Part shown: in pieces, positions 1 to 64,000 of the stretch | Layout: each line of letters starts with the position of its first letter | Numbering within the stretch: position 1 is the first letter of the stretch | Assembly (NCBI RefSeq): GCF_019343105.1 | Contig: NZ_CP073764.1 | Location: forward strand, 1,364,001-1,428,000 | Direction of reading: 5' to 3' | DNA: 64,000 nucleotides | Source: Methylovirgula sp. HY1 | GTDB lineage: Bacteria > Pseudomonadota > Alphaproteobacteria > Rhizobiales > Beijerinckiaceae | The notes under the pieces: model-generated | Seen by the model: the letters and a program-made list of their open reading frames with translations, nothing else | Told to the model about the DNA's origin: nothing | Databases searched by the model: none | Position numbers and translations under genes: made by a program

Positions 1-2890
1 CGATATAGACGTGCGGCGCTGCTTCGAGCGAGGAACCGATCTTCTTATTCGCCCGCTCGATTTCCAATGCACCGGTGACGACGGAACGAATCTGTCGGAT
101 CGTCTCCCATTTGCCGGCGAGCACATCATCGCGCCAGACCCCGGGAATGGACGCGAAACCTTCCAGATGCACCGAGACGGCATCCGGATAGCGCGCGAGC
201 CAAGCCTCTTCGCAGGTAAACACCAAAATGGGCGCAAACCAGAGCGTGACGGCGCGGAAGATCTGCTCGATCGTCTGCAGCGCCGCGTGGCGTTTCAAGC
301 TCGACGGCGGATCGCAGTAAAGCGTGTCCTTGCGAATGTCGAAATAGAAGGCCGAGAGATCGCTGGTCATGAAATAAGACAGCGTCGCAATGACCTTCTT
401 GTAATCGAAAGCGGCATAGGCGGCGCGGATCTCGCCATCGAGCATGACGAGCTGATGCAGCATCAAGCGCTCGAGCTCCGGCATATCCGAAATTTCGACA
501 CGCACGCCCGGATCATAATGGGCGAGCGAGCCGAGCATCCAGCGGATCGTGTTGCGCAGCTTCTTATAGGTCTCGACGAAGGTCTTCAGAATTTCCGGGC
601 CGATGCGCAGATCGTCGGAATAATCGGAGGCCGCGACCCAGAGGCGCAAAATATCGGCGCCGGCATCCTTGATGACGGTCTGCGGCGCGGTGACATTGCC
701 GAGCGACTTCGACATTTTCTGGCCCTTCTCGTCGAGAACGAAGCCATGCGTCAAAACCGCGTCGTAAGGCGCTTGATAGCGTGTGCCGCAGCTCTCCAAG
801 AGCGATGAATGGAACCAGCCGCGGTGCTGGTCCGAGCCTTCGAGATACATCACCTCGTCGCTGCCGCCGTCGCGGATGCGGCGAATGCCGGCGAGTCCCG
901 GAAAATGCACCGGATCTTCAAGCGTGAAGGCATGGGTCGAACCGGAATCGAACCAGACATCGAGCACATCGTCGATCTTCTCGTATGCGGCCGGATCATA
1001 ATCGGGCGCCAGGAAGCGCGCGGCGGCGCCGTCCGCGAACCAGGCATCGGCGCCTTCCGTCGCGAAAGCCGCGGCGATCCTTTCGTTGATCTTCTCATCG
1101 ACAAGGACGGCCTTAGTCTTGACATCGACGAAGACAGCGATCGGCACGCCCCAAGCGCGCTGGCGCGAGACGACCCAATCCGGCCGATTGGCGATCATGC
1201 CGCGGATGCGGTTTTCGCCTTGGCTCGGATACCAGCGGGTGCGCAAGATTTCGGACAAAGCGATCTGACGAAGGGTTGCAGAAGCGCCCTCATCCTGAGG
1301 AGCGGGCGCAGCCCGCGTCTCGAAGGACGATGGCGCATTCAGAGACCTTTCGCCCTTCGAGACGGCGCTTCGCGCCTCCTCAGGATGAGGGGTCTTGGGC
1401 GGTGCGCGGAATGATTTATCCAGCGCGATGAACCATTGCGGCGTGTTGCGGAAGATCACCGGCTTCTTCGAGCGCCATGAATGCGGATATTGATGCTTCA
1501 ATCTTCCGCGCGCGACGAGATTGCCGGCCTCGACCAAAGCCTTGATGACCGCCTCGTTGGCGTCGCCCTTATTACCCTTGTCGTCGATGACGCGCTTGCC
1601 GGTAAAGCCAGGCGCCTCCTCGGTCAAGAAGCCGTCGGCATCGACCGTATAGGGAATGCGCGTGTCGATGCCGCGCTCGGTCAGGACACGGCCGTTTGCC
1701 ATCCAAATGTCGAAGTCGTCACGGCCATGCGACGGCGCCGTATGGACGAAGCCCGTACCGGTGTCGTCCGTGACATGATCGCCGTCGAACAACGGCACGT
1801 CAAAGTCATAGCCTTCGCTGGTCCGAGCCAGAGGATGCGACGCGACGAGCAATTCAAGTTCATCGCTGTTAACGTCGTGCTCGCGGACGAAAGCCTCGAC
1901 TTTCGCTGCCTTGAAGATGCTCTCAGCAAGCGTGTCGGCGAGAACATACATTGCCCCAGCTTTCGCCCAATTGCCCTCTGGCACCTGGGTCACGCGATAA
2001 AGCCCATAGGCAATCTTATGCGAGTAAGAGATCGCGCGATTAGCGGGTATCGTCCATGGGGTTGTTGTCCAAATAACAATAGAAACCTGCTCGTAATCAG
2101 AGCATTTTCCAGCAGCGACGGTATTTTCGGGAAGCAATTGCCGAATAGTCGGTTTTCCAAACCTCCCCGGTTGGCTGCTAAGTGACGTTTTTCCCTTCAC
2201 CGGAAACGCCACATAGATCGTGTCGCTCGTGTGATCTTCATATTCGACTTCGGCTTCGGCGAGCGCGGTCTTTTCGACGACGCTCCACATCACCGGCTTC
2301 GAACCGCGATAAAGCAGACCATTGGCGGCGAATTTCATGATCTCGCGAGCGATCTGCGCCTCGGCCGCATAGCTCATCGTCAGATAGGGATGATCCCAGT
2401 CCCCGACCCCGCCGAGCCTTTTGAATTCCTCGCGCTGCACCGAAACCCAATGTTCGGCAAAGGCGCGGCATTGGCGGCGGAATTCATTGACCGGCACTTC
2501 ATCCTTGTTCTTGCCCTTGGCCCGGTACTCTTCCTCGATCTTCCATTCGATCGGCAGACCGTGGCAGTCCCAGCCCGGCACGTAATTCGAGTCCTTGCCC
2601 GCCATCTGCTGCGAGCGGGCGACGAGATCCTTCAGGATCTTATTCAGCGCATGGCCGATATGGATGTTGCCGTTCGCATAGGGCGGCCCGTCGTGCAGGA
2701 CGAATTTCGGCCGGCCGGCCGAAGCCTCGCGCAAGCGCCGATAGAGATCGATTTCGGCCCAGCGAGCGAGAATCTCCGGCTCCTTCTGCGGCAGACCGGC
2801 ACGCATCGGGAAATCCGTCTTCGGCAGATAGAGCGTTTTCGAATAATCCGGGCCTTCAGCCTTTTTGGCCGCCCGCGTCTGTTCGTTCAT
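1..2890 (-). CDS. ileS: Isoleucyl-tRNA synthetase, C-terminal end missing at window edge
   Basis: This class I synthetase charges tRNA-Ile in the cytoplasm. The ATG at 2890 begins [20 protein letters not shown], and the frame stays open for 963 codons to the window edge, so only a short C-terminal part is missing. The HIGH signature lies in [15 protein letters not shown], and KMSKSLGN is visible towards the 3' end. The [11 protein letters not shown] and [10 protein letters not shown] blocks are also intact. The frame contains an unusual segment of about 35-40 residues (around 497-536) between [11 protein letters not shown] and [11 protein letters not shown]. It is encoded by a 105-nt palindromic repeat and has no counterpart in family members that I recall. 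Despite it, no stop codon or frameshift is seen, so the gene is probably functional. Confidence 0.95.
1287..1391. repeat. Palindromic repeat inserted in frame inside ileS
   Basis: The left arm (1287-1326) starts CCCTCATCCTGAGGAG and ends TCTCGAAGG. The right arm (1354-1391) is its near-perfect reverse complement. Each arm carries a small inner hairpin (GCGGGC/GCCCGC and GGCGC/GCGCC). The element is 105 nt long, exactly 35 codons, so it keeps the ileS frame. The consensus resembles palindromic repeats usually found between genes in Rhizobiales. A partial copy lies at 6425-6452. Confidence 0.85.
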
Positions 2891-3128
2891 GAGTGCAAAG
2901 GCCTGATCGAGCGCGGCTTGGCCGCGAGGGTGGTTGGCGCGAGTCTCGTCCCGGCGGCGCGCTGGCCGCCAGAGCGGCATCAGGCGCGGGCCGGGCCCAT
3001 AATTCGGATCATGAGCGGCAAAACAGGTCTGAACATGGCTGCCTTCTAGTGCATTTTCCGAAAAAGGGGAAATACGCGATTGGCAAAGAATTCCCGAAAT
3101 CGCGTTTGCGCAACATTCACAAGCTGGC

Positions 3129-3305
3129 TCATTCTCTGCCCGCCGGCTGGCCGTCTTGAGCCACGCACCGTTCAAAACAACGCATGGCATAGCTATTGAG
3201 AGACAACTGCTTTGCTGCGGCTACTGCTTCCAAACGATCCGCGAGATTTCCCGGCACACGAATAGTCAACCACCCCCCTGCCCTTGAACCTCGCCCGGCA
3301 GCCAT
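3129..3305 (-). CDS. Small ribbon-helix-helix (Arc/HicB-like) protein, possible orphan antitoxin
   Basis: This 58-codon frame starts at ATG 3305 and ends with TGA at 3129. It encodes a GRGSRAGGW lead followed by [20 protein letters not shown] and [16 protein letters not shown] beta strand (TIRVP) followed by two helices is the ribbon-helix-helix pattern of Arc/HicB-type antitoxins. It diverges from the Phd-like gene at 3321, and the palindrome at 3310-3330 lies just upstream of both. No partner toxin is seen on its own strand, so it may be an orphan or a remnant. The family call rests on pattern recognition only. Confidence 0.55.
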
Positions 3306-3309
3306 GATA

Positions 3310-3330
3310 TTCTAGTCAAAATGACTAGAA
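3310..3330. promoter_or_regulatory. Perfect inverted repeat, likely toxin-antitoxin operator
   Basis: TTCTAGTCA and TGACTAGAA are separated by AAA, giving 9-bp perfect arms. The site covers the ATG at 3321 of the antitoxin gene and sits between it and the divergent small ORF starting at 3305. Phd/YefM antitoxins autorepress by binding short palindromes at their own promoter, so this is the probable operator. No Shine-Dalgarno sequence is seen before 3321. Confidence 0.65.
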
Positions 3331-3602
3331 CTGCAAAAACGCCCCTCCTTGGCCATTGGCGGCTTCAGGACGCCAAGGCGCGCTTCAGCGAATTGGTGCG
3401 GCGCGCCCGCAGCGAAGGCCCGCAGCATGTCACCGTGCACGGGCGCGAGGAAGTCGTCGTCGTCTCAGCCGAGGAATTTCGGCGCCTCAAAGGCGATCGG
3501 ACCGGCGCGGACCTCATCGCCGCGATGCACGCCTCACCGCATCGTGAGATCGACATCGAACCAGGCCGCATGCCTATGCCGGTGCGCGAGGTCGCTCTGT
3601 GA
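3321..3602 (+). CDS. Type II antitoxin, Phd/YefM family
   Basis: This 93-residue protein carries the family motif WRLQDAKARFSELVRRA near its N-terminus, followed by VTVHGREEVVVVSAEEFRRL, which forms the Phd/YefM DNA-binding fold. The C-terminal tail (from about residue 60) is the part expected to wrap the toxin. It neutralises the PIN-domain toxin encoded directly downstream, with which it overlaps by 4 nt (GTGA), and probably represses its own operon through the palindrome over its start codon. No leader or Shine-Dalgarno sequence is evident before the ATG, so the transcript may be leaderless. Confidence 0.88.
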   Translation: MTRTAKTPLLGHWRLQDAKARFSELVRRARSEGPQHVTVHGREEVVVVSAEEFRRLKGDRTGADLIAAMHASPHREIDIEPGRMPMPVREVAL

Positions 3603-4021
3603 CGGGCCTGTTGCTCGACACCAATATCCTCTCCGAGCTGCGCCGCCCCAAACCAGAGCCTAAGGTCGTCGCCTTCGTCGCGGCACAGCCGCTCGACCTG
3701 CTTTTTGTCAGCGCCGTCACTTTCGCCGAAATCCGCTTCGGCATCGAGCGCGTCGGCGACGCTGCGCGCCGCGCCGAATTGAATGACTGGCTCGCCCATA
3801 AGGTGCGACCGATGTTCGAGCAGCGCGTGCTCCCGGTGACCGAGGACATCATGTTCAAATGGCGGCTCCTCGTCGAAGAGGGCCGCAAGGCACGTCATAC
3901 TTATTCGCAGCCCGATCTCATCATCGCGGCGACCGCGCTTCAACATGGCCTCACAATCGTGTCTCGCGACACGAGCGACTATGAAAGGGCGCGCGTGCCC
4001 GTCATCAATCCATGGGCCTGA
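3599..4021 (+). CDS. PIN-domain ribonuclease toxin, VapC/FitB-like
   Basis: This 140-residue protein has the four acidic positions of a PIN nuclease: Asp in LLLDTNILSEL, Glu in FAEIRFGI, Asp in QPDLIIAAT, and Asp in SRDTSDYERA. The closest type is the FitB/VapC group that cleaves tRNA or rRNA when its antitoxin is degraded. The start is GTG at 3599, overlapping the antitoxin stop, which indicates translational coupling. It converges on the gene ending at 4083. All catalytic residues appear intact, so the toxin is probably active. Confidence 0.9.
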   Translation: MTGLLLDTNILSELRRPKPEPKVVAFVAAQPLDLLFVSAVTFAEIRFGIERVGDAARRAELNDWLAHKVRPMFEQRVLPVTEDIMFKWRLLVEEGRKARHTYSQPDLIIAATALQHGLTIVSRDTSDYERARVPVINPWA

Positions 4022-4082
4022 CGGCGAGCCTCGACGCAAGCTGCGACGATTCCACAAACCAAAGGCATTGGCGCGTCCCGCC

Positions 4083-4937
4083 TCATCCAATCGCCCGCGC
4101 CGCTCGCCACAGCCGCCATTGCCGCCGCCATTGCGGCAATTGGATCATGGTCTCGAAAGGGTCGTAGGAGCGTCTGTCCATCTGCCGCAAATAGGCCTCG
4201 CAAAGGCTCACCGGCAGCAAAGCTGCGGCGGCGCCTCCTCCCTTCGCCTCCGAAATTGCCGCGAATTTCGCGAGATGCCCGCGCGCAAGCGCGCGCAGCT
4301 CGGCCAGGGCCGCGCGCAGCGCCGGCGACGCAATGCCGGACTGGACCGCGACGACCACGGCCCCATGCCTTTCCAGCACTTCCGCCGGCAGATAGACTTG
4401 GCCTGTTGCCGCATGCCAAGGCAGCGCCCGCATGAGACCTGTAAGGGCATAGGCGATGCCGGCATGCCGCGCCGCCCGCGCGAACTCAGGTCCGGCGTTT
4501 GGATCGAGAATGCGGCCGGTGCATTGAAACAGCCGCGCGGAGGTTGCTTCCGCATAGGCCTCGAGCATGGCGATCGAAGGCATCGGCGCGTCATAAAGAT
4601 CGAAAAGCCGCGCATCGATCAGCGCCGCCAGAGGCGCACGCGGCAAATCATGGCGCATAAGCGTATCCAGCAACGCGAATGCGACCGGATTGGCCTCGGC
4701 TTCGCTTTCGCGCTCGCCGGCCAAGACTTCCCGCCACCATTGAAATCGGATTTCGCCGAGCATCGGCTCAGATACCAATCGGCGCACCCGCGCGATTTCG
4801 AGGCCGAAGGCGTAGAGCGCATGGACATGCGGCCGAAGCGCGGTCGGCAAAAACAAAGAGGCCAGCCAGCGATCGGGATCATCCCGCCGCAGCAACGCGT
4901 CGCAATGTGCATAGGCGAGCTGCGCGGCTTCGTTCAT
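4083..4937 (-). CDS. Squalene/phytoene synthase-like protein without the Asp-rich motifs (NDUFAF6 type)
   Basis: This 284-residue protein has the trans-isoprenyl synthase fold: AYAFGLEIARVRRLVSEP, IRFQWWREVLAG, and GIAYALTGLMRALPWHAATG followed by QVYLP. Active enzymes have an Asp-rich motif after the first helix pair and a DxxED motif after the arginine of the second block. Here both are replaced (EIARVR and ALPWHA), so prenyl synthase chemistry is unlikely. This matches the NDUFAF6 branch, which assists complex I assembly in mitochondria. Its ATG at 4937 shares one base with the stop of the Mth938-domain gene (TGATG); that protein's mitochondrial homologue, NDUFAF3, is also a complex I assembly factor. 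The family is clear; the assembly role is inferred. Confidence 0.8.
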   Translation of the reverse strand: MNEAAQLAYAHCDALLRRDDPDRWLASLFLPTALRPHVHALYAFGLEIARVRRLVSEPMLGEIRFQWWREVLAGERESEAEANPVAFALLDTLMRHDLPRAPLAALIDARLFDLYDAPMPSIAMLEAYAEATSARLFQCTGRILDPNAGPEFARAARHAGIAYALTGLMRALPWHAATGQVYLPAEVLERHGAVVVAVQSGIASPALRAALAELRALARGHLAKFAAISEAKGGGAAAALLPVSLCEAYLRQMDRRSYDPFETMIQLPQWRRQWRLWRAARAIG

Positions 4938-5332
4938 CACGGCACGGCGAGCAGAGCTGCGGCCACCCGCCGGTCTTCGCCCACGAGGATCGAATAGGTG
5001 CGCGCCGCGGCCCCCGTCGCCATGGGCTCGACATGGATGCCGGCCTCCCGCAAGCGTCCCCGCAAGATCGCGGCTACCGGCAGCAGCGTCGGCCCGGTGC
5101 CAATCAGGAGATGTTCGATCGCGCCTGCCGGCTCGGCAAAGACCGGGGCGAGAGAGTCAATCGAAATATCGGCGCTGTTGGTGACGGCCCAGGCGTAGAT
5201 GCCGGAAGGCAAGGCGAGGATCGAGCCGCGATGCGACATGCCGGCGAAACTGAAGCCGCCGTTGCCATAGCCTTCGATGAGATGTCTGCCGGGAAGAAAT
5301 CCGGCATATTTCGGCTCGATCATCAGTTCCAT
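4937..5332 (-). CDS. Mth938-like domain protein (DUF498, NDUFAF3 homologue)
   Basis: This 131-residue single-domain protein contains IEGYGNGGFSFAGMSHRGSI, LLIGTGPTLLPV, and LREAGIHVEPMATGAAARTY, which are the hallmarks of the Mth938/DUF498 fold. In mitochondria the homologue NDUFAF3 is a complex I assembly factor. The gene follows secF and is coupled by a 1-nt overlap to the squalene-synthase-like gene. I infer a role in respiratory complex I biogenesis; the sequence itself shows no catalytic residues. Confidence 0.85.
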   Translation of the reverse strand: MELMIEPKYAGFLPGRHLIEGYGNGGFSFAGMSHRGSILALPSGIYAWAVTNSADISIDSLAPVFAEPAGAIEHLLIGTGPTLLPVAAILRGRLREAGIHVEPMATGAAARTYSILVGEDRRVAAALLAVP

Positions 5333-5404
5333 GGCGCTAGATCAAACTGACTTTGGCTGGCAGCATCCCAAAATCATGATCGACACTTTATCGCTTCTTT
5401 GCCC

Positions 5405-6391
5405 TCACGCCCGGTTCGGCGCAGCGCCGCTTGCAACGCCCTTCTTCGGCTGCGCCTTCGCCGGCTTGGCGGAAGGCGTCTGCGGCGCATCCGCGGCCTC
5501 GTTGCGCAGGCCGAGATAGATCAGCATCGGCGAGCAGATGAAGATCGACGAATAGGTGGCGACGAAAATCCCCCAGATCATCGCGATCGAAAACGACCGG
5601 ATGACTTCGCCGCCGAAGATCACGAGCGAGAACAGCGCGAGGAGAACCGTGGTCGCGGTCATGAACGTGCGCGGCAGCACCGCATTGATCGACATGTCGA
5701 TGAGCTGGTCGGTCGGCATACGGCGATATTTGCGACGCATCTCGCGGATACGGTCGAGCACCACCACCGTCTCATTGAGAGAATAGCCGACAATCGTCAA
5801 AATCGCCGCGATCGACGTCGTATTGAATTCGAGTCTCGTGATGGAAAAGAAGCCCACCGTCAGCAACAGATCATGCATCGTGGCGATAATCGCACCGACC
5901 GCAAACTGCCATTCGAACCGGAACCAAAGATAAGACAAGACCGCGAGGATCGAGATGACGACGCCGAGCGTGCCGGATTGCACCAATTCGCCGGATACGC
6001 GCGGGCCGACGACATCGACGCGGCGGAAATCATATCTGGGCGCGAGCGCCTTCTTGACATGCGCGACCGTCACCTCCTCCGCCGCGGCACCGCCGTGCTG
6101 GACGCCAAAACGCAAGAGCACGTCTGAAGGTGTACCGAAGCCCTGAACCTCGACATCCCGAATTCCCAAATGCCCCAGAGTCGACCGAAGATCCGCGATA
6201 TCGGCGCGGCCCGATTTGGCGCGCAACTCCATCAACGTACCGCCGGCAAAGTCGATGCCGAAATTCATCCCGAGAGAAAGAAACAGGACCACCGAAATGA
6301 TCGAGATGGTCGCAGAAAAAGGGTAGCTCACGCGGCGGAAGCGCATGAAGCCGAATTTTGTATTCTCGGGAGTGAGGCGCAGCAGCTTCAT
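5405..6391 (-). CDS. secF: Protein translocase subunit SecF
   Basis: This 328-residue inner-membrane protein helps SecD drive late export steps with the proton motive force. The first transmembrane helix is followed by GMNFGIDFAGGTLMELR, the SecF signature. The periplasmic domain lies at about 45-130, and five further helices include YSLNETVVVLDRIREMRR and LPRTFMTATTVLLALFSLVI. A TTG lies one codon upstream, but the ATG at 6391 has AAGG at suitable spacing. The C-terminal tail is rich in Lys, Pro and Ala. It follows secD after 178 bp that hold a partial palindromic repeat. Confidence 0.97.
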   Translation of the reverse strand: MKLLRLTPENTKFGFMRFRRVSYPFSATISIISVVLFLSLGMNFGIDFAGGTLMELRAKSGRADIADLRSTLGHLGIRDVEVQGFGTPSDVLLRFGVQHGGAAAEEVTVAHVKKALAPRYDFRRVDVVGPRVSGELVQSGTLGVVISILAVLSYLWFRFEWQFAVGAIIATMHDLLLTVGFFSITRLEFNTTSIAAILTIVGYSLNETVVVLDRIREMRRKYRRMPTDQLIDMSINAVLPRTFMTATTVLLALFSLVIFGGEVIRSFSIAMIWGIFVATYSSIFICSPMLIYLGLRNEAADAPQTPSAKPAKAQPKKGVASGAAPNRA

Positions 6392-6424
6392 CAAACGAAC
6401 CTTTGGGACTTTCCCCGTTTAGAT

Positions 6425-6452
6425 CCCTCGTCCTGAGGAGCCGCAAGCGGCA
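6425..6452. repeat. Partial copy of the CCCTCATCCTGAGGAG-type repeat
   Basis: The sequence CCCTCGTCCTGAGGAGCCGC followed by AAGCGGC matches one arm of the element found in ileS at 1287-1391, including an inner hairpin GCCGC/GCGGC. The opposing arm is missing or eroded. It lies between secD and secF, inside a probable operon. Confidence 0.6.
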
Positions 6453-6569
6453 TCCAGAGAGAAGACCCGTGCAAATCAGCTCTATCCGATTTGCGGCTTT
6501 AACACCAAAGGCCGGATTTGCCGGCTTTGGCGGGCCCATCGGACCGGCCCAAGTTCAGGATTTCGCAAT

Positions 6570-8168
6570 TTATATCGGCAATTTGGTCGGGCGCCTATAT
6601 TGATACCAGAGTGCGATCATCATCCGCGTCATGGTCACGGCCGTCACGATGGTCGTCAGAATGCCAAGCGCCAGCGACACGGCAAAGCCGCGCACCGGGC
6701 CAGAGCCGAAATAGTAGAGAATGACCGCGGCCACGAACATCGTGACGTTGGAATCGACGATCGTCGCAAAGGCGCGTTTGAAGCCAGCATCGAGCGAGGC
6801 AATGATCGAGCGGCCGGAATGCACCTCCTCGCGGATGCGCTCATAGATCAACACGTTCGAATCCACCGCCATGCCAATCGTGAGCACGATGCCGGCGATG
6901 CCGGGCAGAGTGAGCGTCGCGCCGAGCAGGATGAGCGAAGCAAAGATGATCGCTATATGCACCAAAAGCGCGATATCGGCGAAAACGCCGAAGACGCCAT
7001 AGGTAATCAGCATATAGAAGAGCACGAGCGCGGCCCCGACATAGGCGGCGTGCTTGCCGGCGTTGATCGAGTCCTGGCCAAGGCCTGGTCCAATGGTCCG
7101 CTCCTCGATGATCGAGAGCTTCGCCGGCAAAGCCCCCGCCCGCAGCAAAATGGAGAGGTTATTCGCCGATTCGACGGTGAAATGGCCGGAGATCTGGCCC
7201 GAGCCGCCGGTGATCGGGCCGAGAATGCGCGGCGCCGAAATCACCTTGCCGTCGAGCACGATGGCGAAGGGCCTGCCCACATTTTCCGAAGTGACTTCGC
7301 CGAAGCGCTGGCCGCCACGAATGTTGAAGCGGAAATTGACGACCGGTTCCTGCGTCCGCGAATCGAAGCCCGGCTGCGCGTCGGTCAGATCTTCGCCCTG
7401 CACCATGACGCGCTTCTCGACCGGCAGCTTACCGGGCTGGTCGGTTTGCGGCAACATCTCGTAATCACTGGGGTTTTCGCCCGGCTGGGCGACCAGGCGG
7501 AACTCGAGCTTTGCCGTTGTCCCCAGAATCTGCTTCAGCTTATCCGGATTCTGTAGCCCAGGCACCTCGACCAAGATGCGATTATTGCCCTGGCGTTGGA
7601 TATTCGGCTCGGTCGTGCCCAAGGCATCGACGCGCCGACGCAAAACCTCGATCGATTGCTCGACGGCGCGGCGGATCTTGTCCGTGATCGCCGCATCGGT
7701 CACGAGGATCTGGACGGTTCCATCGCCGAGATCTTTGACGTCGACCGACTGCGCCCCGCTTCCGCCGCCGAGCAGCGCATTGCCGAGGGGCGGCTCCATC
7801 TGCTGGAACTTAGGGATGGCACGCGCCCGCTCGGCCGGCGCCGGGATGCGGACCTGTACGCCGCGCGGCAGCATGCCAATGCCGCCGGTAATCGGAATCT
7901 TCTCCTGCCTCAAAACGCGGCGGGTGTCCTCACGCAGATTTTGAACCGCGGTTTTGACCACCGAATTGGAATCGACTTCGAGCAGAACATGCGACCCACC
8001 CTGGAGATCGAGGCCGAGAACGATGGTCCGCATCGGGATCCATTTCGGCAAACTATGGGCGATCGCCGCGCGCGTGGAAGGTGGCAAAAGACTCGGCACG
8101 ATGACGAATACGGCGACCACCGTCATCATCAGAATCGCCACGATCTTCCAAGTCGCAAAACGCAGCAT
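6570..8168 (-). CDS. secD: Protein translocase subunit SecD
   Basis: This 532-residue inner-membrane protein partners SecF. It has an N-terminal helix (MLRFATWKIVAILMMTVVAV), the GLDLQGGSHVLLEVD block, and a large periplasmic domain carrying RRRVDALGTTEPNIQRQG and LVEVPGLQNPDKLKQILG. A C-terminal membrane part has five further helices, with GMAVDSNVLIYERIREE and SNVTMFVAAVILYYFGSG. The length is normal. It is transcribed behind yajC, with a 313-bp gap that holds a dispersed palindromic repeat. Confidence 0.97.
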   Translation of the reverse strand: MLRFATWKIVAILMMTVVAVFVIVPSLLPPSTRAAIAHSLPKWIPMRTIVLGLDLQGGSHVLLEVDSNSVVKTAVQNLREDTRRVLRQEKIPITGGIGMLPRGVQVRIPAPAERARAIPKFQQMEPPLGNALLGGGSGAQSVDVKDLGDGTVQILVTDAAITDKIRRAVEQSIEVLRRRVDALGTTEPNIQRQGNNRILVEVPGLQNPDKLKQILGTTAKLEFRLVAQPGENPSDYEMLPQTDQPGKLPVEKRVMVQGEDLTDAQPGFDSRTQEPVVNFRFNIRGGQRFGEVTSENVGRPFAIVLDGKVISAPRILGPITGGSGQISGHFTVESANNLSILLRAGALPAKLSIIEERTIGPGLGQDSINAGKHAAYVGAALVLFYMLITYGVFGVFADIALLVHIAIIFASLILLGATLTLPGIAGIVLTIGMAVDSNVLIYERIREEVHSGRSIIASLDAGFKRAFATIVDSNVTMFVAAVILYYFGSGPVRGFAVSLALGILTTIVTAVTMTRMMIALWYQYRRPTKLPI

Positions 8169-8274
8169 CAGAGGCTATCATCCGTTGGTTCGAGGCTACC
8201 CGAGGAGGTGGGAACCGGGCGCTTCTAAAGAGGGGGTTGCTTCTCTCGCAGCTCCCGCCAGCCGCATCGGCTGT

Positions 8275-8420
8275 CTAGAGCATGTTCCAGAAAAGTTGAA
8301 TGACTTTTCCGGTATTTTAGACATCGGATATATCCGATGTCTCACCAAGAACATGCTCTAGTTTTTTGATTTTGAACGTTTTCCGACCGGATGGAATCAT
8401 CCGGTCGGAAAACGCTCTAG
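8275..8420. repeat. Dispersed intergenic palindromic repeat, copy 1
   Basis: The first module (8275-8361) is bounded by CTAGAGCATGTTC and its reverse complement, and contains a perfect 24-bp palindrome at 8319-8342 (core ATCGGATATATCCGAT). The second module has a 17-bp perfect stem: CGTTTTCCGACCGGATG at 8377-8393 and its complement at 8398-8414, with the loop GAAT. It occupies the secD-yajC gap, and nothing else is seen there. Related copies are at 15527-15679, 27649-27838 and 40723-40812. Confidence 0.85.
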
Positions 8421-8481
8421 GGTGCGCAAGCCGGCAACAGCCGGCCTGCGCTTTAGAGAAGATGGGGCCGCGACACTGACC

Positions 8482-8817
8482 TCACGCTGAGTCTTTGACC
8501 GGTTCGCCCTTGGCGCGAACTTCGGCGATCATCGAACGGGCCGCGCGGACTTTGACATTCGGAGCGATTTCCATCTCCAATTCGCCGTCGTCGACCACGC
8601 GAGCGACTTTTCCAATCAGCCCACCATTCATCACGATCGTATCGCCGCGGCGAATGTTCTTGATCATATCGGCATGCGCGCGCGCACGCTTTTGTTGCGG
8701 CCGCATGATCAAAAAATACATGATGACGAGGATGAGCGCGAAGGGCGCGACCTGCATGAGCATATCGGTCGCGGCAGGCTGGGAACCAGCGGCTTGAGCA
8801 AAAGCCGGAGTGATCAA
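8482..8817 (-). CDS. yajC: Sec translocon accessory protein YajC
   Basis: This 111-residue protein has one membrane helix (MQVAPFALILVIMYFLIMRP) followed by QQKRARAHADMIKNIRRGD and the cytoplasmic YajC domain. It associates with SecDF. I chose the TTG at 8817, giving LITPAFAQAAGSQ. AAGGAG lies 7 nt upstream, and alphaproteobacterial YajC proteins usually begin with this ITPAFAQA stretch. The frame extends upstream to 9084, but that part has no family similarity. The yajC-secD-secF order is the standard one. Confidence 0.93.
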   Translation of the reverse strand: MITPAFAQAAGSQPAATDMLMQVAPFALILVIMYFLIMRPQQKRARAHADMIKNIRRGDTIVMNGGLIGKVARVVDDGELEMEIAPNVKVRAARSMIAEVRAKGEPVKDSA

Positions 8818-9022
8818 TTGCGTACTCCTTGACAGGCCTCTCTGGGCCTCTTCGGATCGGCGCGGACTATAACGGGCGCCAGCACGAAAGCAATGGCAGA
8901 CCGCGCCAGGGACAGGCTTAAAGGCATTGGCGAATATGACAAAGCGGTCATGTGCGCTCACGTCCGCTGGACGCGGCCGGCCCTTGCGGCTAAAGCCGCT
9001 CCCAATCAAGGGGGCGAAGCCA

Positions 9023-9940
9023 ATGAAGACCCAGGACGAAGCCAAGCTTGCCGGCTTGGCGGCAGGAGATGCCGCGCAAGGCATTCTCCACCATTTGGCG
9101 CGAATCGCCGAGCTTTTGGAGAGGCTCGCGCCCCCGGCACCGCAGCCGATCGACTTTTCCGTTGCCGACGCCTTCGTCTGGCAGGCGGACGAGGCCGCGC
9201 TTCACAAGGTCGCCAAGGTCAACCGCGTCGACATGCATCTGCTGCGGGGAATTGACCGAGTCCGCGACATCCTCACCGACAATACTGAGCGCTTCGCCAG
9301 AGGCTTCGCCGCCAATAATGCGCTTTTATGGGGCGCGCGCGGGATGGGCAAATCCTCGCTGGTCAAGGCCGTGCAGGCCGATATCAACCTGCGCTATGCG
9401 GACAACCCCGGCTTTCGCCCGCTGAAACTCATCGAGATCCATCGCGAGGACATCGAGAGCCTGCCGCGCCTGATGAGCCTGCTGCGCGACAGCCCATTCC
9501 GCTTTCTGGTTTTTTGCGACGATCTTTCCTTCGATACCGATGACACGAGCTACAAATCGCTGAAGGCCGTCCTTGAAGGCGGCATCGAAGGCCGTCCCAC
9601 CAATGTGCTCTTCTATGCGACGTCCAATCGCCGCCATCTCCTGCCTCGCGACATGATGGAGAATGAGCGCTCCACCGCGATCAATCCCGGCGAGGCCGTC
9701 GAAGAGAAAGTCTCGCTCTCAGATCGCTTCGGCCTCTGGCTCGGCTTCCACAAATGCAGCCAGGACGAATATCTCGCCATGGTCTTCGGCTATGCGAAGC
9801 ATTTTGGGCTGGCGCTCGACCATGATGCGCTCCAGGCCGAATCGCTCGAGTGGGCGACGACCCGCGGCGCCCGCTCCGGCCGCACCGCCTGGCAATATAT
9901 TCAGGATCTGGCAGGCCGGCTGGGCAAGGTCACGGAGTAA
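9023..9940 (+). CDS. DUF815-family AAA-type ATP-binding protein
   Basis: This 305-residue cytoplasmic protein has a Walker A (LLWGARGMGKSSLVKA, around residues 100-116) and a Walker B (FRFLVFCDDLSFDTDDTSY). An LFYATSNRRHLLPRDMMENE block follows, matching sensor 1 and the arginine region of DUF815 proteins. C-terminal helices include TTRGARSGRTAWQYIQDLAG. The start is ATG 9023 with a GGGGG-rich ribosome site; the upstream extension to 8927 lacks similarity. DUF815 proteins are common in alphaproteobacteria, but their client is unknown. It diverges from yajC. Confidence 0.88.
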   Translation: MKTQDEAKLAGLAAGDAAQGILHHLARIAELLERLAPPAPQPIDFSVADAFVWQADEAALHKVAKVNRVDMHLLRGIDRVRDILTDNTERFARGFAANNALLWGARGMGKSSLVKAVQADINLRYADNPGFRPLKLIEIHREDIESLPRLMSLLRDSPFRFLVFCDDLSFDTDDTSYKSLKAVLEGGIEGRPTNVLFYATSNRRHLLPRDMMENERSTAINPGEAVEEKVSLSDRFGLWLGFHKCSQDEYLAMVFGYAKHFGLALDHDALQAESLEWATTRGARSGRTAWQYIQDLAGRLGKVTE

Positions 9941-10154
9941 GGTCTATACTCAAACCAAAGAGAACTCCGCGCCGGCGATCCACTCGATCATGCGTATTTT
10001 ACCCGCGACGCATCTCGCCTTGCTGCGGCCCCCAGCTTTCGCCGTTAAATCTCATCGAAATCCATCGCACGACTAAGTCGATTGAGCCGATAAGGAACAT
10101 TTTCCCCTGAGTATTGTTATTCGGTTGGGACATCATGTTCCTGAGGACAGTAAG

Positions 10155-10532
10155 ATGCTCCGCAAAACCTTTATCGCTTTCGCCGCTGCAACCGCGCTCG
10201 GCTTTATGCCGGTCACGACGGCGGCGTTAGCTGCCCCCCATGGTGGCCATGGTGGTCATGGCCATATGCGCGGTCATCACATGGGCCACGTGGGCCACAT
10301 GCGTGGAAGACATTTTGGCGGCCGTCATTTTAGACATGGCCGTTACGCTTATGGCTATAGGAATGGCTATGGTTACGGCGGCTATGGTGGCTATGGTTAC
10401 GGTTATGGCTATCCCTACTATGGCTATGGTTATGGCTATCCCTACTATGGCTATGGCTACGGCTATGATCCCGGCGCCGCGATTATCGGAGGCCTGTTTG
10501 GCGGCATGATGGGCGGCTTCGGTCCGTTCTGA
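10155..10532 (+). CDS. Secreted His-rich and Tyr/Gly-repeat small protein
   Basis: This 125-residue protein starts with a signal peptide (MLRKTFIAFAAATALGFMPV, cleavage near ALAAPHG). A histidine/glycine stretch follows (GGHGGHGHMRGHHMGHVGHM), then about 45 residues of YGY/GGY repeats with two YGYGYPYYGY units, and a C-terminal GGLFGGMMGGFGPF. The DNA holds a 27-nt tandem duplication around 10402-10455. The His cluster could bind metal and the Tyr/Gly part could self-associate or adhere, but no function is known. It is a single gene ending at a strong terminator. Confidence 0.8.
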   Translation: MLRKTFIAFAAATALGFMPVTTAALAAPHGGHGGHGHMRGHHMGHVGHMRGRHFGGRHFRHGRYAYGYRNGYGYGGYGGYGYGYGYPYYGYGYGYPYYGYGYGYDPGAAIIGGLFGGMMGGFGPF

Positions 10533-10553
10533 AGCCATTGATGAATTTCATCG

Positions 10554-10585
10554 AATGGCCGCCCGATCAAGGCGGCCATTTTTAT
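10554..10585. terminator. Rho-independent terminator, convergent
   Basis: A perfect 10-bp stem (AATGGCCGCC at 10554-10563 and GGCGGCCATT at 10571-10580) has a 7-nt loop and is followed by TTTAT. It serves the His/Tyr/Gly protein gene. Because AAT precedes the stem, it probably also serves the lysR gene arriving from the other strand, whose stop codon is at 10582. Confidence 0.85.
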
Positions 10586-11493
10586 GAGCTGCTTCTCCCA
10601 CCCTTCCCGCTCTTGATGAAATCCAGAAACGCCCGCAGCGGCGCCGGCATATGGTTGCGGCTCGGGTAATAGAGAAACGGCCCGGAAAAGCTTTGCGCCC
10701 AGTCGCCGAGCACCGGCACCAGATCACCCGCTTCGAGCGCAGGAAGCAGATAATCCTCGAACCCATAGATCAGGCCAAGACCGGCGATCGCCGCACTCAG
10801 CTCCAGATCGATCGATGAAGCGACGAGCGGCCCTTCCGGGCTGACGCGGACGATCTCGCCATCGCGCTCAAATTCCCAATGTGCCAAAGCGCCGCTGGCA
10901 AAACGATGCCGAATGCAGGCATGATCGAGCACATCTTTCGGATGCGCCGGGCCTCCATGCGCGGCAAGATAAGATGGCGCGGCAGCACAGACGAAGCGCT
11001 GCGTCCGCGGGCCGAGCCGCACCGCTATCATATCGCGCGCAATACGCTCGTCATAGCGGATGCCGGCATCAAAGCCTGCGGCCAGAACATCGATGAAACT
11101 ATCATCGGCGATGATTTCGAGCGTAATGCCGGGATGGTCAGCGAGAAATCGATTGACGATCGGCGGCAGGATTTGGCGCGCGACGATCGTCGGGACATTG
11201 AGCCGAAGCGTTCCCCTTGGACTGTCGCGAAAGCTATTGACGCCATCGAGCGCCGCAGCAATCTCGCCAAAGGCCGGCGACAATCGCTCCAGCAACCTTT
11301 CGCCTGCCTCCGTCGGCGTGACGCTGCGCGTCGTCCGGTTGAGCAGGCGCACGCCCAGCCTCGCTTCCAGCCGCCGCAACGCTTCGCTCAGCGATGAGGC
11401 GGAAACCCCACGCAAGGTCGCGGCGCCACGAAAGCTGCGCGCCCGCGCAACGGCAACGAAAGCGTCGAGATCGGCAAGATCAGGATCTGCCAT
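10582..11493 (-). CDS. LysR-family transcriptional regulator
   Basis: This 303-residue protein has the LysR winged helix at its N-terminus (LADLDAFVAVARARSFRGAA, SASSLSEALRRLEARLGVRL followed by LNRTTRSVTPTEAGERLLER). A periplasmic-binding-type effector domain follows. DSFIDVLAAGFDAGIRYDER and RHRFASGALAHWEFERDGE are typical of the group resembling regulators of oxidoreductase genes. It is divergent from the aldo/keto reductase gene at 11618, its probable target. The ligand is unknown. Confidence 0.93.
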   Translation of the reverse strand: MADPDLADLDAFVAVARARSFRGAATLRGVSASSLSEALRRLEARLGVRLLNRTTRSVTPTEAGERLLERLSPAFGEIAAALDGVNSFRDSPRGTLRLNVPTIVARQILPPIVNRFLADHPGITLEIIADDSFIDVLAAGFDAGIRYDERIARDMIAVRLGPRTQRFVCAAAPSYLAAHGGPAHPKDVLDHACIRHRFASGALAHWEFERDGEIVRVSPEGPLVASSIDLELSAAIAGLGLIYGFEDYLLPALEAGDLVPVLGDWAQSFSGPFLYYPSRNHMPAPLRAFLDFIKSGKGGRSSS

Positions 11494-11617
11494 TGTCTTT
11501 AATTCCGCACAACCTGTTCATGACTGCACGGATTATCGCACAGACTGCTTTGCTTGATAATTCCAATCCTGTCATGGAACGGCGGCCGACGCGGCCCCGC
11601 AACAAAAGGACTTCCAA

Positions 11618-12619
<1,002 letters not shown>

Positions 12620-12643
12620 ATAGACACATGCGTCGCAGGCGGC

Positions 12644-13408
12644 TTACCCTTTCGCTTCCGATTGTCCTGGATGCTGGCCGGCGCGCTGCGGCAGAACGAG
12701 AATGCATAGGATGATGAAACCCGCGAGGATCGCCGACGCGACGGGGCGGCTGAAGGCTAGCCCCCCATGGCTCACGGGCTTATCGAGCAAGTCGCCGACG
12801 GTCGCGCCAAACGGCCGCGTCAGGATGAAGGCCGCCCAGAACAGAAGGACGCGCGATACCGTCGTCGTGTAATAAAGCGCCGCGAGCACGGCTAGGCCCG
12901 CGGCGAAGATGAGCGCGCCGCCCTCATATCCGAGACCCGTGCTGTCGGCCATCCAATCGCCGAGCGCGGTCCCCAAGGTTTGCGAGACGGTGATCGTCGC
13001 CCAATAGAAGCCTTCCGCCTTCGGTGTGCTGATGGCTTCGACCGACACTGAGCCGAGCGACCAATGCCAAAGGCCGAGGGCCGCCATCAGGCAGAGAAAC
13101 AAGATGGACGCGCCCCCGGCATAACCGATCCCTAACGAGCGATCGGCGAAATCCGCCATCGTGGTGCCTGCCGTCGTGGAGGCGATGATGGTCGCCCAAT
13201 AGAGAAACGGATGAAATCGCTTCGCCGCGATCTGCCAAGCGACCAGCACCAGCAAGGCTGAAAGAAAAAGTGCCGTGCCCGCCAGATAGCCCCAATGCAT
13301 GGTCATGGTCACCGTATCGCCACCGGTTTCGCCGAGCGTCGTCGCGGCAATCTTGATGATCCAAAACCCGAGGGTAACTGCGGGAACCTTGTTCACTATG
13401 TCGCGCAT
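12644..13408 (-). CDS. COG4705-type integral membrane protein with four internal repeats
   Basis: This 254-residue protein is almost entirely hydrophobic, with about eight membrane helices. Four repeats carry one motif: FWIIKIAATTLGETGGD, YWATIIASTTAGTTMADFAD, YWATITVSQTLGTALGDWMA and FWAAFILTRPFGATVGDLLD. Each repeat ends in an acidic residue within or next to the membrane. Conserved acidic residues at pseudo-symmetric positions suggest an ion or small-cation transporter, but that is inference. It is followed at 25 bp spacing by a co-directional kinase and regulator pair and then a PepSY gene further upstream. Confidence 0.82.
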   Translation of the reverse strand: MRDIVNKVPAVTLGFWIIKIAATTLGETGGDTVTMTMHWGYLAGTALFLSALLVLVAWQIAAKRFHPFLYWATIIASTTAGTTMADFADRSLGIGYAGGASILFLCLMAALGLWHWSLGSVSVEAISTPKAEGFYWATITVSQTLGTALGDWMADSTGLGYEGGALIFAAGLAVLAALYYTTTVSRVLLFWAAFILTRPFGATVGDLLDKPVSHGGLAFSRPVASAILAGFIILCILVLPQRAGQHPGQSEAKG

Positions 13409-13433
13409 GCGCTCGTTCCTGTTCGATCCGATG

Positions 13434-14795
13434 TCATTCGTAATTGCGGAATCTCATGCAGATCTCCAACCCCGGCCTTGCGTCTCGCACATCGAGTGCG
13501 ATGGCGTGAAGGTCAGCGACGGCCTTTACGAGACTCAGCCCCAAGCCGGTGCCCGGCGTCGAGCGGCTGCGTTCCAGGCGATAGAGCCGCTGGAAGAGCC
13601 GCTGGCGCTCTTCTTCCGGCACGCCTGGCCCACTGTCGACGATGCGGCCGATGATGTCGTCCCCTTCGGAACGAAGAAATACCGCTATACGCGTGCCCAC
13701 GGGCGTATGGCGAATGGCGTTCTCGACCAGATTGGCGATCATTTGTGTCAACAGCTCGCGATCCCCCCAGATGCGAATATCCGGTATGATGTCAGTTGTG
13801 AGACTCTTGCCCGCATCCTCGGCAGACGGTGCGAAGGCTTCGACGACAGTGGCAAAGACGTTACTGAGATCGACATCGCGAAAGCCGGCACGGCGCGTGC
13901 CAGCCTCAATCTGCGCTATGCGCAGCAGGGCGCCGAAGGTCGCTAGAATTTCATCGACATGAGCGATCGCCGCTTCAAGAGTCGCGTTGTTCGCCTCTGA
14001 CGATTGTGCGAACATCTGCGCCGCTTCGAGCCTTTGGCGCAGGCGTGCGAGCGGCGTCTTCAAATCATGCGCTATGTCCGCCGACACCTGTCGTAGACTT
14101 TCCATCAGCTCCGAGATCCGATCGAGCATGTGGTTCAAGGTCTGCGACAGACGATCGAAATCATCGCCATTGCCGCGCATCGGCACACGCTGCGACAGAT
14201 CCCCGGCGATGATCGCCTCGGCCGTTTGCCTAATGGTCTCGACGCGTTTGAGAAGAGCGACACTGAGCGCGATCCCGCCCACAATGCCAAGCCCGACCAC
14301 GGCGCCGAACGCCGATAGAAAGCCGTTGAAGATCGCTTGTTGCGTCTCCTCAACCTGTTCGAGATCGGAGGCGACGGCAACGCGAACCCCATCGGCGAAG
14401 GGCGCAAAGAGAACGCGGAGCTGACCCGTATCGTCGTCGTTCTCATCCTCGATATAATTTATCTTGGACCAGCCGACTCGGACAGGAATCGCTGCCAAAT
14501 GTCCCGCCAGCCGCTGACCATTGGCACCGAGAACGAGATAGGAAAGCGAACCGCTGTGATGGCTCTTCTCGCGCGCATCCACAGCGGCGGTGAGGCGAGG
14601 GAGGCCGCCGGATCGAAAGGCGCCCTTCAGCTTCGTCATCGTAGTTTCGATTTGCGCGTCGAGGCGGTGGCTCAGCGCGATGGAGGTCGCGAGATAAGTG
14701 AGGCTGCCGAGAGCCGCGACCGAGGCCGCGAACAACAAGACATAGACGACCGCAAGCCGGAAGACGGTGGATTGAAAGATTTTAGCTTTGCGCAC
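13434..14795 (-). CDS. Sensor histidine kinase
   Basis: This 453-residue inner-membrane kinase has a membrane helix (VYVLLFAASVAALGSLTYLA), a periplasmic loop of about 130 residues with an acidic EDENDDDTG patch, a second helix around 170-190 and a HAMP linker. The H-box is SADIAHDLKTPLARLRQRLE, and the N, G1 and G2 boxes are NLVENAIRHTP, DSGPGVPEEE and GTGLGLSLV. It should phosphorylate the adjacent OmpR-type regulator. The GTG start at 14795 lies 14 nt inside the regulator gene, so the two are coupled. The acidic patch hints at cation sensing. Confidence 0.93.
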   Translation of the reverse strand: MRKAKIFQSTVFRLAVVYVLLFAASVAALGSLTYLATSIALSHRLDAQIETTMTKLKGAFRSGGLPRLTAAVDAREKSHHSGSLSYLVLGANGQRLAGHLAAIPVRVGWSKINYIEDENDDDTGQLRVLFAPFADGVRVAVASDLEQVEETQQAIFNGFLSAFGAVVGLGIVGGIALSVALLKRVETIRQTAEAIIAGDLSQRVPMRGNGDDFDRLSQTLNHMLDRISELMESLRQVSADIAHDLKTPLARLRQRLEAAQMFAQSSEANNATLEAAIAHVDEILATFGALLRIAQIEAGTRRAGFRDVDLSNVFATVVEAFAPSAEDAGKSLTTDIIPDIRIWGDRELLTQMIANLVENAIRHTPVGTRIAVFLRSEGDDIIGRIVDSGPGVPEEERQRLFQRLYRLERSRSTPGTGLGLSLVKAVADLHAIALDVRDARPGLEICMRFRNYE

Positions 14796-15459
14796 GGAGC
14801 GAATATCCGGAGCCGCGAATAGTATGGATCAGCTCGCACCCGAAACCGCGATCGACCTTAGCCCGCAACCGGCTCATATGCGTCTCGACGATATTGGTCC
14901 TGGGATCGAAATGAAACTCCCAAACCATTTCCAGAAGCATGGTCCGGGTCACGACGCGCCCCGCGTACCGCATCAGACATTCGAGCAGTTTGAATTCGCG
15001 CGGCTGCAACTCGATTTCGCGATTGCCACGGCTGACGCTCCGCTTCAAAAGATCCATCTCCAGATCGGCGCAGCGCAGCACTGTCTCAACCACCGTGAGA
15101 GTCGGCCGTCGGGCAAGAGCATTGACGCGGGCCAGAAGTTCGGAAAAAGCGAAGGGCTTGACAAGGTAATCATCGCCTCCCGCATCGAGCCCCTCGACAC
15201 GATCATCAATGCCGCCGAGATTGGTCAGGAACAGCATCGGCGTTCCGACTCCTTCCTCGCGCAATCTTTTGACGAGCGACAAGCCATCGAGCTTGGGCAG
15301 CATGCGGTCGATGATCGCCACGTCATAGCTGTTGGCGCCCGCCATAAAGAGACCCTCGCGGCCATTGACGGCATGATCGACCACATGGCCATGTTCGCGT
15401 AGGCCATTGACGATATAGGCCGCCGTCTCGGCGTCATCTTCGATGACGAGCACCTTCAT
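14782..15459 (-). CDS. OmpR/PhoB-type response regulator
   Basis: This 225-residue regulator starts MKVLVIEDDAETAAYIVNGL at ATG 15459; the longer frame to 15597 would run into the repeat element and lacks similarity. The receiver has the phospho-acceptor Asp in YDVAIIDRMLPKLDGLSLV and Lys in DDYLVKPFAFSELLAR. The C-terminal winged helix carries IELQPREFKLLECLMRYAGR and RTNIVETHMSRLRAKVDRGF. It probably controls the neighbouring membrane protein and PepSY genes. A dispersed repeat lies immediately upstream. Confidence 0.94.
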   Translation of the reverse strand: MKVLVIEDDAETAAYIVNGLREHGHVVDHAVNGREGLFMAGANSYDVAIIDRMLPKLDGLSLVKRLREEGVGTPMLFLTNLGGIDDRVEGLDAGGDDYLVKPFAFSELLARVNALARRPTLTVVETVLRCADLEMDLLKRSVSRGNREIELQPREFKLLECLMRYAGRVVTRTMLLEMVWEFHFDPRTNIVETHMSRLRAKVDRGFGCELIHTIRGSGYSLRAQS

Positions 15460-15526
15460 GGGCAAGGATCCGCTGGCGTTGGCACGAACAAGCGAGCCGG
15501 CGCTTTCGCAGCGCCGGCCCATGGCT

Positions 15527-15679
15527 TGGAGCGTTTTCCGATCGGGTGCACTCACCCGATCGAGAGGAAACCGCTCCAAATCAATAAGCTTGAGCATGGT
15601 CTTATCAATGAGACATCGGATATATCCGATGTCTCAAAAATCGGAAAAGTCATTCAACTTTTCCGGAACGTGCTCCAGC
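15527..15679. repeat. Dispersed intergenic palindromic repeat, copy 2
   Basis: This copy is in the opposite orientation to copy 1. A GGAGCGTTTTCCGATCGGGT hairpin module (15528-15576) is followed by the perfect 24-bp palindrome at 15611-15634 and a TCGGAAAAGT/ACTTTTCCGG hairpin (15641-15665). It fills the gap between the PepSY gene and the response regulator gene, so a read-through transcript would carry it. Confidence 0.8.
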
Positions 15680-15681
15680 GT

Positions 15682-16002
15682 TCAATCCTTTGGATTGGCA
15701 CCTTCGCGGCTGTTTTCGAGGACTTGGCCCGTCATCGCATCGACGCCCACCTCATGCCAGCTATTGCCCTTTCGCATGTCGAAAGAGTAACGCAGGCCGC
15801 TACCGCCGCGTTCACGCTCGAGTTCCGCTTTGACAATCGTGCCCGGGAACGCCTTCTGAGCAAGCGCGCGCGCGGCACTCATGCTGATCTTGGCCTGCAT
15901 ATGGGGCGCTGGCTTGGCGACGGCAAGAACCGAGGCCGTCGCGGCGGTGAGGCCTATCAACGAGGCCAAAGAGAACTGAACGGCAAATCTTTGATAATCC
16001 AT
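15682..16002 (-). CDS. PepSY-domain periplasmic protein
   Basis: This 106-residue protein has an N-terminal membrane or signal segment (FAVQFSLASLIGLTAATASV) and a PepSY domain. SAARALAQKAFPGTIVKAEL is followed by LRYSFDMRKGNSWHEVGVDA and MTGQVLENSREG. PepSY proteins next to two-component systems are common and are often induced by them. It lies upstream of the regulator gene in the same orientation, separated by the repeat. Whether it inhibits a protease or binds a cation is not known. Confidence 0.85.
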   Translation of the reverse strand: MDYQRFAVQFSLASLIGLTAATASVLAVAKPAPHMQAKISMSAARALAQKAFPGTIVKAELERERGGSGLRYSFDMRKGNSWHEVGVDAMTGQVLENSREGANPKD

Positions 16003-16254
16003 GATTGCTCCAGAATCGCCCCTGATGGGACATTTGAGATGACAGCGCTTTGCGGTCGCGCCACCACGCCCCCTGAAGTGACAATGGAAGATCCAACTAT
16101 ACGCTCACATTTCTATAACTATACAAAATCCCAATGTTGATACTGCTCCGCGTTATGATCTTCGCGGCAAGCGACAGCTTTAGAGCTAATGCTCGAGATG
16201 GCCGAAGTCATCATCTCGTGACCGCTTTGCAACCGTCTCTCGCTCAAATTGCGG

Positions 16255-17259
16255 TTATTCGGCCGCCGCCGCGCAAACGCCCTGCTCCGCTTGCCGAACG
16301 TAATCCGCCGCCGCGCGCAGCACGCGCGCATCAGCGCCGGGTTTTACCGCCTCCATCGCCAAATGCCGGCGGAAGGCGCGCGCGCCCTTGAGCCCGTTGA
16401 AGAGCCCCAAAATATGTCTCGTCATGGCGGCAAGCGGCACACCCTCAGCGAGCCGCGCTTCGACATAGGGGATGAAGGCCTCGACGACGGCGATCCGGCT
16501 TTCGAACTTGGGCTCGTCACCGAAGAACGCCCTATCGACTTCAAGCAGCAGCGCAGGATTGTGATAGGCGGCGCGGCCGACCATCACTCCATCGAGCCCA
16601 ACCATCTCCGCTTGCATTTGCGCCAGTTCGACAAGCCCGCCATTCAGCACGATCGGCAGCTGCGGATGGTTTTCTTTCAAGGCGCGCACCAGCGGATAGT
16701 CGAGCGGCGGCACATCGCGGTTTTCGCGCGGCGACAGACCTTTGAGCCAAGCCTTGCGGGCATGCACGATGAGCCCATCGACGCCCGCGGCAACCATGGC
16801 ATCCGCGAAACGAAAGAGCGCCTCCGGCCCCTGCTCGTCGACGCCGATACGGCATTTGACCGTCACGGGGATTGTGACTCGCGCCTTCATCGCCGCGACA
16901 CAATCGGCGACGAGTTCCGGCTCGCGCATTAGGCAGGCGCCAAAGGCACCGCTCTGCACCCGCTCCGACGGACAGCCGATATTGAGATTGATCTCGTCAT
17001 AGCCATAATCGGCAGCGATCGCCGCCGCCGCGGCGAGATCCGCGGGCTCGCTGCCGCCAAGCTGTGCCGCGACCGGATGCTCCGCTGCGTCAAACCCGAG
17101 AAGCCTGTCCTGCCGGCCATGGAGAACGGCCTGACTCGTCAGCATTTCCGTATAGAGCCGGGCACGCCGCGTGAGGAGGCGATGAAAGAAACGGCAATGC
17201 CGGTCCGTCCAATCCATCATCGGCGCGATCGAAAACTTAACTTCTTGATTTAAATCCAT
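16255..17259 (-). CDS. dusA: tRNA dihydrouridine synthase A
   Basis: This 334-residue FMN enzyme reduces U20/U20a in the tRNA D-loop. FSIAPMMDWTDRHCRFFHRL and LYTEMLTSQAVLHG are DusA signatures, followed by EINLNIGCPSERVQSGAFGA with the catalytic Cys. VTVKCRIGVDEQGPE and the FMN-binding GVMVGRAAYHNPALL block follow. The length is normal for DusA, and it stands alone. The 252 bp before the PepSY gene contain no recognisable gene. Confidence 0.95.
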   Translation of the reverse strand: MDLNQEVKFSIAPMMDWTDRHCRFFHRLLTRRARLYTEMLTSQAVLHGRQDRLLGFDAAEHPVAAQLGGSEPADLAAAAAIAADYGYDEINLNIGCPSERVQSGAFGACLMREPELVADCVAAMKARVTIPVTVKCRIGVDEQGPEALFRFADAMVAAGVDGLIVHARKAWLKGLSPRENRDVPPLDYPLVRALKENHPQLPIVLNGGLVELAQMQAEMVGLDGVMVGRAAYHNPALLLEVDRAFFGDEPKFESRIAVVEAFIPYVEARLAEGVPLAAMTRHILGLFNGLKGARAFRRHLAMEAVKPGADARVLRAAADYVRQAEQGVCAAAAE

Positions 17260-17514
17260 TTTACAATCGTTTCACCGTCTCGATGGCCTCCGTGCCTACG
17301 CCATTTTACGTGGCCGCGCGCCCTGCGCGCATTCACCGTACATAGCGCAGAAAGCGCGTGCAACGAAGCCATCACCGCAAAACCCGCCATGGGCATGGCC
17401 GCTGAACTCATCGCGGCACACTCTGGCACGTGGGCTGCTGCTTTAGGGCGGAAGGCGGGAAATTGCGCTCCAAGCGTGCCAGCTTGGATCAATTGCCCCG
17501 CCGTAGATCCTGAA

Positions 17515-18162
17515 ATGAACCGCCTGAGGACTGCGATGAGGCACAGAGCAGCACGCGAGCTCTTCGATTATTGGAATGCGCTGCGCGGGTCGCGCCCGGC
17601 ACCTGAACGTGCGGAAATCGATCTCGCCGCGATCCGCGGCCTCATCGCCGATATGTTCATGCTCGAAGTCGATGCCGCGGATCTCTTTCCATTCGTTTTA
17701 TCGGGCACGCGCGTCAATGCGCTCGCTTGCGCCGAGCAGCGTGGCCGGTCTTTTCTCGATCTTTGGGCACGGCAAGAGCAGCACAATGTCACGGCCTTGC
17801 TTCTCTCCGTCATCGATTCGGCATGCCCGCTGATCGCCGTGGCCGATGCCAAGCCCGCAGGCTGGCAAGATTATGAGATCGAACTTCTCCTGTTGCCTCT
17901 GGGACGCCGCGGCCAAGATCGCACGCGCATTCTCGGCCTTATCGCACCTTCCACGCCGCCATCTTGGCTTGGGCTTCTGCCGGTCCAGGATCTAAGTCTA
18001 CGATCCGTTCAAACCATCGACAACGCGGCGGCCCCAAATGGCTTTGATCCCGAAATCTTGTTCAAGACAGCACCGGTCGCACCGCAAGCCAAACGGTTCG
18101 GCGCGCCTCTCAAAAAGGTGCTCCATTTGCGCGTGTTCCAAGGCGGACGACATGTTTCTTGA
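17515..18162 (+). CDS. PAS_5-domain protein (COG5388)
   Basis: This 215-residue cytoplasmic protein starts at ATG 17515 (MNRLRTAMRHRAARELFDYW). LFDYWNALRGSRPAPERAEI and DAADLFPFVLSGTRVNALAC match the PAS_5 family, a single sensory domain without an output module. The longer frame to 17389 lacks similarity. It lies 97 bp before the PilZ gene and may share a signalling role with it. The ligand is unknown. Confidence 0.85.
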   Translation: MNRLRTAMRHRAARELFDYWNALRGSRPAPERAEIDLAAIRGLIADMFMLEVDAADLFPFVLSGTRVNALACAEQRGRSFLDLWARQEQHNVTALLLSVIDSACPLIAVADAKPAGWQDYEIELLLLPLGRRGQDRTRILGLIAPSTPPSWLGLLPVQDLSLRSVQTIDNAAAPNGFDPEILFKTAPVAPQAKRFGAPLKKVLHLRVFQGGRHVS

Positions 18163-18259
18163 GGAATGCCTCGTTTCTCTCCAATGATGCTAACGCAGCC
18201 TTAACTCGTGATACGCCAGTTTAGCCGCACTTGGCGATGATTGCCTTTGACGTGGCATT

Positions 18260-18865
18260 ATGAATTTAAACCCGAAACCTTTTCAAAAATCTGTCGAGCG
18301 CCGTCGCCATCAACGTGTCGAAGTGTCACTGCTCGGCCGTTACATGCTCGAAAACCATCAGGAATATCCGTGTGTGACGACTGATATGTCGCCGGGAGGC
18401 CTCGCCTGCGTCGCGCCTGCTCGCGGCGCCGTCGGTGAGCGCGTCGTCGTCTATCTCGATCAGATCGGCCGCGTCGAAGGCAAGATTGCGCGCCACACCG
18501 ATCGCGGCTTCGCACTTGCCTTGAATATGCCCTATGCCAAGCGGGAAAAAATCGCCAATCAGCTTACTTGGCTGGTCAATCGCGATATCCTCAGCCTGCC
18601 GGAAGACCGTCGCTATGAACGCATCGTGCCGCTGCGCCCGCATGCAATTCTGACGATGGAAGGCGAAGCCGAGCGTGTGGTCAAACTGATCGACGTGTCG
18701 ATGTCCGGGGCCGCGGTCAGCACGGCGCTCAAGCCCTATATCGGCACCAAGGTCGCGTTGGGTCAGACCCATGGTAGCGTCATCCGTCTCTTCGACGGCG
18801 GCTTTGCCGTCGCTTTCGATCAGATGCTGTCACCTGAGCGTTTCGACGAAAACATCAAGCTTTAG
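18260..18865 (+). CDS. Protein with two PilZ domains
   Basis: This 201-residue protein contains two PilZ-type units. The first has RRRHQR near residue 15 with TTDMSPGG, and the second has RRYER near residue 118 with LIDVSMSGAAV. The RxxxR plus (D/N)xSxxG combination binds cyclic di-GMP. In the second unit the motif reads DVSMSGAAV, retaining Asp, Ser and Gly. It has no membrane segment and no output domain, so it is probably a c-di-GMP effector for motility or surface polysaccharide. Confidence 0.9.
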   Translation: MNLNPKPFQKSVERRRHQRVEVSLLGRYMLENHQEYPCVTTDMSPGGLACVAPARGAVGERVVVYLDQIGRVEGKIARHTDRGFALALNMPYAKREKIANQLTWLVNRDILSLPEDRRYERIVPLRPHAILTMEGEAERVVKLIDVSMSGAAVSTALKPYIGTKVALGQTHGSVIRLFDGGFAVAFDQMLSPERFDENIKL

Positions 18866-18866
18866 A

Positions 18867-18960
18867 ATTTCCGGAAAAGCTGCCGGATCGGCTGATTGGA
18901 ATATGCTCCAGATCATTGATTTCGAGCGTTATTTTCTTCCGATCGAACTCTATCCAACCG
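18867..18960. repeat. Eroded remnant of the dispersed intergenic repeat
   Basis: The stretch holds TTTCCGGAAAAG, ATATGCTCCAG, ATTGATTTCGAGCG and TTCTTCCGATCGAAC, which match successive parts of the repeat family at 27649-27838 but lack the 24-bp palindrome. It starts just behind the PilZ gene. Confidence 0.5.
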
Positions 18961-19049
18961 AAAAGCCGGCTCAAATCGCAACGGCGAAAGCGCTGGGTCT
19001 GCGCAACTAGATTCGGCTTCGCCCGGCCAGCCTGCGAAATTTCCCGCGA

Positions 19050-19595
19050 TTAGATGAGCTGAAACTCTGCCAAAGGCTGGAGGCCCCGCGCGTAGCGCTG
19101 CCAATTGGCGACATAATGCGCCGCATTGTCCGTCAATTGAGCCGCCATAGCTTCATCTATGGTGCGAACCACCCGGCCCGGACTGCCGACGATAAGCGAA
19201 TTGTCGGGAAAGACCTTGCCTTCCGTCAGCAGAGAATTGGCGCCGACGAGACAATTTCGGCCGATCTTGACGCCATTCAACAAGATCGCCCCCATCCCGA
19301 TGAGACTATTCGCGCCGATCGTGCAACCATGCAGCACCGCATGATGCCCGATGCTGCAATCAGCGCCGATCTCCATCGGATAACCCATATCCGTATGCAA
19401 CAGACAACCATCTTGCACATTGGCGCGCGCGCCGATGGAGATGCGCTCATTGTCGCCGCGGAGCACCGAGCCAAACCAGACGGACGCGTCTTCCGCGAGC
19501 CAGACATTGCCGATGATCTGAGCATCCGGCGCCACCCAAAACCGATCCGCCGGCGGCAAGGTCGGAGCAATTCCGTCGAGCATATAAAGTGGCAT
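19050..19595 (-). CDS. Gamma carbonic anhydrase-like left-handed beta-helix protein
   Basis: This 181-residue protein starts at ATG 19595 ([15 protein letters not shown]). It has a hexapeptide-repeat beta helix with [39 protein letters not shown], and [20 protein letters not shown]. The three metal-ligand His positions (in LLHTD, GHHAV and VLHG) are kept. The family includes active carbonic anhydrases, transferase-like proteins and the complex I-associated CA subunits of plants. It follows the DUF3126 gene after 7 nt. Confidence 0.88.
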
Positions 19596-19602
19596 TGCGC
19601 AG

Positions 19603-20001
19603 CTAAAACTCTTCGAGATCGAAATCGAGAATGGCAATCTGCAACGTGAAGCTCTTGCCTTTCGGATCATCGGCGGAGATGACGCCGAGAAAATCTTCGC
19701 CGGCATTCAACTCGACGGAATCGGTCTTCTTCGGCCGCGGAACGATCTTCAGCCTGTCATTCTCGAACAGGCGCCGCAAATAATCCTGGAGAACCGGACG
19801 CTCGACTGGAAGCCCCATCGCGAAAGCAAAAGAGCGGTCGCCGTCTTCATCATCGACGATGATCGTTCCGATCTTGCGCTCGCCGAAGTGGACGTCCGCA
19901 TCATCGGGATTGCGCTTGTCGGGTGTCACCCTGATCCCTTCATTGCCAAAGGCTTTTCGTAAAAAGCCTTGCAATTTGCGCAATTCGACTTTGTCCAACA
20001 T
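19603..20001 (-). CDS. Tandem DUF3126 protein
   Basis: This 132-residue protein starts at ATG 20001 with GGGAG in front. It appears to contain two copies of the roughly 65-residue DUF3126 fold. The first has [17 protein letters not shown] and [19 protein letters not shown]; the second has [38 protein letters not shown] and [14 protein letters not shown]3126 proteins usually have one copy and often lie next to cysE in Rhizobiales, as here. The function is unknown. Confidence 0.8.
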
Positions 20002-20154
20002 CACTCTCCCTAAAGCGGCTCCGAAGCGCGACGACGGCCACGGCTCGGCTGCAGCGACTGACGAAGCCGCCAAGCGGTTTTGCCAGAAATGCGGCATTGC
20101 CAGAAAACCAGAGCCCCCGCAAGCCCGCGGACGGCATTTCGCCCGAGCAAAATC

Positions 20155-20991
20155 TTACTCGCGCGGCTTCTTGGAGGCGAGGATCTGATCCATCGTGCGC
20201 GCAGGTTCGGCGCAGCCCGCCTCGCCCACGACCCGCGCCGGGACGCCAGCGACGGTCGTATTGTGCGGCACCGGCCGTAAGACGACGGAACCTGCCGCAA
20301 TGCGCGCGCAACGGCCCACCTCTATATTGCCGAGCACCTTGGCGCCAGCGCCGATCAAAACGCCATGGCGGATCTTGGGATGCCGGTCCCCGGTTTCCTT
20401 GCCTGTTCCGCCCAAGGTCACATCTTGCAACATGGATACATCATCTTCGATCACTGCCGTCGAGCCGATGACCAGACCAGTGGCATGATCGAGAAAAAGC
20501 CCTTTGCCCAATTGTGCTGCTGGATGAATATCGGTTTGAAAAACTTCCGAGGATCGACTCTGCAGATAGAGCGCGAAATCGGCCCGCCCGCTGTGCCAGA
20601 GCACATGCGCGAGCCGGTGCGTCTCGATCGCGTGAAAGCCCTTGAAATAGAGCACCGGCTCGATCATTCGCATGCAGGCGGGATCGCGATCCATGACGGC
20701 GAGCATGTCGGCGCGAAAGGCCGCGCCGATCTCCGGTTCGCGCCCGAGCACATCGAGATAGGTTTGCCGAATTAGATCTGCCGAAACTTCTTCGTGCCCG
20801 AGCCGCGAAGCGACGCGATGGATGATGGCCGACTCGAGCGTCTCATGGTTGAGAATGGTTTCAAAAATCCAGCTGGTGAGCTCAGGATCACGCCGGACAA
20901 TCTCCTCGGCTTCATCCCTGACACGCGCGAAAATCGCATCAGCCAGTGCGACACTCTGCAGCTTGGTCTTCGAGGGATTGCGGAATGTCAC
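20155..20991 (-). CDS. cysE: Serine O-acetyltransferase
   Basis: This 278-residue enzyme makes O-acetylserine from serine and acetyl-CoA, the first step of cysteine synthesis. The N-terminal helical domain has IHRVASRLGHEEVSADLIRQ and DPACMRMIEPVLYFKGFHAI. The hexapeptide catalytic domain has DIHPAAQLGKGLFLDHATGL (His and Asp of the active site) and RHPKIRHGVLIGAGAKVLGN. I prefer GTG 20991, which has GGAGG 5 nt upstream, over GTG 20997. Feedback control by cysteine is expected from the family. Confidence 0.95.
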   Translation of the reverse strand: MTFRNPSKTKLQSVALADAIFARVRDEAEEIVRRDPELTSWIFETILNHETLESAIIHRVASRLGHEEVSADLIRQTYLDVLGREPEIGAAFRADMLAVMDRDPACMRMIEPVLYFKGFHAIETHRLAHVLWHSGRADFALYLQSRSSEVFQTDIHPAAQLGKGLFLDHATGLVIGSTAVIEDDVSMLQDVTLGGTGKETGDRHPKIRHGVLIGAGAKVLGNIEVGRCARIAAGSVVLRPVPHNTTVAGVPARVVGEAGCAEPARTMDQILASKKPRE

Positions 20992-21079
20992 GACCACCTC
21001 CAGACTTTCTCATCGCGTGCAAAACAAATCGGAAATCGAGCTTAGCCTATTTTTGGACGTGACGCAGCGTTCTTGTCCA

Positions 21080-21847
21080 TCATCCAAGGCTATCGAGAAA
21101 TTCGAGCACCCCACGCCGATAAACGGCGTCGCCCACAGCGCGGTTATGGTCACGGTCCGGAATAGGAAGCATGCGGGCGCGCGGCAACAGCGTACTAATT
21201 TGTTTGGCGTCGGCAGCCACCTCGTCCTTGGTCCCGAGCGCGATCAAGACCGGCATATCGATCTCGCGGAGTTGCTGCTCGCTCAATGTCTGGCGCGCGC
21301 CCCGACTACAGGCCGCGAGCGCCTTCAAATCGCTTTTCGTGGCCTCGGCAAATTGCCGGAACATTTTCTGGAGCGGATCCGTCAATACGTCCGCACTGGG
21401 CGCCTCCATGGCTTCGGCCACGCCATTTGGAAGGCCGCCGCCTTTGATGAGATTGTCGCCTATGCCCCCGAGGATCAGCGCGCGCACGCGTTCATGATAG
21501 GATTTGGCGAGAAAGGCCGCGATGCGCGCGCCCATCGAATACCCCATCACATCCGCGCGTGCGACACCGAGATGATCCAGAAGATTACGCGCATCCTCCG
21601 CCATTAGCGGAATGGCGTAGGCCTCTTGATCGTAGGGCTTGTCGCTGCGGCCATGGCCGCGATTGTCGAGTGCGATGACGCGCCGCCCGGCCTCGGTCAA
21701 AGTCTTGACCCATTGCGTAAACACCCAATTGATCGCATGGGTCGACGCAAATCCATGAATCAAAAGGACCGGAACACCGCGACTCGCGACCGTGGGCGGC
21801 TCGTCGATATAGGCGAGCCGTAAATTTTGAGAAGAAAACGCGTGCAT
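21080..21847 (-). CDS. Alpha/beta-fold hydrolase
   Basis: This 255-residue hydrolase has the oxyanion-hole motif LLIHGFASTHAINW, ALDNRGHGRSDKPYD, a nucleophile elbow DVMGYSMGARIAAFLAK with Ser, an acidic residue in IALGTKDEVAAD and His in PIPDRDHNRAV. The substrate is not predictable. The start is ATG 21847 or 21853, the first preferred because AGGA lies 5 nt ahead; the frame upstream to 22048 shows no similarity. It is divergent from the CHCC zinc-finger gene. Confidence 0.9.
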   Translation of the reverse strand: MHAFSSQNLRLAYIDEPPTVASRGVPVLLIHGFASTHAINWVFTQWVKTLTEAGRRVIALDNRGHGRSDKPYDQEAYAIPLMAEDARNLLDHLGVARADVMGYSMGARIAAFLAKSYHERVRALILGGIGDNLIKGGGLPNGVAEAMEAPSADVLTDPLQKMFRQFAEATKSDLKALAACSRGARQTLSEQQLREIDMPVLIALGTKDEVAADAKQISTLLPRARMLPIPDRDHNRAVGDAVYRRGVLEFLDSLG

Positions 21848-22050
21848 GGCCATCCTGTCGCGCGGCAATATAGAGATGGCGCCAAGAGTTTCAACTGGCC
21901 GGCCGGCAGAGGCGGCAGCCGGATTCGATCGTTGCCGCCGATCCACGCCACGCCGACACAGGGCTAAGAAAAGGCGCTGGACTTTTCCCATGCGGCCATG
22001 CTCTAAGCTCTCACCAGAAAGACCTCGCTGCATGCATCTCGGGCTCACCT

Positions 22051-22296
22051 ATGGTCGATCACGTCACGCCACATTTCCATAATCAGCCAGGTGTCGCGCA
22101 AGTGCGCATCGGCGCCAAGGAATTCATGTGCATTGGCGCGCTGCCGCCCTTCGATCATCCGCATATCTTCATCGATATGGGCGACGACAAGGACGCGATC
22201 TGTCCCTATTGCTCAACCCATTATGTCCATGATGCTTCGCTGCACGGCGGCTGCGAACCGCCCGAATGCGCCTATGGTCCTGCCGAGGCTGTCTAG
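22051..22296 (+). CDS. CHCC-type zinc-finger protein (NDUFS6-like)
   Basis: This 81-residue protein has ICPYCSTHYVHDAS, which forms the C-terminal zinc knuckle, and an upstream Cys/His set (FMCIGALPPFDHPH). The zf-CHCC family includes the NDUFS6 accessory subunit of complex I, which lies in the peripheral arm in mitochondria and alphaproteobacteria. The last 20 residues hold extra Cys (GGCEPPECAYG). It is 29 bp from the downstream FAD monooxygenase gene, which may share its transcript. Confidence 0.85.
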   Translation: MVDHVTPHFHNQPGVAQVRIGAKEFMCIGALPPFDHPHIFIDMGDDKDAICPYCSTHYVHDASLHGGCEPPECAYGPAEAV

Positions 22297-22325
22297 CTCG
22301 CCAATAACGTCTCATACGAGATAGG

Positions 22326-23543
22326 ATGAACGACGCGCCGCACGCTCTGATTGCCGGAGCCGGGATCGGTGGTTTGACCACGGCGCTTTGTCTGGCCCGC
22401 GCCGGCTTTGGTGTGCGCCTTCTCGAACGCGCCGCGCTTCTCGAAGAAGCCGGTGCGGGATTGCAAATCTCGCCCAATGCCAGCGCTGTTCTGCGCGACC
22501 TCGGCGTGCTGCCGCGTCTTTCCGCCGCGGCGCTGGCGCCCGAAGCCATTCACATCAAACGCTGGCGCGACGGCACCACATTGCAGCGGCTTCCGCTGCA
22601 AGATGCGGAACAACGTTGGGGCGCGCCCTATCTCCTCGTTCATCGTGCCGACCTCCAAAAGGCGTTGCTCGAGGCCGTGGCGGAGAAGGATACGATCAAT
22701 CTGTCGATGCGCGCGGAACTGGCGGGTTTCGCCGCGAACGAGACCGGCATTGAGGCGACGGCGCGTCATGGCGCCGTCAGAATCCGCCATAGCGCCGATT
22801 GCCTGATCGGCGCTGACGGTTTGCGGTCTTTCGTGCGGCAGCGCCTCGCAGATATCCGCGGCACCGGACACGCCCACACGAAGCCGGCCGAAGTGCCGTC
22901 CTACGCCAAGCATGTTGCTTGGCGCGCGCTCGTCGATGCCGAGCAAGTGCCCGCCGAACTGAGGCGGAAGGAAAGCACGCTCTGGCTCGGCCCTAAGGCG
23001 CATCTCGTTCACTATCCCTTGCGCGCCGGCAGCGTCATCAATGTCGTCGCTGTCGTCGAAGCGCCGGTCTCAATCGATTGGACACGAGACATCTGGTCGC
23101 AATCCGGGCCGCAACAGGAAATCATCGCCCGCTTCTCCGACTGGCACGAGGATGCGCGCACGCTGATCGCCGCGGCCCGCACGTGGCGGAAATGGCCGCT
23201 CGTCGATCTTGATCCTCTACCGGCCTGGACAATGGGCCGCGTCGCTCTTTTGGGCGATGCGGCGCATCCAATGTTGCCCTTTTTGGCCCAGGGCGCCGCA
23301 CAAGCGATCGAGGACGCCGCGATGCTCGGCGCGCTGCTCAAGCCGAATTGCGACATCCAGGCTGCCCTTGCCGCCTACGCAAATGCCCGGCACAAGCGCG
23401 CGAGCAAGGTGCAGGCACAATCGCGCCGGCAAGGGCAAATCTATCATCTTGCCGGCCCCGCTGCTCTTCTGCGGGATTTCACCCTGCGAAGCATGGGCGC
23501 GCGGCAATTGCTCGCCGGCTACGACTGGCTCTATCGCGCGTGA
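22326..23543 (+). CDS. FAD-dependent aromatic-ring-type monooxygenase
   Basis: This 405-residue flavoprotein starts with the dinucleotide fold GAGIGGLTTALCLARAGFGV. LQISPNASAVLRDLGVLPRL, the DG-type motif CLIGADGLRSFVRQRLADI, and the GD motif RVALLGDAAHPMLPFLAQGA follow, placing it with salicylate hydroxylase and related single-component enzymes. The substrate is unknown. No aromatic-degradation gene lies nearby, so a ubiquinone-type or detoxifying role is as likely as catabolism. Confidence 0.9.
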   Translation: MNDAPHALIAGAGIGGLTTALCLARAGFGVRLLERAALLEEAGAGLQISPNASAVLRDLGVLPRLSAAALAPEAIHIKRWRDGTTLQRLPLQDAEQRWGAPYLLVHRADLQKALLEAVAEKDTINLSMRAELAGFAANETGIEATARHGAVRIRHSADCLIGADGLRSFVRQRLADIRGTGHAHTKPAEVPSYAKHVAWRALVDAEQVPAELRRKESTLWLGPKAHLVHYPLRAGSVINVVAVVEAPVSIDWTRDIWSQSGPQQEIIARFSDWHEDARTLIAAARTWRKWPLVDLDPLPAWTMGRVALLGDAAHPMLPFLAQGAAQAIEDAAMLGALLKPNCDIQAALAAYANARHKRASKVQAQSRRQGQIYHLAGPAALLRDFTLRSMGARQLLAGYDWLYRA

Positions 23544-23915
23544 TAGAGCCACAAATAAAGATGTGGATTTTCTCACGGCTTTACTTGGCAAACCCCGATT
23601 GACCAGGTTTGATCCCCCGGCCAAGGCGGATGTGTCATATTAGTCGGTTACAATTTCCGTAAATGTGGCAGTCGGTTCATATTCTTCCCACATCGCTTAC
23701 GGCGGAATTGGGACTGAAATATTTTTCCGTTCACTGCAAATGTAGGTACATTAGGGATGATCGAGGAAAGCTGCAGACAGTTCAAATTTGAGCTTAGTCG
23801 GCAGCTTTAGCTTAAGGCACAGCTCTCATACCGTGCAGTTCAAGGTTTTATCTGTGCATTTGGTTGCGGGAGCAGGTTTTGCAAGTTCATTTCCATTACG
23901 AGACGAGATCGGCCG
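23544..23915. other. 372-bp gap upstream of mipZ with no recognised gene
   Basis: The stretch is richer in A and T than its neighbours (for example ACAATTTCCGTAAATG and TGAAATATTTTTCCG), which suits promoter DNA for mipZ. I see no ORF with a protein family pattern, no repeat copy and no clear stem-loop. Confidence 0.5.
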
Positions 23916-24857
23916 ATGGGCGCGCGCTCAACGACGCCTGAGCCCGAAGCGGAGCGGCCCGACCTGCGCAGCGCGCATGTCATCGTAGTTGCCAATGAAA
24001 AAGGCGGCACCGGCAAATCGACGCTTTCCATCCACATCGCCATCGCCCTCGTGAAGGCGGGGTTTCGAGTCGCGACCATCGATCTCGACACGCGCCAGAA
24101 GACGCTGACCCGGTTTCTGGAAAATCGTCTGTCATGGGCTGCCAATGCGCCTTGGGACGTAGAGCTGCCCTTTCATCGCGCCCTTGAGCGTGGCACTTCG
24201 CACAATCTGCACGACAATGAGACGGCGGAATTCGGCGCTTTCGCTTCGGCCATTGCCGATGTCGAGCATTCTTATGAATTCGTCGTCATCGATACGCCGG
24301 CTTCCGATTCCTATCTGATGCGGCTTGCCCATTCTCTCGCCGATACACTCGTCTCGCCGGTCAATGATTCCTTCATCGATGTCGACGTGTTTTCACGTGT
24401 TCACCATGACAAATCGCAGCGCGGCCAGGTCGCGCATTATGCCGATCTTGTCATCGAAGCGCGCCGGCGTCGCAAGCTCGTCGATCAAGGCATCATTGAT
24501 TGGGTGCTCGTGCGCAATCGCATGTCCACGATTCAATCCAATAATGCAAAGCAGATTGGTATGAGCCTCACCAAGCTCGCCGCCGAGCTGCAATTTCGCC
24601 CGACCGAAGGCTTGCATGATCGCGTGATCTTTCGCGAACTTTTTCCGATCGGCCTCACCGCTCTCGACCCGATCGAGGAAGCGACACGCAGCGGCACGCT
24701 CTCGGCTTCGCAAAGTGCAGCTCGCAGGGAAGTCGACGAGCTGCTCGCCACGCTGCAATTACCGGAACGCAGCCATGGCCTCGCGCATCTGCAAGCGCGA
24801 CACGAATGGTATGAGCGCATCACACGCTATTATCGCGATCTCGGCGCCAGCATATAA
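23916..24857 (+). CDS. mipZ: Division-plane positioning ATPase MipZ
   Basis: This 313-residue P-loop ATPase of the ParA/MinD superfamily forms gradients from ParB at the poles and inhibits FtsZ. VIVVANEKGGTGKSTLSIHI holds the deviant Walker A. AGFRVATIDLDTRQKTLTRF, FVVIDTPASDSYLMRLAHSL and TLVSPVNDSFIDVDVF match MipZ rather than plasmid ParA. The downstream VLVRNRMSTI and FRELFPIGLTALD blocks are also of the MipZ type. It is a single gene outside the dcw cluster, as is usual in alphaproteobacteria. Confidence 0.95.
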   Translation: MGARSTTPEPEAERPDLRSAHVIVVANEKGGTGKSTLSIHIAIALVKAGFRVATIDLDTRQKTLTRFLENRLSWAANAPWDVELPFHRALERGTSHNLHDNETAEFGAFASAIADVEHSYEFVVIDTPASDSYLMRLAHSLADTLVSPVNDSFIDVDVFSRVHHDKSQRGQVAHYADLVIEARRRRKLVDQGIIDWVLVRNRMSTIQSNNAKQIGMSLTKLAAELQFRPTEGLHDRVIFRELFPIGLTALDPIEEATRSGTLSASQSAARREVDELLATLQLPERSHGLAHLQARHEWYERITRYYRDLGASI

Positions 24858-24995
24858 GCCCGAAACAGCTGATCGCTTTTTTTCGATTACGACATCCGCC
24901 GAATATTCTGTTTTAAGCATTTTCTTATCGATCGAATGCATGGCTGCTTGCGGCGGGGAACGCATTTTAGCAGCCGCCACCGACCCGTAGCGCGC

Positions 24996-25466
24996 TCAGC
25001 CTTCTTGTGCCAGATCGGTCACGACCTTGGCGAGGCGGTTGACGACCGCGGCCCAGCCATTCTCACTGCTCATCATTGCATGGATGGCGGCATTGTCGCG
25101 CGTGAAGCCCGCATGCTCCAGCCGGACATGCGTGCCATTCGACAAGGGTGAAAGCGTCCAGGTCAAAACCGTATCGATATAACGGCCAAAGCCTTCCAGC
25201 TCATGCGAGCCGCCGCGCCAGCTATATTGCAGCCGCCAGAAAGGCTCGGCCGCCAAAACCTCGCCTTCCGACACGCCATCCCAAGGCCCGACGGCTTGCG
25301 TCCGGAAGTTGAATTTATGTCCAACCTCGGGCGAAAAATCATTCGCCATGAACCATTGCGCGATGAGATCGGCTTCGGTCAGCGCCCGCCAGATGGTCTC
25401 GTCCGGCTCGATCAGCATTCCTTCAATGGTGATCGAGGGAAGCTTCGCTTCAGCGCCTTCGGCCAT
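24996..25466 (-). CDS. SRPBCC (AHSA1-type) domain protein
   Basis: This 156-residue protein has the START-like fold of activator-of-Hsp90 type: EPDETIWRALTEADLIAQWF, FSPEVGHKFNFRTQAVGPWD, FWRLQYSWRGGSHELEGF and GTHVRLEHAGFT. Such proteins bind hydrophobic ligands, and the ligand here is unknown. There is no co-directional partner within 50 bp. A weak AGAGAG precedes the ATG at 25466. Confidence 0.88.
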   Translation of the reverse strand: MAEGAEAKLPSITIEGMLIEPDETIWRALTEADLIAQWFMANDFSPEVGHKFNFRTQAVGPWDGVSEGEVLAAEPFWRLQYSWRGGSHELEGFGRYIDTVLTWTLSPLSNGTHVRLEHAGFTRDNAAIHAMMSSENGWAAVVNRLAKVVTDLAQEG

Positions 25467-25522
25467 GATTCACATCTCTCTTTCGATCTTCATAGCGGCG
25501 CCCAAGGCCGTCTGCGTTGCAG

Positions 25523-25762
25523 TTATCGCACCTGTGCGAGGTCATACTGCGCCACCAAAGCGAAAACCACTCGCTTCAGAGCGCCTTCGACCTTGACCTC
25601 CGACGTCTTGTCGAGGCGCAGCCGCCGCACCGTCCAGTTCATATCGATGCCGGGCTCGTCGAGCGCATAGACTTCGATCGATGCCGCAGCGATGTTTTGC
25701 GCCTGAAGGCCGGAAATAATTTGAGCTTCGAGTTCGGCGGCCGTTCTGGTTTCTTTCGGCAT
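25523..25762 (-). CDS. Small hypothetical protein
   Basis: This 79-residue frame starts MPKETRTAAELEAQIISGLQ, followed by IEVYALDEPGIDMNWTVRRL and ALKRVVFALVAQYDLAQVR. The mixed alpha/beta pattern looks like a real folded protein, with no signal peptide or membrane segment. I do not recognise the family. It lies 56 bp upstream of the SRPBCC gene on the same strand, which may make them one transcript. Confidence 0.5.
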   Translation of the reverse strand: MPKETRTAAELEAQIISGLQAQNIAAASIEVYALDEPGIDMNWTVRRLRLDKTSEVKVEGALKRVVFALVAQYDLAQVR

Positions 25763-25929
25763 TGCAGGTCCAACGGACAGGCGGCGCCAGGGGCGCTAGG
25801 CCTGCGAGGAAAGCAAATGTCATGCTCACGGCGGCAATATGGCGACGCACAGACTCTCAGGCATTGGCACAAAATCTGCTTTCGATAGCGCCATCAGTGA
25901 CATGTCCTTTCTCGCGAGGGAGATAGGAA

Positions 25930-26169
25930 ATGCTTCCTACGACAATATTGGTCGATGAAATTCCAAGATGCGTGGTCCGCCCGACCGACAAGAAAGATCT
26001 CGACCGCTTCATCCGCAATGCCAAGAAATATCTGGTAGCGGCAAATGCCGAGGGCAAGGTGAGTTCGCGTGGCGCCGATGAAACAGAAGACGGCAAATGG
26101 CGCGAGGCCTTCGCCCTGCATAAGGCATGGGGCGGCGCCGACGACACGTTTTTCGGGATACCGCTCTGA
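25930..26169 (+). CDS. Small hypothetical protein
   Basis: This 79-residue frame has a good ribosome site (GAGGGAG about 7 nt before ATG 25930). The sequence includes DLDRFIRNAKKYLVAANAEG and EAFALHKAWGGADDTFFGIP. It is soluble and charged, and no family is recognised. It is followed 17 bp later by the tRNA-Leu gene on the opposite strand. Confidence 0.5.
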   Translation: MLPTTILVDEIPRCVVRPTDKKDLDRFIRNAKKYLVAANAEGKVSSRGADETEDGKWREAFALHKAWGGADDTFFGIPL

Positions 26170-26186
26170 GGCCTCAGGCTGTGGCT

Positions 26187-26271
26187 TGGTGCGGACGACG
26201 GGACTCGAACCCGTATGGCCAAAGCCGAGGGATTTTAAGTCCCTTGCGTCTACCAATTTCGCCACGTCCGC
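26187..26271 (-). tRNA. tRNA-Leu (anticodon UAA), CCA end encoded
   Basis: The gene reads from 26271 down to 26187. The acceptor stem GCGGACG pairs with CGTCCGC. The anticodon stem-loop AGGGA-CTTAAAA-TCCCT gives anticodon UAA at 26237-26235. A long variable arm, as expected for Leu, and the T loop GGTTCGAGTCC follow. The 3' end ACCA is encoded. Confidence 0.95.
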
Positions 26272-26370
26272 ATCCCGCTTGGGCTCAACGCCCAGCGCGG
26301 CTTCATGAAATAGGGGCATTCGGCGATCTTGTCGACGGCGCAGGCCAGGATCGGCCTACTTTGAGCTGGG

Positions 26371-26384
26371 AGCATGCTCTATCG
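26371..26384. repeat. Short remnant of the dispersed repeat end
   Basis: AGCATGCTCTATCG matches the terminal ACATGCTCTAG part of the repeat family. It lies by the 3' end of gpt. There is no palindrome, and the match may be chance. Confidence 0.3.
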
Positions 26385-26873
26385 CCCCGTGGCAATCGGC
26401 GCCTGAAAGGCGAGCCCGAGATCCCAGGGGAAATAGATCCACGTGTCCTGTGAAACTTCGGTCATGAACGTATCGACATAAGGACGGCCGAGCGGCTTGG
26501 CATAGACGGCGGCGAAATGTGCCTTGGGCAGGAGCGTTCGGACGATTCGCGCCGTCGCGCCCGTGTCGACCAGATCATCGATGACGAGAGTTTTGCCGCC
26601 TTCGGCCTGCGCGATCGCCGCCGCGACCGGCTTCAAAATCTCGAGCTTGCCCTGCCGATTATCGGCGTCGTAACTCGCAACGCAGATGGATTCGACGATG
26701 CGCAGATCGAGCTCGCGGGCGATGATCGCCGCTGGGACGAGGCCACCGCGGGTGATCGCGACGATCGCCGTAAAGGGTCCAATTTCGGCGAGACGCCAAG
26801 CGAGCGCGCGGGCATCGCGGTGAAACTGATCCCAGGACACGTGAAAGGCCTTATCGCTCGCCCCGACGCTCAT
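26379..26873 (-). CDS. gpt: Xanthine-guanine phosphoribosyltransferase
   Basis: This 164-residue purine salvage enzyme transfers ribose phosphate from PRPP to xanthine or guanine. [20 protein letters not shown] is typical of Gpt, the PRPP-binding loop is [20 protein letters not shown], and [19 protein letters not shown] closes the protein. A TTG at 26882 with GGAG 5 nt upstream is an alternative start that overlaps the preceding stop by 4 nt. The gene is coupled to, or closely follows, the CinA-type gene. Confidence 0.9.
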
Positions 26874-26878
26874 GCGGT

Positions 26879-27625
26879 TCAAACTTTCTCCGCTTGCAGA
26901 CGCGCGAGAAAGGCTTCGATCTTCGCCGCGGCTTCGGCGACTTTCTCGGCATCCTTGCCGCGCACGACGATCTCATTGTTGTAACGTCCATCGGCCATGG
27001 ACGGATAGGAGCCGATGCCAAGATCCGGATGCAGATTTGCGACCGCGCTCAGATCCGCCGCATAAGTTCCCTCCGCCACATTGCCGGCGGTAATGGTCAA
27101 CGACACCGTGCGGGGGCCAACCTCGAGCTTGGGACCGACGGCGGCAAGCATCGCCTGCATGATCGCCGGCACACCAGCCATGACAATCACATTGCCGATC
27201 CAAAAGCCCGGCACTTTCGAGAGTTCATTCTCTACCAGTTCCGCGCCGTGCGGAATCCGCGCCATGCGCCGGCGCGCTTCATTCAGATCCTCGGGCTTCA
27301 CCCATTGCAGAAGAACCGAGATGATCCGCGGATCTTCGGAAATCTCGACGTTGAAGGCCGTGGCGACCGCATCCGCCGTCATGTCGTCATGAGTCGGCCC
27401 GATGCCGCCTGTCGTGAAGACATACGTGTAGCGAGCGCGCAGCCCGTTAAGAGCCGCGACGATCTCGTCGATACTATCGGGCACGATACGGACCTCGCGC
27501 AGATCGATCCCGATATTGGTGAGATAATCGGCGACGAAGCCGATGTTCTTGTCCTTGGTGCGACCGGACAAGATCTCGTCACCAATGACGAGGAGCGCCG
27601 CGGTCACGGATTTGACTTCGGTCAT
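26879..27625 (-). CDS. CinA-type molybdopterin-binding-domain protein
   Basis: This 248-residue protein has the MoeA/MogA-like domain of competence/damage-inducible protein [41 protein letters not shown] and [20 protein letters not shown]. The C-terminal amidase domain of full-length CinA is missing, as in many alphaproteobacteria. The start is ATG 27625, because the longer frame enters the repeat element. Members can act on ADP-ribose or other nucleotides; the exact role here is not known. Confidence 0.88.
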
Positions 27626-27648
27626 GGGGCCTGTCTCCAGGCGAAGAT

Positions 27649-27838
27649 CTAGAGCATGTTCCGGAAAAGTTGAATGACTTTTCCGATGTTTAGACATCGG
27701 ATATATCCGATGTCTCACTTTTTAGAACTCGGATATATCCGAGTTCTCATTGATAAGAATAAGAACATGCTCCAGCTTATTGATTTGGAGCATTTTCCTC
27801 TCGATCGGGTGAGTCCGCCCGATCGGAAAACGCTCTAG
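27649..27838. repeat. Dispersed intergenic palindromic repeat, copy 3, with two palindromes
   Basis: The element is bounded by CTAGAGCATGTTCCGG and GGAAAACGCTCTAG. It holds two perfect 24-bp palindromes, 27692-27715 (arm AGACATCGGATA) and 27724-27747 (arm AGAACTCGGATA). They differ at three positions per arm, and each is matched on the other side. A GATCGGGT/GCCCGATC hairpin (27803-27825) follows. This copy is about 40 nt longer than the others because of the second palindrome. Confidence 0.85.
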
Positions 27839-28084
27839 CACGAAGAAACGAATGTTTCGATCGTTTCGCGCAGCGCTACGATCAAGGCTGCCAAAAATAT
27901 AGCATAAGCTATTGAAGACAGGCAGAAATTTGGCCGCATCGCGCGGCTGAAAACGGCCTCGCGTGCGCCGGCGCTCGGCGGCTGCGGCCTGATGCGTCTT
28001 AGGTGGAGTTTTATCCTCCGGCGGCGGGCACCGCTCAATGCTTTATTTTCCCGGCGCGCCTATCCCCTCTGCACTTTCGGCAGA
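27839..28084. other. Gap between repeat copy 3 and the gcv promoter
   Basis: The 246 bp hold no gene I can support. A minus-strand frame (27835-28038) contains a hydrophobic stretch (IAYAIFLAALIVALRE), but it overlaps the repeat end and has no clear ribosome site. It might encode a small membrane protein; confidence in that is low. Confidence 0.35.
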
Positions 28085-28113
28085 TTGACACCCGTGTCCG
28101 CCATCCGTAGACA
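28085..28113 (+). promoter_or_regulatory. Sigma70-type promoter of the gcv operon
   Basis: TTGACA at 28085-28090 and TAGACA at 28108-28113 are 17 bp apart. The predicted start would fall around 28120, just before the glycine riboswitch. The -35 box is perfect and the -10 box matches at the most conserved positions. Confidence 0.65.
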
Positions 28114-28135
28114 CGGACATGTCAAATGACCCTGC

Positions 28136-28344
28136 GGGAGAGTCTGCTTGGCGCGCGAGCGCAAGGCAGCGCCGAAGGCGAAACCGCCCCGGAAACGCTC
28201 AGGCCCACGGACCGCTGGGGGATGACACTCTGGAAAGCGGCTTTGCAGGTGCTCTGCAAAGCCCACCGACGGGAGCAGCTCCAGCGACGCGCTGATCAGC
28301 GTATAGCTGTGAGGAAATCTTTCAGGTTCTGGGACAGAGGGGGC
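28136..28344 (+). ncRNA. Tandem glycine riboswitch upstream of gcvT
   Basis: The first aptamer begins GGGAGAG (28136), has the conserved GCGCCGAAGG core at 28170-28179, CGCTCAGG at 28196-28203 and GGACCGCTGGGGG at 28209-28221. A second, more divergent aptamer has CACCGACGGGAGCA from 28264, TCTTTCAGG at 28318-28326 and GGGACAGAGGGGG at 28331-28343. This is the standard two-aptamer gcvT arrangement. Glycine binding would switch on the cleavage operon. A stem-loop at 28355-28376 (GCTTTTGG/CCAAAAGC) lies between it and gcvT and may be part of the expression platform. Confidence 0.88.
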
Positions 28345-28354
28345 AAATCGGCAG

Positions 28355-28376
28355 GCTTTTGGTTTCGGCCAAAAGC
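28355..28376 (+). promoter_or_regulatory. Stem-loop between riboswitch and gcvT
   Basis: An 8-bp perfect stem (GCTTTTGG at 28355-28362 and CCAAAAGC at 28369-28376) has a 6-nt loop. The downstream GTTTGTTCTGTTTG is T-rich but is not a proper U-tract, so regulation may act at translation rather than by termination. It ends 30 nt before the gcvT start. Confidence 0.5.
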
Positions 28377-28405
28377 GCGGTTTGTTCTGTTTGGGTCCAT
28401 GAGCC

Positions 28406-29551
28406 ATGACCGACTCGCCAATTTTATCATTTGCCGACCCGACGCTCGCGCATACGCCGCTCAATGGCCTGCATCGAAAGCTCGGCGCGCGGATGATTCC
28501 CTTCGCCCACTATGACATGCCTGTAAATTATCCGACAGGCATCCTCGCCGAACATCTGCACACACGCGCAAAGGCCGGTCTCTTCGACGTCTCACATATG
28601 GGGCAAGCCATCCTCGAAGGTCGCAACGCGGCGCTTCGACTCGAATCGCTGGTGCCGGGCGACATCCAAAGCCTCGCGCCGGGGCGCATACGCTACACTC
28701 AGTTCCTGAATGATAAGGGCAATATCCTCGATGACCTCATGGTGGCCAGGCTCGCCGACGGAGACGCGCGGGAACGCCTGTTTCTCGTGGTCAATGCAGA
28801 TACCAAGGCGCGGGATTTCGGGCACATTGGTGCCCGCCTCCCCGATCTGACGCTGACCGTTCTTTCCGATCGCGCCTTGGTCGCCTTGCAAGGCCCCAAG
28901 GCGGGTGCAGTGCTGGGCCGACATCTGCCGTCTGCCGCGACAATGCCCTTCATGTCATGGCGACGAGAGCAGACCGGTGATTTCGATCTTTTCATCTCGC
29001 GCTGCGGCTATACCGGCGAGGATGGATTTGAAATCTCGGTTCCAAGCCGGCAGGCGGCGTCTTTCGCCGAATTGCTTCTCGCTGATGCAGATGTTTGGCC
29101 TATTGGGCTCGGTGCGCGCGACTCGCTACGGCTCGAAGCCGGACTCTGCCTTTATGGCCACGATATCGATTCGACGACCAATCCGATCGAGGCGGGATTG
29201 GCCTGGTCGATCTCCAAGCGCCGCAGCTTCGAAGGCGGCTTTCCCGGCGATCGGCAAATCTGGCTGACGCTGCAGAATGGCTGCGCGCGTCGGCTTGTCG
29301 GGCTACTCGTCGAAGGCAAAGTACCGGCGCGCGAGGGCGCACCTATTACGACATTGGAAGAGCGCGTCATCGGCCGCGTGACCTCTGGCGGCTTCGCTCC
29401 GAGTCTCGCAAGACCGATTTCCATGGGCTATGTCGAGACCTCACACGCTACGCCCGGAACGAAGCTTCATCTTCTGGTTCGCGGCAAAGCCCTTGCGGCG
29501 GAAGTGACCACCATGCCTTTCGTGCCGCATCGCTACTACAGGGGGCCTTGA
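28406..29551 (+). CDS. gcvT: Glycine cleavage system T protein (aminomethyltransferase)
   Basis: This 381-residue folate enzyme moves the methylene group from lipoyl-GcvH to tetrahydrofolate. The N-terminal part has PFAHYDMPVNYPTGILAEHL and LFDVSHMGQ. GYTGEDGFEISVPSRQA and IGLGARDSLRLEAGLCLYGH are family blocks, with the catalytic Asp of SLVPGDIQSL. The C-terminal barrel has GFAPSLARPISMGYV. The stop overlaps the gcvH start by one base. It is the first gene after the glycine riboswitch. Confidence 0.96.
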   Translation: MTDSPILSFADPTLAHTPLNGLHRKLGARMIPFAHYDMPVNYPTGILAEHLHTRAKAGLFDVSHMGQAILEGRNAALRLESLVPGDIQSLAPGRIRYTQFLNDKGNILDDLMVARLADGDARERLFLVVNADTKARDFGHIGARLPDLTLTVLSDRALVALQGPKAGAVLGRHLPSAATMPFMSWRREQTGDFDLFISRCGYTGEDGFEISVPSRQAASFAELLLADADVWPIGLGARDSLRLEAGLCLYGHDIDSTTNPIEAGLAWSISKRRSFEGGFPGDRQIWLTLQNGCARRLVGLLVEGKVPAREGAPITTLEERVIGRVTSGGFAPSLARPISMGYVETSHATPGTKLHLLVRGKALAAEVTTMPFVPHRYYRGP

Positions 29552-29928
29552 TGTCGACGATACATTTCACCAAAGAGCACGAATACGTTCGCATCGAAGG
29601 AGACACCGGGACAATCGGCATCACCGATTTCGCTCAAGGCATGCTCGGCGATGTCGTCTTCGTGGAGTTGCCCGTCATCGGCAAGATTTTCCAGCGCGGC
29701 GACGAAGCGGCCGTCATCGAAAGCGCCAAAGCGGCAAGCCCAATCTATACGCCCGTGTCCGGTGAAATCGTCGAGGTCAACGAAGCATTGCAAGACGCGC
29801 CCGGCGTCGTCAACGACGATCCGCTCGGCAAAGGCTGGTTCGTAAAGATCAAGCTTTCGAACAAGGGCGAGATCGACACCCTGATGGATGAGCCGGTCTA
29901 TGACGCCTTTCTGAAATCACTTGGCTAA
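29551..29928 (+). CDS. gcvH: Glycine cleavage system H protein
   Basis: This 125-residue lipoyl carrier protein shuttles the aminomethyl group. The start is ATG 29551 inside TGATG. FTKEHEYVRIEGDTGTIGIT opens the domain, and the lipoylated Lys lies in AAVIESAKAASPIYTPVSGE (Lys 64 by count). KGWFVKIKLSNKGEID closes the fold. The longer frame from 29095 is not real and lies inside gcvT. Confidence 0.97.
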   Translation: MSTIHFTKEHEYVRIEGDTGTIGITDFAQGMLGDVVFVELPVIGKIFQRGDEAAVIESAKAASPIYTPVSGEIVEVNEALQDAPGVVNDDPLGKGWFVKIKLSNKGEIDTLMDEPVYDAFLKSLG

Positions 29929-29952
29929 CGCTCGTCCTCGATCGGAGCTCCC

Positions 29953-31293
29953 ATGCGCTATCTTCCGCTCACGCAGCAGGATCGGTCTGAGATGCTGGCG
30001 CGCATTGGCGTTGCCCACATCGATCAACTCTTCGACGACATATCAATAGACAAACGGCTCGATGCCCTGCTCGATCTCCCGCGCGGCAAATCTGAGATGG
30101 AAGTCGAGCGTCTTTTGTCCCGCCTCGCCGCTCAAAATATCCCCGCAAGCACGACACCGTTCTTCGTGGGAGCTGGAGCCTATAAGCATCATGTCCCGGC
30201 AAGCGTCGACCATCTGATTCAGCGCTCTGAATTTCTGACGAGCTACACGCCCTACCAGCCCGAAATCGCACAAGGGACGCTGCAGACCATCTTCGAATTT
30301 CAGACGCAGGTCGCGGCTTTGACCGGCATGGATGTCGCCAACGCATCCATGTATGACGGCTCGACCGCAACCGCGGAAGCCGTGCTCATGGCGCACCGCC
30401 TGACGAAGCGCCGAAAAGCTGTGTTGTCCGGCGGATTGCATCCTCATTATGCCGAGGTGGTGCGCACGCTATCTCATATGGCCGGGGATGAAGTCGTGAG
30501 TCTGCCGCCCGATGTCATGGCGCGCGAAACTCTTTTGGACAAGATCGACAGGGATCTCTCATGCATCGTCGTGCAGACGCCGGACGTGTTCGGCAATCTG
30601 CGCGATCTGTCATCCCTAGCTGCCGCTTGCCATGCACAAGGGGTCCTGCTGATTGCGGTCTTCACGGAGGCGGTCTCACTCGGCCTCATCAAGCCACCGG
30701 GCGAGATGGGCGCCGACATCGTCGTCGGCGAAGGTCAGTCGATCGGCAATGCGTTGAGCTTCGGCGGGCCCTATGTCGGACTTTTCGCGACACGCGCGAA
30801 CTATGTCCGGCAGATGCCGGGCCGGCTCTGCGGCGAAACGGTCGATGCGGACGGCCGCCGTGGCTTCGTGCTGACCTTGTCGACACGCGAGCAGCATATC
30901 CGGCGCGACAAGGCGACATCAAACATCTGCACCAATTCCGGGCTCTGCAGCCTTGCTTTCTCCATACACCTCGCTTTGCTCGGCGAGAGCGGTCTGCGGC
31001 GACTCGCGGAAGTCAATCACGCGAATGCCGTGCAGCTCGCGGACCGGCTTGCCGCGATGAAGGATGTGGACGTCCTCAACCCAACGTTCTTCAACGAATT
31101 CACTCTCAAGATTCCAGGCGATGCCGCACAGGCGATCGAAGCCATGGCGGCAAAAGGCGTGCTCGGGGGCGTGCCCGTGTCCCGCCTCCTTCCCGGCCAT
31201 GGGCTCGACGAGCTCATCATCGTCGCCAATACAGAAATCAATACGGACGAGGACCGCGCCGCTTTTGTCGCGGCTCTCGCAGAGGTGCTTTGA
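29953..31293 (+). CDS. gcvPA: Glycine dehydrogenase (decarboxylating) subunit 1
   Basis: This 446-residue alpha chain belongs to the split P protein, which decarboxylates glycine on PLP together with subunit 2. The sequence has [78 protein letters not shown] and [20 protein letters not shown]. Its stop TGA overlaps the start of gcvPB by one base. The Lys that binds PLP resides in subunit 2. Confidence 0.96.
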
Positions 31294-32840
31294 TGATGAA
31301 CAGGCAAACTCGTCCGATCGACTTCGACGGCATCAAGATGCAGGAACGCAAGACCCTTACCGGCAACCGCGCGCTGCAAATGGAAGAAGCGCTGATCTTC
31401 GAGATCGGCCGTCCCGAGGTAAGCGGCGTCGATATCGAAGCACCGGTGCCGATCCAATCGCGGATCGGAAGCCTCGCGCGCAAGGATCCGATCGGCTTGC
31501 CCGGCCTCTCGGAACCGGAGTGCATCCGTCATTACGTGCGTCTCTCGCAGAAAAATTATTCGATCGACGCGGGCCTCTATCCGCTCGGCTCCTGCACGAT
31601 GAAACATAATCCGCGCCTCAACGAGCGCATGGCAAGGCTGCCCGGCTTTGCCGATGTTCATCCCCTGCAGCCGCAATCGACCGTGCCGGGCGCGCTCGAA
31701 TTGATGCGGGAACTCGCGCATTGGCTGATGACACTGACGGGCATGCAAGCCGTTGCGCTCTCGCCCAAGGCCGGCGCGCATGGCGAACTCTGCGGCATGA
31801 TGGCAATCAAGGCAGCGATCGAATCGCGTGGCGAAGCCGCGACGCGGCGCATTGTCCTTGTCCCACAATCCGCGCATGGCACCAATCCAGCGTCGGCGAG
31901 TTTGATCGGCTTCGAGACGCGATCGGTTCCCGCGCGCGCCGATGGGACCGTCGATCCCGACGCGGTCAGAAAGCTTGTCGGGCCGGAGGTCGCGGCGATC
32001 ATGCTGACCAATCCGAACACCTGCGGCCTGTTCGAAAAAGACATCTCGGAGATCGCCGAGATCCTGCATGACGCCGGCGCTTACTTTTATTGCGACGGCG
32101 CCAATTTCAACGCGATCATGGGCAAGGTGCGGCCGGGCGATCTCGGCGTCGATGCCATGCACATCAATCTCCACAAGACCTTTTCGACACCGCATGGCGG
32201 CGGCGGACCGGGCGCCGGACCCGTCGTTCTATCGGAGCGGCTCGCGCCCTTTGCGCCGCTTCCCTACCTCGCCGGCGAAGGCGCGGATCTCCATTTGGTC
32301 GAACATGCCGAAGGTGATGCGCGGGCTTTCGGCCGCATCACGGCCTTCCATGGCCAGATGGGCATGTTCGTGCGCGCCTTAGCCTATATGTTGTCGCATG
32401 GCGCGGACGGATTGAAACAAGTGTCCGAAGATGCCGTGCTGAACGCCAATTATATTCGGGTGAGCCTTGATGATCTTCTCTCGTCACCGTTCGGCGGGAG
32501 GGCATGCATGCATGAGGCTTTGTTCGACGACGATTGGCTGAAGGACACCGGCCTCACCACGCTCGATTTCGCCAAGGCGATGATCGACGAAGGCTATCAT
32601 CCGATGACAATCTATTTTCCGCTTGTCGTGCATGGCGCGATGTTGATCGAGCCGACGGAATCGGAATCGAAAGCCTCGCTCGATCTCTTCATCGCGACCT
32701 TGCGCGATCTCGCCACCGCGGCAACGTCGGGCGAGCTGGAGCGCTTCCAAGAGGCTCCTTTTCTGGCGCCGCGCCGCCGCCTCGATGAGACGCGCGCCGC
32801 CCGCAAGCCGATTCTCAAATGGACGAAACCCCTCAGCTAG
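31293..32840 (+). CDS. gcvPB: Glycine dehydrogenase (decarboxylating) subunit 2
   Basis: This 515-residue beta chain starts at ATG 31293 ([14 protein letters not shown]). NYSIDAGLYPLGSCTMKHNP, SPKAGAHGELCGMMAIKAAI and VPQSAHGTNPASASLIGFET are signature blocks. The PLP Lys is in MHINLHKTFSTPHGGGGPGA. The gene ends convergently and overlaps modC by 8 bp on the other strand. The much longer frame from 30561 is a shadow of gcvPA. Confidence 0.96.
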   Translation: MMNRQTRPIDFDGIKMQERKTLTGNRALQMEEALIFEIGRPEVSGVDIEAPVPIQSRIGSLARKDPIGLPGLSEPECIRHYVRLSQKNYSIDAGLYPLGSCTMKHNPRLNERMARLPGFADVHPLQPQSTVPGALELMRELAHWLMTLTGMQAVALSPKAGAHGELCGMMAIKAAIESRGEAATRRIVLVPQSAHGTNPASASLIGFETRSVPARADGTVDPDAVRKLVGPEVAAIMLTNPNTCGLFEKDISEIAEILHDAGAYFYCDGANFNAIMGKVRPGDLGVDAMHINLHKTFSTPHGGGGPGAGPVVLSERLAPFAPLPYLAGEGADLHLVEHAEGDARAFGRITAFHGQMGMFVRALAYMLSHGADGLKQVSEDAVLNANYIRVSLDDLLSSPFGGRACMHEALFDDDWLKDTGLTTLDFAKAMIDEGYHPMTIYFPLVVHGAMLIEPTESESKASLDLFIATLRDLATAATSGELERFQEAPFLAPRRRLDETRAARKPILKWTKPLS

Positions 32841-33951
32841 CCGGTTTCGGTTCGCTCGAGAGCGCCGGACGCGCCACAGTGCGCTCGTCGAGCGCCACTG
32901 TCTTCACCAGCGCAAAGACCGGATCACCGAGCTTGAGGCCAAGCTCGGCGCTGGCGCGCCGGGTCGCCATGGCAAAGAGCTTCCCGTCGCCCTCCAAGGC
33001 GATATCGACCAAGGCGAAAGGCCCGTCGAATGTGACGCCCTCAACCTTGCCGGCGAGCGTCCCCTGCACGCTCACCTGGCTCGGTCGTGCCTTGGACAAG
33101 GTGACGTCCGTCGCCTTGACGATGATGCGCGCCTTGTCGCCTTCCGGCCCAGCCGGTCCGGCGAGCCAGATCGTGCCGGCCGGATGCAGCAATTCCGTGA
33201 GACCATAGGCCGTATCGGCCTTGCCGACCCGCATATTGAGCACGCTCGAATGACCGAAGCGCGGATCATCGGTCGCACTCGCCGTCTCGGCAAGAACGGT
33301 TTCCGGCGCGCCGATCGCCTTCACCCTGCCATTCTCCAAGACAACCACGCAAGCCGCGAGCCGTGCCACTTCCTCGATCGCATGCGAGACATAGACGATG
33401 GGGATTTTGAATTCGTCGCGCAGATTTTCGATGAGCGGCAGAATTTCGAGCCGACGCTGCAGATCGAGCGCCGCGAAAGGCTCGTCGAACAAAAGCAGGC
33501 GTGGGCACGACAGAAGCGCGCGGCCGATGGCGACGCGCTGGCGCTCGCCGCCGGAAAGCCGGCTCGGCCAGCGTGACAGCAAATGGCCAATGCCCAAAGT
33601 TTCGACAACGGCATCGAAACTGACGCTGCGCTCATGGCGCGGTGCGAACCAGCGCCCAAAACGCAAATTCTGCCTGACATCGAGATGCGGGAAGAGATGC
33701 GAATCCTGAAACACGAGGCCGATGCGGCGGCGATGCGGCGGAACGAAAATGCGCGCGGCGACGTCGGTCAGCACGCAATCGTCGAGAATTACATGCCCAG
33801 TATCCGGCCGCTGGAGCCCGGAAATGAGACCGATCGTCGTCGATTTTCCGGAGCCGGAGCGGCCGAAGAGCGCGGTGATCCCGTCGCCGTTCTTAAACGC
33901 GATGTCCAAGCTGAAATTGCCGAACCGGTGGGTGAGCGCGACATCGATCAT
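32833..33951 (-). CDS. modC: Molybdate ABC transporter ATPase ModC
   Basis: This 372-residue ATPase powers molybdate import. Walker A is LFGRSGSGKSTTIGLISGL, the signature is LSGGERQRVAIGRALL, and Walker B is RLLLFDEPFAALDLQRR. After about residue 290 comes a Mop/TOBE domain (SVQGTLAGKVEGVTFDGPFA), which fits ModC. The ATG at 33951 overlaps the modB stop in ATGA. It is convergent with gcvPB. Confidence 0.92.
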   Translation of the reverse strand: MIDVALTHRFGNFSLDIAFKNGDGITALFGRSGSGKSTTIGLISGLQRPDTGHVILDDCVLTDVAARIFVPPHRRRIGLVFQDSHLFPHLDVRQNLRFGRWFAPRHERSVSFDAVVETLGIGHLLSRWPSRLSGGERQRVAIGRALLSCPRLLLFDEPFAALDLQRRLEILPLIENLRDEFKIPIVYVSHAIEEVARLAACVVVLENGRVKAIGAPETVLAETASATDDPRFGHSSVLNMRVGKADTAYGLTELLHPAGTIWLAGPAGPEGDKARIIVKATDVTLSKARPSQVSVQGTLAGKVEGVTFDGPFALVDIALEGDGKLFAMATRRASAELGLKLGDPVFALVKTVALDERTVARPALSSEPKPAS

Positions 33952-34643
33952 TCGGCTCTCGCAAGCCATCGCTCGGCACGCCGCTGAACGAGTTCCGCTG
34001 CAATTAATGCTGTCAAGGAGATGACAATCGAAATCGCGGTCAGGCGCAAGGCATCGGCATCGCCGTCCGGCACTTGCGTATAGGTATAGATCGCCGCCGA
34101 TATGGTTTGCGTCTCGCCTGGAATATTCGACACGAACGTGATGGTGGCGCCGAATTCGCCGAGCGACCTTGCAAAGGCCAGAATCGCGCCGACGATAATG
34201 CCCGGAATGGCGAGCGGCAGGCTGATCAGGAAAAAGGTCACGATCGGACTGGCGCCGAGCGAGCCCGCCGCATGTTCGAGACGCAGATCGATCGCTTCGA
34301 AAGAAAGCCGCATTGCCCGCACCATCAGCGGAAAGCCCATCACGGCACAGGCCAAAGCCGCCCCGGTCCAGCGAAAAGCAAAGACGATACCGAAATAATG
34401 ATCCAAAAAGGCGCCAGCGAAGCCTCTGCGGCCAAAGCTCAGCAGCAAGAGATAGCCGGTGACGACCGGCGGCAGAACGAGCGGCAGATGCACAATCCCA
34501 TTGACGATCGTCTTGCCCGGAAACTGCCAGCGCGCCAGTGCGAAGGCGGCAAAAATGCCAAACGGAAGTGTGCAGAGCGTGGCAACGATCGCGATCTTCA
34601 GCGTGAGGAAGATCGCCGTCCATTCCGCCGGGGAGAGATCCAT
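33948..34643 (-). CDS. modB: Molybdate ABC transporter permease ModB
   Basis: This 231-residue inner-membrane permease has about six helices. LPLVLPPVVTGYLLLLSFGR and the EAA-loop block RLEHAAGSLGASPIVTFFLI (the signature facing ModC) are clear. GAILAFARSLGEFGATITFV matches ModB/CysT-type permeases. The start is ATG 34643 with GGAGA in front. No modA binding-protein gene lies upstream: the next co-directional gene is an unrelated winged-helix protein. Confidence 0.92.
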   Translation of the reverse strand: MDLSPAEWTAIFLTLKIAIVATLCTLPFGIFAAFALARWQFPGKTIVNGIVHLPLVLPPVVTGYLLLLSFGRRGFAGAFLDHYFGIVFAFRWTGAALACAVMGFPLMVRAMRLSFEAIDLRLEHAAGSLGASPIVTFFLISLPLAIPGIIVGAILAFARSLGEFGATITFVSNIPGETQTISAAIYTYTQVPDGDADALRLTAISIVISLTALIAAELVQRRAERWLARAE

Positions 34644-34825
34644 CACTGCTGTATTACCTAAGATATGGCTATGCGCGCTTGTCGGCCGATCGGAAAGACG
34701 TGTCAAGGGAGAGAAATGCACGGCGGCTAATCCCTCGCATCGGCCTCGATCCGCCGGCCTTCTGGGCGGCAGCGCTCGGCAGAGGCGAGCGCCGGGCCGA
34801 TGGCATGCTCGAAGATGCGGGCCGA

Positions 34826-35809
34826 TCAGACTGGAATGGGTTCATCAGGGCTCCGGCTATGACCGAGCCTTGCTGTCGTTGATATAGGCGGCTCGCCCTC
34901 CGTAACGGAGCAGGTCATCTCGGCTTTGGCGGCGCGACAGCGCATAAATGCAAAATAGCCGCTGAGGCCCAGCGCATATTTGGCGTAGAGCGAGAGTTCG
35001 CGCGCCACATGCAATTGAAAGAGCAGCGCGATCTTCGCGCGATCGACCACCTGCCCAGCATCATCGCAAACGATGAGATCGTTTTCCCGCATCCATTTGA
35101 GCACATTGCGCGCCTGAGAGGGCGACGACCCGTATTTCTTGGCGATCTGATGCGCCGAAAGCGGCGGCTCGCCGCGCAAATGCGTCGCCGTCAGGCTCGC
35201 CGCGGCGACGAAGCCGAGGTCTATCAAGAAGAGATGGAAGATCTCCGGATATTGCCGGACGAGAATGATGTCGTGGTCGATATAGGGCCGGCCGATCGCG
35301 ACGATCACCTCAGCGAGAAGGTTCGGTTCGCTGCGCATTCGCGCGGCGAAATTCTTCCCGTTCATGATATCGAAACAGCCGAAGGTCCTCGAATACCAGT
35401 CCTGAACGAAGCCGATCAGTCGCTGCGTCGGCTGATAGACATGCAGACGCTTGTCGCTCTTGGCGCGCGTGAGGGTAACCATCCGCGCGACCCGCAGGAC
35501 CGCCAGGACCGTTTTGAGGACGCGCGGGCTGCAATCCTTGCGCCGTTCGCAGAGTCGCCAGAGATTCGTATAGGTCGCTCCCACGGTGGCGGCGTCGCGT
35601 GCCGCCTCGAAATGCAGCAGCATCAGATAGCCGACGATCTGGCTGCGCGCATGCGTGCTCGAAATTTTATTGACGAGGCGTTCGTCATTGCGCCAGCTCA
35701 GCAACGCCTGCGTGTAATGCAGGACGGGGTCGCCGAATCGCGGATGATGGAAGATGTCATCGGCAACGGCTGCGAGGAGATCGGCTTTTTCTGTCATTCT
35801 CTCTGTCAT
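34826..35809 (-). CDS. Uncharacterised protein with two winged-helix-like regions
   Basis: This 327-residue soluble protein starts at ATG 35809 or 35797. The N-terminal half has a helix-rich unit (ISSTHARSQIVGYLMLLHFE and RVLKTVLAVLRVARMVTLT) ending in a basic wing-like KSDKRLHVYQPTQRLI. The C-terminal half has a clear helix-turn-helix pattern (LSAHQIAKKYGSSPSQARNV followed by LKWMRENDLIVCDDAGQVVD). I do not recognise the family. It is divergent from the autotransporter, with two matching direct repeats between them, so it may regulate that gene. Confidence 0.7.
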   Translation of the reverse strand: MTERMTEKADLLAAVADDIFHHPRFGDPVLHYTQALLSWRNDERLVNKISSTHARSQIVGYLMLLHFEAARDAATVGATYTNLWRLCERRKDCSPRVLKTVLAVLRVARMVTLTRAKSDKRLHVYQPTQRLIGFVQDWYSRTFGCFDIMNGKNFAARMRSEPNLLAEVIVAIGRPYIDHDIILVRQYPEIFHLFLIDLGFVAAASLTATHLRGEPPLSAHQIAKKYGSSPSQARNVLKWMRENDLIVCDDAGQVVDRAKIALLFQLHVARELSLYAKYALGLSGYFAFMRCRAAKAEMTCSVTEGEPPISTTARLGHSRSPDEPIPV

Positions 35810-35836
35810 CGCGTCTGACCCTAGGTGCAGACCAAT

Positions 35837-35929
35837 TCCGGTACGTTTTTGTGCATCCTTTATGCCACGCTGTGAAGCTCGCGCAAGCAACAGCCTGCGT
35901 CGAGGCCCGGTCCGGTACGTTTTTGCGCA
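35837..35929. promoter_or_regulatory. Two direct repeats in the divergent intergenic region
   Basis: TCCGGTACGTTTTTGTGCA (35837-35855) and TCCGGTACGTTTTTGCGCA (35911-35929) match at 18 of 19 bases. They start 74 bp apart, about seven helical turns, so a bound protein would meet both on the same face. They lie between the winged-helix gene and the autotransporter and are good operator candidates. Confidence 0.6.
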
Positions 35930-36046
35930 ACAGCATGCTGTCCGACAGATGTAAGAACCCGCTCAGCCGCTCGGGACAAAGAGGCCCGGCGACGGTCGAT
36001 CGGGTGAACCGGACGCCGTGCCCTGCGGGCGCTCGGACGGCGGGGG

Positions 36047-39000
36047 ATGTATATGATACGGGGAAGCCGCAGACACGGCCTGCTTGCATCGAGTTCATTG
36101 ATTGCGCTGCTGATCGGCGGCGTGCCGTCGGCGTTCGCAGCCTGCAATACCAGCTACACTGGGACAACTTCGGCCGGCTGCACCAATGCGGCGACGATCA
36201 CCGGCATCGCCATCAACAATGCGACGATCACGAGTTCGATTACGAATACGGGCACGATAAGCCCTAACGGAATCGTCCTGACAAACGCCAGCACGATCAC
36301 CGGATCGATCGTCGACAGCGGCACCATCCTGGGGTCGAGCCAAGGCATAGCGATCGACGGCACCAGCAAGATCACGTCCGTTCCCACCGCCATCGACATC
36401 ACCGGCCCGACGTTCACCGGCGGCCTCAGCAATGCCGGCACGATTATTTCGACGGCGAGCGAAGGCATCCGAGTCGACGCCATCAGTAGCTTCGCGGGCG
36501 GGATCAGCAATTCCGGCACGATCTCCGCGCCGGGCGACGGCATCTATATCTCCACCGTCAGCAGCTTTGCGGGCGGAATCAGCAATTCCGGCACGATCTC
36601 CGCGCCGGAAGACGGCATCACTGTCGTCGGTGTCAGCAGCTTTTCCGGCGGGATCAGCAATTCCGGCACGATTTTGGCGCCCACCACGATCGGCATCCTT
36701 ATCGGCACCGTCAGCAGCTTTTCCGGCGGCATCAGCAATGCCGGCACGATCTCGGGGGCGACCGGTATCTACTTCATCGACACCACGATCGCCGGATCGA
36801 TCATCGACAGCGGCACCATCCTGGGGTCGAGCCACGGCATAGTGATCGACGCGACGAGCAAGATCACGTCCGCTGCCACCGCCATCAAGATCACCGGGCC
36901 GACGTTCACCGGCGGCATCAGCAATGCCGGCACGATCTCGGCGGTGGGCGATGGCATCTTTGTCTCCACCGTCAGCAACTTCTCGGGCGGGATCAGCAAT
37001 TCCGGCACGATCTCGGCGGCCGCCGACGGCATCAATGTCTACGACGTCACCAACTTCGCGGGCGGCATCGGCAATTCCGGCAAGATCACTGCTAGGACCG
37101 GCATCGCTATCGATCTCGTCAGCAGCTTCGCCGGGGGTATTTCCAATGCCGGAACGATTTCGGTAGGCCCTTTCGGCATCGGTGTCTTTGGCGTCAGCAG
37201 CTTTACCGGCGGCATCGGCAATTCCGGCACGATCTCGGCGACCGAGGCTGGCATCAATGTCCAAATCGTCACCAGCTTCTCGGGCGGCATCAGCAATGCG
37301 GGCACGATCTCGGGCGGCGACGGCATCTATGTCGATGGCGTCAGCAGCTTTACCGGCGACATCAGCAATGCCGGCACGATCTCGGCGGCGATCGGTATCA
37401 ACGTCCTGGACACCACGATCGCCGGATCGATCATCGACAGCGGCACCATCCTGGGGTCGAGCCACGGCATAGTGATCGACGCGACGAGCAAGATCACGTC
37501 CGCTGCCACCGCCATCAAGATCACCGGGCCGACGTTCACCGGCGGCATCAGCAATGCCGGCACGATCTCGGCGGTGGACAATGGCATCTTTGTCGACACT
37601 GTTTCCAGCTTTGCGGGCAACATCAGCAATGCCGGCACAATCTCGGCAGCCTTCGGCATCGCGGTCCAAACCGTCAGCAGCTTTTCCGGTGGGATCAGCA
37701 ATTCCGGCACAATCTCGGCGGGATTCAACGATGGCGGCATTTTTGTCCTCAACGTCAGCAGCTTCTCGGGCGGGATCGGCAATGCCGGCACGATCTCGGC
37801 GGGCCAGGGCATCGTTGCTGCCAACGTCAGCAGCTTTACCGGCGGGATCGGCAATGCCGGCACGATCTCGGCAAGAACCAACGGCATCCTTGTCGAAACC
37901 GTCAGCAACTTTTCCGGCGGCATCAGCAATGCCGGCACAATCTCGGCGGGTTTGTCCGCTGCTATCTATGTCGTTGGCGTCAAAAGCTTCGCGGGCGGGA
38001 TCGGCAATTCCGGCACGATCACCGCAAAGACCGGCATCACTGTCGCGGCCGGCGTGACCTTCGCCGCCGGCTCCGCCATCGTCAATTCCGGCACGATCAG
38101 CGGCACGACCGCCGCGATCGACGCGAGCGCCGCGACGAGCCCGGTCATCATCGATCAGAACGCCGGCCTCATCTCCGGCGCGATAAAACTTTCGGCCTAT
38201 GCCGATCAGCTCAACATCAACGGCGGCACGCTCGCCGGCAATATCGTCGGGCAAGGCGCGACGAACACGGTCAATTTCACCCCCGGCGCCGGCAATAATT
38301 TCACCTATGGCAGCGCCTATAAATTCACCGGCATCAATCAGGTGAACGTCAATTCCGGCACCGTCATTCTCGACGGCGCCGGCAATAGCGCGACCAATGT
38401 CGCGGTTCTCGGCGGCGCCAATCTTCAGGTCGGCGACGCGGCCAATCCGGGGGCGACATTGACTGCGGCGAACGGCGTCGACGTCTATGGCACGCTCGCC
38501 GGACATGGCACAGTCGGCGCGAATGTGGCGATCGAAAACGGCGGCACGCTGTCGCCCGGCGGCTCGATCGGCACGCTGACCATCAACGGCGATCTGACGC
38601 TGAACGCGGGCAGCACTTACGCGATCGAGATTTCGCCGACACAGGCCTCGAAAACGCAGGTGAACGGCACCGCGACGCTCGGCGGCGCCACTGGCGCGGT
38701 GACGCCGACGGGGCAGTTCGGCTTGTATTCGAGCCGCTCCTATACGATTCTCACGGCGAACCATCTCTCCGGCACATTCAACCCCACGGTCACGATCTCG
38801 TCGAGCGGATTGACGCCTGCGGAAAGGCTCGTCATGCAAGAGGGGGCCAGCCTCTCCTATGACGGCAACGACGCCTTTTTGGGCTTGGCGCTATCAACTT
38901 ATGCCATCACCCTCGGGCTGGCGCCGGGCAGCACCTATAATGCGCAGAACGCCGCCGCCGCGATCAACCGTTTCATCCTCGCCGGCGGTACTTTGCCGAG

Positions 39001-40171
39001 CGGCTTCCAGGGCCTCAGCGGGCTCTCCGGCGCGGCTCTGAACGCGACCGTCAATCAGCTTGCCGGCCAGGCCGGCGGCAGTTTCGTGCAATCGGGCTTC
39101 ATGGCCGGCGACATGTTCCTCAACATGGTGCTGAACCCGTTTGTCGAAGGCCGCGACGGTGCGCAGCAAGGTTTCGGAGCGGCGACACCAGCGCCGGCTC
39201 TTGCCTATGCGCCGGACGATGCGCTGGCGCAGCGGGCGAACGCCGCCTTTTCGGCGCTGATGCCGCGTGGCCCGGCCACGCCGCAGCTCTCCTTCTGGGG
39301 CGGCAGCTATGGCGGCAGCGGCACGATTTCCGGCAATGCGGCGACCGGCGCGGCGGGCGTGACCAGCCAGGTCTATGGCTTTGCCGCCGGCGTCGACGAT
39401 CATGTCGCGCCCGATACGATCATCGGCTTCGCGCTCGGCGGCGGCGGCACCAATTTTGGCCTCGATCAAGGCATGGGCGGCGGCCAATCCGGCATGGCCC
39501 AGGCCAGTCTTTACGGCAGCTGGCGCGCCGGCCCGGCCTATGTGGCGGGCGCGCTCGCCTATTCCTGGCACGATGTGACGACGGCGCGCGCAGCCCCCCT
39601 CTCTGGCGCCGGCCTGCTCGATGCGAATTTCGGCGCCAACGTCATCTCGAGCCGCTTGGAAGCCGGCTACCGGCTGCCGGACGGTCTCATGCCCTTCAAC
39701 AGCGCGCCGTTCGGCGATGGACCGCATGGCCGTTTCGGGGTGACGCCCTATGCCGCGCTCGAAGCGCAGGCGATGGTCCTGCCGGCCTTCGCCGAACTGC
39801 CGAGCCCCGGCGCATCGGCGCAATTTGGGCTGAACTACACCAGCCAGACCTATACGACGACGCGGACCGAACTCGGCACCTGGCTGACCTATGACCTGCC
39901 GCTCGCCAGCCAGGCGCTGACCCTCTATTCGCGCCTCGCCTATGCGCATGACTTCAACAATGAAGGCTATGCCAGCGCCTTCTTCCAGCAACTGCCGGGG
40001 GCGAATTTCCTGATCAATACGGCCAAACCCGCCGCCAATGACGCGCTGGTCACCGCCGGCCTCGAATATAAGCTCGCCGACGGCTGGTCCGTGCTCGGCA
40101 AATTCGACGGCGAATTCTCCTCAACCACCGAGATCTATTCCGGCACCGGCGTCATTCGCAAAGTCTGGTGA
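36047..40171 (+). CDS. Type V autotransporter with a repeat-rich passenger
   Basis: This 1374-residue protein is exported by Sec and then across the outer membrane. A signal peptide (HGLLASSSLIALLIGGVPSA) ends near FAACN. The passenger to about residue 760 is built of some 25-residue units carrying GGISNSGTISA or GGIGNAGTISA, expected to form a beta helix. A pertactin-like linker follows (ENGGTLSPGGSIGTLTING). From about residue 1080 a beta-barrel domain (PQLSFWGGSYGGSG) runs to a terminal VIRKVW; the aromatic last residue fits outer-membrane insertion. A perfect 169-nt internal duplication is present. The function is probably adhesion. Confidence 0.9.
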   Translation: MYMIRGSRRHGLLASSSLIALLIGGVPSAFAACNTSYTGTTSAGCTNAATITGIAINNATITSSITNTGTISPNGIVLTNASTITGSIVDSGTILGSSQGIAIDGTSKITSVPTAIDITGPTFTGGLSNAGTIISTASEGIRVDAISSFAGGISNSGTISAPGDGIYISTVSSFAGGISNSGTISAPEDGITVVGVSSFSGGISNSGTILAPTTIGILIGTVSSFSGGISNAGTISGATGIYFIDTTIAGSIIDSGTILGSSHGIVIDATSKITSAATAIKITGPTFTGGISNAGTISAVGDGIFVSTVSNFSGGISNSGTISAAADGINVYDVTNFAGGIGNSGKITARTGIAIDLVSSFAGGISNAGTISVGPFGIGVFGVSSFTGGIGNSGTISATEAGINVQIVTSFSGGISNAGTISGGDGIYVDGVSSFTGDISNAGTISAAIGINVLDTTIAGSIIDSGTILGSSHGIVIDATSKITSAATAIKITGPTFTGGISNAGTISAVDNGIFVDTVSSFAGNISNAGTISAAFGIAVQTVSSFSGGISNSGTISAGFNDGGIFVLNVSSFSGGIGNAGTISAGQGIVAANVSSFTGGIGNAGTISARTNGILVETVSNFSGGISNAGTISAGLSAAIYVVGVKSFAGGIGNSGTITAKTGITVAAGVTFAAGSAIVNSGTISGTTAAIDASAATSPVIIDQNAGLISGAIKLSAYADQLNINGGTLAGNIVGQGATNTVNFTPGAGNNFTYGSAYKFTGINQVNVNSGTVILDGAGNSATNVAVLGGANLQVGDAANPGATLTAANGVDVYGTLAGHGTVGANVAIENGGTLSPGGSIGTLTINGDLTLNAGSTYAIEISPTQASKTQVNGTATLGGATGAVTPTGQFGLYSSRSYTILTANHLSGTFNPTVTISSSGLTPAERLVMQEGASLSYDGNDAFLGLALSTYAITLGLAPGSTYNAQNAAAAINRFILAGGTLPSGFQGLSGLSGAALNATVNQLAGQAGGSFVQSGFMAGDMFLNMVLNPFVEGRDGAQQGFGAATPAPALAYAPDDALAQRANAAFSALMPRGPATPQLSFWGGSYGGSGTISGNAATGAAGVTSQVYGFAAGVDDHVAPDTIIGFALGGGGTNFGLDQGMGGGQSGMAQASLYGSWRAGPAYVAGALAYSWHDVTTARAAPLSGAGLLDANFGANVISSRLEAGYRLPDGLMPFNSAPFGDGPHGRFGVTPYAALEAQAMVLPAFAELPSPGASAQFGLNYTSQTYTTTRTELGTWLTYDLPLASQALTLYSRLAYAHDFNNEGYASAFFQQLPGANFLINTAKPAANDALVTAGLEYKLADGWSVLGKFDGEFSSTTEIYSGTGVIRKVW
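36779..36947 (+). repeat. 169-nt perfect duplication inside the autotransporter, copy A
   Basis: It is identical, base for base, to 37409-37577. It starts GACACCACGATCGCC and ends GATCTCGGCGGTGG. It encodes the module TIAGSIIDSGTILGSSHGIV and the following TGPTFTGGISNAGTISAV. A diverged third copy begins near 36300. Confidence 0.9.
37409..37577 (+). repeat. 169-nt perfect duplication inside the autotransporter, copy B
   Basis: It is the second identical copy, 630 nt (210 codons) downstream of copy A and in frame. Flanking repeats have diverged at many positions, so the identity suggests recent duplication or gene conversion. Confidence 0.9.
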
Positions 40172-40219
40172 GCATGCGGCGCTGCATCCGTAGCGGCCGG
40201 CGCGCTTAATAAACCGGCC

Positions 40220-40606
40220 TCATAGCGCCGCGACGACTTTCCTCAATTTGGCCGCGACCGTGGCCGCCGCCTCGCGCAGCTTCGCATTGTCGATCGCCTG
40301 CATCGAAGCCACGGGATCGATGGCGGCAACTTCGATCTTACCGCCGCCAATGTCCTGCACCACGACATTGCAAGGCAGCATGGTCCCGACCTTATCTTCG
40401 ACTTCGAGCGCCTCATGCGCGAGTTTTGGATTGCAGGCGCCAAGAATGCGGTAGTTCCTGAAATCAATACCGAGCTTCTGTTTGAACGTCTCTTTGACAT
40501 CGATTTCGGTGATGATCCCAAAGCCCTCCTGCTTCAAGACATCGGTCGCATGGCGCACCGCATCGTCGAACGTCATGTTGAGCGTTTTAGCAAAATAATA
40601 GCTCAT
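40220..40606 (-). CDS. DUF302-domain protein
   Basis: This 128-residue soluble protein starts MSYYFAKTLNMTFDDAVRHA at ATG 40606 with a strong AAGGAGG. DVLKQEGFGIITEIDVKETF, FRNYRILGACNPKLAHEALE and MLPCNVVVQDIGGGKIEVAA are typical DUF302. It keeps the Cys in GACNP and LPCN. The function is unknown; the family often occurs near metal or sulfur genes. It is co-directional with the P-type ATPase gene, separated by repeat copy 4. Confidence 0.88.
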   Translation of the reverse strand: MSYYFAKTLNMTFDDAVRHATDVLKQEGFGIITEIDVKETFKQKLGIDFRNYRILGACNPKLAHEALEVEDKVGTMLPCNVVVQDIGGGKIEVAAIDPVASMQAIDNAKLREAAATVAAKLRKVVAAL

Positions 40607-40722
40607 GATGCCTCCTTTTCGCGATAGCAATTCCCTGTGGGAGGAGCCTGTTCCGCTTAGAGGAATGTATTCACCCGGAATCGTCCTTCGATGCTATCTT
40701 TTTGTTTTAACGCACTATCCTA

Positions 40723-40812
40723 TCGGAAAAGTCCGTCAACTTTCCGATATTTAGACATCGGATATATCCGATGTCTCATTGATAAGAACATGCTCCAGCT
40801 TGTTGATTTGGT
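40723..40812. repeat. Dispersed intergenic palindromic repeat, copy 4 (shorter)
   Basis: It holds a CGGAAAAGT/ACTTTCCG-type hairpin, the perfect 24-bp palindrome at 40753-40776 (core ATCGGATATATCCGAT) and GAACATGCTCCAGCTTGTTG. The second hairpin module of copies 1 to 3 is missing. It lies between the P-type ATPase gene and the DUF302 gene. Confidence 0.8.
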
Positions 40813-40821
40813 TCGGCGACT

Positions 40822-43389
40822 TCACGCTGCAAGCTTTGCCCGCAAGAGAAATTTCAATAGCTCGAGCGTTGCGAGCACGAGAACGCCGACGCCCAAGGCG
40901 AGCGCGAGATCGTCGAAATGCAGAGGACCGAAACTGAACAGGCTGCGCGCGAAAGGCCAAAGCAGCGTCAGGCCTAACATGAGCGTGACGGCAACCAGGA
41001 TCAGCGCCAGCGCCGGATTTGGCCGGCTAATCGCCTTGGCCAAAGATGCACTGAAAGAGCGATTGACGAATATCAGCCCGACGATCGCCATAACCAGCGA
41101 GAAAAATGCCAGCGCCCGCACCTGATTTTCCGGCATACCCTGGCTCAGCGCAACGACAAAGACGATCGCGACAAGGGTGAACGCCAAAACGCCTTGCAAA
41201 AGGCTCCAGACGATCATTTTGGCCGAAAATAAAGGTTCGTCCGGGTCCCTTGGCGGCCGCCGCATCACATCTTCCTCTTCCGTCTCCGCCTCGAAGACGA
41301 GCGAGCACACCGGATCGATCACCATTTCCAAGAATGCGATATGCATGGGCCCAAATAGGATTGGCAGGCCAAACAGCAGCGGCAGAAGTACAAGCCCCGC
41401 GATCGGCACATGCACGGCGAAGATGAATCCCATCGCTTTGCGAAGATTGTCATAGATTCGGCGGCCCAACCGGATCGCCTTGACAATCGAATTGAAATCA
41501 TCGTCGAGAACGACGATCGCGGATGCTTCCCGCGCGACATCCGTTCCGCGTCCGCCCATGGCAATGCCGATATGCGCGGCCTTGATCGCGGGCGCATCAT
41601 TGACGCCGTCGCCTGTCATCGCCACGATCTCGCCATTGGCCTTGAGCGCATTGATGATGCGGAGCTTCTGTTCGGGCATGATCCGCGCGAAGATCGTCAC
41701 GCTACGTACGCGCTCTACCAGATCCGCTTCGCTCAAATGGCTAAGCTCTTCGCCAGTCGCAAGCGCTTCGGCATCGAGGCCGGCCTGACGTGCAATGGCA
41801 GATGCCGTCACCGGATAGTCGCCGGTGATCATGATCACCCTGATCCCCGCGGAGCGGCATTCCTTGACCGCAGCCCGGACATTCGCACGCAGCGGATCCG
41901 CGAGCCCCACCAATCCTAGCAGCTCGAACGCGAAATCATGCTGCGACTCCGGCAGGTTTTTTCCTGCAAATGTCGCGCGCGCCACGCCCAAGACGCGCAA
42001 GCCCTCGCGCGCCATCGCATCCGCCGATTGCTGCAGCGCGGCGCATTCGACAGGACCGAGATGACAGAGATCGGCAATGGCTTCGGGCGCACCTTTCGCC
42101 GCAATGACGAAGTCCCGCTTTGCAGATTTGTGCTGCCAGACATTCGACAGCGCCAGAAGCCCGGAACTCAACCCATAAACATGCACGCGTTTCCATTCCG
42201 AGCCGTCGAGATATTCGGACTCCCGCAAATGCGTGAGGCCGAGCGCATGAAAGGCCTTCTCCATCGGATCGAACGGATCTTGCTCGCTAGCCATAACGCC
42301 ATATTCGACGAGCTTTCTGAAATGCGCCGGAACCTGCGCGCCGGATGGATACGCGGGCCGGAAAATTTCATCGCTCTTCAGCCGCAATTCCGCGACCGAC
42401 ATCCAGTTCTCGGTCAAAGTGCCGGTCTTATCCGTGCAGAGCACCGTCGCCGAGCCCAAAGCCTCGATCGCGGTAGCCCGCCGCGTCAGCACGCGAGCAC
42501 GTGAGATCCGCCAAGCCCCCATCGCCATGAAGACAGTGAGCACGACCGGAAATTCTTCCGGAAGCATCGACATGCCAAGTGCAATTCCAGCGAGGACCGC
42601 CTTAAGCCATCCTCCCCGCAAAACGCCATAGAGCAGAACAGCAAGGAGACTTACAGCGCCGCCGACCACGGCGAAGACTCCGACGAGCTGACGAATCTGC
42701 CCCTGTAAGCGCGGCGGTTCCGATTCGAGCGTGCTGAGCGATCTACCGATCTTGCCGATTTCGCTTCGCAGACCCGTCGCAGTCACTTCGCCGATGCCGG
42801 TGCCGCGAACGACGAGCGTTCCGGAAAATACATAAGGCAGATCATCGCCACCGGGCCGGATCGGCCGGGATGGCACATCTCCGTCGGCAGCACGCTTGCG
42901 CACCGCGAGCGATTCCCCTGTCAGCAAGGACTCGTCGGTTTGCAGATCCTGGCTTGCCGTGAGCAGAGCATCGGCAGGCACCCGGTCGCCTTCTTGCAAG
43001 ACGATGATATCGCCGCGTACGACATCACGGCCAGCAATGCGCTTTCGTTCGCCATCGCGAATGACCAAAGCGCGCGGGCTAGTCAATTCGCGCAAAGCTT
43101 CCAGAACGCCTTCGGTGCGGGTCTCCTGCACGACCGTGATCACGACAGAAAAGGTCGCGAAAACGAGAAGTATGATGGCTTCTTTCAGATCTCCGAGCGC
43201 TAGATAGATGACGCCGCCGCCGAGGAGCAGAGCGAACATCGGCTCGCGCACGACCTCGAAAAAAATACGCAAAGCCGTCCGCCGATCCGACTGCGGCAGC
43301 TCGTTATAGCCTTCGGCCTTCAATCTCGCCTGAGCACTCGCCTCGCTGAGGCCATGGAGCGGTGCAGGCGACGGCGATTGGCTGGACAT
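40822..43389 (-). CDS. P2-type cation-transporting ATPase
   Basis: This 855-residue membrane pump has an N-terminal cation ATPase domain (LSEASAQARLKAEGYNELPQ), an actuator loop with LLTGESLAVRKRA, and a phosphorylation site CTDKTGTLTENW (Asp near residue 320). The hinge is AMTGDGVNDAPAIKAAHIGI. The fourth helix reads MLPEEFPVVLTVFMAMGAWR, so the usual PEGLP ion motif is PEEFP. The sixth helix region has EMVIDPVCSLVFEAETEEED. This places it near Ca2+-ATPase-like pumps, but the ion cannot be fixed from these motifs. The start is ATG 43389 with GGAGG. Confidence 0.92.
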   Translation of the reverse strand: MSSQSPSPAPLHGLSEASAQARLKAEGYNELPQSDRRTALRIFFEVVREPMFALLLGGGVIYLALGDLKEAIILLVFATFSVVITVVQETRTEGVLEALRELTSPRALVIRDGERKRIAGRDVVRGDIIVLQEGDRVPADALLTASQDLQTDESLLTGESLAVRKRAADGDVPSRPIRPGGDDLPYVFSGTLVVRGTGIGEVTATGLRSEIGKIGRSLSTLESEPPRLQGQIRQLVGVFAVVGGAVSLLAVLLYGVLRGGWLKAVLAGIALGMSMLPEEFPVVLTVFMAMGAWRISRARVLTRRATAIEALGSATVLCTDKTGTLTENWMSVAELRLKSDEIFRPAYPSGAQVPAHFRKLVEYGVMASEQDPFDPMEKAFHALGLTHLRESEYLDGSEWKRVHVYGLSSGLLALSNVWQHKSAKRDFVIAAKGAPEAIADLCHLGPVECAALQQSADAMAREGLRVLGVARATFAGKNLPESQHDFAFELLGLVGLADPLRANVRAAVKECRSAGIRVIMITGDYPVTASAIARQAGLDAEALATGEELSHLSEADLVERVRSVTIFARIMPEQKLRIINALKANGEIVAMTGDGVNDAPAIKAAHIGIAMGGRGTDVAREASAIVVLDDDFNSIVKAIRLGRRIYDNLRKAMGFIFAVHVPIAGLVLLPLLFGLPILFGPMHIAFLEMVIDPVCSLVFEAETEEEDVMRRPPRDPDEPLFSAKMIVWSLLQGVLAFTLVAIVFVVALSQGMPENQVRALAFFSLVMAIVGLIFVNRSFSASLAKAISRPNPALALILVAVTLMLGLTLLWPFARSLFSFGPLHFDDLALALGVGVLVLATLELLKFLLRAKLAA

Positions 43390-43480
43390 TTGTCCTCCGG
43401 CGAAAGCGAGCATTGGCGCGTATTAACCGATGCGGCCCAATCGATGTTTCTGCCCTCGCCGCGTCTCTCCGGCGCACAAG

Positions 43481-44392
43481 TCACCTCACCCCGACGCGCT
43501 CGATTTCCCATTCGAGCATCACGCCGCACGTGTTGAGCACGCGGCGACGGACTTCCTCGCCGAGATCTTCGAGTTCGGCGGAAGTGGCATTACCGCGATT
43601 GACCAGAAAATTGCAGTGCAATTCCGAAACTTGCGCATCGCCCAAGGCAAGGCCGCGGCAGCTCGCTTCATCGATCAATTCCCAGGCCTTGCGGCCGGGC
43701 GGATTGCGGAATGTCGAGCCGCCGGTGCGCGTATTCACCGGCTGCGTGGCGCCGCGCGCCTGCGCGATCTCCGCCATTTCCGCCCGGATCGCAGCCTGAT
43801 CGCCGGGCCTGCCGGCAAAATTGGCGCGCGTGAAGATCACGTCTTTCACGGCGCTGTGGCGATAGGAAAACCCCATGTCGGCCGCCGCGAAGCGGCGCGT
43901 CGCGCCGGCGCGGTCAATGCCTTCGCATGAGATGAAAATATCTTTGATCTCGCCGCCGAAGGCGCCGGCATTCATCCGCAAAGCGCCGCCGATGCTGCCC
44001 GGAATGCCGCGCAGAAACGAAAAGCCCGCCAGCGAGGCCATGGCCGCGGCGCTGGCGAGCTTCACATCGGCCACGCCCGCGCCAACGGTGACGATGTCAC
44101 CCTCGATGGCCATCGTATTGAATGAGGGACCGAGCGCGATGATGACGCCTTCCACGCCGCTGTCGCGCACCAAAAGGTTGGAGCCCTGGCCAATTGGCAG
44201 GATCGGAATCGACGGATCGAGCCGCGCCAAAAAATAGCCGAGGTCTTCGGCATCCTCCGGCTGAAACACGGCTTGCGCTGGACCGCCGGCCTTGAACCAT
44301 GTCCAGGGCGCAAGTGGCACATTGGCGAGAAGCGTGCCGCGCAGCTCGGGCATGCTGCGAGCGAGATTGGCAGTAATGTCAGGAAATGTCAT
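43481..44392 (-). CDS. murB: UDP-N-acetylenolpyruvoylglucosamine reductase
   Basis: This 303-residue FAD enzyme makes UDP-MurNAc using NADPH. NVPLAPWTWFKAGGPAQAVF opens the FAD domain. ILPIGQGSNLLVRDSGVEGV and FSFLRGIPGSIGGALRMNAG are family blocks, and TGGSTFRNPPGRKAWELIDE holds the catalytic Ser. It is the last gene of the cell-wall cluster here, separated from murC by the YeeE/YedE pair. Confidence 0.95.
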   Translation of the reverse strand: MTFPDITANLARSMPELRGTLLANVPLAPWTWFKAGGPAQAVFQPEDAEDLGYFLARLDPSIPILPIGQGSNLLVRDSGVEGVIIALGPSFNTMAIEGDIVTVGAGVADVKLASAAAMASLAGFSFLRGIPGSIGGALRMNAGAFGGEIKDIFISCEGIDRAGATRRFAAADMGFSYRHSAVKDVIFTRANFAGRPGDQAAIRAEMAEIAQARGATQPVNTRTGGSTFRNPPGRKAWELIDEASCRGLALGDAQVSELHCNFLVNRGNATSAELEDLGEEVRRRVLNTCGVMLEWEIERVGVR

Positions 44393-44428
44393 CGGGGCTC
44401 GCGTATGGGTACGCTGGAAAGTTCGCCT

Positions 44429-45055
44429 CTATTCCGCGGATCGAGAGCGGCTCGCCGAAAGGTCAGCGCGCCGGGATTGGCGCGTTTCGCCGAAATCGCC
44501 ATCGAAGTCCTGCCCCACTTCCTTGCGCCACGGGCGCCATTTCTCAAGCCAGTAAACCACGACAAAGAGGAGAGCTGCCCATCCAACGGCGAGAACCCAA
44601 TATGGCATATTGGTCACTGTGGCGAAAGTTATCTTCCCAGGACCGCCCGACAATAAGAGCGGCTTCAGAGATGGCTCGGCATATCCAAACGCGACGGCGC
44701 CGGCAAGGCCACCGAGCAAGGTGAAGATCGCATCGCGATAGCCGGCGCCGATCTGGGCTAGGACCGCTCCTGGGCACGAACCTGTGAGCGTAACGCCGGC
44801 GCCGAGAAGAATACCGCCTAATATGTCAGCCTCGTAAAATGTCGGCTTCGGATAGAGCTTTGTCAGCCCAAAACCATTGAGCACCGCAACGACGATCGCA
44901 CCTGTCGCAATGGCCGTGAGAAACATCTTCAGCATGGTGAAATTTCGCAACTGCATTTGTCCGACGATCATTCCAGGTTCGAATACGCGCGACTTCTCAA
45001 GCGCGAAACCGAAAACGACCCCCATAGCTAAACCCGTGAGAACTGCGGTCCACAT
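44429..45055 (-). CDS. YeeE/YedE half-transporter, second subunit
   Basis: This 208-residue membrane protein of the DUF395 family starts at ATG 45055 with GGAGGAGGG. It has about five helices, with the Cys motif LTGSCPGAVLAQIGAGYRDA and the FGYAEPSLKPLLLSGGPGKI loop. The C-terminal tail is charged and rich in Arg. Such pairs import sulfur compounds such as thiosulfate; the substrate here is not known. It follows the first subunit after 29 bp. Confidence 0.88.
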   Translation of the reverse strand: MWTAVLTGLAMGVVFGFALEKSRVFEPGMIVGQMQLRNFTMLKMFLTAIATGAIVVAVLNGFGLTKLYPKPTFYEADILGGILLGAGVTLTGSCPGAVLAQIGAGYRDAIFTLLGGLAGAVAFGYAEPSLKPLLLSGGPGKITFATVTNMPYWVLAVGWAALLFVVVYWLEKWRPWRKEVGQDFDGDFGETRQSRRADLSASRSRSAE

Positions 45056-45084
45056 GTTCCCTCCTCCGGTGGTCTGGCTTGCTG

Positions 45085-45609
45085 TCAGATGCGGCGTAGA
45101 AGCAGGAACGCCGTCGCGATTCCGCCGGCGAACATAGCGACGACGAAGATGCTCGAACTCACGGCAAGCTGCGTCAATCCGGAGAGCCCATGGCCACTGG
45201 TGCATCCGTCGGCGAGCCGCGCCCCGAACAGCAACACGAAGCCCCCTGCGAAGGCGACTGCGTAGCGAACGGCGGGGCTCGACGACAACGCTCGGTTCCA
45301 GATCGGCGAGATCGGTTGACGGCGTGCGCCTGATAAGCGCATCGAGACGAAGGCGCCGATCGCTATTCCAACGACGAGCGCAACCTCCCACCAGTTGCTG
45401 CCTGTAGCCGAGATGTGCTTGGCGAAGTAGGCGATATGATTGGCGTCCGGATCAACAACCGATGCGAGCCGCCCGCCAACCGTCACGTAGGAGGTGGATG
45501 CTCCGATCGGCGATTTGATGAGCATAAAGGCAGGGATCTGAAGCAGTCCGACAATGGCGCCGGCCAAATAGGGCGACCAAGCCTTGTCTCGAAACGAAAT
45601 GCTCGGCAT
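45085..45609 (-). CDS. YeeE/YedE half-transporter, first subunit
   Basis: This 174-residue membrane protein has about four helices. GGFVLLFGARLADGCTSGHG and LSGLTQLAVSSSIFVVAMFA form the family motif, with Cys and Gly of GCTSGHGLSG. It begins MPSISFRDKAWSPYLAGAIV at ATG 45609. It and the following gene form the two halves of a DUF395 sulfur transporter, placed inside the dcw cluster between murC and murB. The 166 bp before it hold no gene. Confidence 0.88.
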   Translation of the reverse strand: MPSISFRDKAWSPYLAGAIVGLLQIPAFMLIKSPIGASTSYVTVGGRLASVVDPDANHIAYFAKHISATGSNWWEVALVVGIAIGAFVSMRLSGARRQPISPIWNRALSSSPAVRYAVAFAGGFVLLFGARLADGCTSGHGLSGLTQLAVSSSIFVVAMFAGGIATAFLLLRRI

Positions 45610-45775
45610 CGCTGTAATGCCCTTGCTGCATGACCGTTACATAGCGACGGCCAACATTATGCAAAAAAGCACGATAGAGGCTCAGGACATTGAGACAGAT
45701 CAACCGAAGCCGGGCGGCCGATGCAAACCGCTGGGTCAGGCAAGCGCCGAGATTTCCGTTCAGTTCCCCCTGGCT

Positions 45776-47185
45776 TCACTTATCGGCCGCGGCGGCAAGC
45801 TGCCCCGGCAAAGCATAAGCCCATTGGGTGATGTTGCCCGCACCAAGAAAGACGACGTAGTCACCCGGCTTTGCCAGCGCACGGATTATTTCGGGCAAAT
45901 CTTCCGGCCGCGGCAAAGCAAGCGCTTGGCGATGTCCGTGCGCCTTGAGCGCAGCAACCAGACTGTCGCGGTCAGCGCCCGATATCGGCGCTTCACCAGC
46001 GGAATAGACATCGGCGACAATGACGGCATCGGCATCGTTGAAACAGGTCGCGAATTCATTGAAGAGCGAGGCGAGGCGCGTATAGCGATGCGGCTGCACG
46101 ATGGCGATCACCTGAGCCTTGGTCGACGCGCGGGCAGCTTTCAGGACAGCGGCAATTTCTACCGGATGATGTCCGTAATCGTCGAATATGCGGGCGCCGT
46201 TCCATGTGCCGGTCGGTGTGAAGCGGCGTTTGACGCCACCAAAATTGGCGAGCGCCGCACGAATCGCATCGGCATCCATGCCAAGCTCATGCGCGACGGT
46301 GATCGCCGCCGTCGCATTGAGCGCATTGTGATGGCCGGGCATCGGCAGCCCCAAATTTTCGAACCGGATCTCCCGCCCGGATTTGCGTTCGCGCATAAGG
46401 ACGCAGAAACGCGATTTGCCGTCGGCGAGATCGACGTCGACGAGCCGCACATCGGCTTGTGGATTTTCGCCATAGGTGATGATGCGGCGATCCTCGATGC
46501 GGCCGACGAGTTCCTGCACGACCGGATGATCGAGACACATCACCGCAAAGCCATAGAAAGGCAGATTTTCGACGAAGTTGAGGAAGGCCTCTTTGATCGC
46601 ATCGAAGGTCTTGAAATGATCGAGATGTTCGGGATCGATATTGGTGATGATGGCAATATCGGCTGGCAATTTCAGAAACGTGCCGTCGCTTTCATCGGCC
46701 TCGACCACCATGAAGTCGCCGGCACCGAGCCGCGCATTGGTGCCATAGGCATTGATGATGCCGCCATTGATGACGGTCGGATCGAATTTTCCGGCGTCGA
46801 GCAACGTCGCGACGAGCGAAGTCGTCGTCGTCTTGCCATGCGTGCCGGCGATCGCCACGCATTGCTTGAGGCGCATCAGTTCGGCAAGCATTTCGGCACG
46901 CCGCACGACCGGCAAGCGCCGCTCGCGGGCCGCCACCAGTTCGGGATTGTCGCGCTTGATCGCGGTCGAGACCACGACGACCTCGGCGGCACCGAGATTT
47001 GCCGCAGCATGGCCGATATGAATCTCGACACCCTCCTTGCGAAGACGCAGGACATTGGCATTTTCGGCCTGGTCGGAACCCTGCACCCGGTAGCCGAGAT
47101 TGAGAAGCACTTCGGCGATGCCGGACATGCCGATGCCGCCGATCCCGACAAAATGAATGGGACCGAGTTCACGCGGCAGTTTCAT
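45776..47185 (-). CDS. murC: UDP-N-acetylmuramate--L-alanine ligase
   Basis: This 469-residue cytoplasmic ligase adds L-Ala to UDP-MurNAc. [20 protein letters not shown] opens the UDP domain. The ATP loop is [40 protein letters not shown] and [20 protein letters not shown] follow, and the C-terminal domain has [19 protein letters not shown]. The start at 47185 overlaps the murG end by 17 nt. Confidence 0.96.
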
Positions 47186-48290
47186 TAGGGCTCTCCAACT
47201 TGGCCACATTGACGACGAGATCGGCGAGCCGCTCTGCGGCATGTGCGATGCCGCTGCGGCGTGCGGCGGCCGCCTTTTGCACAAGACTCGCAGGATCGGC
47301 GAGCACCGCGGCCAGAACCGAGGCGAGCCAATCCGGCGAAAAATCCGGCTGCGCGACGAGTGTCGCGGCGCCGGCCGCGGCAAGATGTGCGGCATTGGCC
47401 GCCTGATCCTGATCGATCGCATGCGGAAAAGGAACCAGAATCGACGGTCGGCCGATCACGGCGAGTTCCGCCACCGTCGAGGCGCCGGCGCGCGCGATCA
47501 CGAGATGCGCGGCGGCCATACGCGCCGGCAGATCTTGAAAGAAGCTTGCCACTTCCGCATCGACACCGAGCTTGGCGTAGGCTTGCCGCACCCTGTCTTC
47601 GTCTTCCCCGCGCGCCTGCTGTACGATGGCGAGCCTTTGCCGTAGCGCTTCAGGCATCAGCCCAATCGCCACAGGCACGACGTCCGACATGATACGCGCG
47701 CCTTGCGACCCGCCAACGACAAGGAGATGAAATTTCCCAGCATGAGGGTCGGGATAGGCTTGCTGCGCGGCTTCAGCAACCGTGGGCCGCACCGGATTGC
47801 CGGTCGTGGTGGATTTGGCTTCAATCGCCGCGTCGGCGCCTTTCGGTCCCGGCAGGCCGCGTGCGACGGCATTGACGCGGGAGGCGAGAAACCGGTTGGC
47901 ACGGCCCATCACCGCATTCTGCTCGTGCAGGATGGTCGGCACACCGAGCAGGGTCGCGGCGAAAACCGGCGGCACCGTCGGATATCCGCCGAAGCCGACA
48001 AGAACGGCAGGACGCAAACGCCGCAGCAACAACAAAGCTTGCAAAGTGCCGATGCCCAAAGTCGCGACAGCCTTGAGGCGCGCGACGAGCGAAACGCCGC
48101 TCGGCGTCGCCGAAGCGATCTGATGGATGGCCCGCGCCGGAAAATGTCCACCATAGCGCTGCGCGCGCTCGTCGGTAACGAGTTCAACGGCAATGCCGCG
48201 CGCGGCCAGCGCGCCGGCCAGCGCCTCGGCCGGAAACAAATGCCCTCCCGTGCCACCCGCCGCAAGGAGAACGAGCGCTCGTGAACTCAT
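47169..48290 (-). CDS. murG: Lipid II synthase MurG
   Basis: This 373-residue GT-B glycosyltransferase at the inner-membrane face adds GlcNAc to lipid [21 protein letters not shown] carries the N-terminal glycine loop. [20 protein letters not shown] is followed by [20 protein letters not shown], and [20 protein letters not shown] binds the UDP-GlcNAc. The ATG at 48290 overlaps the ftsW stop in ATGA. Confidence 0.96.
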
Positions 48291-49429
48291 ACCTGTCCGT
48301 CCTCGGACTGCATGAACAGGATTTCGCTGCGCGGGCGCTTGCGCATCACCGCAATGAGAAAGCCCATGCCGAGCGCCACCGAGATCAAAGATGAGCCGCC
48401 ATAGGAAATGAAGGGCAAGGTCATGCCCTTGGCGGGAATGAGGCGGAGATTGACCGACATATTGATGGCGCTCTGAATGCCGAAGAGCATGGTCAAGCCA
48501 GCCGCGGCGAAACGGCAAAACGGATCTTCATTGCGCGACGCCGACAAAAGCCCGCGCAGCACGATGAAGGCGAAGACCGTGACTATGAACAGACAGGTGA
48601 TGATTCCGAATTCCTCGGCGGTGACGGCAAAAATGAAATCGGTGTGTGCATCCGGCAAAATGCGCTTGATCGTGCCCTCGCCCGGCCCTTTGCCGAACCA
48701 ACCGCCGGCGTGAAAGCTGTCGATCGCCGTATCGATCTGAAATGTATCAATGACCCCGCGCACCGAACTCGGATCGATGAATTTCACAAACCGCGCTCTG
48801 ACATGCGGGACAAATTTATAGGCGAGGAACATGCCGCTCACACCGACGCCGCCGATGCCGACGACCCAGATCCAATGCAAGCCCGCCATGAAGAAGAGCG
48901 TCGCCCAGACCAGAGACAAAAGCATGGTCTGACCGAAGTCCGGCTGCAGGATCAAGGGTACGATCGTCAGCGGCAATAAGAGAAGCGCGAGCAGATTGCC
49001 GGGCACGTCCTGCCTCTTGCCACCCTCCGCAAAGGCCCAGGCGGCGAGGACGACGAAGGCCGGCTTCAGAAATTCGGACGGCTGTATTCCAAAGATCCAG
49101 CGCCTCGCCCCTTTGACCTCGTGTCCGAAGACCAGGGCGAGCAGGATCAGCCCCATGGACACCACGAAGATGATCAGCGCCGCGCGCCGCACATGCCGTG
49201 GCGACAAGAGCGAAGCCACGAAAAAAACGATGCCTGACGGAATGAGAAAGGCGATCTGCCGATTGGCGAAATAGAATGTCGGTAGACTTAGGCGCTCGGC
49301 AACCGCGGGGCTCGCGGCAAGCGTCAAGACGAGGCCGAGCACGACGATGACGCCAATCGCAGCGATGATAAAGCGATCGACCGTCCACCACCAATTGGCA
49401 AGGGCCGAACGTTCCACGCGTGAAACCAT
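48287..49429 (-). CDS. ftsW: Peptidoglycan glycosyltransferase FtsW
   Basis: This 380-residue SEDS-family membrane protein is the septal glycan polymerase partner of FtsI. It has about ten helices. HEVKGARRWIFGIQPSEFLK and KPAFVVLAAWAFAEGG hold the SEDS motif, and GEGTIKRILPDAHTDFIFAV carries the periplasmic loop with Asp. TLPFISYGGSSLISVALGMG is the C-terminal signature. It lies between murD and murG. Confidence 0.96.
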   Translation of the reverse strand: MVSRVERSALANWWWTVDRFIIAAIGVIVVLGLVLTLAASPAVAERLSLPTFYFANRQIAFLIPSGIVFFVASLLSPRHVRRAALIIFVVSMGLILLALVFGHEVKGARRWIFGIQPSEFLKPAFVVLAAWAFAEGGKRQDVPGNLLALLLLPLTIVPLILQPDFGQTMLLSLVWATLFFMAGLHWIWVVGIGGVGVSGMFLAYKFVPHVRARFVKFIDPSSVRGVIDTFQIDTAIDSFHAGGWFGKGPGEGTIKRILPDAHTDFIFAVTAEEFGIITCLFIVTVFAFIVLRGLLSASRNEDPFCRFAAAGLTMLFGIQSAINMSVNLRLIPAKGMTLPFISYGGSSLISVALGMGFLIAVMRKRPRSEILFMQSEDGQV

Positions 49430-49440
49430 TGTCGCCTCCC

Positions 49441-50835
49441 TCAGGCCATCGGCTGTTCAGCAAGTTTCGCGACGACGAGTTCGCGAAACCTGTCGCCCCT
49501 CTTCTCGAAATCCGGAAACTGGTCGAAAGAGGCACAAGCCGGCGACAGCAGGACGATCGGGGCGTCTGTCGCCGCCCGCTCCGCATCATGCGTCGCGCGA
49601 TCGACCGCGACATCGAGCGTTCCACAAAATTCATAAGGAATCGCATCGCCGATCGTGCTGGCGAAGAGATCGGACGCCTCGCCGACGAGATAGGCTTTGA
49701 CCACTTTGGAAAACAGCGGTCGCAACGGCACGATGCCGCCCTCCTTGGCGCGACCGCCGACGATCCAATAAATGTCGTCCAGGCTGAGCAGCGCCTTTTC
49801 CGCGGCATCCGCATTGGTCGCCTTGGAATCATTGATAAAAAGCACCTTGCCACGGTGCCCGATCTCCTCGAGCCGATGCGGCAGACCAGGGAAGGTCTCG
49901 AGCCCTTTGGTGACGAGATCGAGGTGGAAGCCGTGCGTGCCCAGCGCTGCAACCGCAGCGGCGGCATTCTGGCCATTATGAGTGCCGCGCAGCGAAGGGA
50001 TGCCAGCGAGATCGGCGATGGTCAGCGAACGGCCCTGTACGCGACGGACGAGGCGGGTTCCATCGAGGATGATGCCATCCTCGATCTGCGGCCGCGTGAC
50101 GGAAACGGAGGTGCCGGGCTTGCGCCTTTCGCGCAGCCGCTCGGCAACGGCCAGCGTCACCGCATCGTCAATGGCGACGACGGCCACATCCGCCCTCGCT
50201 ACCAGCCGCTCCTTGATCGCGGCATAGTTTTGCATCGTGCCATGCCGATCGAGATGATCAGGCGTGACATTCAAGAGCACGCCGACCCAGGGATCGAGTG
50301 TCGGTGCAAGATCGATCTGGAAAGACGAACATTCGATCACATGCACGATTTCCGGCGCCGGAGGCGACAGCGACAGGATTGGCGTGCCAATATTGCCGCC
50401 GATCTCGACACGATAGCCGAAGGTCGCAAAGAGATGGGCGATGAGCGCCGTCGTCGTCGATTTGCCATTGGTGCCGGTGATGGCGACGAAAGGCGATTTG
50501 GGCGCAATCGCCCGACGTTCGCGGCAGAAAAGCTCGATGTCGCCGATGATTTCGACGCCGGCTTCACGCGCCTTGCTGACGATCCAATGCGGTTGCGGAT
50601 GCGTCAGCGGCACGCCGGGCGCCAGGACCAGCGAGTCGAAACCCTTCAGATCCGTGACGGAAAGATCGACAAGCGGAAGGCCCTGCGCCGCGGCCTTGTC
50701 GCGCGAGGCTGGCTGATCGTCCCAGGCGGCAACCGCGGCGCCACCAGCAATCAATGCCTCGGCACTGACGCGTCCCGACGCTCCCAGACCGAAAACGGCA
50801 ACTTTCTTGCCGGCGAAAGAAGTGAGCTTGATCAT
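49441..50835 (-). CDS. murD: UDP-N-acetylmuramoylalanine--D-glutamate ligase
   Basis: This 464-residue ligase starts MIKLTSFAGKKVAVFGLGAS at ATG 50835, two bases after the mraY stop. The ATP loop is VAITGTNGKSTTTALIAHLF. IECSSFQIDLAPTLDPWVGV and NVTPDHLDRHGTMQNYAAIK are MurD blocks, and VLFINDSKATNADAAEKALL and LLSPACASFDQFPDFEKRGD close the C-terminal domain. The frame upstream of 50835 is a shadow of mraY. Confidence 0.96.
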   Translation of the reverse strand: MIKLTSFAGKKVAVFGLGASGRVSAEALIAGGAAVAAWDDQPASRDKAAAQGLPLVDLSVTDLKGFDSLVLAPGVPLTHPQPHWIVSKAREAGVEIIGDIELFCRERRAIAPKSPFVAITGTNGKSTTTALIAHLFATFGYRVEIGGNIGTPILSLSPPAPEIVHVIECSSFQIDLAPTLDPWVGVLLNVTPDHLDRHGTMQNYAAIKERLVARADVAVVAIDDAVTLAVAERLRERRKPGTSVSVTRPQIEDGIILDGTRLVRRVQGRSLTIADLAGIPSLRGTHNGQNAAAAVAALGTHGFHLDLVTKGLETFPGLPHRLEEIGHRGKVLFINDSKATNADAAEKALLSLDDIYWIVGGRAKEGGIVPLRPLFSKVVKAYLVGEASDLFASTIGDAIPYEFCGTLDVAVDRATHDAERAATDAPIVLLSPACASFDQFPDFEKRGDRFRELVVAKLAEQPMA

Positions 50836-50837
50836 AT

Positions 50838-51920
50838 TCACCGCAGCTTCAAAGTGGAGAGGCCGATAAGAGCGAGGACGAAAGCGATGATCCAGAAACG
50901 CACGACCACCTGCGGCTCGGACCAGCCGAGCTGCTCGAAATGATGATGGATCGGCGCCATACGGAATACGCGTTTGCCGGTGAGCTTGAACGAGGCGACC
51001 TGCACGATGACGGAGAGCGCTTCGAGCACGAAGAGGCCGCCGACAATGGCGAGCACGATCTCGTGCTTGACCGCGACGGCGATCGTGCCGAGCAGACCGC
51101 CGAGTGCCAGTGAACCCGTGTCGCCCATGAAGATTTGGGCCGGCGGCGCGTTGAACCAGAGAAAGCCGAGGCCAGCACCAATCATGGCGCCGCAAACCAC
51201 GGCGAGTTCGCCGGCGCCCGGCACGAAATTAATCCCGAGATAGGCCGAGAAAATCGCATTGCCGGCGAGATAGGCGATAATGCCGAAGGCCGCGGCGGCG
51301 ATCATTACCGGCACGATCGCGAGGCCATCCAGTCCGTCGGTGAGATTGACGGCATTGCCGGCGCCGATGATCACGAAAGCCCCGAAGACGAGATAAAATA
51401 TGCCGAGATCGACGACATAGCCATTAATCGCCGGCAAAGCGAGCGCCGTCGCATGCGCCGGACCGACGACCGTCATCGCATAGCAGGCCACGAGTGCGAT
51501 GGCCGCTTCCAACCCGAGCCGCAACCTGCCGGAAAAGCCATTATGCGTCTGCTTCGTCACTTTCAGATAATCGTCATAGAAGCCGATGAGGCCGAAACCG
51601 ATCATCACCAGAAGGACGATCCACACATAGCGGCTCGCCAGATTGGCCCACAGCAGAGTCGAAAAAATAAGCCCGGAAAGAATCATCAGCCCGCCCATCG
51701 TCGGCGTGCCCTTCTTCGTCAACAAATGCGATTGCGGTCCATCCGTGCGAATCGGCTGACCCTTGCCCTGTTTGAGACGCAAAGCGGCAATGGTCCGCGG
51801 CCCGAAGAAGAACACGAAGAACAGCGCCGTCGCCGTCGCGCCGCCGGCGCGGAAGGTGATGTAGCGAAACAGATTGAGCGGACCGAACAGATGCGAAAAA
51901 TCCGCAAGCCAAGTGAGCAT
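50838..51920 (-). CDS. mraY: Phospho-MurNAc-pentapeptide transferase
   Basis: This 360-residue integral membrane enzyme makes lipid I from UDP-MurNAc-pentapeptide and undecaprenyl phosphate. [20 protein letters not shown] opens it. [20 protein letters not shown] carries the Asp pair, and [20 protein letters not shown] the Asp of the active site. [20 protein letters not shown] is the HHH motif. The length and about ten helices are normal. Confidence 0.97.
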
Positions 51921-51932
51921 AAGAAAGGATTC

Positions 51933-53402
51933 CTAGAAGGCGGCGACAGGGTCTGAATAATGGGCCTTCAGCGCAGTGACGATGAGATGCATTTGGCTCG
52001 CGTTGGATCCTTTCACGACGACGAGATCACCCGCTCCGACCGCCTCGACCACGTATGGTTCCAGTTCTGCGGCGCTTGTCCGCCAAACGCCCTGAAGCTT
52101 GACCGGCAAGGCATCGAACATGACTTTCATCATCGGCCCGGCGGCAAAAACGCACTCGATATGGTTCTGCTCCAGATCCGCGACGAGATCCGCGTGAAGC
52201 TCTGCGCTGCGAGGCCCGAGTTCGCGCATATCGCCCAGCACGGCGATCCGGCGCCCGAAGGTTCCTTGCGCCGTTTGTGGCGTCGGCAATGTGCCGACGA
52301 GCGCAAATGCGGCCCGCATGGATGCCGGATTGGCATTATAGCTCTCGTCGATCAAGGTGAAGGGACCCTCTGCCGTGGTCAGCATCAATCGACGGCCCCG
52401 CCCTGCCGGAACTTCAAACCCGGCGAGCGCGTCGGCAGCCGCTTCGAGATCCAGGCCAAAGGCCGTGGCAGCGAGCAGTACGGCGAGCGAATTTTGTGCG
52501 AGATGGCGCCCCGGCGCGCCGAGGCGATAGGACATAAGCCGGCCGCCGATCCGCGCTTCGACAAGCGTGTGATCTTCGCCGACAGTCGCAGCGATCAATT
52601 GCGCATCGGCACCTGCATCCGTCCCGAATGTTGCGATATAGCCCGCCGCCGACGCGCGCGCGGCGGCGGCGAGCCGCGCGAATTGATCATTGTCACGATT
52701 GAGGATGGCAACCCCGCCCGGAACCAGGCCGGAAAAAATCTCCGCCTTGGCATCGGCGATCGCTTCGACATTGGCGAAATATTCGAGATGCACCGGCGCG
52801 ACATTGGTGACGATTGCAATATGCGGCCGGGTCATCTCGGTGAGCGGCGTGATTTCACCGGCGTGATTCATGCCGATCTCGATCACGCCGAAACCTGTCG
52901 CGCGCGGCATCCGCGCCAGAGTGAGCGGCACGCCCCAATGATTATTGTAGGAAGCCGCGGAAGCATGCACCGCATCCGCCTGACTGAGCACGAGACGAAG
53001 CGCCTCTTTGGTCGAGGTCTTACCGACGGAGCCCGTCACGGCGACGATGCGCGCCCCTGTTCTCGCCCGGGCGGCGCGGCCCAATCGTTCGAGCGCCCAT
53101 AATACATCGTGGACGACATAGAGCGGACCCGCGTCTTTCAACGCATCGGCTTGCGCCTCCGCAACGACAGCCGCCGCGGCACCCTTCTCGAAGGCGGCGT
53201 GAACATAATCATGGCCGTCGCTCTTTTCGCCCGTGATGGCAAAGAAGAGGTCACCTTCAGCCAATGTGCGCGTATCGATCGAAATCCCGAATACAGGCGG
53301 CGGCAATCCGCCGCTGACGCGCGCCTGCAGCGGCGCAACAAGCCCCAAAGCGGTCCATAATGGTTCAGGCCAAGCTTGATTTTGCAACAATTCGACCTTC
53401 AT
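51933..53402 (-). CDS. murF: UDP-MurNAc-tripeptide--D-Ala-D-Ala ligase
   Basis: This 489-residue ligase adds D-Ala-D-Ala. SIDTRTLAEGDLFFAITGEK and the ATP loop RIVAVTGSVGKTSTKEALRL are clear. SYNNHWGVPLTLARMPRATG and VIEIGMNHAGEITPLTEMTR are MurF blocks. FTLIDESYNANPASMRAAFA and IAVLGDMRELGPRSAELHAD mark the C-terminal part. The start overlaps the murE stop by 4 nt (ATGA). Confidence 0.96.
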   Translation of the reverse strand: MKVELLQNQAWPEPLWTALGLVAPLQARVSGGLPPPVFGISIDTRTLAEGDLFFAITGEKSDGHDYVHAAFEKGAAAAVVAEAQADALKDAGPLYVVHDVLWALERLGRAARARTGARIVAVTGSVGKTSTKEALRLVLSQADAVHASAASYNNHWGVPLTLARMPRATGFGVIEIGMNHAGEITPLTEMTRPHIAIVTNVAPVHLEYFANVEAIADAKAEIFSGLVPGGVAILNRDNDQFARLAAAARASAAGYIATFGTDAGADAQLIAATVGEDHTLVEARIGGRLMSYRLGAPGRHLAQNSLAVLLAATAFGLDLEAAADALAGFEVPAGRGRRLMLTTAEGPFTLIDESYNANPASMRAAFALVGTLPTPQTAQGTFGRRIAVLGDMRELGPRSAELHADLVADLEQNHIECVFAAGPMMKVMFDALPVKLQGVWRTSAAELEPYVVEAVGAGDLVVVKGSNASQMHLIVTALKAHYSDPVAAF

Positions 53403-54874
53403 GCCGCAAAGTCCTTCAGGGCGGCTCGAACACTTTGTTGATCGGAGAATGGAAGAACCTTGTCACCGACGATCTGGCCGGTTTCGTGACCTTTGCCGGC
53501 AATCAGCAAGGCATCGCCCGGCGCCAGCAGCGCAATGGCTTCCACAATAGCCGTGCCACGATCGCCGATCTCGCGCAAATTCGCGCCGGCGACACGCGAT
53601 GCCCCTTCGCGTATCGCGCCGCGAATGGCGGCCGGCGCTTCCGAGCGCGGATTGTCGTCGGTAATGATGACGACATCGGCGAGACGTGCCGCGAGTTCGC
53701 CCATGATCGGGCGCTTGCCCTGATCGCGATCGCCGCCGCAGCCGAAGACCGCGATGAGCCGTCCCTTGATCAAAGGCCGCAAGCTTCGCAGCACCTTGTC
53801 GAGCGCATCCGGCTTATGCGCGTAATCGACGAAAATCGGTGCGTCGCGGTAGCGGCCGACGAGTTCGAGCCGGCCCGGCACGCCTTCGAGTTTTTCCAAC
53901 GCCGCGAATATAGTGTCGGGCGCACCGCCGGTCGCCAAGGCAAGCCCCGCAGCAACAAGCGCATTCTGCACTTGAAAATCGCCAGAGAGCGGCAAACGGA
54001 GAGAGTGCCTTCGACCGCCATGCGCAAGCGTAAGCGCCGTCGCAAGATCGTCCTGGCGCGCTTCGACAAGGCGCAGCACCGCGCCACGCCGGCCGACCGT
54101 CAAGACATCGAGGCCACGACTTGTGCATACCGCTTCGACCCGTTCCGCAACATCGCTGTCGGCATCGATCACCGCCGGCCGCCCCACCGGCAGCAAGACT
54201 TCGAAGAGGCGCAATTTGGCGGCAAGATAGGCATCGAGATCGGCATGATAGTCGAGATGATCGCGCGACAGATTGGTGAAGGCCGCGGCGGCCAGATGCA
54301 GGCCATCGAGACGGCGCTGATCCAAGCCGTGCGAAGAGGCCTCCAACGCCAGATGCGTCACGCCATCCGCGGCGAGTCCGGCCAGCGTTTCATGCAAGGT
54401 CACCGGATCGGGCGTCGTCAAGGCACCGTAAGCGACGTTCGACGGCGCGACGAGGCCGATCGTTCCGAGCGAAGCGGCGCGATACCCCAAAGCCTGCCAG
54501 ATCTGCCGGACGAAAACCGAAACCGAGGTCTTGCCGCTCGTGCCGGTGATGGCGGCGATCGTCTCCGGCTGGCGCGCGAAGAAACGCGCGGCAGCAAGCG
54601 CCAAAGCGCGACGCGCGTCGGCGACTTTGACGAAAGCCACGCCCGGCATCGCTGCTTCAGGCGCCGTCTCGGCAATGACCGCCGCGGCCCCGCGCGCCAC
54701 GGCTTCGGCAATGAAAGCGCGGCCATCGGCTTTGCTACCGGACAACGCGAAAAACGCGGCACCGGCGATGACCTTTCGGCTGTCGCTGCTGAGCCCCGTC
54801 ACGTCGCAGCCGAGTCCGGAATCGCCGGCGGCCAACGTAAGATCAGACTCGGGCAAGAGATCGGCGAGCCGCAT
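53399..54874 (-). CDS. murE: UDP-MurNAc-dipeptide--meso-diaminopimelate ligase
   Basis: This 491-residue ligase starts MRLADLLPESDLTLAAGD at ATG 54874, one base overlapping the ftsI stop. The ATP loop is IAAITGTSGKTSVSVFVRQI. FTNLSRDHLDYHADLDAYLA is a core block. TDDNPRSEAPAAIRGAIREG has the DNPR motif that selects meso-diaminopimelate over lysine. The longer frame to 55270 lies within ftsI. Confidence 0.96.
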   Translation of the reverse strand: MRLADLLPESDLTLAAGDSGLGCDVTGLSSDSRKVIAGAAFFALSGSKADGRAFIAEAVARGAAAVIAETAPEAAMPGVAFVKVADARRALALAAARFFARQPETIAAITGTSGKTSVSVFVRQIWQALGYRAASLGTIGLVAPSNVAYGALTTPDPVTLHETLAGLAADGVTHLALEASSHGLDQRRLDGLHLAAAAFTNLSRDHLDYHADLDAYLAAKLRLFEVLLPVGRPAVIDADSDVAERVEAVCTSRGLDVLTVGRRGAVLRLVEARQDDLATALTLAHGGRRHSLRLPLSGDFQVQNALVAAGLALATGGAPDTIFAALEKLEGVPGRLELVGRYRDAPIFVDYAHKPDALDKVLRSLRPLIKGRLIAVFGCGGDRDQGKRPIMGELAARLADVVIITDDNPRSEAPAAIRGAIREGASRVAGANLREIGDRGTAIVEAIALLAPGDALLIAGKGHETGQIVGDKVLPFSDQQSVRAALKDFAA

Positions 54875-56661
54875 CACTCCCCTCCGGATGTCGCAGGCAT
54901 ATTGGCGGCGGTATAGCCGATTTTTGCCAACAGTGGAAAAGGCTCCGGCGGTAGTCCCGGCTGCGGCGCTATGTTGAACAAAGGCGCAGTCCGCACGATG
55001 ATTTTCCCGGTAATCACACCGGCGTTCCAAGCGGCGGTATGGTAGCCGTAGGTTTCCGGCAGACCTTGTGGCTCGTCGAGCAAGGTCAAATAGAGGTATT
55101 TTGGCTTGTCGGCGGGGACGACCGCCATGAATGTCGTAAACACTTTGTCCTTTGAATAGCGGCCGTGGATGATCTTGTCGGCGGTGCCGGTCTTGCCCCC
55201 GACGAAATAGCCTTTGATATTGGCCTTCTTGGCCGACCCGATCTCCGCATTGATGCGCATCAAATAGCATATTTCTTCCGACGTCAGAGGCTTGATGACC
55301 CGCGGCGCGAGCTTCATCGCATCCTCTCTGCTGCGCTTCAAGAAGGTTGGCTTGATCATAAAACCGCCATTGACGAGCGCACCGACTCCCATCAGCGCCT
55401 GCAACGGCGCCACATTGAGCCCCTGCCCAAAGGCGATGGTCATCGTGTTCAGTTCGCCCCAGTGCTTCGGGACGAGCGGCGCCGCCGATTCCGGCAGCTC
55501 GGTCCGCAGGCGGGTCAATTGACCCATTTTGCGTAGAAATGCCTGATGGCCATCGACGCCGACCATCAAAGCCATTTTCGCTGTGCCAATGTTGGAAGAA
55601 TGGACGAAAACTTCCGGCACCGTCAAAATTCTATGCGTCGCATGAAAGTCGTGAATGGTGAAATGGCCGTAGCGCAAGGATTGGCGCGCATCGAGGCGTG
55701 AATTAAGCGTCACCTTGCCGGCGTCAAGCGCCATGGCGATGGTAAGTGCCTTGAACGTCGAGCCCATTTCATAGACGCCGACTGTCATTCTATTGATGCG
55801 ATTGGGGTCGAGTGCCTCGGCCGGCTCGTTCGGATTGAAATCCGGAATCGACGCCATGGCGACCACTTCGCCGGTATCGACGTTGAGGATCGCCGCTGCC
55901 CCGGCTTTGGCTTTGAATTTCGCGATGCCTTTCACCAGTTCGTCGCGTAAGGCATAGGTTGCGCGGAGATCGAGCGAGGTGACGACCGGCTTCAAGTCAT
56001 CACGGGTCACTTTGAAACCGGCAATATTGAGTGCCGACAAGCCTTGCTCATCGATATATTTCTCGAGCCCGGAAATGCCGACGCCGTCGATATTCGCATA
56101 GCCGAGCACTTGCGCGGCGAGCGGGCCGTTTGGATAGACGCGCTTGTTTTCCTGCATGAAGCCGACGCCCGGCAGACCGAGATGGTAGATCTCCTGTCGT
56201 TGCTGGGGCGTGATGGCGCGCTTGATCCAGACGAATCCCCTGTGCCACCCGAGTTTCTCGCGCAATTCGCGAGGATCGAGATCGGTCAGCACGCTCGTCA
56301 ACTGATCCACGGCTTCGTCTCTATCGATGATCTGCCGCGGATCGGCAAAGACCGATGTGACTTTGATATCGGTGGCGAGAATTTCGCCATTGCGGTCGAG
56401 AATATCGGGTCGCGCCGCCGCGATCGTCTCCGATACGCCGCGATAGGAACCTTGCGGCGACGTCGGAAGCAGACCGAAATAGATGAGCTTGCCGGCAATC
56501 GCGCAATAGATCAGCATAAAGGCCCAAGCGATCAACCTCGCCCGCCGCGTGCTTTTGTCGAGCTTGGTCGAAAACAGCCGCTTGAAAAATTCCGACTTGC
56601 GTGCTGGCGGCGTGCCACCACCTGCACCGTCATCCGTCACGGCATCGATCTCGGCCTTCAT
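54874..56661 (-). CDS. ftsI: Septal peptidoglycan transpeptidase FtsI (PBP3)
   Basis: This 595-residue class B penicillin-binding protein crosslinks septal wall. A short cytoplasmic part is followed by the helix LIAWAFMLIYCAIAGKLIYF. The dimerisation domain includes RPDILDRNGEILATDIKVTS. The transpeptidase has Ser in EMGSTFKALTIAMALDAGKV, the SxN motif in FVHSSNIGTAKMALM and VGGKTGTADKI. All three motifs are intact. It is 49 bp after ftsL. Confidence 0.96.
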   Translation of the reverse strand: MKAEIDAVTDDGAGGGTPPARKSEFFKRLFSTKLDKSTRRARLIAWAFMLIYCAIAGKLIYFGLLPTSPQGSYRGVSETIAAARPDILDRNGEILATDIKVTSVFADPRQIIDRDEAVDQLTSVLTDLDPRELREKLGWHRGFVWIKRAITPQQRQEIYHLGLPGVGFMQENKRVYPNGPLAAQVLGYANIDGVGISGLEKYIDEQGLSALNIAGFKVTRDDLKPVVTSLDLRATYALRDELVKGIAKFKAKAGAAAILNVDTGEVVAMASIPDFNPNEPAEALDPNRINRMTVGVYEMGSTFKALTIAMALDAGKVTLNSRLDARQSLRYGHFTIHDFHATHRILTVPEVFVHSSNIGTAKMALMVGVDGHQAFLRKMGQLTRLRTELPESAAPLVPKHWGELNTMTIAFGQGLNVAPLQALMGVGALVNGGFMIKPTFLKRSREDAMKLAPRVIKPLTSEEICYLMRINAEIGSAKKANIKGYFVGGKTGTADKIIHGRYSKDKVFTTFMAVVPADKPKYLYLTLLDEPQGLPETYGYHTAAWNAGVITGKIIVRTAPLFNIAPQPGLPPEPFPLLAKIGYTAANMPATSGGE

Positions 56662-56710
56662 GGATTCCCCTCACCGCCCCGGCCCCACCCTCGCCTTCAC
56701 ACCCATCGCC

Positions 56711-57100
56711 TCATCGCGGCTTCGTCGGCGGCGTCGTCGGATCGGGTCCAGTGTCGCGCGGCGTATTGGTCGGCTGGGCTAGGCCGAGCGCTTCGAGCTT
56801 GCGGCCGATCTCATCATCTTTCGGACCCTTTTCGGGCAGTCCGTCAATGCCGACGATCTGCATCAGTGTCGGTTCCTGCATATCGAGGAACCTATCAGCA
56901 AGCGCCGCAATCCGCTCCGGCCGCGAAAGATGTGCGAAATCGGCCCGCAGCAGGCCGATCCTATTTTTTTCGAGTCCGATCTCATGTCCGAGATGAACGA
57001 TTTGCTCGGCATAGAAGATCGTTTGATATTTGATCGAATAGGCGTAGACGGCCGAGCCGATGAGCGCCAAGATCGCAAGGACGTTGAGAATACGGACCAT
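56711..57100 (-). CDS. ftsL: Cell division protein FtsL
   Basis: This 129-residue bitopic protein starts MVRILNVLAILALIGSAVYA (single membrane helix). SIKYQTIFYAEQIVHLGHEI and RIGLLRADFAHLSRPERIAA form a coiled-coil-like periplasmic part. The tail is Pro/Thr rich. Sequence conservation is low, and the call rests on size, topology and position between rsmH and ftsI. It should form a complex with FtsB and FtsQ at the septum. Confidence 0.85.
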   Translation of the reverse strand: MVRILNVLAILALIGSAVYAYSIKYQTIFYAEQIVHLGHEIGLEKNRIGLLRADFAHLSRPERIAALADRFLDMQEPTLMQIVGIDGLPEKGPKDDEIGRKLEALGLAQPTNTPRDTGPDPTTPPTKPR

Positions 57101-57101
57101 G

Positions 57102-58172
57102 CTAGCCGCCTCTCTGCTTCGGCGTCGCGCGTTTGGTGGACTTGATTTTTTCCGGCGGCAATTGCGCGAGAAGGGCCAACGCCGGCTCGGCCGCGCGCGC
57201 CGGTGCCGCAGTCCGCGTCGCAAAGCGCAATTTGGCCGAACGCGCGCGCGGATTGCGGCGCGTTTCGGTCTCGCTGGGAAGCACAGGTTGCTTGGCCGGC
57301 ACGATGAAAGTCGGGACGGGCCTTTCCGGCTCGCCCGGCAGAAGCCGCGACCGCGCCTCGCCATGGCCGGAACGGCTGGCGAAGAACTGTTTGACGATCC
57401 GGTCTTCGAGCGAATGAAACGTAACGACGGCCAGGCGTCCGCCTTCACCGAGCATGCGCTCGGCGGCGACGAGCGCCTTCACCAGCTCGCCCAATTCGTC
57501 ATTGACGGCGATGCGCAGCGCCTGAAAACTTCGGGTCGCGGGATGGATCGCGCTAGGCTTTGCCGGTGCCGCTGCGGCAATCGTTTCAGCCAGCCGCATA
57601 GTCGTGGTGAAGGGCGCACGCGCACGCTCCACCGCGATGGCCTTGGCGATGCGGCGGGACGCCCGCTCCTCGCCGAAATAATAGAGTATATCCGCCAGCC
57701 TTGCTTCATCCTCCCCATTGACCAGATCGGCAGCGCTCGGGCCTGCGCATTCCATGCGCATGTCGAGCGGACCATCGTATCGAAAGGAGAAGCCGCGGGT
57801 GGCATCGTCGATCTGCATAGAGGATACGCCAATGTCGAAGACGACGCCGTCGAAATGCGCAATGCCTTGCGCCTGCGCGATGGATTCAAGCGCCGAAAAG
57901 ACGCCCCGCACCAGTGTGAGCCGGCCCTGCGCCTCGATCACGAGATCCTGACCCGCAGCAATCGCGGTCGGATCGCGATCAATGGCAAGGACACGGGTTC
58001 CTTCGATGGACAGAATTGCCCGCGTGTAGCCGCCGGCGCCGAAGGTCGCATCGAGAAAGACTTCACCGCCTTTGGGATTAAGCGCAGCCAAGATTTCGTC
58101 GCGAAGCACGGGAAGGTGGCGGGCCGGTCCGCCGGCGGCGAGAGTTTGCTCTTCGCCGCGGCCCGCCGTCAT
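57102..58172 (-). CDS. rsmH: 16S rRNA (cytosine-1402-N4)-methyltransferase RsmH
   Basis: This 356-residue SAM-dependent enzyme starts at ATG 58172. [20 protein letters not shown] opens it. [20 protein letters not shown] is the SAM loop. [20 protein letters not shown] and [20 protein letters not shown] are RsmH signatures, and [20 protein letters not shown] follows. The C-terminal tail is basic and Ala-rich. The start overlaps the mraZ stop by 4 nt. Confidence 0.96.
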
Positions 58173-58657
58173 TCCCGTGCTCCATGCGACCGCGGCCCGT
58201 CCGGCGCCGCGTAAAGGGAATTGAGCTGTTTGCGTATGTCGCGCACTCGATTTCTGGCCTCCTCGAAATGCGCTCGGAAACGGCTCGGTTCCCAAATCTG
58301 AAACTTGTCTCCCTGCCCGACGAAACTCACCTCCGAAACGATGCCCGCATAGGATTTGATCGTCTCGGTGAGGATTACCCGCCCTTCCGAGTCGATTTTC
58401 AGAATTTCGCTTGCACCAAACAACGCCGTCGAGAACGTCTCGCGCTCCTCCGAATAGGGCGCATGAAGCGCTAGGAGCTGATCGATTTCCCGCAATAACG
58501 CATGGCCACCACACTCGACCGTGGCCGCATCGAGAGACGGATGAACAAAGAGCCCCTCGAACCCGTCGCGCGCCAACACCGCCCGGAAACTGGCCGGGAT
58601 CGACACCCGGCCCTTCGCATCGAGCCGATTGGTGAATTGCGAGACGAACCGATCCAC
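58169..58657 (-). CDS. mraZ: Transcriptional regulator MraZ
   Basis: This 162-residue protein has two AbrB-like halves: [20 protein letters not shown] in the first and [20 protein letters not shown] in the second. It represses the dcw operon that it starts by binding TGGGN repeats. I chose GTG 58657 ([13 protein letters not shown]), the family's usual first residue, over GTG 58678, because GGGGGG lies at a good distance. The candidate operators lie about 125-150 bp upstream at 58783-58807. Confidence 0.93.
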
Positions 58658-58782
58658 GCTTTCGCCCCCCGACTCCACGCTCCTCTACCTGCCGCCGCAC
58701 GCGGGCAGCGCCGCGCCAACTGCCGCCGGCATGACAAGCCGCAGAGATGAGAAGCGACCCTTTATTAGCTGCCGGGAGATTA

Positions 58783-58812
58783 TGGGATAGCATGGGATAT
58801 TATGGGGGTCAA
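58783..58812 (-). promoter_or_regulatory. Likely mraZ promoter with three TGGGN boxes
   Basis: On the plus strand TGGGA (58783), TGGGA (58793) and TGGGG (58803) are spaced exactly 10 bp apart, which matches the TGGGN-N5 direct-repeat pattern reported for MraZ in other bacteria. On the minus strand a TTGACC (58812-58807) resembles a -35 box. A -10 hexamer about 17 bp on would be TATCCC, which is weak. The boxes overlap this promoter, which fits repression. Confidence 0.6.
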
Positions 58813-58993
58813 CGTCACTCACGCCTTTGGAGCGTGGGACGGATTGAGCGCGAATCAATCCAGATTTGAAATCTTTATGGTTAACGGCACGTTGCAGGGG
58901 CGGAACGCCAGTTGCAGATGAAGGCGCACCCGCGACATTGCGCGGGAGGAAAGCCGATCGAAAAAGGCGCCGACCGAAACAGGATGGTTGAGA

Positions 58994-61117
58994 ATGCTTT
59001 ATAGGGAAATCGGCGGGTTGCGCATCGCGGAAGCGCTCTACGACTTCGTGCTCTACGAGGCCTTATCCGGCACCGGCATCGGCGCAAACCTGTTCTGGAC
59101 CGGGCTCGAACGGCTCATCGACGATTTCGGGCCGCGCATCCGCGAACATCTCCTCTTCCGCGACCGCCTCCAAAGCGACATCGACGCCTATCACTTGGCC
59201 CGCCGGCAGCAGCCTTTCGATGCACAAGATTACGCGGCCCATCTTCGCGCCATCGGATATTGCGTCGAAGCGCCGCCCGAATGCGTCATCCGCACGCGCA
59301 ATATCGACGAAGCTCTGGCAAACCAAGCCGGCCCACGCTTCATCGTCCCGGCTTCGAATGCCCGCTATCTCCTCAATGCCGTCAACGCCCGCTGGGGCAG
59401 CCTCTATGACGCGCTCTATGGCACGGATGCCATTTCCGAAGAGGGCGGCGCCGAACGCGGCCAATCCTACAACAAGGTGCGCGGCGCCCGCGTGATCGCC
59501 CGCGGCCGCGATATGCTCCATCGGGCGGTGCCGCTCGAAGCCGGGAGCCATAAATCGGCCATTGGCTATTGCGTCGAAGCGCAGATGCTGCGCATCACGC
59601 TTGAAGGCGGCGAAAAGGTCGGACTGCAACGCCCTGAGCAATTCATCGGCTATCAGGGGCGCCCGGCGCAGCCAACCGGCGTGCTGCTGCGCGCCAACGG
59701 CCGCCATATCGAAATCAAGCTCGATCGCAATCATGCGGTCGGGCGTGAGGATCGCGCCGGCATCGCCGATATCATTCTCGAATCGGCCTTAATCACGGTC
59801 GTCGATCTCGAAGACGGCGTCGTCGCCGTCGATGCGCAAGATAAAGTCGGCCTCTACCGCAATTGGCTCGAACTCATGAAGGGGACATTGCGGGCGCAAT
59901 TCAAGAAGAACGGACGCGTCACCGACCGTCTGATCGCCTTGGATCGCCGCTACATTGCCGCGACCGGCGCGCCCCTGACTTTGCCGGGCCGCGGCCTCAT
60001 GCTGGTTCGCATTTCCGGGCATCACGTCCTCACCGATGCGGTATTGGACGCAAAAGGTGAGGCTATATCCGAAGCCCTTCTCGATGCTGTGATGACCGCG
60101 CTGATTGCCATTCACGATCTCAAGCGCGCGAAGCCCCCACGCAACAGCCTCACGGGCGCGATCAATATCATAGTGCCCAAGCTCCACGGTCCGGCGGAAG
60201 TCGCCCTCGCCAACGCGCTATTCCTGCGCATCGAAGACCTGCTTCGCCTGCCGAAGCACAGCCTGAAAATGGCGATCACGGACGAAGAGCGCCGCACGAA
60301 TTTCAATCGCGCCGCCTGCATACAAGCAGCAGCCGATCGGATTATTTACGTTGACACGGACCTCCGCGATCGCATCGGCGATGAGATTCACACGTCTATG
60401 GAAGCCGGACCCATGGTCCGCGGGAACGAGATCGCCGAAATGCTCGCCCAAAGAAGCGCGCCGCCCCTGGCCGGCTCGAATATGACTTGGGTCGCCTCGC
60501 CCACGGCGGCAACGCTGCAGGTGCTGCAGGATCACCTTGGCGATGTCGCCGCGCCGGCCAAGGGATCAGACGCGAGCGCGGCTGCGGACCGCTTCGCGAT
60601 TGCTGTGAGCGAGGCCAGCTTCGCACCCGAAGAGATTACGCAAGAGCTCGATCATCATTGCCACAACATCCTCGCCTATGTCGTGCGTTGGATCGATCAA
60701 GGCATCGGCTGCTCTCACATGCTGGACATTCATGGCATCGGTCGCATGGAAGATCGCGCCATTTTGCGGCTTGCGAGCCAGCATATTGCCAATTGGCTTC
60801 ATCATGAGACCGTGACCGAGGCGCAAGTCAAGGAAACGCTCGAGCGCATGGCCATTCTGGTCGACCAACAAAACCAGGGCGACCCCGATTACCGGCCGAT
60901 GGCGCCTGGTTTCGATGGACAGGCCTTTCACGCCGCTGTCGATCTCGTCTTCAAAGGCCGCATGCAACCAAACGGCTATACCGAACAAAGCCTCTATGCC
61001 CGCCGGCGCGAGGTGAAAGCCGGGCAAGCCCCGAATGTCTCGAACCGCTATGAAGCTCTCAAAGGAGCGACGCGCGGCCTCGAAAGCGGCGAGGCGCTTC
61101 TCGGAACGGCGGATTAG
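58994..61117 (+). CDS. glcB: Malate synthase G, with a motif-bearing deletion
   Basis: This 707-residue enzyme condenses glyoxylate and acetyl-CoA to malate. The barrel part has NARYLLNAVNARWGSLYDAL, YGTDAISEEGGAERGQSYNK, TLPGRGLMLVRISGHH (catalytic Arg), ITDEERRTNFNRAACIQAAA and RDRIGDEIHTSMEAGPMVR (metal Asp). GIGCSHMLDIHGIGRMEDRA keeps the catalytic Asp. A region of about 36 residues, normally including AQIGKGMWAMPD, is missing after GPMVR; the sequence goes straight to GNEIAEMLAQRSAPPLAG. The AWVPSP motif reads TWVASP. Function may be kept or altered. Confidence 0.9.
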   Translation: MLYREIGGLRIAEALYDFVLYEALSGTGIGANLFWTGLERLIDDFGPRIREHLLFRDRLQSDIDAYHLARRQQPFDAQDYAAHLRAIGYCVEAPPECVIRTRNIDEALANQAGPRFIVPASNARYLLNAVNARWGSLYDALYGTDAISEEGGAERGQSYNKVRGARVIARGRDMLHRAVPLEAGSHKSAIGYCVEAQMLRITLEGGEKVGLQRPEQFIGYQGRPAQPTGVLLRANGRHIEIKLDRNHAVGREDRAGIADIILESALITVVDLEDGVVAVDAQDKVGLYRNWLELMKGTLRAQFKKNGRVTDRLIALDRRYIAATGAPLTLPGRGLMLVRISGHHVLTDAVLDAKGEAISEALLDAVMTALIAIHDLKRAKPPRNSLTGAINIIVPKLHGPAEVALANALFLRIEDLLRLPKHSLKMAITDEERRTNFNRAACIQAAADRIIYVDTDLRDRIGDEIHTSMEAGPMVRGNEIAEMLAQRSAPPLAGSNMTWVASPTAATLQVLQDHLGDVAAPAKGSDASAAADRFAIAVSEASFAPEEITQELDHHCHNILAYVVRWIDQGIGCSHMLDIHGIGRMEDRAILRLASQHIANWLHHETVTEAQVKETLERMAILVDQQNQGDPDYRPMAPGFDGQAFHAAVDLVFKGRMQPNGYTEQSLYARRREVKAGQAPNVSNRYEALKGATRGLESGEALLGTAD

Positions 61118-61157
61118 TCTATAAGATCTGCAATCGATTCACGTGCAAGGCCGACAC

Positions 61158-62528
61158 ATGAACCCTTATCCCCCCAAGCACAGGCTGCCGGTCTTCACTC
61201 TGGTATCGGCGCTCGCCTTCATTGGCCCCGCGCATGCCGCCAGTCCGAGCTTTGATTGCGCCAAAGCCGCCACGCCGATCGAAAAGCTGATCTGCAAGGA
61301 ACCGCAGCTCGCCGATCTCGACGCGCGGCTGGAGACGACGATCAGAGACAAGCTGGCGCAAGATCCGGCAGCGCGCGCCACGCTTCTTGCTGACGAGCGA
61401 CACTGGCTGCAGAGCCGCGATCATGCCTGTTCGGTCCAGGCTGCCGCGGCCCAAACCCAGCCCGCCATCGCCTGTTTGACCGCAGCCTATCAAAGCCGGA
61501 TCGCGGTCCTCAACACGCCGCCGACCGCCAATCTCTGCGAAAAAATCGTTGCAAGCTATAAAGCACTCCTCTCAGGCGATCCCGAAGCGCCGTTTCACAA
61601 AGGCGTCTATGGCCAGAGCCCGTTGACGACGCTGGCCGGCAATGCCGCAAACGGCGTCAGCCTCGCGCCGCATGACGCGGTACTTGGTCAAGACCCGCAA
61701 CTTGGGCTTGAGGCCTGGGCGGCCCAGCAGAAACCGCCGATCGTCCTGACTGCGGCGATCCAAAGCAAGCTCGCCTCCCATAATATTATCGACCGCCTTT
61801 CAGGAACGAACATCTATGCCGCGAGTACCATAGACGGGACGGCGGATTGCTACGATAGCGTCGCTTTCGAGGTGAAGGGCGCAAGCGCCGAATTGACGCA
61901 AGGTCCCGGCAATTGGAACGATGAAAACGGCGCCGGCTGCGGCGTCACCCGCAGTTTCGGCAAGGTCGACGCAACGCCCGCCGCTTTTCAAGAGAGCTAT
62001 GATTATACGCCGGCGCTCACATCGAGCCTATCGGTGAGCGGCTGGAGCGGCGATCGGTTTGGTCCCGTCTGCACCATCGACTTTCACTTCGCGCCGCGCT
62101 TCGCCGCGCAAGGCACCTTCAACGCCTGGGACCAAAGCTGCAAGGCGCGCGATTGCGCTGCTTTGCGCCAAGCCGCGCTCGGCCTCGTCGAGACGATCCA
62201 GGCCGATCCGCGCGGCGCGGAACAAAATCTCGATGCGAAACTGACTCCTGCGCAGCGCAGCGCCTTCCAAACAATGAAAGCCGCGGCGCATATCAAAACA
62301 TCGCAAAAAATCCCTGCCGACCCGGCGCAGCTCACGGACAAAAGCCCGCTCCTCTTGCCCCTCGTCGTCGGCGATCATCTCTATCTCGCGCGTGCCGGCC
62401 ATTTCACCATCGGCTGGCGCGGCTTTTCCGATTGGAGCGTCAAGATCGACCAGCGCGGCCGCCGCCAGATCGCGGCCTTTGCCATCGGCATGACGAAGGG
62501 CAAGCTCGTGAAGGCGGATGTGAAATAG
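61158..62528 (+). CDS. Secreted protein with LprI/DUF1311-type domain
   Basis: This 456-residue protein starts at ATG 61158 with AAGG in front. A signal peptide (LPVFTLVSALAFIGPAHAAS) is followed by SFDCAKAATPIEKLICKEPQ and RHWLQSRDHACSVQAA, the Cys-containing DUF1311 pattern shared with lysozyme-inhibitor LprI. The remaining 330 residues contain several Cys (NGAGCGVTRSFGKVD, FGPVCTIDFHF, KARDCAALRQAALGL) and have no family I recognise. It is probably periplasmic. A hairpin of GCGGCCGC arms (62530-62555) lies at its 3' end. Confidence 0.75.
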   Translation: MNPYPPKHRLPVFTLVSALAFIGPAHAASPSFDCAKAATPIEKLICKEPQLADLDARLETTIRDKLAQDPAARATLLADERHWLQSRDHACSVQAAAAQTQPAIACLTAAYQSRIAVLNTPPTANLCEKIVASYKALLSGDPEAPFHKGVYGQSPLTTLAGNAANGVSLAPHDAVLGQDPQLGLEAWAAQQKPPIVLTAAIQSKLASHNIIDRLSGTNIYAASTIDGTADCYDSVAFEVKGASAELTQGPGNWNDENGAGCGVTRSFGKVDATPAAFQESYDYTPALTSSLSVSGWSGDRFGPVCTIDFHFAPRFAAQGTFNAWDQSCKARDCAALRQAALGLVETIQADPRGAEQNLDAKLTPAQRSAFQTMKAAAHIKTSQKIPADPAQLTDKSPLLLPLVVGDHLYLARAGHFTIGWRGFSDWSVKIDQRGRRQIAAFAIGMTKGKLVKADVK

Positions 62529-62529
62529 G

Positions 62530-62555
62530 GCGGCCGCTCAGCGCGAGGCGGCCGC
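62530..62555. terminator. Candidate hairpin between convergent genes
   Basis: GCGGCCGC at 62530-62537 pairs with GCGGCCGC at 62548-62555 over a 10-nt loop. No U-run follows on either side, and the second arm lies inside the glcF coding end. It may help stop converging transcription, but this is weak evidence. Confidence 0.35.
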
Positions 62556-63878
62556 GATCGCTTCCGGCTTCGGGCCGCCCATCGCCCAATCGATCAGTTC
62601 GACCGTATGCACGACCGGCAGCTTGGTGCCGCTCGCAATCTGCATCATGCAGCCGATATTGCCGCAAGCGACGACATCGGGCTTCAACCGTTCGATATTG
62701 GTGACTTTGCGGCTCCGCAGCCTTCGCGCAAAGAACGGCTGCAAGAGATTGTATGTGCCGGCCGAGCCGCAGCAAATATGCCCCTCCGGCACGTCGCGCA
62801 GGACAAAGCCCGCCTTTTGCAGCAGGCGCTTCGGCAGATCGGTGATCTTCTGCCCATGCTGCAGCGAGCAGGCCGAGTGATAGGCGACTGTCAGCTCCTT
62901 GGGCGCCGCCGCCGGCAGATCGAGCGTCGTGAGATATTCGGTGATGTCTTTCGCGAGACTCGAAACGCGCGCGGCCTTTTCGGCATAGACATCGTCCTCG
63001 CGCAAGAGGAAGCCGTAATCCTTGATCGTCGTGCCGCAGCCGGATGCGGTGATGAGGACGGCATCGAGGCCTTGGCCGTCCATCTCCGCGGTCCAGACAT
63101 CGACATTTTTCCGCGCGAAAGCGAGCGCCTCCGCATCGCGGCCCATATGCAAAACGATGGCGCCGCAGCAGCCCTCCTCTTTCGGCAAGACGACTTCGAT
63201 GCCTAAGCGCGTCAAAAGCCGGATCGCGGCGGCATTGATGGCGGAATTCAAAACCGGCTGCGCGCAGCCGGCCAAGAGCGCGACACGGCCACGGCGCGGA
63301 CCCTGCGCCGGATAGGTCTCTTGCGTGACACTCTCCCGCGCAGTGGCAACCCGCGCGGGTGCCAAGGCGAGCATGGCGGCAAGCCGGTCGAAGAAAGACG
63401 GCAGCGGCGCGCAATCTCTTTGCGGCAGAAGCGCAACCAATCGGGCCGTGAGCGGCCGCAGGAATGCTGCCCCGTTGACCGCCAGCCGAAACCGCCCCGG
63501 ATAAGGCAAAACTTTGGCGAGCAGCGTGCGCATCGCCCGATCGGCGAAAGGACGCCGATAGGTCTTCTCGACATAGCTGCGCGCATGATCGACGAGATGC
63601 ATGTAATGCACGCCCGAAGGACAGGTCGTCATGCAAGACAGGCAGGACAGGCAGCGGTCGATATGTTTGACCACTTCCGCCGGCGCCGGACGATTGGTCT
63701 CCAGCATATCCTTGATGAGATAGATTCTTCCGCGCGGAGAATCGAGTTCATCGCCTTCGAGGAGATAGGTCGGGCAGGTCGCGGTGCAGAAGCCGCAATG
63801 GACGCAGCTCCGCAGGATTTTTTCCGAACTCGCCATATGGCTGTCGGCAAGCAGCTCGTCGGCGAAGGATGTCTGCAT
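62538..63878 (-). CDS. glcF: Glycolate oxidase iron-sulfur subunit GlcF
   Basis: This 446-residue protein carries electrons from glycolate oxidation. Two iron-sulfur motifs are present (CVHCGFCTATCPTYLLEGDE and CLSCLSCMTTCPSGVHYMHL). Two CCG-type motifs follow (EEGCCGAIVLHMGRDAEALA and GHICCGSAGTYNLLQPFFAR). It lies downstream of glcE, whose end is 25 bp away. Together with malate synthase this supports conversion of glycolate to malate. Confidence 0.95.
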   Translation of the reverse strand: MQTSFADELLADSHMASSEKILRSCVHCGFCTATCPTYLLEGDELDSPRGRIYLIKDMLETNRPAPAEVVKHIDRCLSCLSCMTTCPSGVHYMHLVDHARSYVEKTYRRPFADRAMRTLLAKVLPYPGRFRLAVNGAAFLRPLTARLVALLPQRDCAPLPSFFDRLAAMLALAPARVATARESVTQETYPAQGPRRGRVALLAGCAQPVLNSAINAAAIRLLTRLGIEVVLPKEEGCCGAIVLHMGRDAEALAFARKNVDVWTAEMDGQGLDAVLITASGCGTTIKDYGFLLREDDVYAEKAARVSSLAKDITEYLTTLDLPAAAPKELTVAYHSACSLQHGQKITDLPKRLLQKAGFVLRDVPEGHICCGSAGTYNLLQPFFARRLRSRKVTNIERLKPDVVACGNIGCMMQIASGTKLPVVHTVELIDWAMGGPKPEAIAAASR

Positions 63879-63903
63879 CTCTCACAATTTCCAAGCGATG
63901 ATT

Positions 63904-64000
63904 TCAAATTCCCGCATACATGCGGCCGGGATTGACGATATGGTCGGGATCGAAGCTCGCCTTGATGCCTTGGCTGATCTGCATCAACGGCGCCGCGAGC
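63904..64000 (-). CDS. glcE: Glycolate oxidase FAD-binding subunit GlcE, 3' end only
   Basis: The frame reads LAAPLMQISQGIKASFDPDH followed by IVNPGRMYAGI and a TGA at 63904. The NPGRMY ending is typical of GlcD/GlcE FAD-oxidase C-termini, and the position before glcF supports GlcE. The rest lies beyond the window. Confidence 0.85.
   Translation of the reverse strand, partial: LAAPLMQISQGIKASFDPDHIVNPGRMYAGI

What the first reader, a model, noticed from the sequence alone, without database searches (positions are those of the whole stretch)
1287..1391. A 105-nt palindromic repeat has entered ileS in frame, adding about 35 residues to the synthetase
The sequence shows two near-perfect inverted arms of a repeat type that I otherwise expect between genes, sitting inside an open ileS frame and exactly 35 codons long. 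The encoded stretch ([16 protein letters not shown] and onward) lies between the conserved PQWFIALDK and LSEILRTRW blocks. Palindromic elements inside proteins are well known for Rickettsia (RPE) and rare elsewhere, and a translated insert in an essential enzyme is unusual.
Basis: partly seen in the sequence, partly recalled or inferred. Interest (0 to 1): 0.7.

Follow-up and report, generated by a model that had tools for sequence, protein, structure and literature searches.

The report
Repeat DNA inserted inside IleRS enzyme
A short, mirror-like piece of repeated DNA sits inside a gene that the cell needs to make all its proteins, adding 35 amino acids to one loop of the enzyme, and related bacteria have unrelated repeats at the same spot, so the loop looks like a place where such DNA can settle without breaking the protein.

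Summary
Window 1287-1391 is a 105-nt palindrome, in frame inside the only ileS found in a 3.74-Mb genome, encoding 35 residues between PQWFIALDK and LSEILRTRW. It is two inverted units of a dispersed, covarying, REP-like repeat (13 clusters at E <= 0.01 in this genome); one other cluster lies in frame in dnaE2. This insert is absent from the relatives read, but the loop is reused: 20 of 184 distinct IleRS loops carry a strongly palindromic insert (19 in both of two runs), against 0 of 220 control ileS windows. By eye and motif they fall into four families, a fifth by sequence alone; each is dispersed in at least one genome that carries it. On an IleRS tree the 20 need 19 changes of state. A DnaE2 loop shows the same in 4 of 30 loci. 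Most likely, non-autonomous palindromes land repeatedly in a few permissive loops, persist only where frame and stops allow translation, and decay to scars. In-frame palindromes in proteins are known (Rickettsia RPEs, GTAG/CGTC REPs); repeated use of one IleRS loop by unrelated elements I found in no search. Translation, surface position and the mover are inferred.

The parts
2..2890 (-). ileS, isoleucyl-tRNA synthetase; probable ATG at 2890 (inferred), runs off the window's left edge
   Evidence: the only match over the TIGR00392 cut-off in the own genome; the next best, L260, is valine--tRNA ligase
1287..1391 (-). 105-nt palindromic element (two inverted REP-like units), in frame, adding 35 residues
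1350..1391 (-). unit 1 as read in ileS (5' part of the insert), about [14 protein letters not shown]
1287..1335 (+). unit 2, inverted relative to unit 1; read in ileS as about [15 protein letters not shown]
6426..6455 (+). lone, partly decayed unit of the same repeat, outside ileS

Best explanation
A non-autonomous, REP-like palindromic element (a dimer of two inverted units of about 45 nt) inserted in frame into DNA that encodes a length-tolerant loop of IleRS. The gene stayed functional because the element kept the frame and has no stop in the frame used, so the loop is 35 residues longer and is translated as a hydrophilic, probably disordered linker. The same loop has received other elements in other lineages of the order; inserts later lose internal pieces in frame and leave scars. 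Shown: sequence, repeat status, frame, single ileS, the same site occupied by unrelated families. Inferred: translation, near-neutral effect, surface position, direction of the changes on the tree, and how the element moves.
For: Own-genome repeat: 13 clusters, 2 of them inside conserved genes (ileS, dnaE2). The unit is a structured element: 92.9% of cells paired, covariation score 0.288 against 0.101 shuffled, 0 of 500 shuffles as high. Loop: 20 of 184 distinct sites with z <= -3.5 (34 loops of 25 or more residues tested) against 0 of 220 control windows. Dispersal: family A query matched in 8 of 9 genomes, B in 9 of 9 though G073 gave one match only, C in 2 of 2, E in 1 of 1, the L054 type in 2 of 2, F in 1 of 1. 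Frame: all 186 loops extracted are open and in phase with both flanks, whereas seven non-genic dimers of this repeat are open in 11 of 42 frames. Near pair: L061 and L062 have immediate flanks of 62 and 97 nt that differ at one base, with a plain loop in L062 and an element in L061. Likely scars: L143 beside L034, and L183. Tree: 19 changes for 20 tips. DnaE2 loop: 4 of 30 loci.
Against: Parsimony counts cannot tell gains from losses. Family B inserts in several lineages share orientation and much of the frame, which common descent could explain. No empty site within one species and no target-site duplication was found. No mobilising enzyme was identified: the two Y1 transposases found are IS200/IS605-type, next to OrfB, with no unit within the 3.4-kb loci. 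One of the 20 inserts (L052) is borderline: z -3.5, -2.5. G009 has many copies of family A and no insert in ileS. Protein evidence and a structure model are lacking.
Confidence: 0.85

Rival explanations
1. One ancient palindromic insertion in the IleRS loop of the order, later lost in most lineages and overwritten in others by recombination with dispersed repeats, rather than many new insertions.
For: Change counts on the tree do not give direction. Several family B inserts share orientation.
Against: Four or five sequence families occupy the site (by eye and motif). In the Bosea clade L039, L055, L062 and L065 share a non-palindromic 24-residue loop, L063 has 10 residues, and L061 alone has an element. 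The 29 tree rows outside the clade that holds all elements have loops of 3-13 residues.
Confidence: 0.12
2. The insert is selected for: it adds a useful linker, or its mRNA hairpin slows the ribosome while IleRS folds.
For: It lies in an essential gene found once, and folds to about -82 kcal/mol. The loop is used again and again.
Against: Presence is patchy, sequences are unrelated, loop length runs from 3 to 108 residues, likely scars exist, and a loop of DnaE2 shows the same pattern.
Confidence: 0.08
3. The hairpin is not translated: it is bypassed by the ribosome or removed from the RNA.
For: Very stable hairpin.
Against: All 186 loops extracted are open and in frame while 11 of 42 frames of non-genic dimers are open; bypass or removal would need neither.
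Confidence: 0.02

Closest known systems
Rickettsia palindromic elements (RPE) and Wolbachia WPE in protein genes
   Same: Palindromic dispersed repeats of about 100-150 bp, in frame inside conserved ORFs; an RPE-7 of 144 bp is listed in Rickettsia japonica isoleucyl-tRNA synthetase (PMC3767692, passages)
   Different: Host order differs, and sequence was not compared. That paper says each rickettsial ortholog carries an insert at the same locus and reads this mainly as an old insertion, leaving hot spots open; here unrelated families occupy one loop in patchy fashion. Whether the Rickettsia insert is at the same loop was not tested
Intragenic GTAG and CGTC REPs (PMC3733652; section 15 read, passages)
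   Same: REPs and REP dimers inside ORFs, among them DnaE2 and tRNA synthetase genes; different REPs at about the same site of recB in two Xanthomonas
   Different: For other genes of a functional category that paper found different sites. The window's units lack a GTAG tag; the words isoleucyl and ileS do not occur in its main text; its supplementary list was not readable
Enterobacterial ERIC/RU and Neisseria Correia elements fused in frame to ORFs (PMC2229807, PMC2759123; passages)
   Same: Small non-autonomous inverted-repeat elements read within host ORFs
   Different: Other sequences and hosts; no repeatedly used loop in the passages seen

Membership tests
REP / BIME-like palindromic repeat | many dispersed copies, mainly between genes | tested here: met
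   36 match rows, 13 clusters; 11 clusters not in a recognised gene
REP / BIME-like palindromic repeat | stem-loop unit with covarying stem | tested here: met
   23 units: covariation score 0.288, 0 of 500 shuffles as high; 8 pairs with changes on both sides (26 of 500 shuffles as high)
REP / BIME-like palindromic repeat | inverted dimers | tested here: met
   ileS and other multi-unit clusters hold neighbouring units in opposite orientation
REP / BIME-like palindromic repeat | terminal GTAG or CGTC tag (the two super-families of PMC3733652) | tested here: inconclusive
   no GTAG in the consensus; CGTC lies inside the unit, not at its end
REP / BIME-like palindromic repeat | associated RAYT (Y1 tyrosine transposase) | tested here: not met
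   2 PF01797 matches at E <= 0.01, both on contig 2 beside OrfB_IS605, no repeat unit in those loci
Rickettsia palindromic element (RPE) | in-frame presence in conserved ORFs | tested here: met
   ileS and dnaE2
Rickettsia palindromic element (RPE) | sequence of one of the RPE families | not tested
   no RPE sequence was compared
Rickettsia palindromic element (RPE) | host in Rickettsiales | tested here: not met
   best named IleRS relatives are Methylocella tundrae, a Rhodoblastus MAG and Bosea-type genomes
MITE | target-site duplication | tested here: inconclusive
   near pair L061/L062 shows a replaced loop and no clear duplication

The most novel reading that the evidence does not exclude
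The loop after PQWFIALDK in IleRS, and an N-terminal loop of DnaE2, are real landing sites: unrelated palindromic elements enter them far more often than other loops because of target preference as well as tolerance, and this repeated capture and trimming is a main source of new linker sequence in these enzymes across the order.
Probability: 0.3. Interest if true: 0.7.

Novelty: new variant of a known kind. Interest (0 to 1): 0.52.

Why it matters
It suggests, in free-living bacteria, that selfish palindromic DNA can be absorbed again and again into one loop of an essential enzyme, with filled, plain and scar-like states side by side. That makes a question left open for Rickettsia (old single insertions or hot spots; PMC3767692) testable in harmless soil bacteria, and gives natural experiments on how much extra sequence an IleRS loop tolerates.

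Tried and rejected
Structure prediction of the window IleRS with 39 relatives (alignment A1) never completed: busy, accepted, unfinished, failed, not accepted. Surface position is inferred only from loop-length tolerance (3 to 108 residues); by sequence the insert falls at about residue 418 of the solved IleRS 1ffy (that this is the Staphylococcus aureus enzyme is recalled).

RAYT mobilisation in this genome: not supported. Rfam: only a glycine riboswitch and a tRNA in the window at gathering cut-offs. Insert in ValRS: no inverted repeat of 13 nt or more within 150 nt. Papers with the unit's letters: 3 unrelated hits. My first loop extractions missed sites or mis-cut some loops; counts come from then on, but one search is the second run for the z-scores. 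Two scripts found nothing because of bad anchors; one (60) read part of the set; DnaE2 counts are. One search was an entry error. One paper was not held.

Not tested: RPE sequence similarity, the site of the Rickettsia IleRS insert, strain-level polymorphism, other genes of the relatives, loops under 25 residues for palindromes. notes one TGA inside the match of some genomes (G019, G064, G088, G008, G073); I did not place them. The loop extraction found none in the loop, and the matches of G019, G064, G088, G008 and G073 start upstream of the presumed start codon.

Full report
1. What is there. The window lies in a 3.74-Mb, two-contig genome. ileS reads on the minus strand from a probable ATG at 2890 to beyond the left edge and scores 774.9 bits against TIGR00392. 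It is the only match over that family's cut-off in the genome; the next best, L260, is valine--tRNA ligase at 1247 bits. Between PQWFIALDK and LSEILRTRW lies a 105-nt palindrome at 1287-1391, 35 codons' worth, without stop. Arms. Single-stranded DNA fold -43.5 kcal/mol, z -8.2; coding-strand RNA with flanks -81.9 kcal/mol, z -7.3; plus-strand RNA -81.8, z -4.7.

2. The repeat. BLAST of the 105 nt against the own genome gives 36 match rows at E <= 0.01, many of them one place on both strands. I grouped them into 13 clusters and took stretches around the 12 other than ileS. The unit is CCCTCATCCTGAGGAG, a variable G+C hairpin, then CGTCTCGAAGGACGAGGG (23 units; its last bases are seen in part of the units). 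The structure I named pairs in 92.9% of cells; the covariation score is 0.288 (shuffled 0.101, 0 of 500 as high), and slid controls fall to 0.08 or less. Against this, 'further pair types' is not above shuffles (272 of 500) and 'pairs with a change on both sides' only weakly so (26 of 500). Multi-unit clusters hold neighbouring units in opposite orientation.

3. Genic or not. Of the 12 other clusters, one lies inside a long open frame that matches a conserved family across the element: error-prone DNA polymerase DnaE2 (NF004225, 1371 bits; L220 2990-3059). Seven more ORFs from five other loci were scanned: six gave no family, and L218 matched downstream of the element. The remaining six loci have no spanning stop-to-stop frame longer than 127 residues. 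In L219 the open frame of a BrnT-type gene extends upstream into a unit; I count it as between genes.

4. Relatives. 110 of 119 genomes of the family (own included) gave an IleRS match at E <= 1e-100. I read the loop in 106 of these and in one more later (plain 10-residue loop); in three only contig-edge pieces were found. Of the nine without a match, six carry another IleRS type, recognised by eye from SWYVKV or SWYLKV in place of PQWF, with no such loop; in three nothing passed the ileS cut-off. Two genomes are present twice, so 184 distinct loops remain (the one is not among them). Loop length, counted from a fixed anchor, runs from 3 to 108 residues; the median is 53 with and 11 without a strongly palindromic insert.

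5. Palindromic inserts at this loop. Of the 34 loops of 25 residues or more, 20 fold with z <= -3.5 against 60 shuffles; 220 control windows of 150 nt from 110 of the ileS genes give 0 (lowest -3.1). That is 20 of 184: 15 of 104 in the family sample and 5 of 80 named loci. In an earlier run with 100 shuffles 19 of the 20 also pass; L052 does not (-2.5). Six further loops carry what I read as repeat sequence below the cut-off: L040, L047, L037, L084, L077, L046. Loops under 25 residues were not tested.

6. They are different, dispersed elements. Sorted by eye and motif: A (CATCCTGAGG; window, L031, L036, L090, L047, remnant L046), B (CTCTCCCC and GGGGAGAGGG types, the most diverse), C (L100, L101), E (CGTCATTCCGG; L067), F (CGTCATTGCGA; L037, below the z cut-off). 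B and C could be related. Genome searches: A in 8 of 9 genomes, none in same-genus G021; B in 9 of 9, but one match only in G073, perhaps its own ileS; C 23 and 25 rows; E 80 rows; the L054 type 12 and 11 rows; F 21 rows, mostly one unit. Rows count both strands and include the ileS site. G009 holds 98 family A rows and a plain loop in ileS, so abundance alone does not fill the loop.

7. Independence. On a tree of 114 IleRS with the loop removed, the 20 palindromic tips need 19 changes; 26 tips with any element need 22; starred branches force at least 17 for the no-element label, 12 for B, 5 for A, 2 for C. The labels are about as scattered as shuffled ones (22 changes for the no-element label against 23.6 shuffled, 107 of 500 as low). 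A tree of 184 shorter rows also gives 19. Four of the 114 rows fill under 27% of columns, and both trees are quick ones. Such counts give no direction. The clearest case is L061 against L062: immediate flanks differ at one base, loop 171 against 72 nt. L143 looks like a scar of the element in its genus mate L034, and L183 keeps one hairpin.

8. Frame. All 186 loops extracted are open and in frame with both flanks, with no failed locus, and all insert lengths are multiples of three (this follows from the extraction). Seven non-genic dimers of the window's repeat are open in 11 of 42 frames. This fits selection for a translated insert. It is not proof of translation.

9. Other loops and genes. 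A second IleRS loop after VASHPLA holds palindromic inserts in 3 of 110 aligned IleRS: L112 z -8.5, L101 -6.6, L090 -3.8. The variable loop after YVAFPV serves as a negative control: of 36 segments of 24 residues or more, one (L098) reaches -3.7 and the rest lie at -2.2 or above (40 shuffles each). An N-terminal DnaE2 loop, beyond the part that Pfam's PHP model matched, was read in the 30 best loci of 76 genomes with a match: 4 of 30 have z <= -3.5 (own, L235, L236, L231), L247 -3.0, and 7 were too short to test. So IleRS is not alone.

10. How it most likely works. A non-autonomous palindrome enters many sites; those that interrupt genes mostly vanish; a few loops tolerate extra residues, and there copies in an open frame persist, diverge and shrink. 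This is inference from the above. 89% of the insert's residues belong to a set of disorder-promoting types that I chose from memory. The mover is unknown: no RAYT-like gene was found beside units in the own genome. PMC3733652 says of CGTC REPs too that they apparently lack a dedicated transposase (passage).

11. Known kinds. In-frame palindromes are established for Rickettsia and reported for other bacteria (PMC10969869, PMC2229807, PMC3733652; passages and one section). An RPE-7 is listed in a Rickettsia isoleucyl-tRNA synthetase (PMC3767692, passages), and DnaE2 and tRNA synthetases are named among REP-bearing genes. My ten paper searches listed no paper that I could recognise as reporting this IleRS loop; I looked into six of the papers listed, most subscription papers are not held, and supplementary files could not be read. 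I therefore call it a new variant of a known kind.

Noticed in passing
window 27692-27747: Two adjacent 24-nt palindromes (AGACATCGGATATATCCGATGTCT and AGAACTCGGATATATCCGAGTTCT) about 380 bases before a glycine riboswitch at 28125-28224; operator-like.
   Followed up: no
L220 2990-3059: In-frame copy of the same repeat in dnaE2; the same loop holds other palindromes in related genomes.
   Followed up: partly
L112, L090, L101: IleRS loop after VASHPLA: Second IleRS loop with palindromic inserts, in Aureimonas, Jiella and Tianweitania.
   Followed up: partly
L068 and L111, IleRS loop: Two Bradyrhizobium share an extra piece with a small palindrome (CCGGGCAAGCCCGG) that the related L073 and L074 lack.
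   Followed up: no
L265-L270: Six genomes of the family use another IleRS type (SWYVKV or SWYLKV in place of PQWF), without this loop.
   Followed up: partly
L219 2603-3001: Open frame of a BrnT-type toxin gene runs upstream into a repeat unit that would encode PSSFETRLSGAPQDEG.
   Followed up: no
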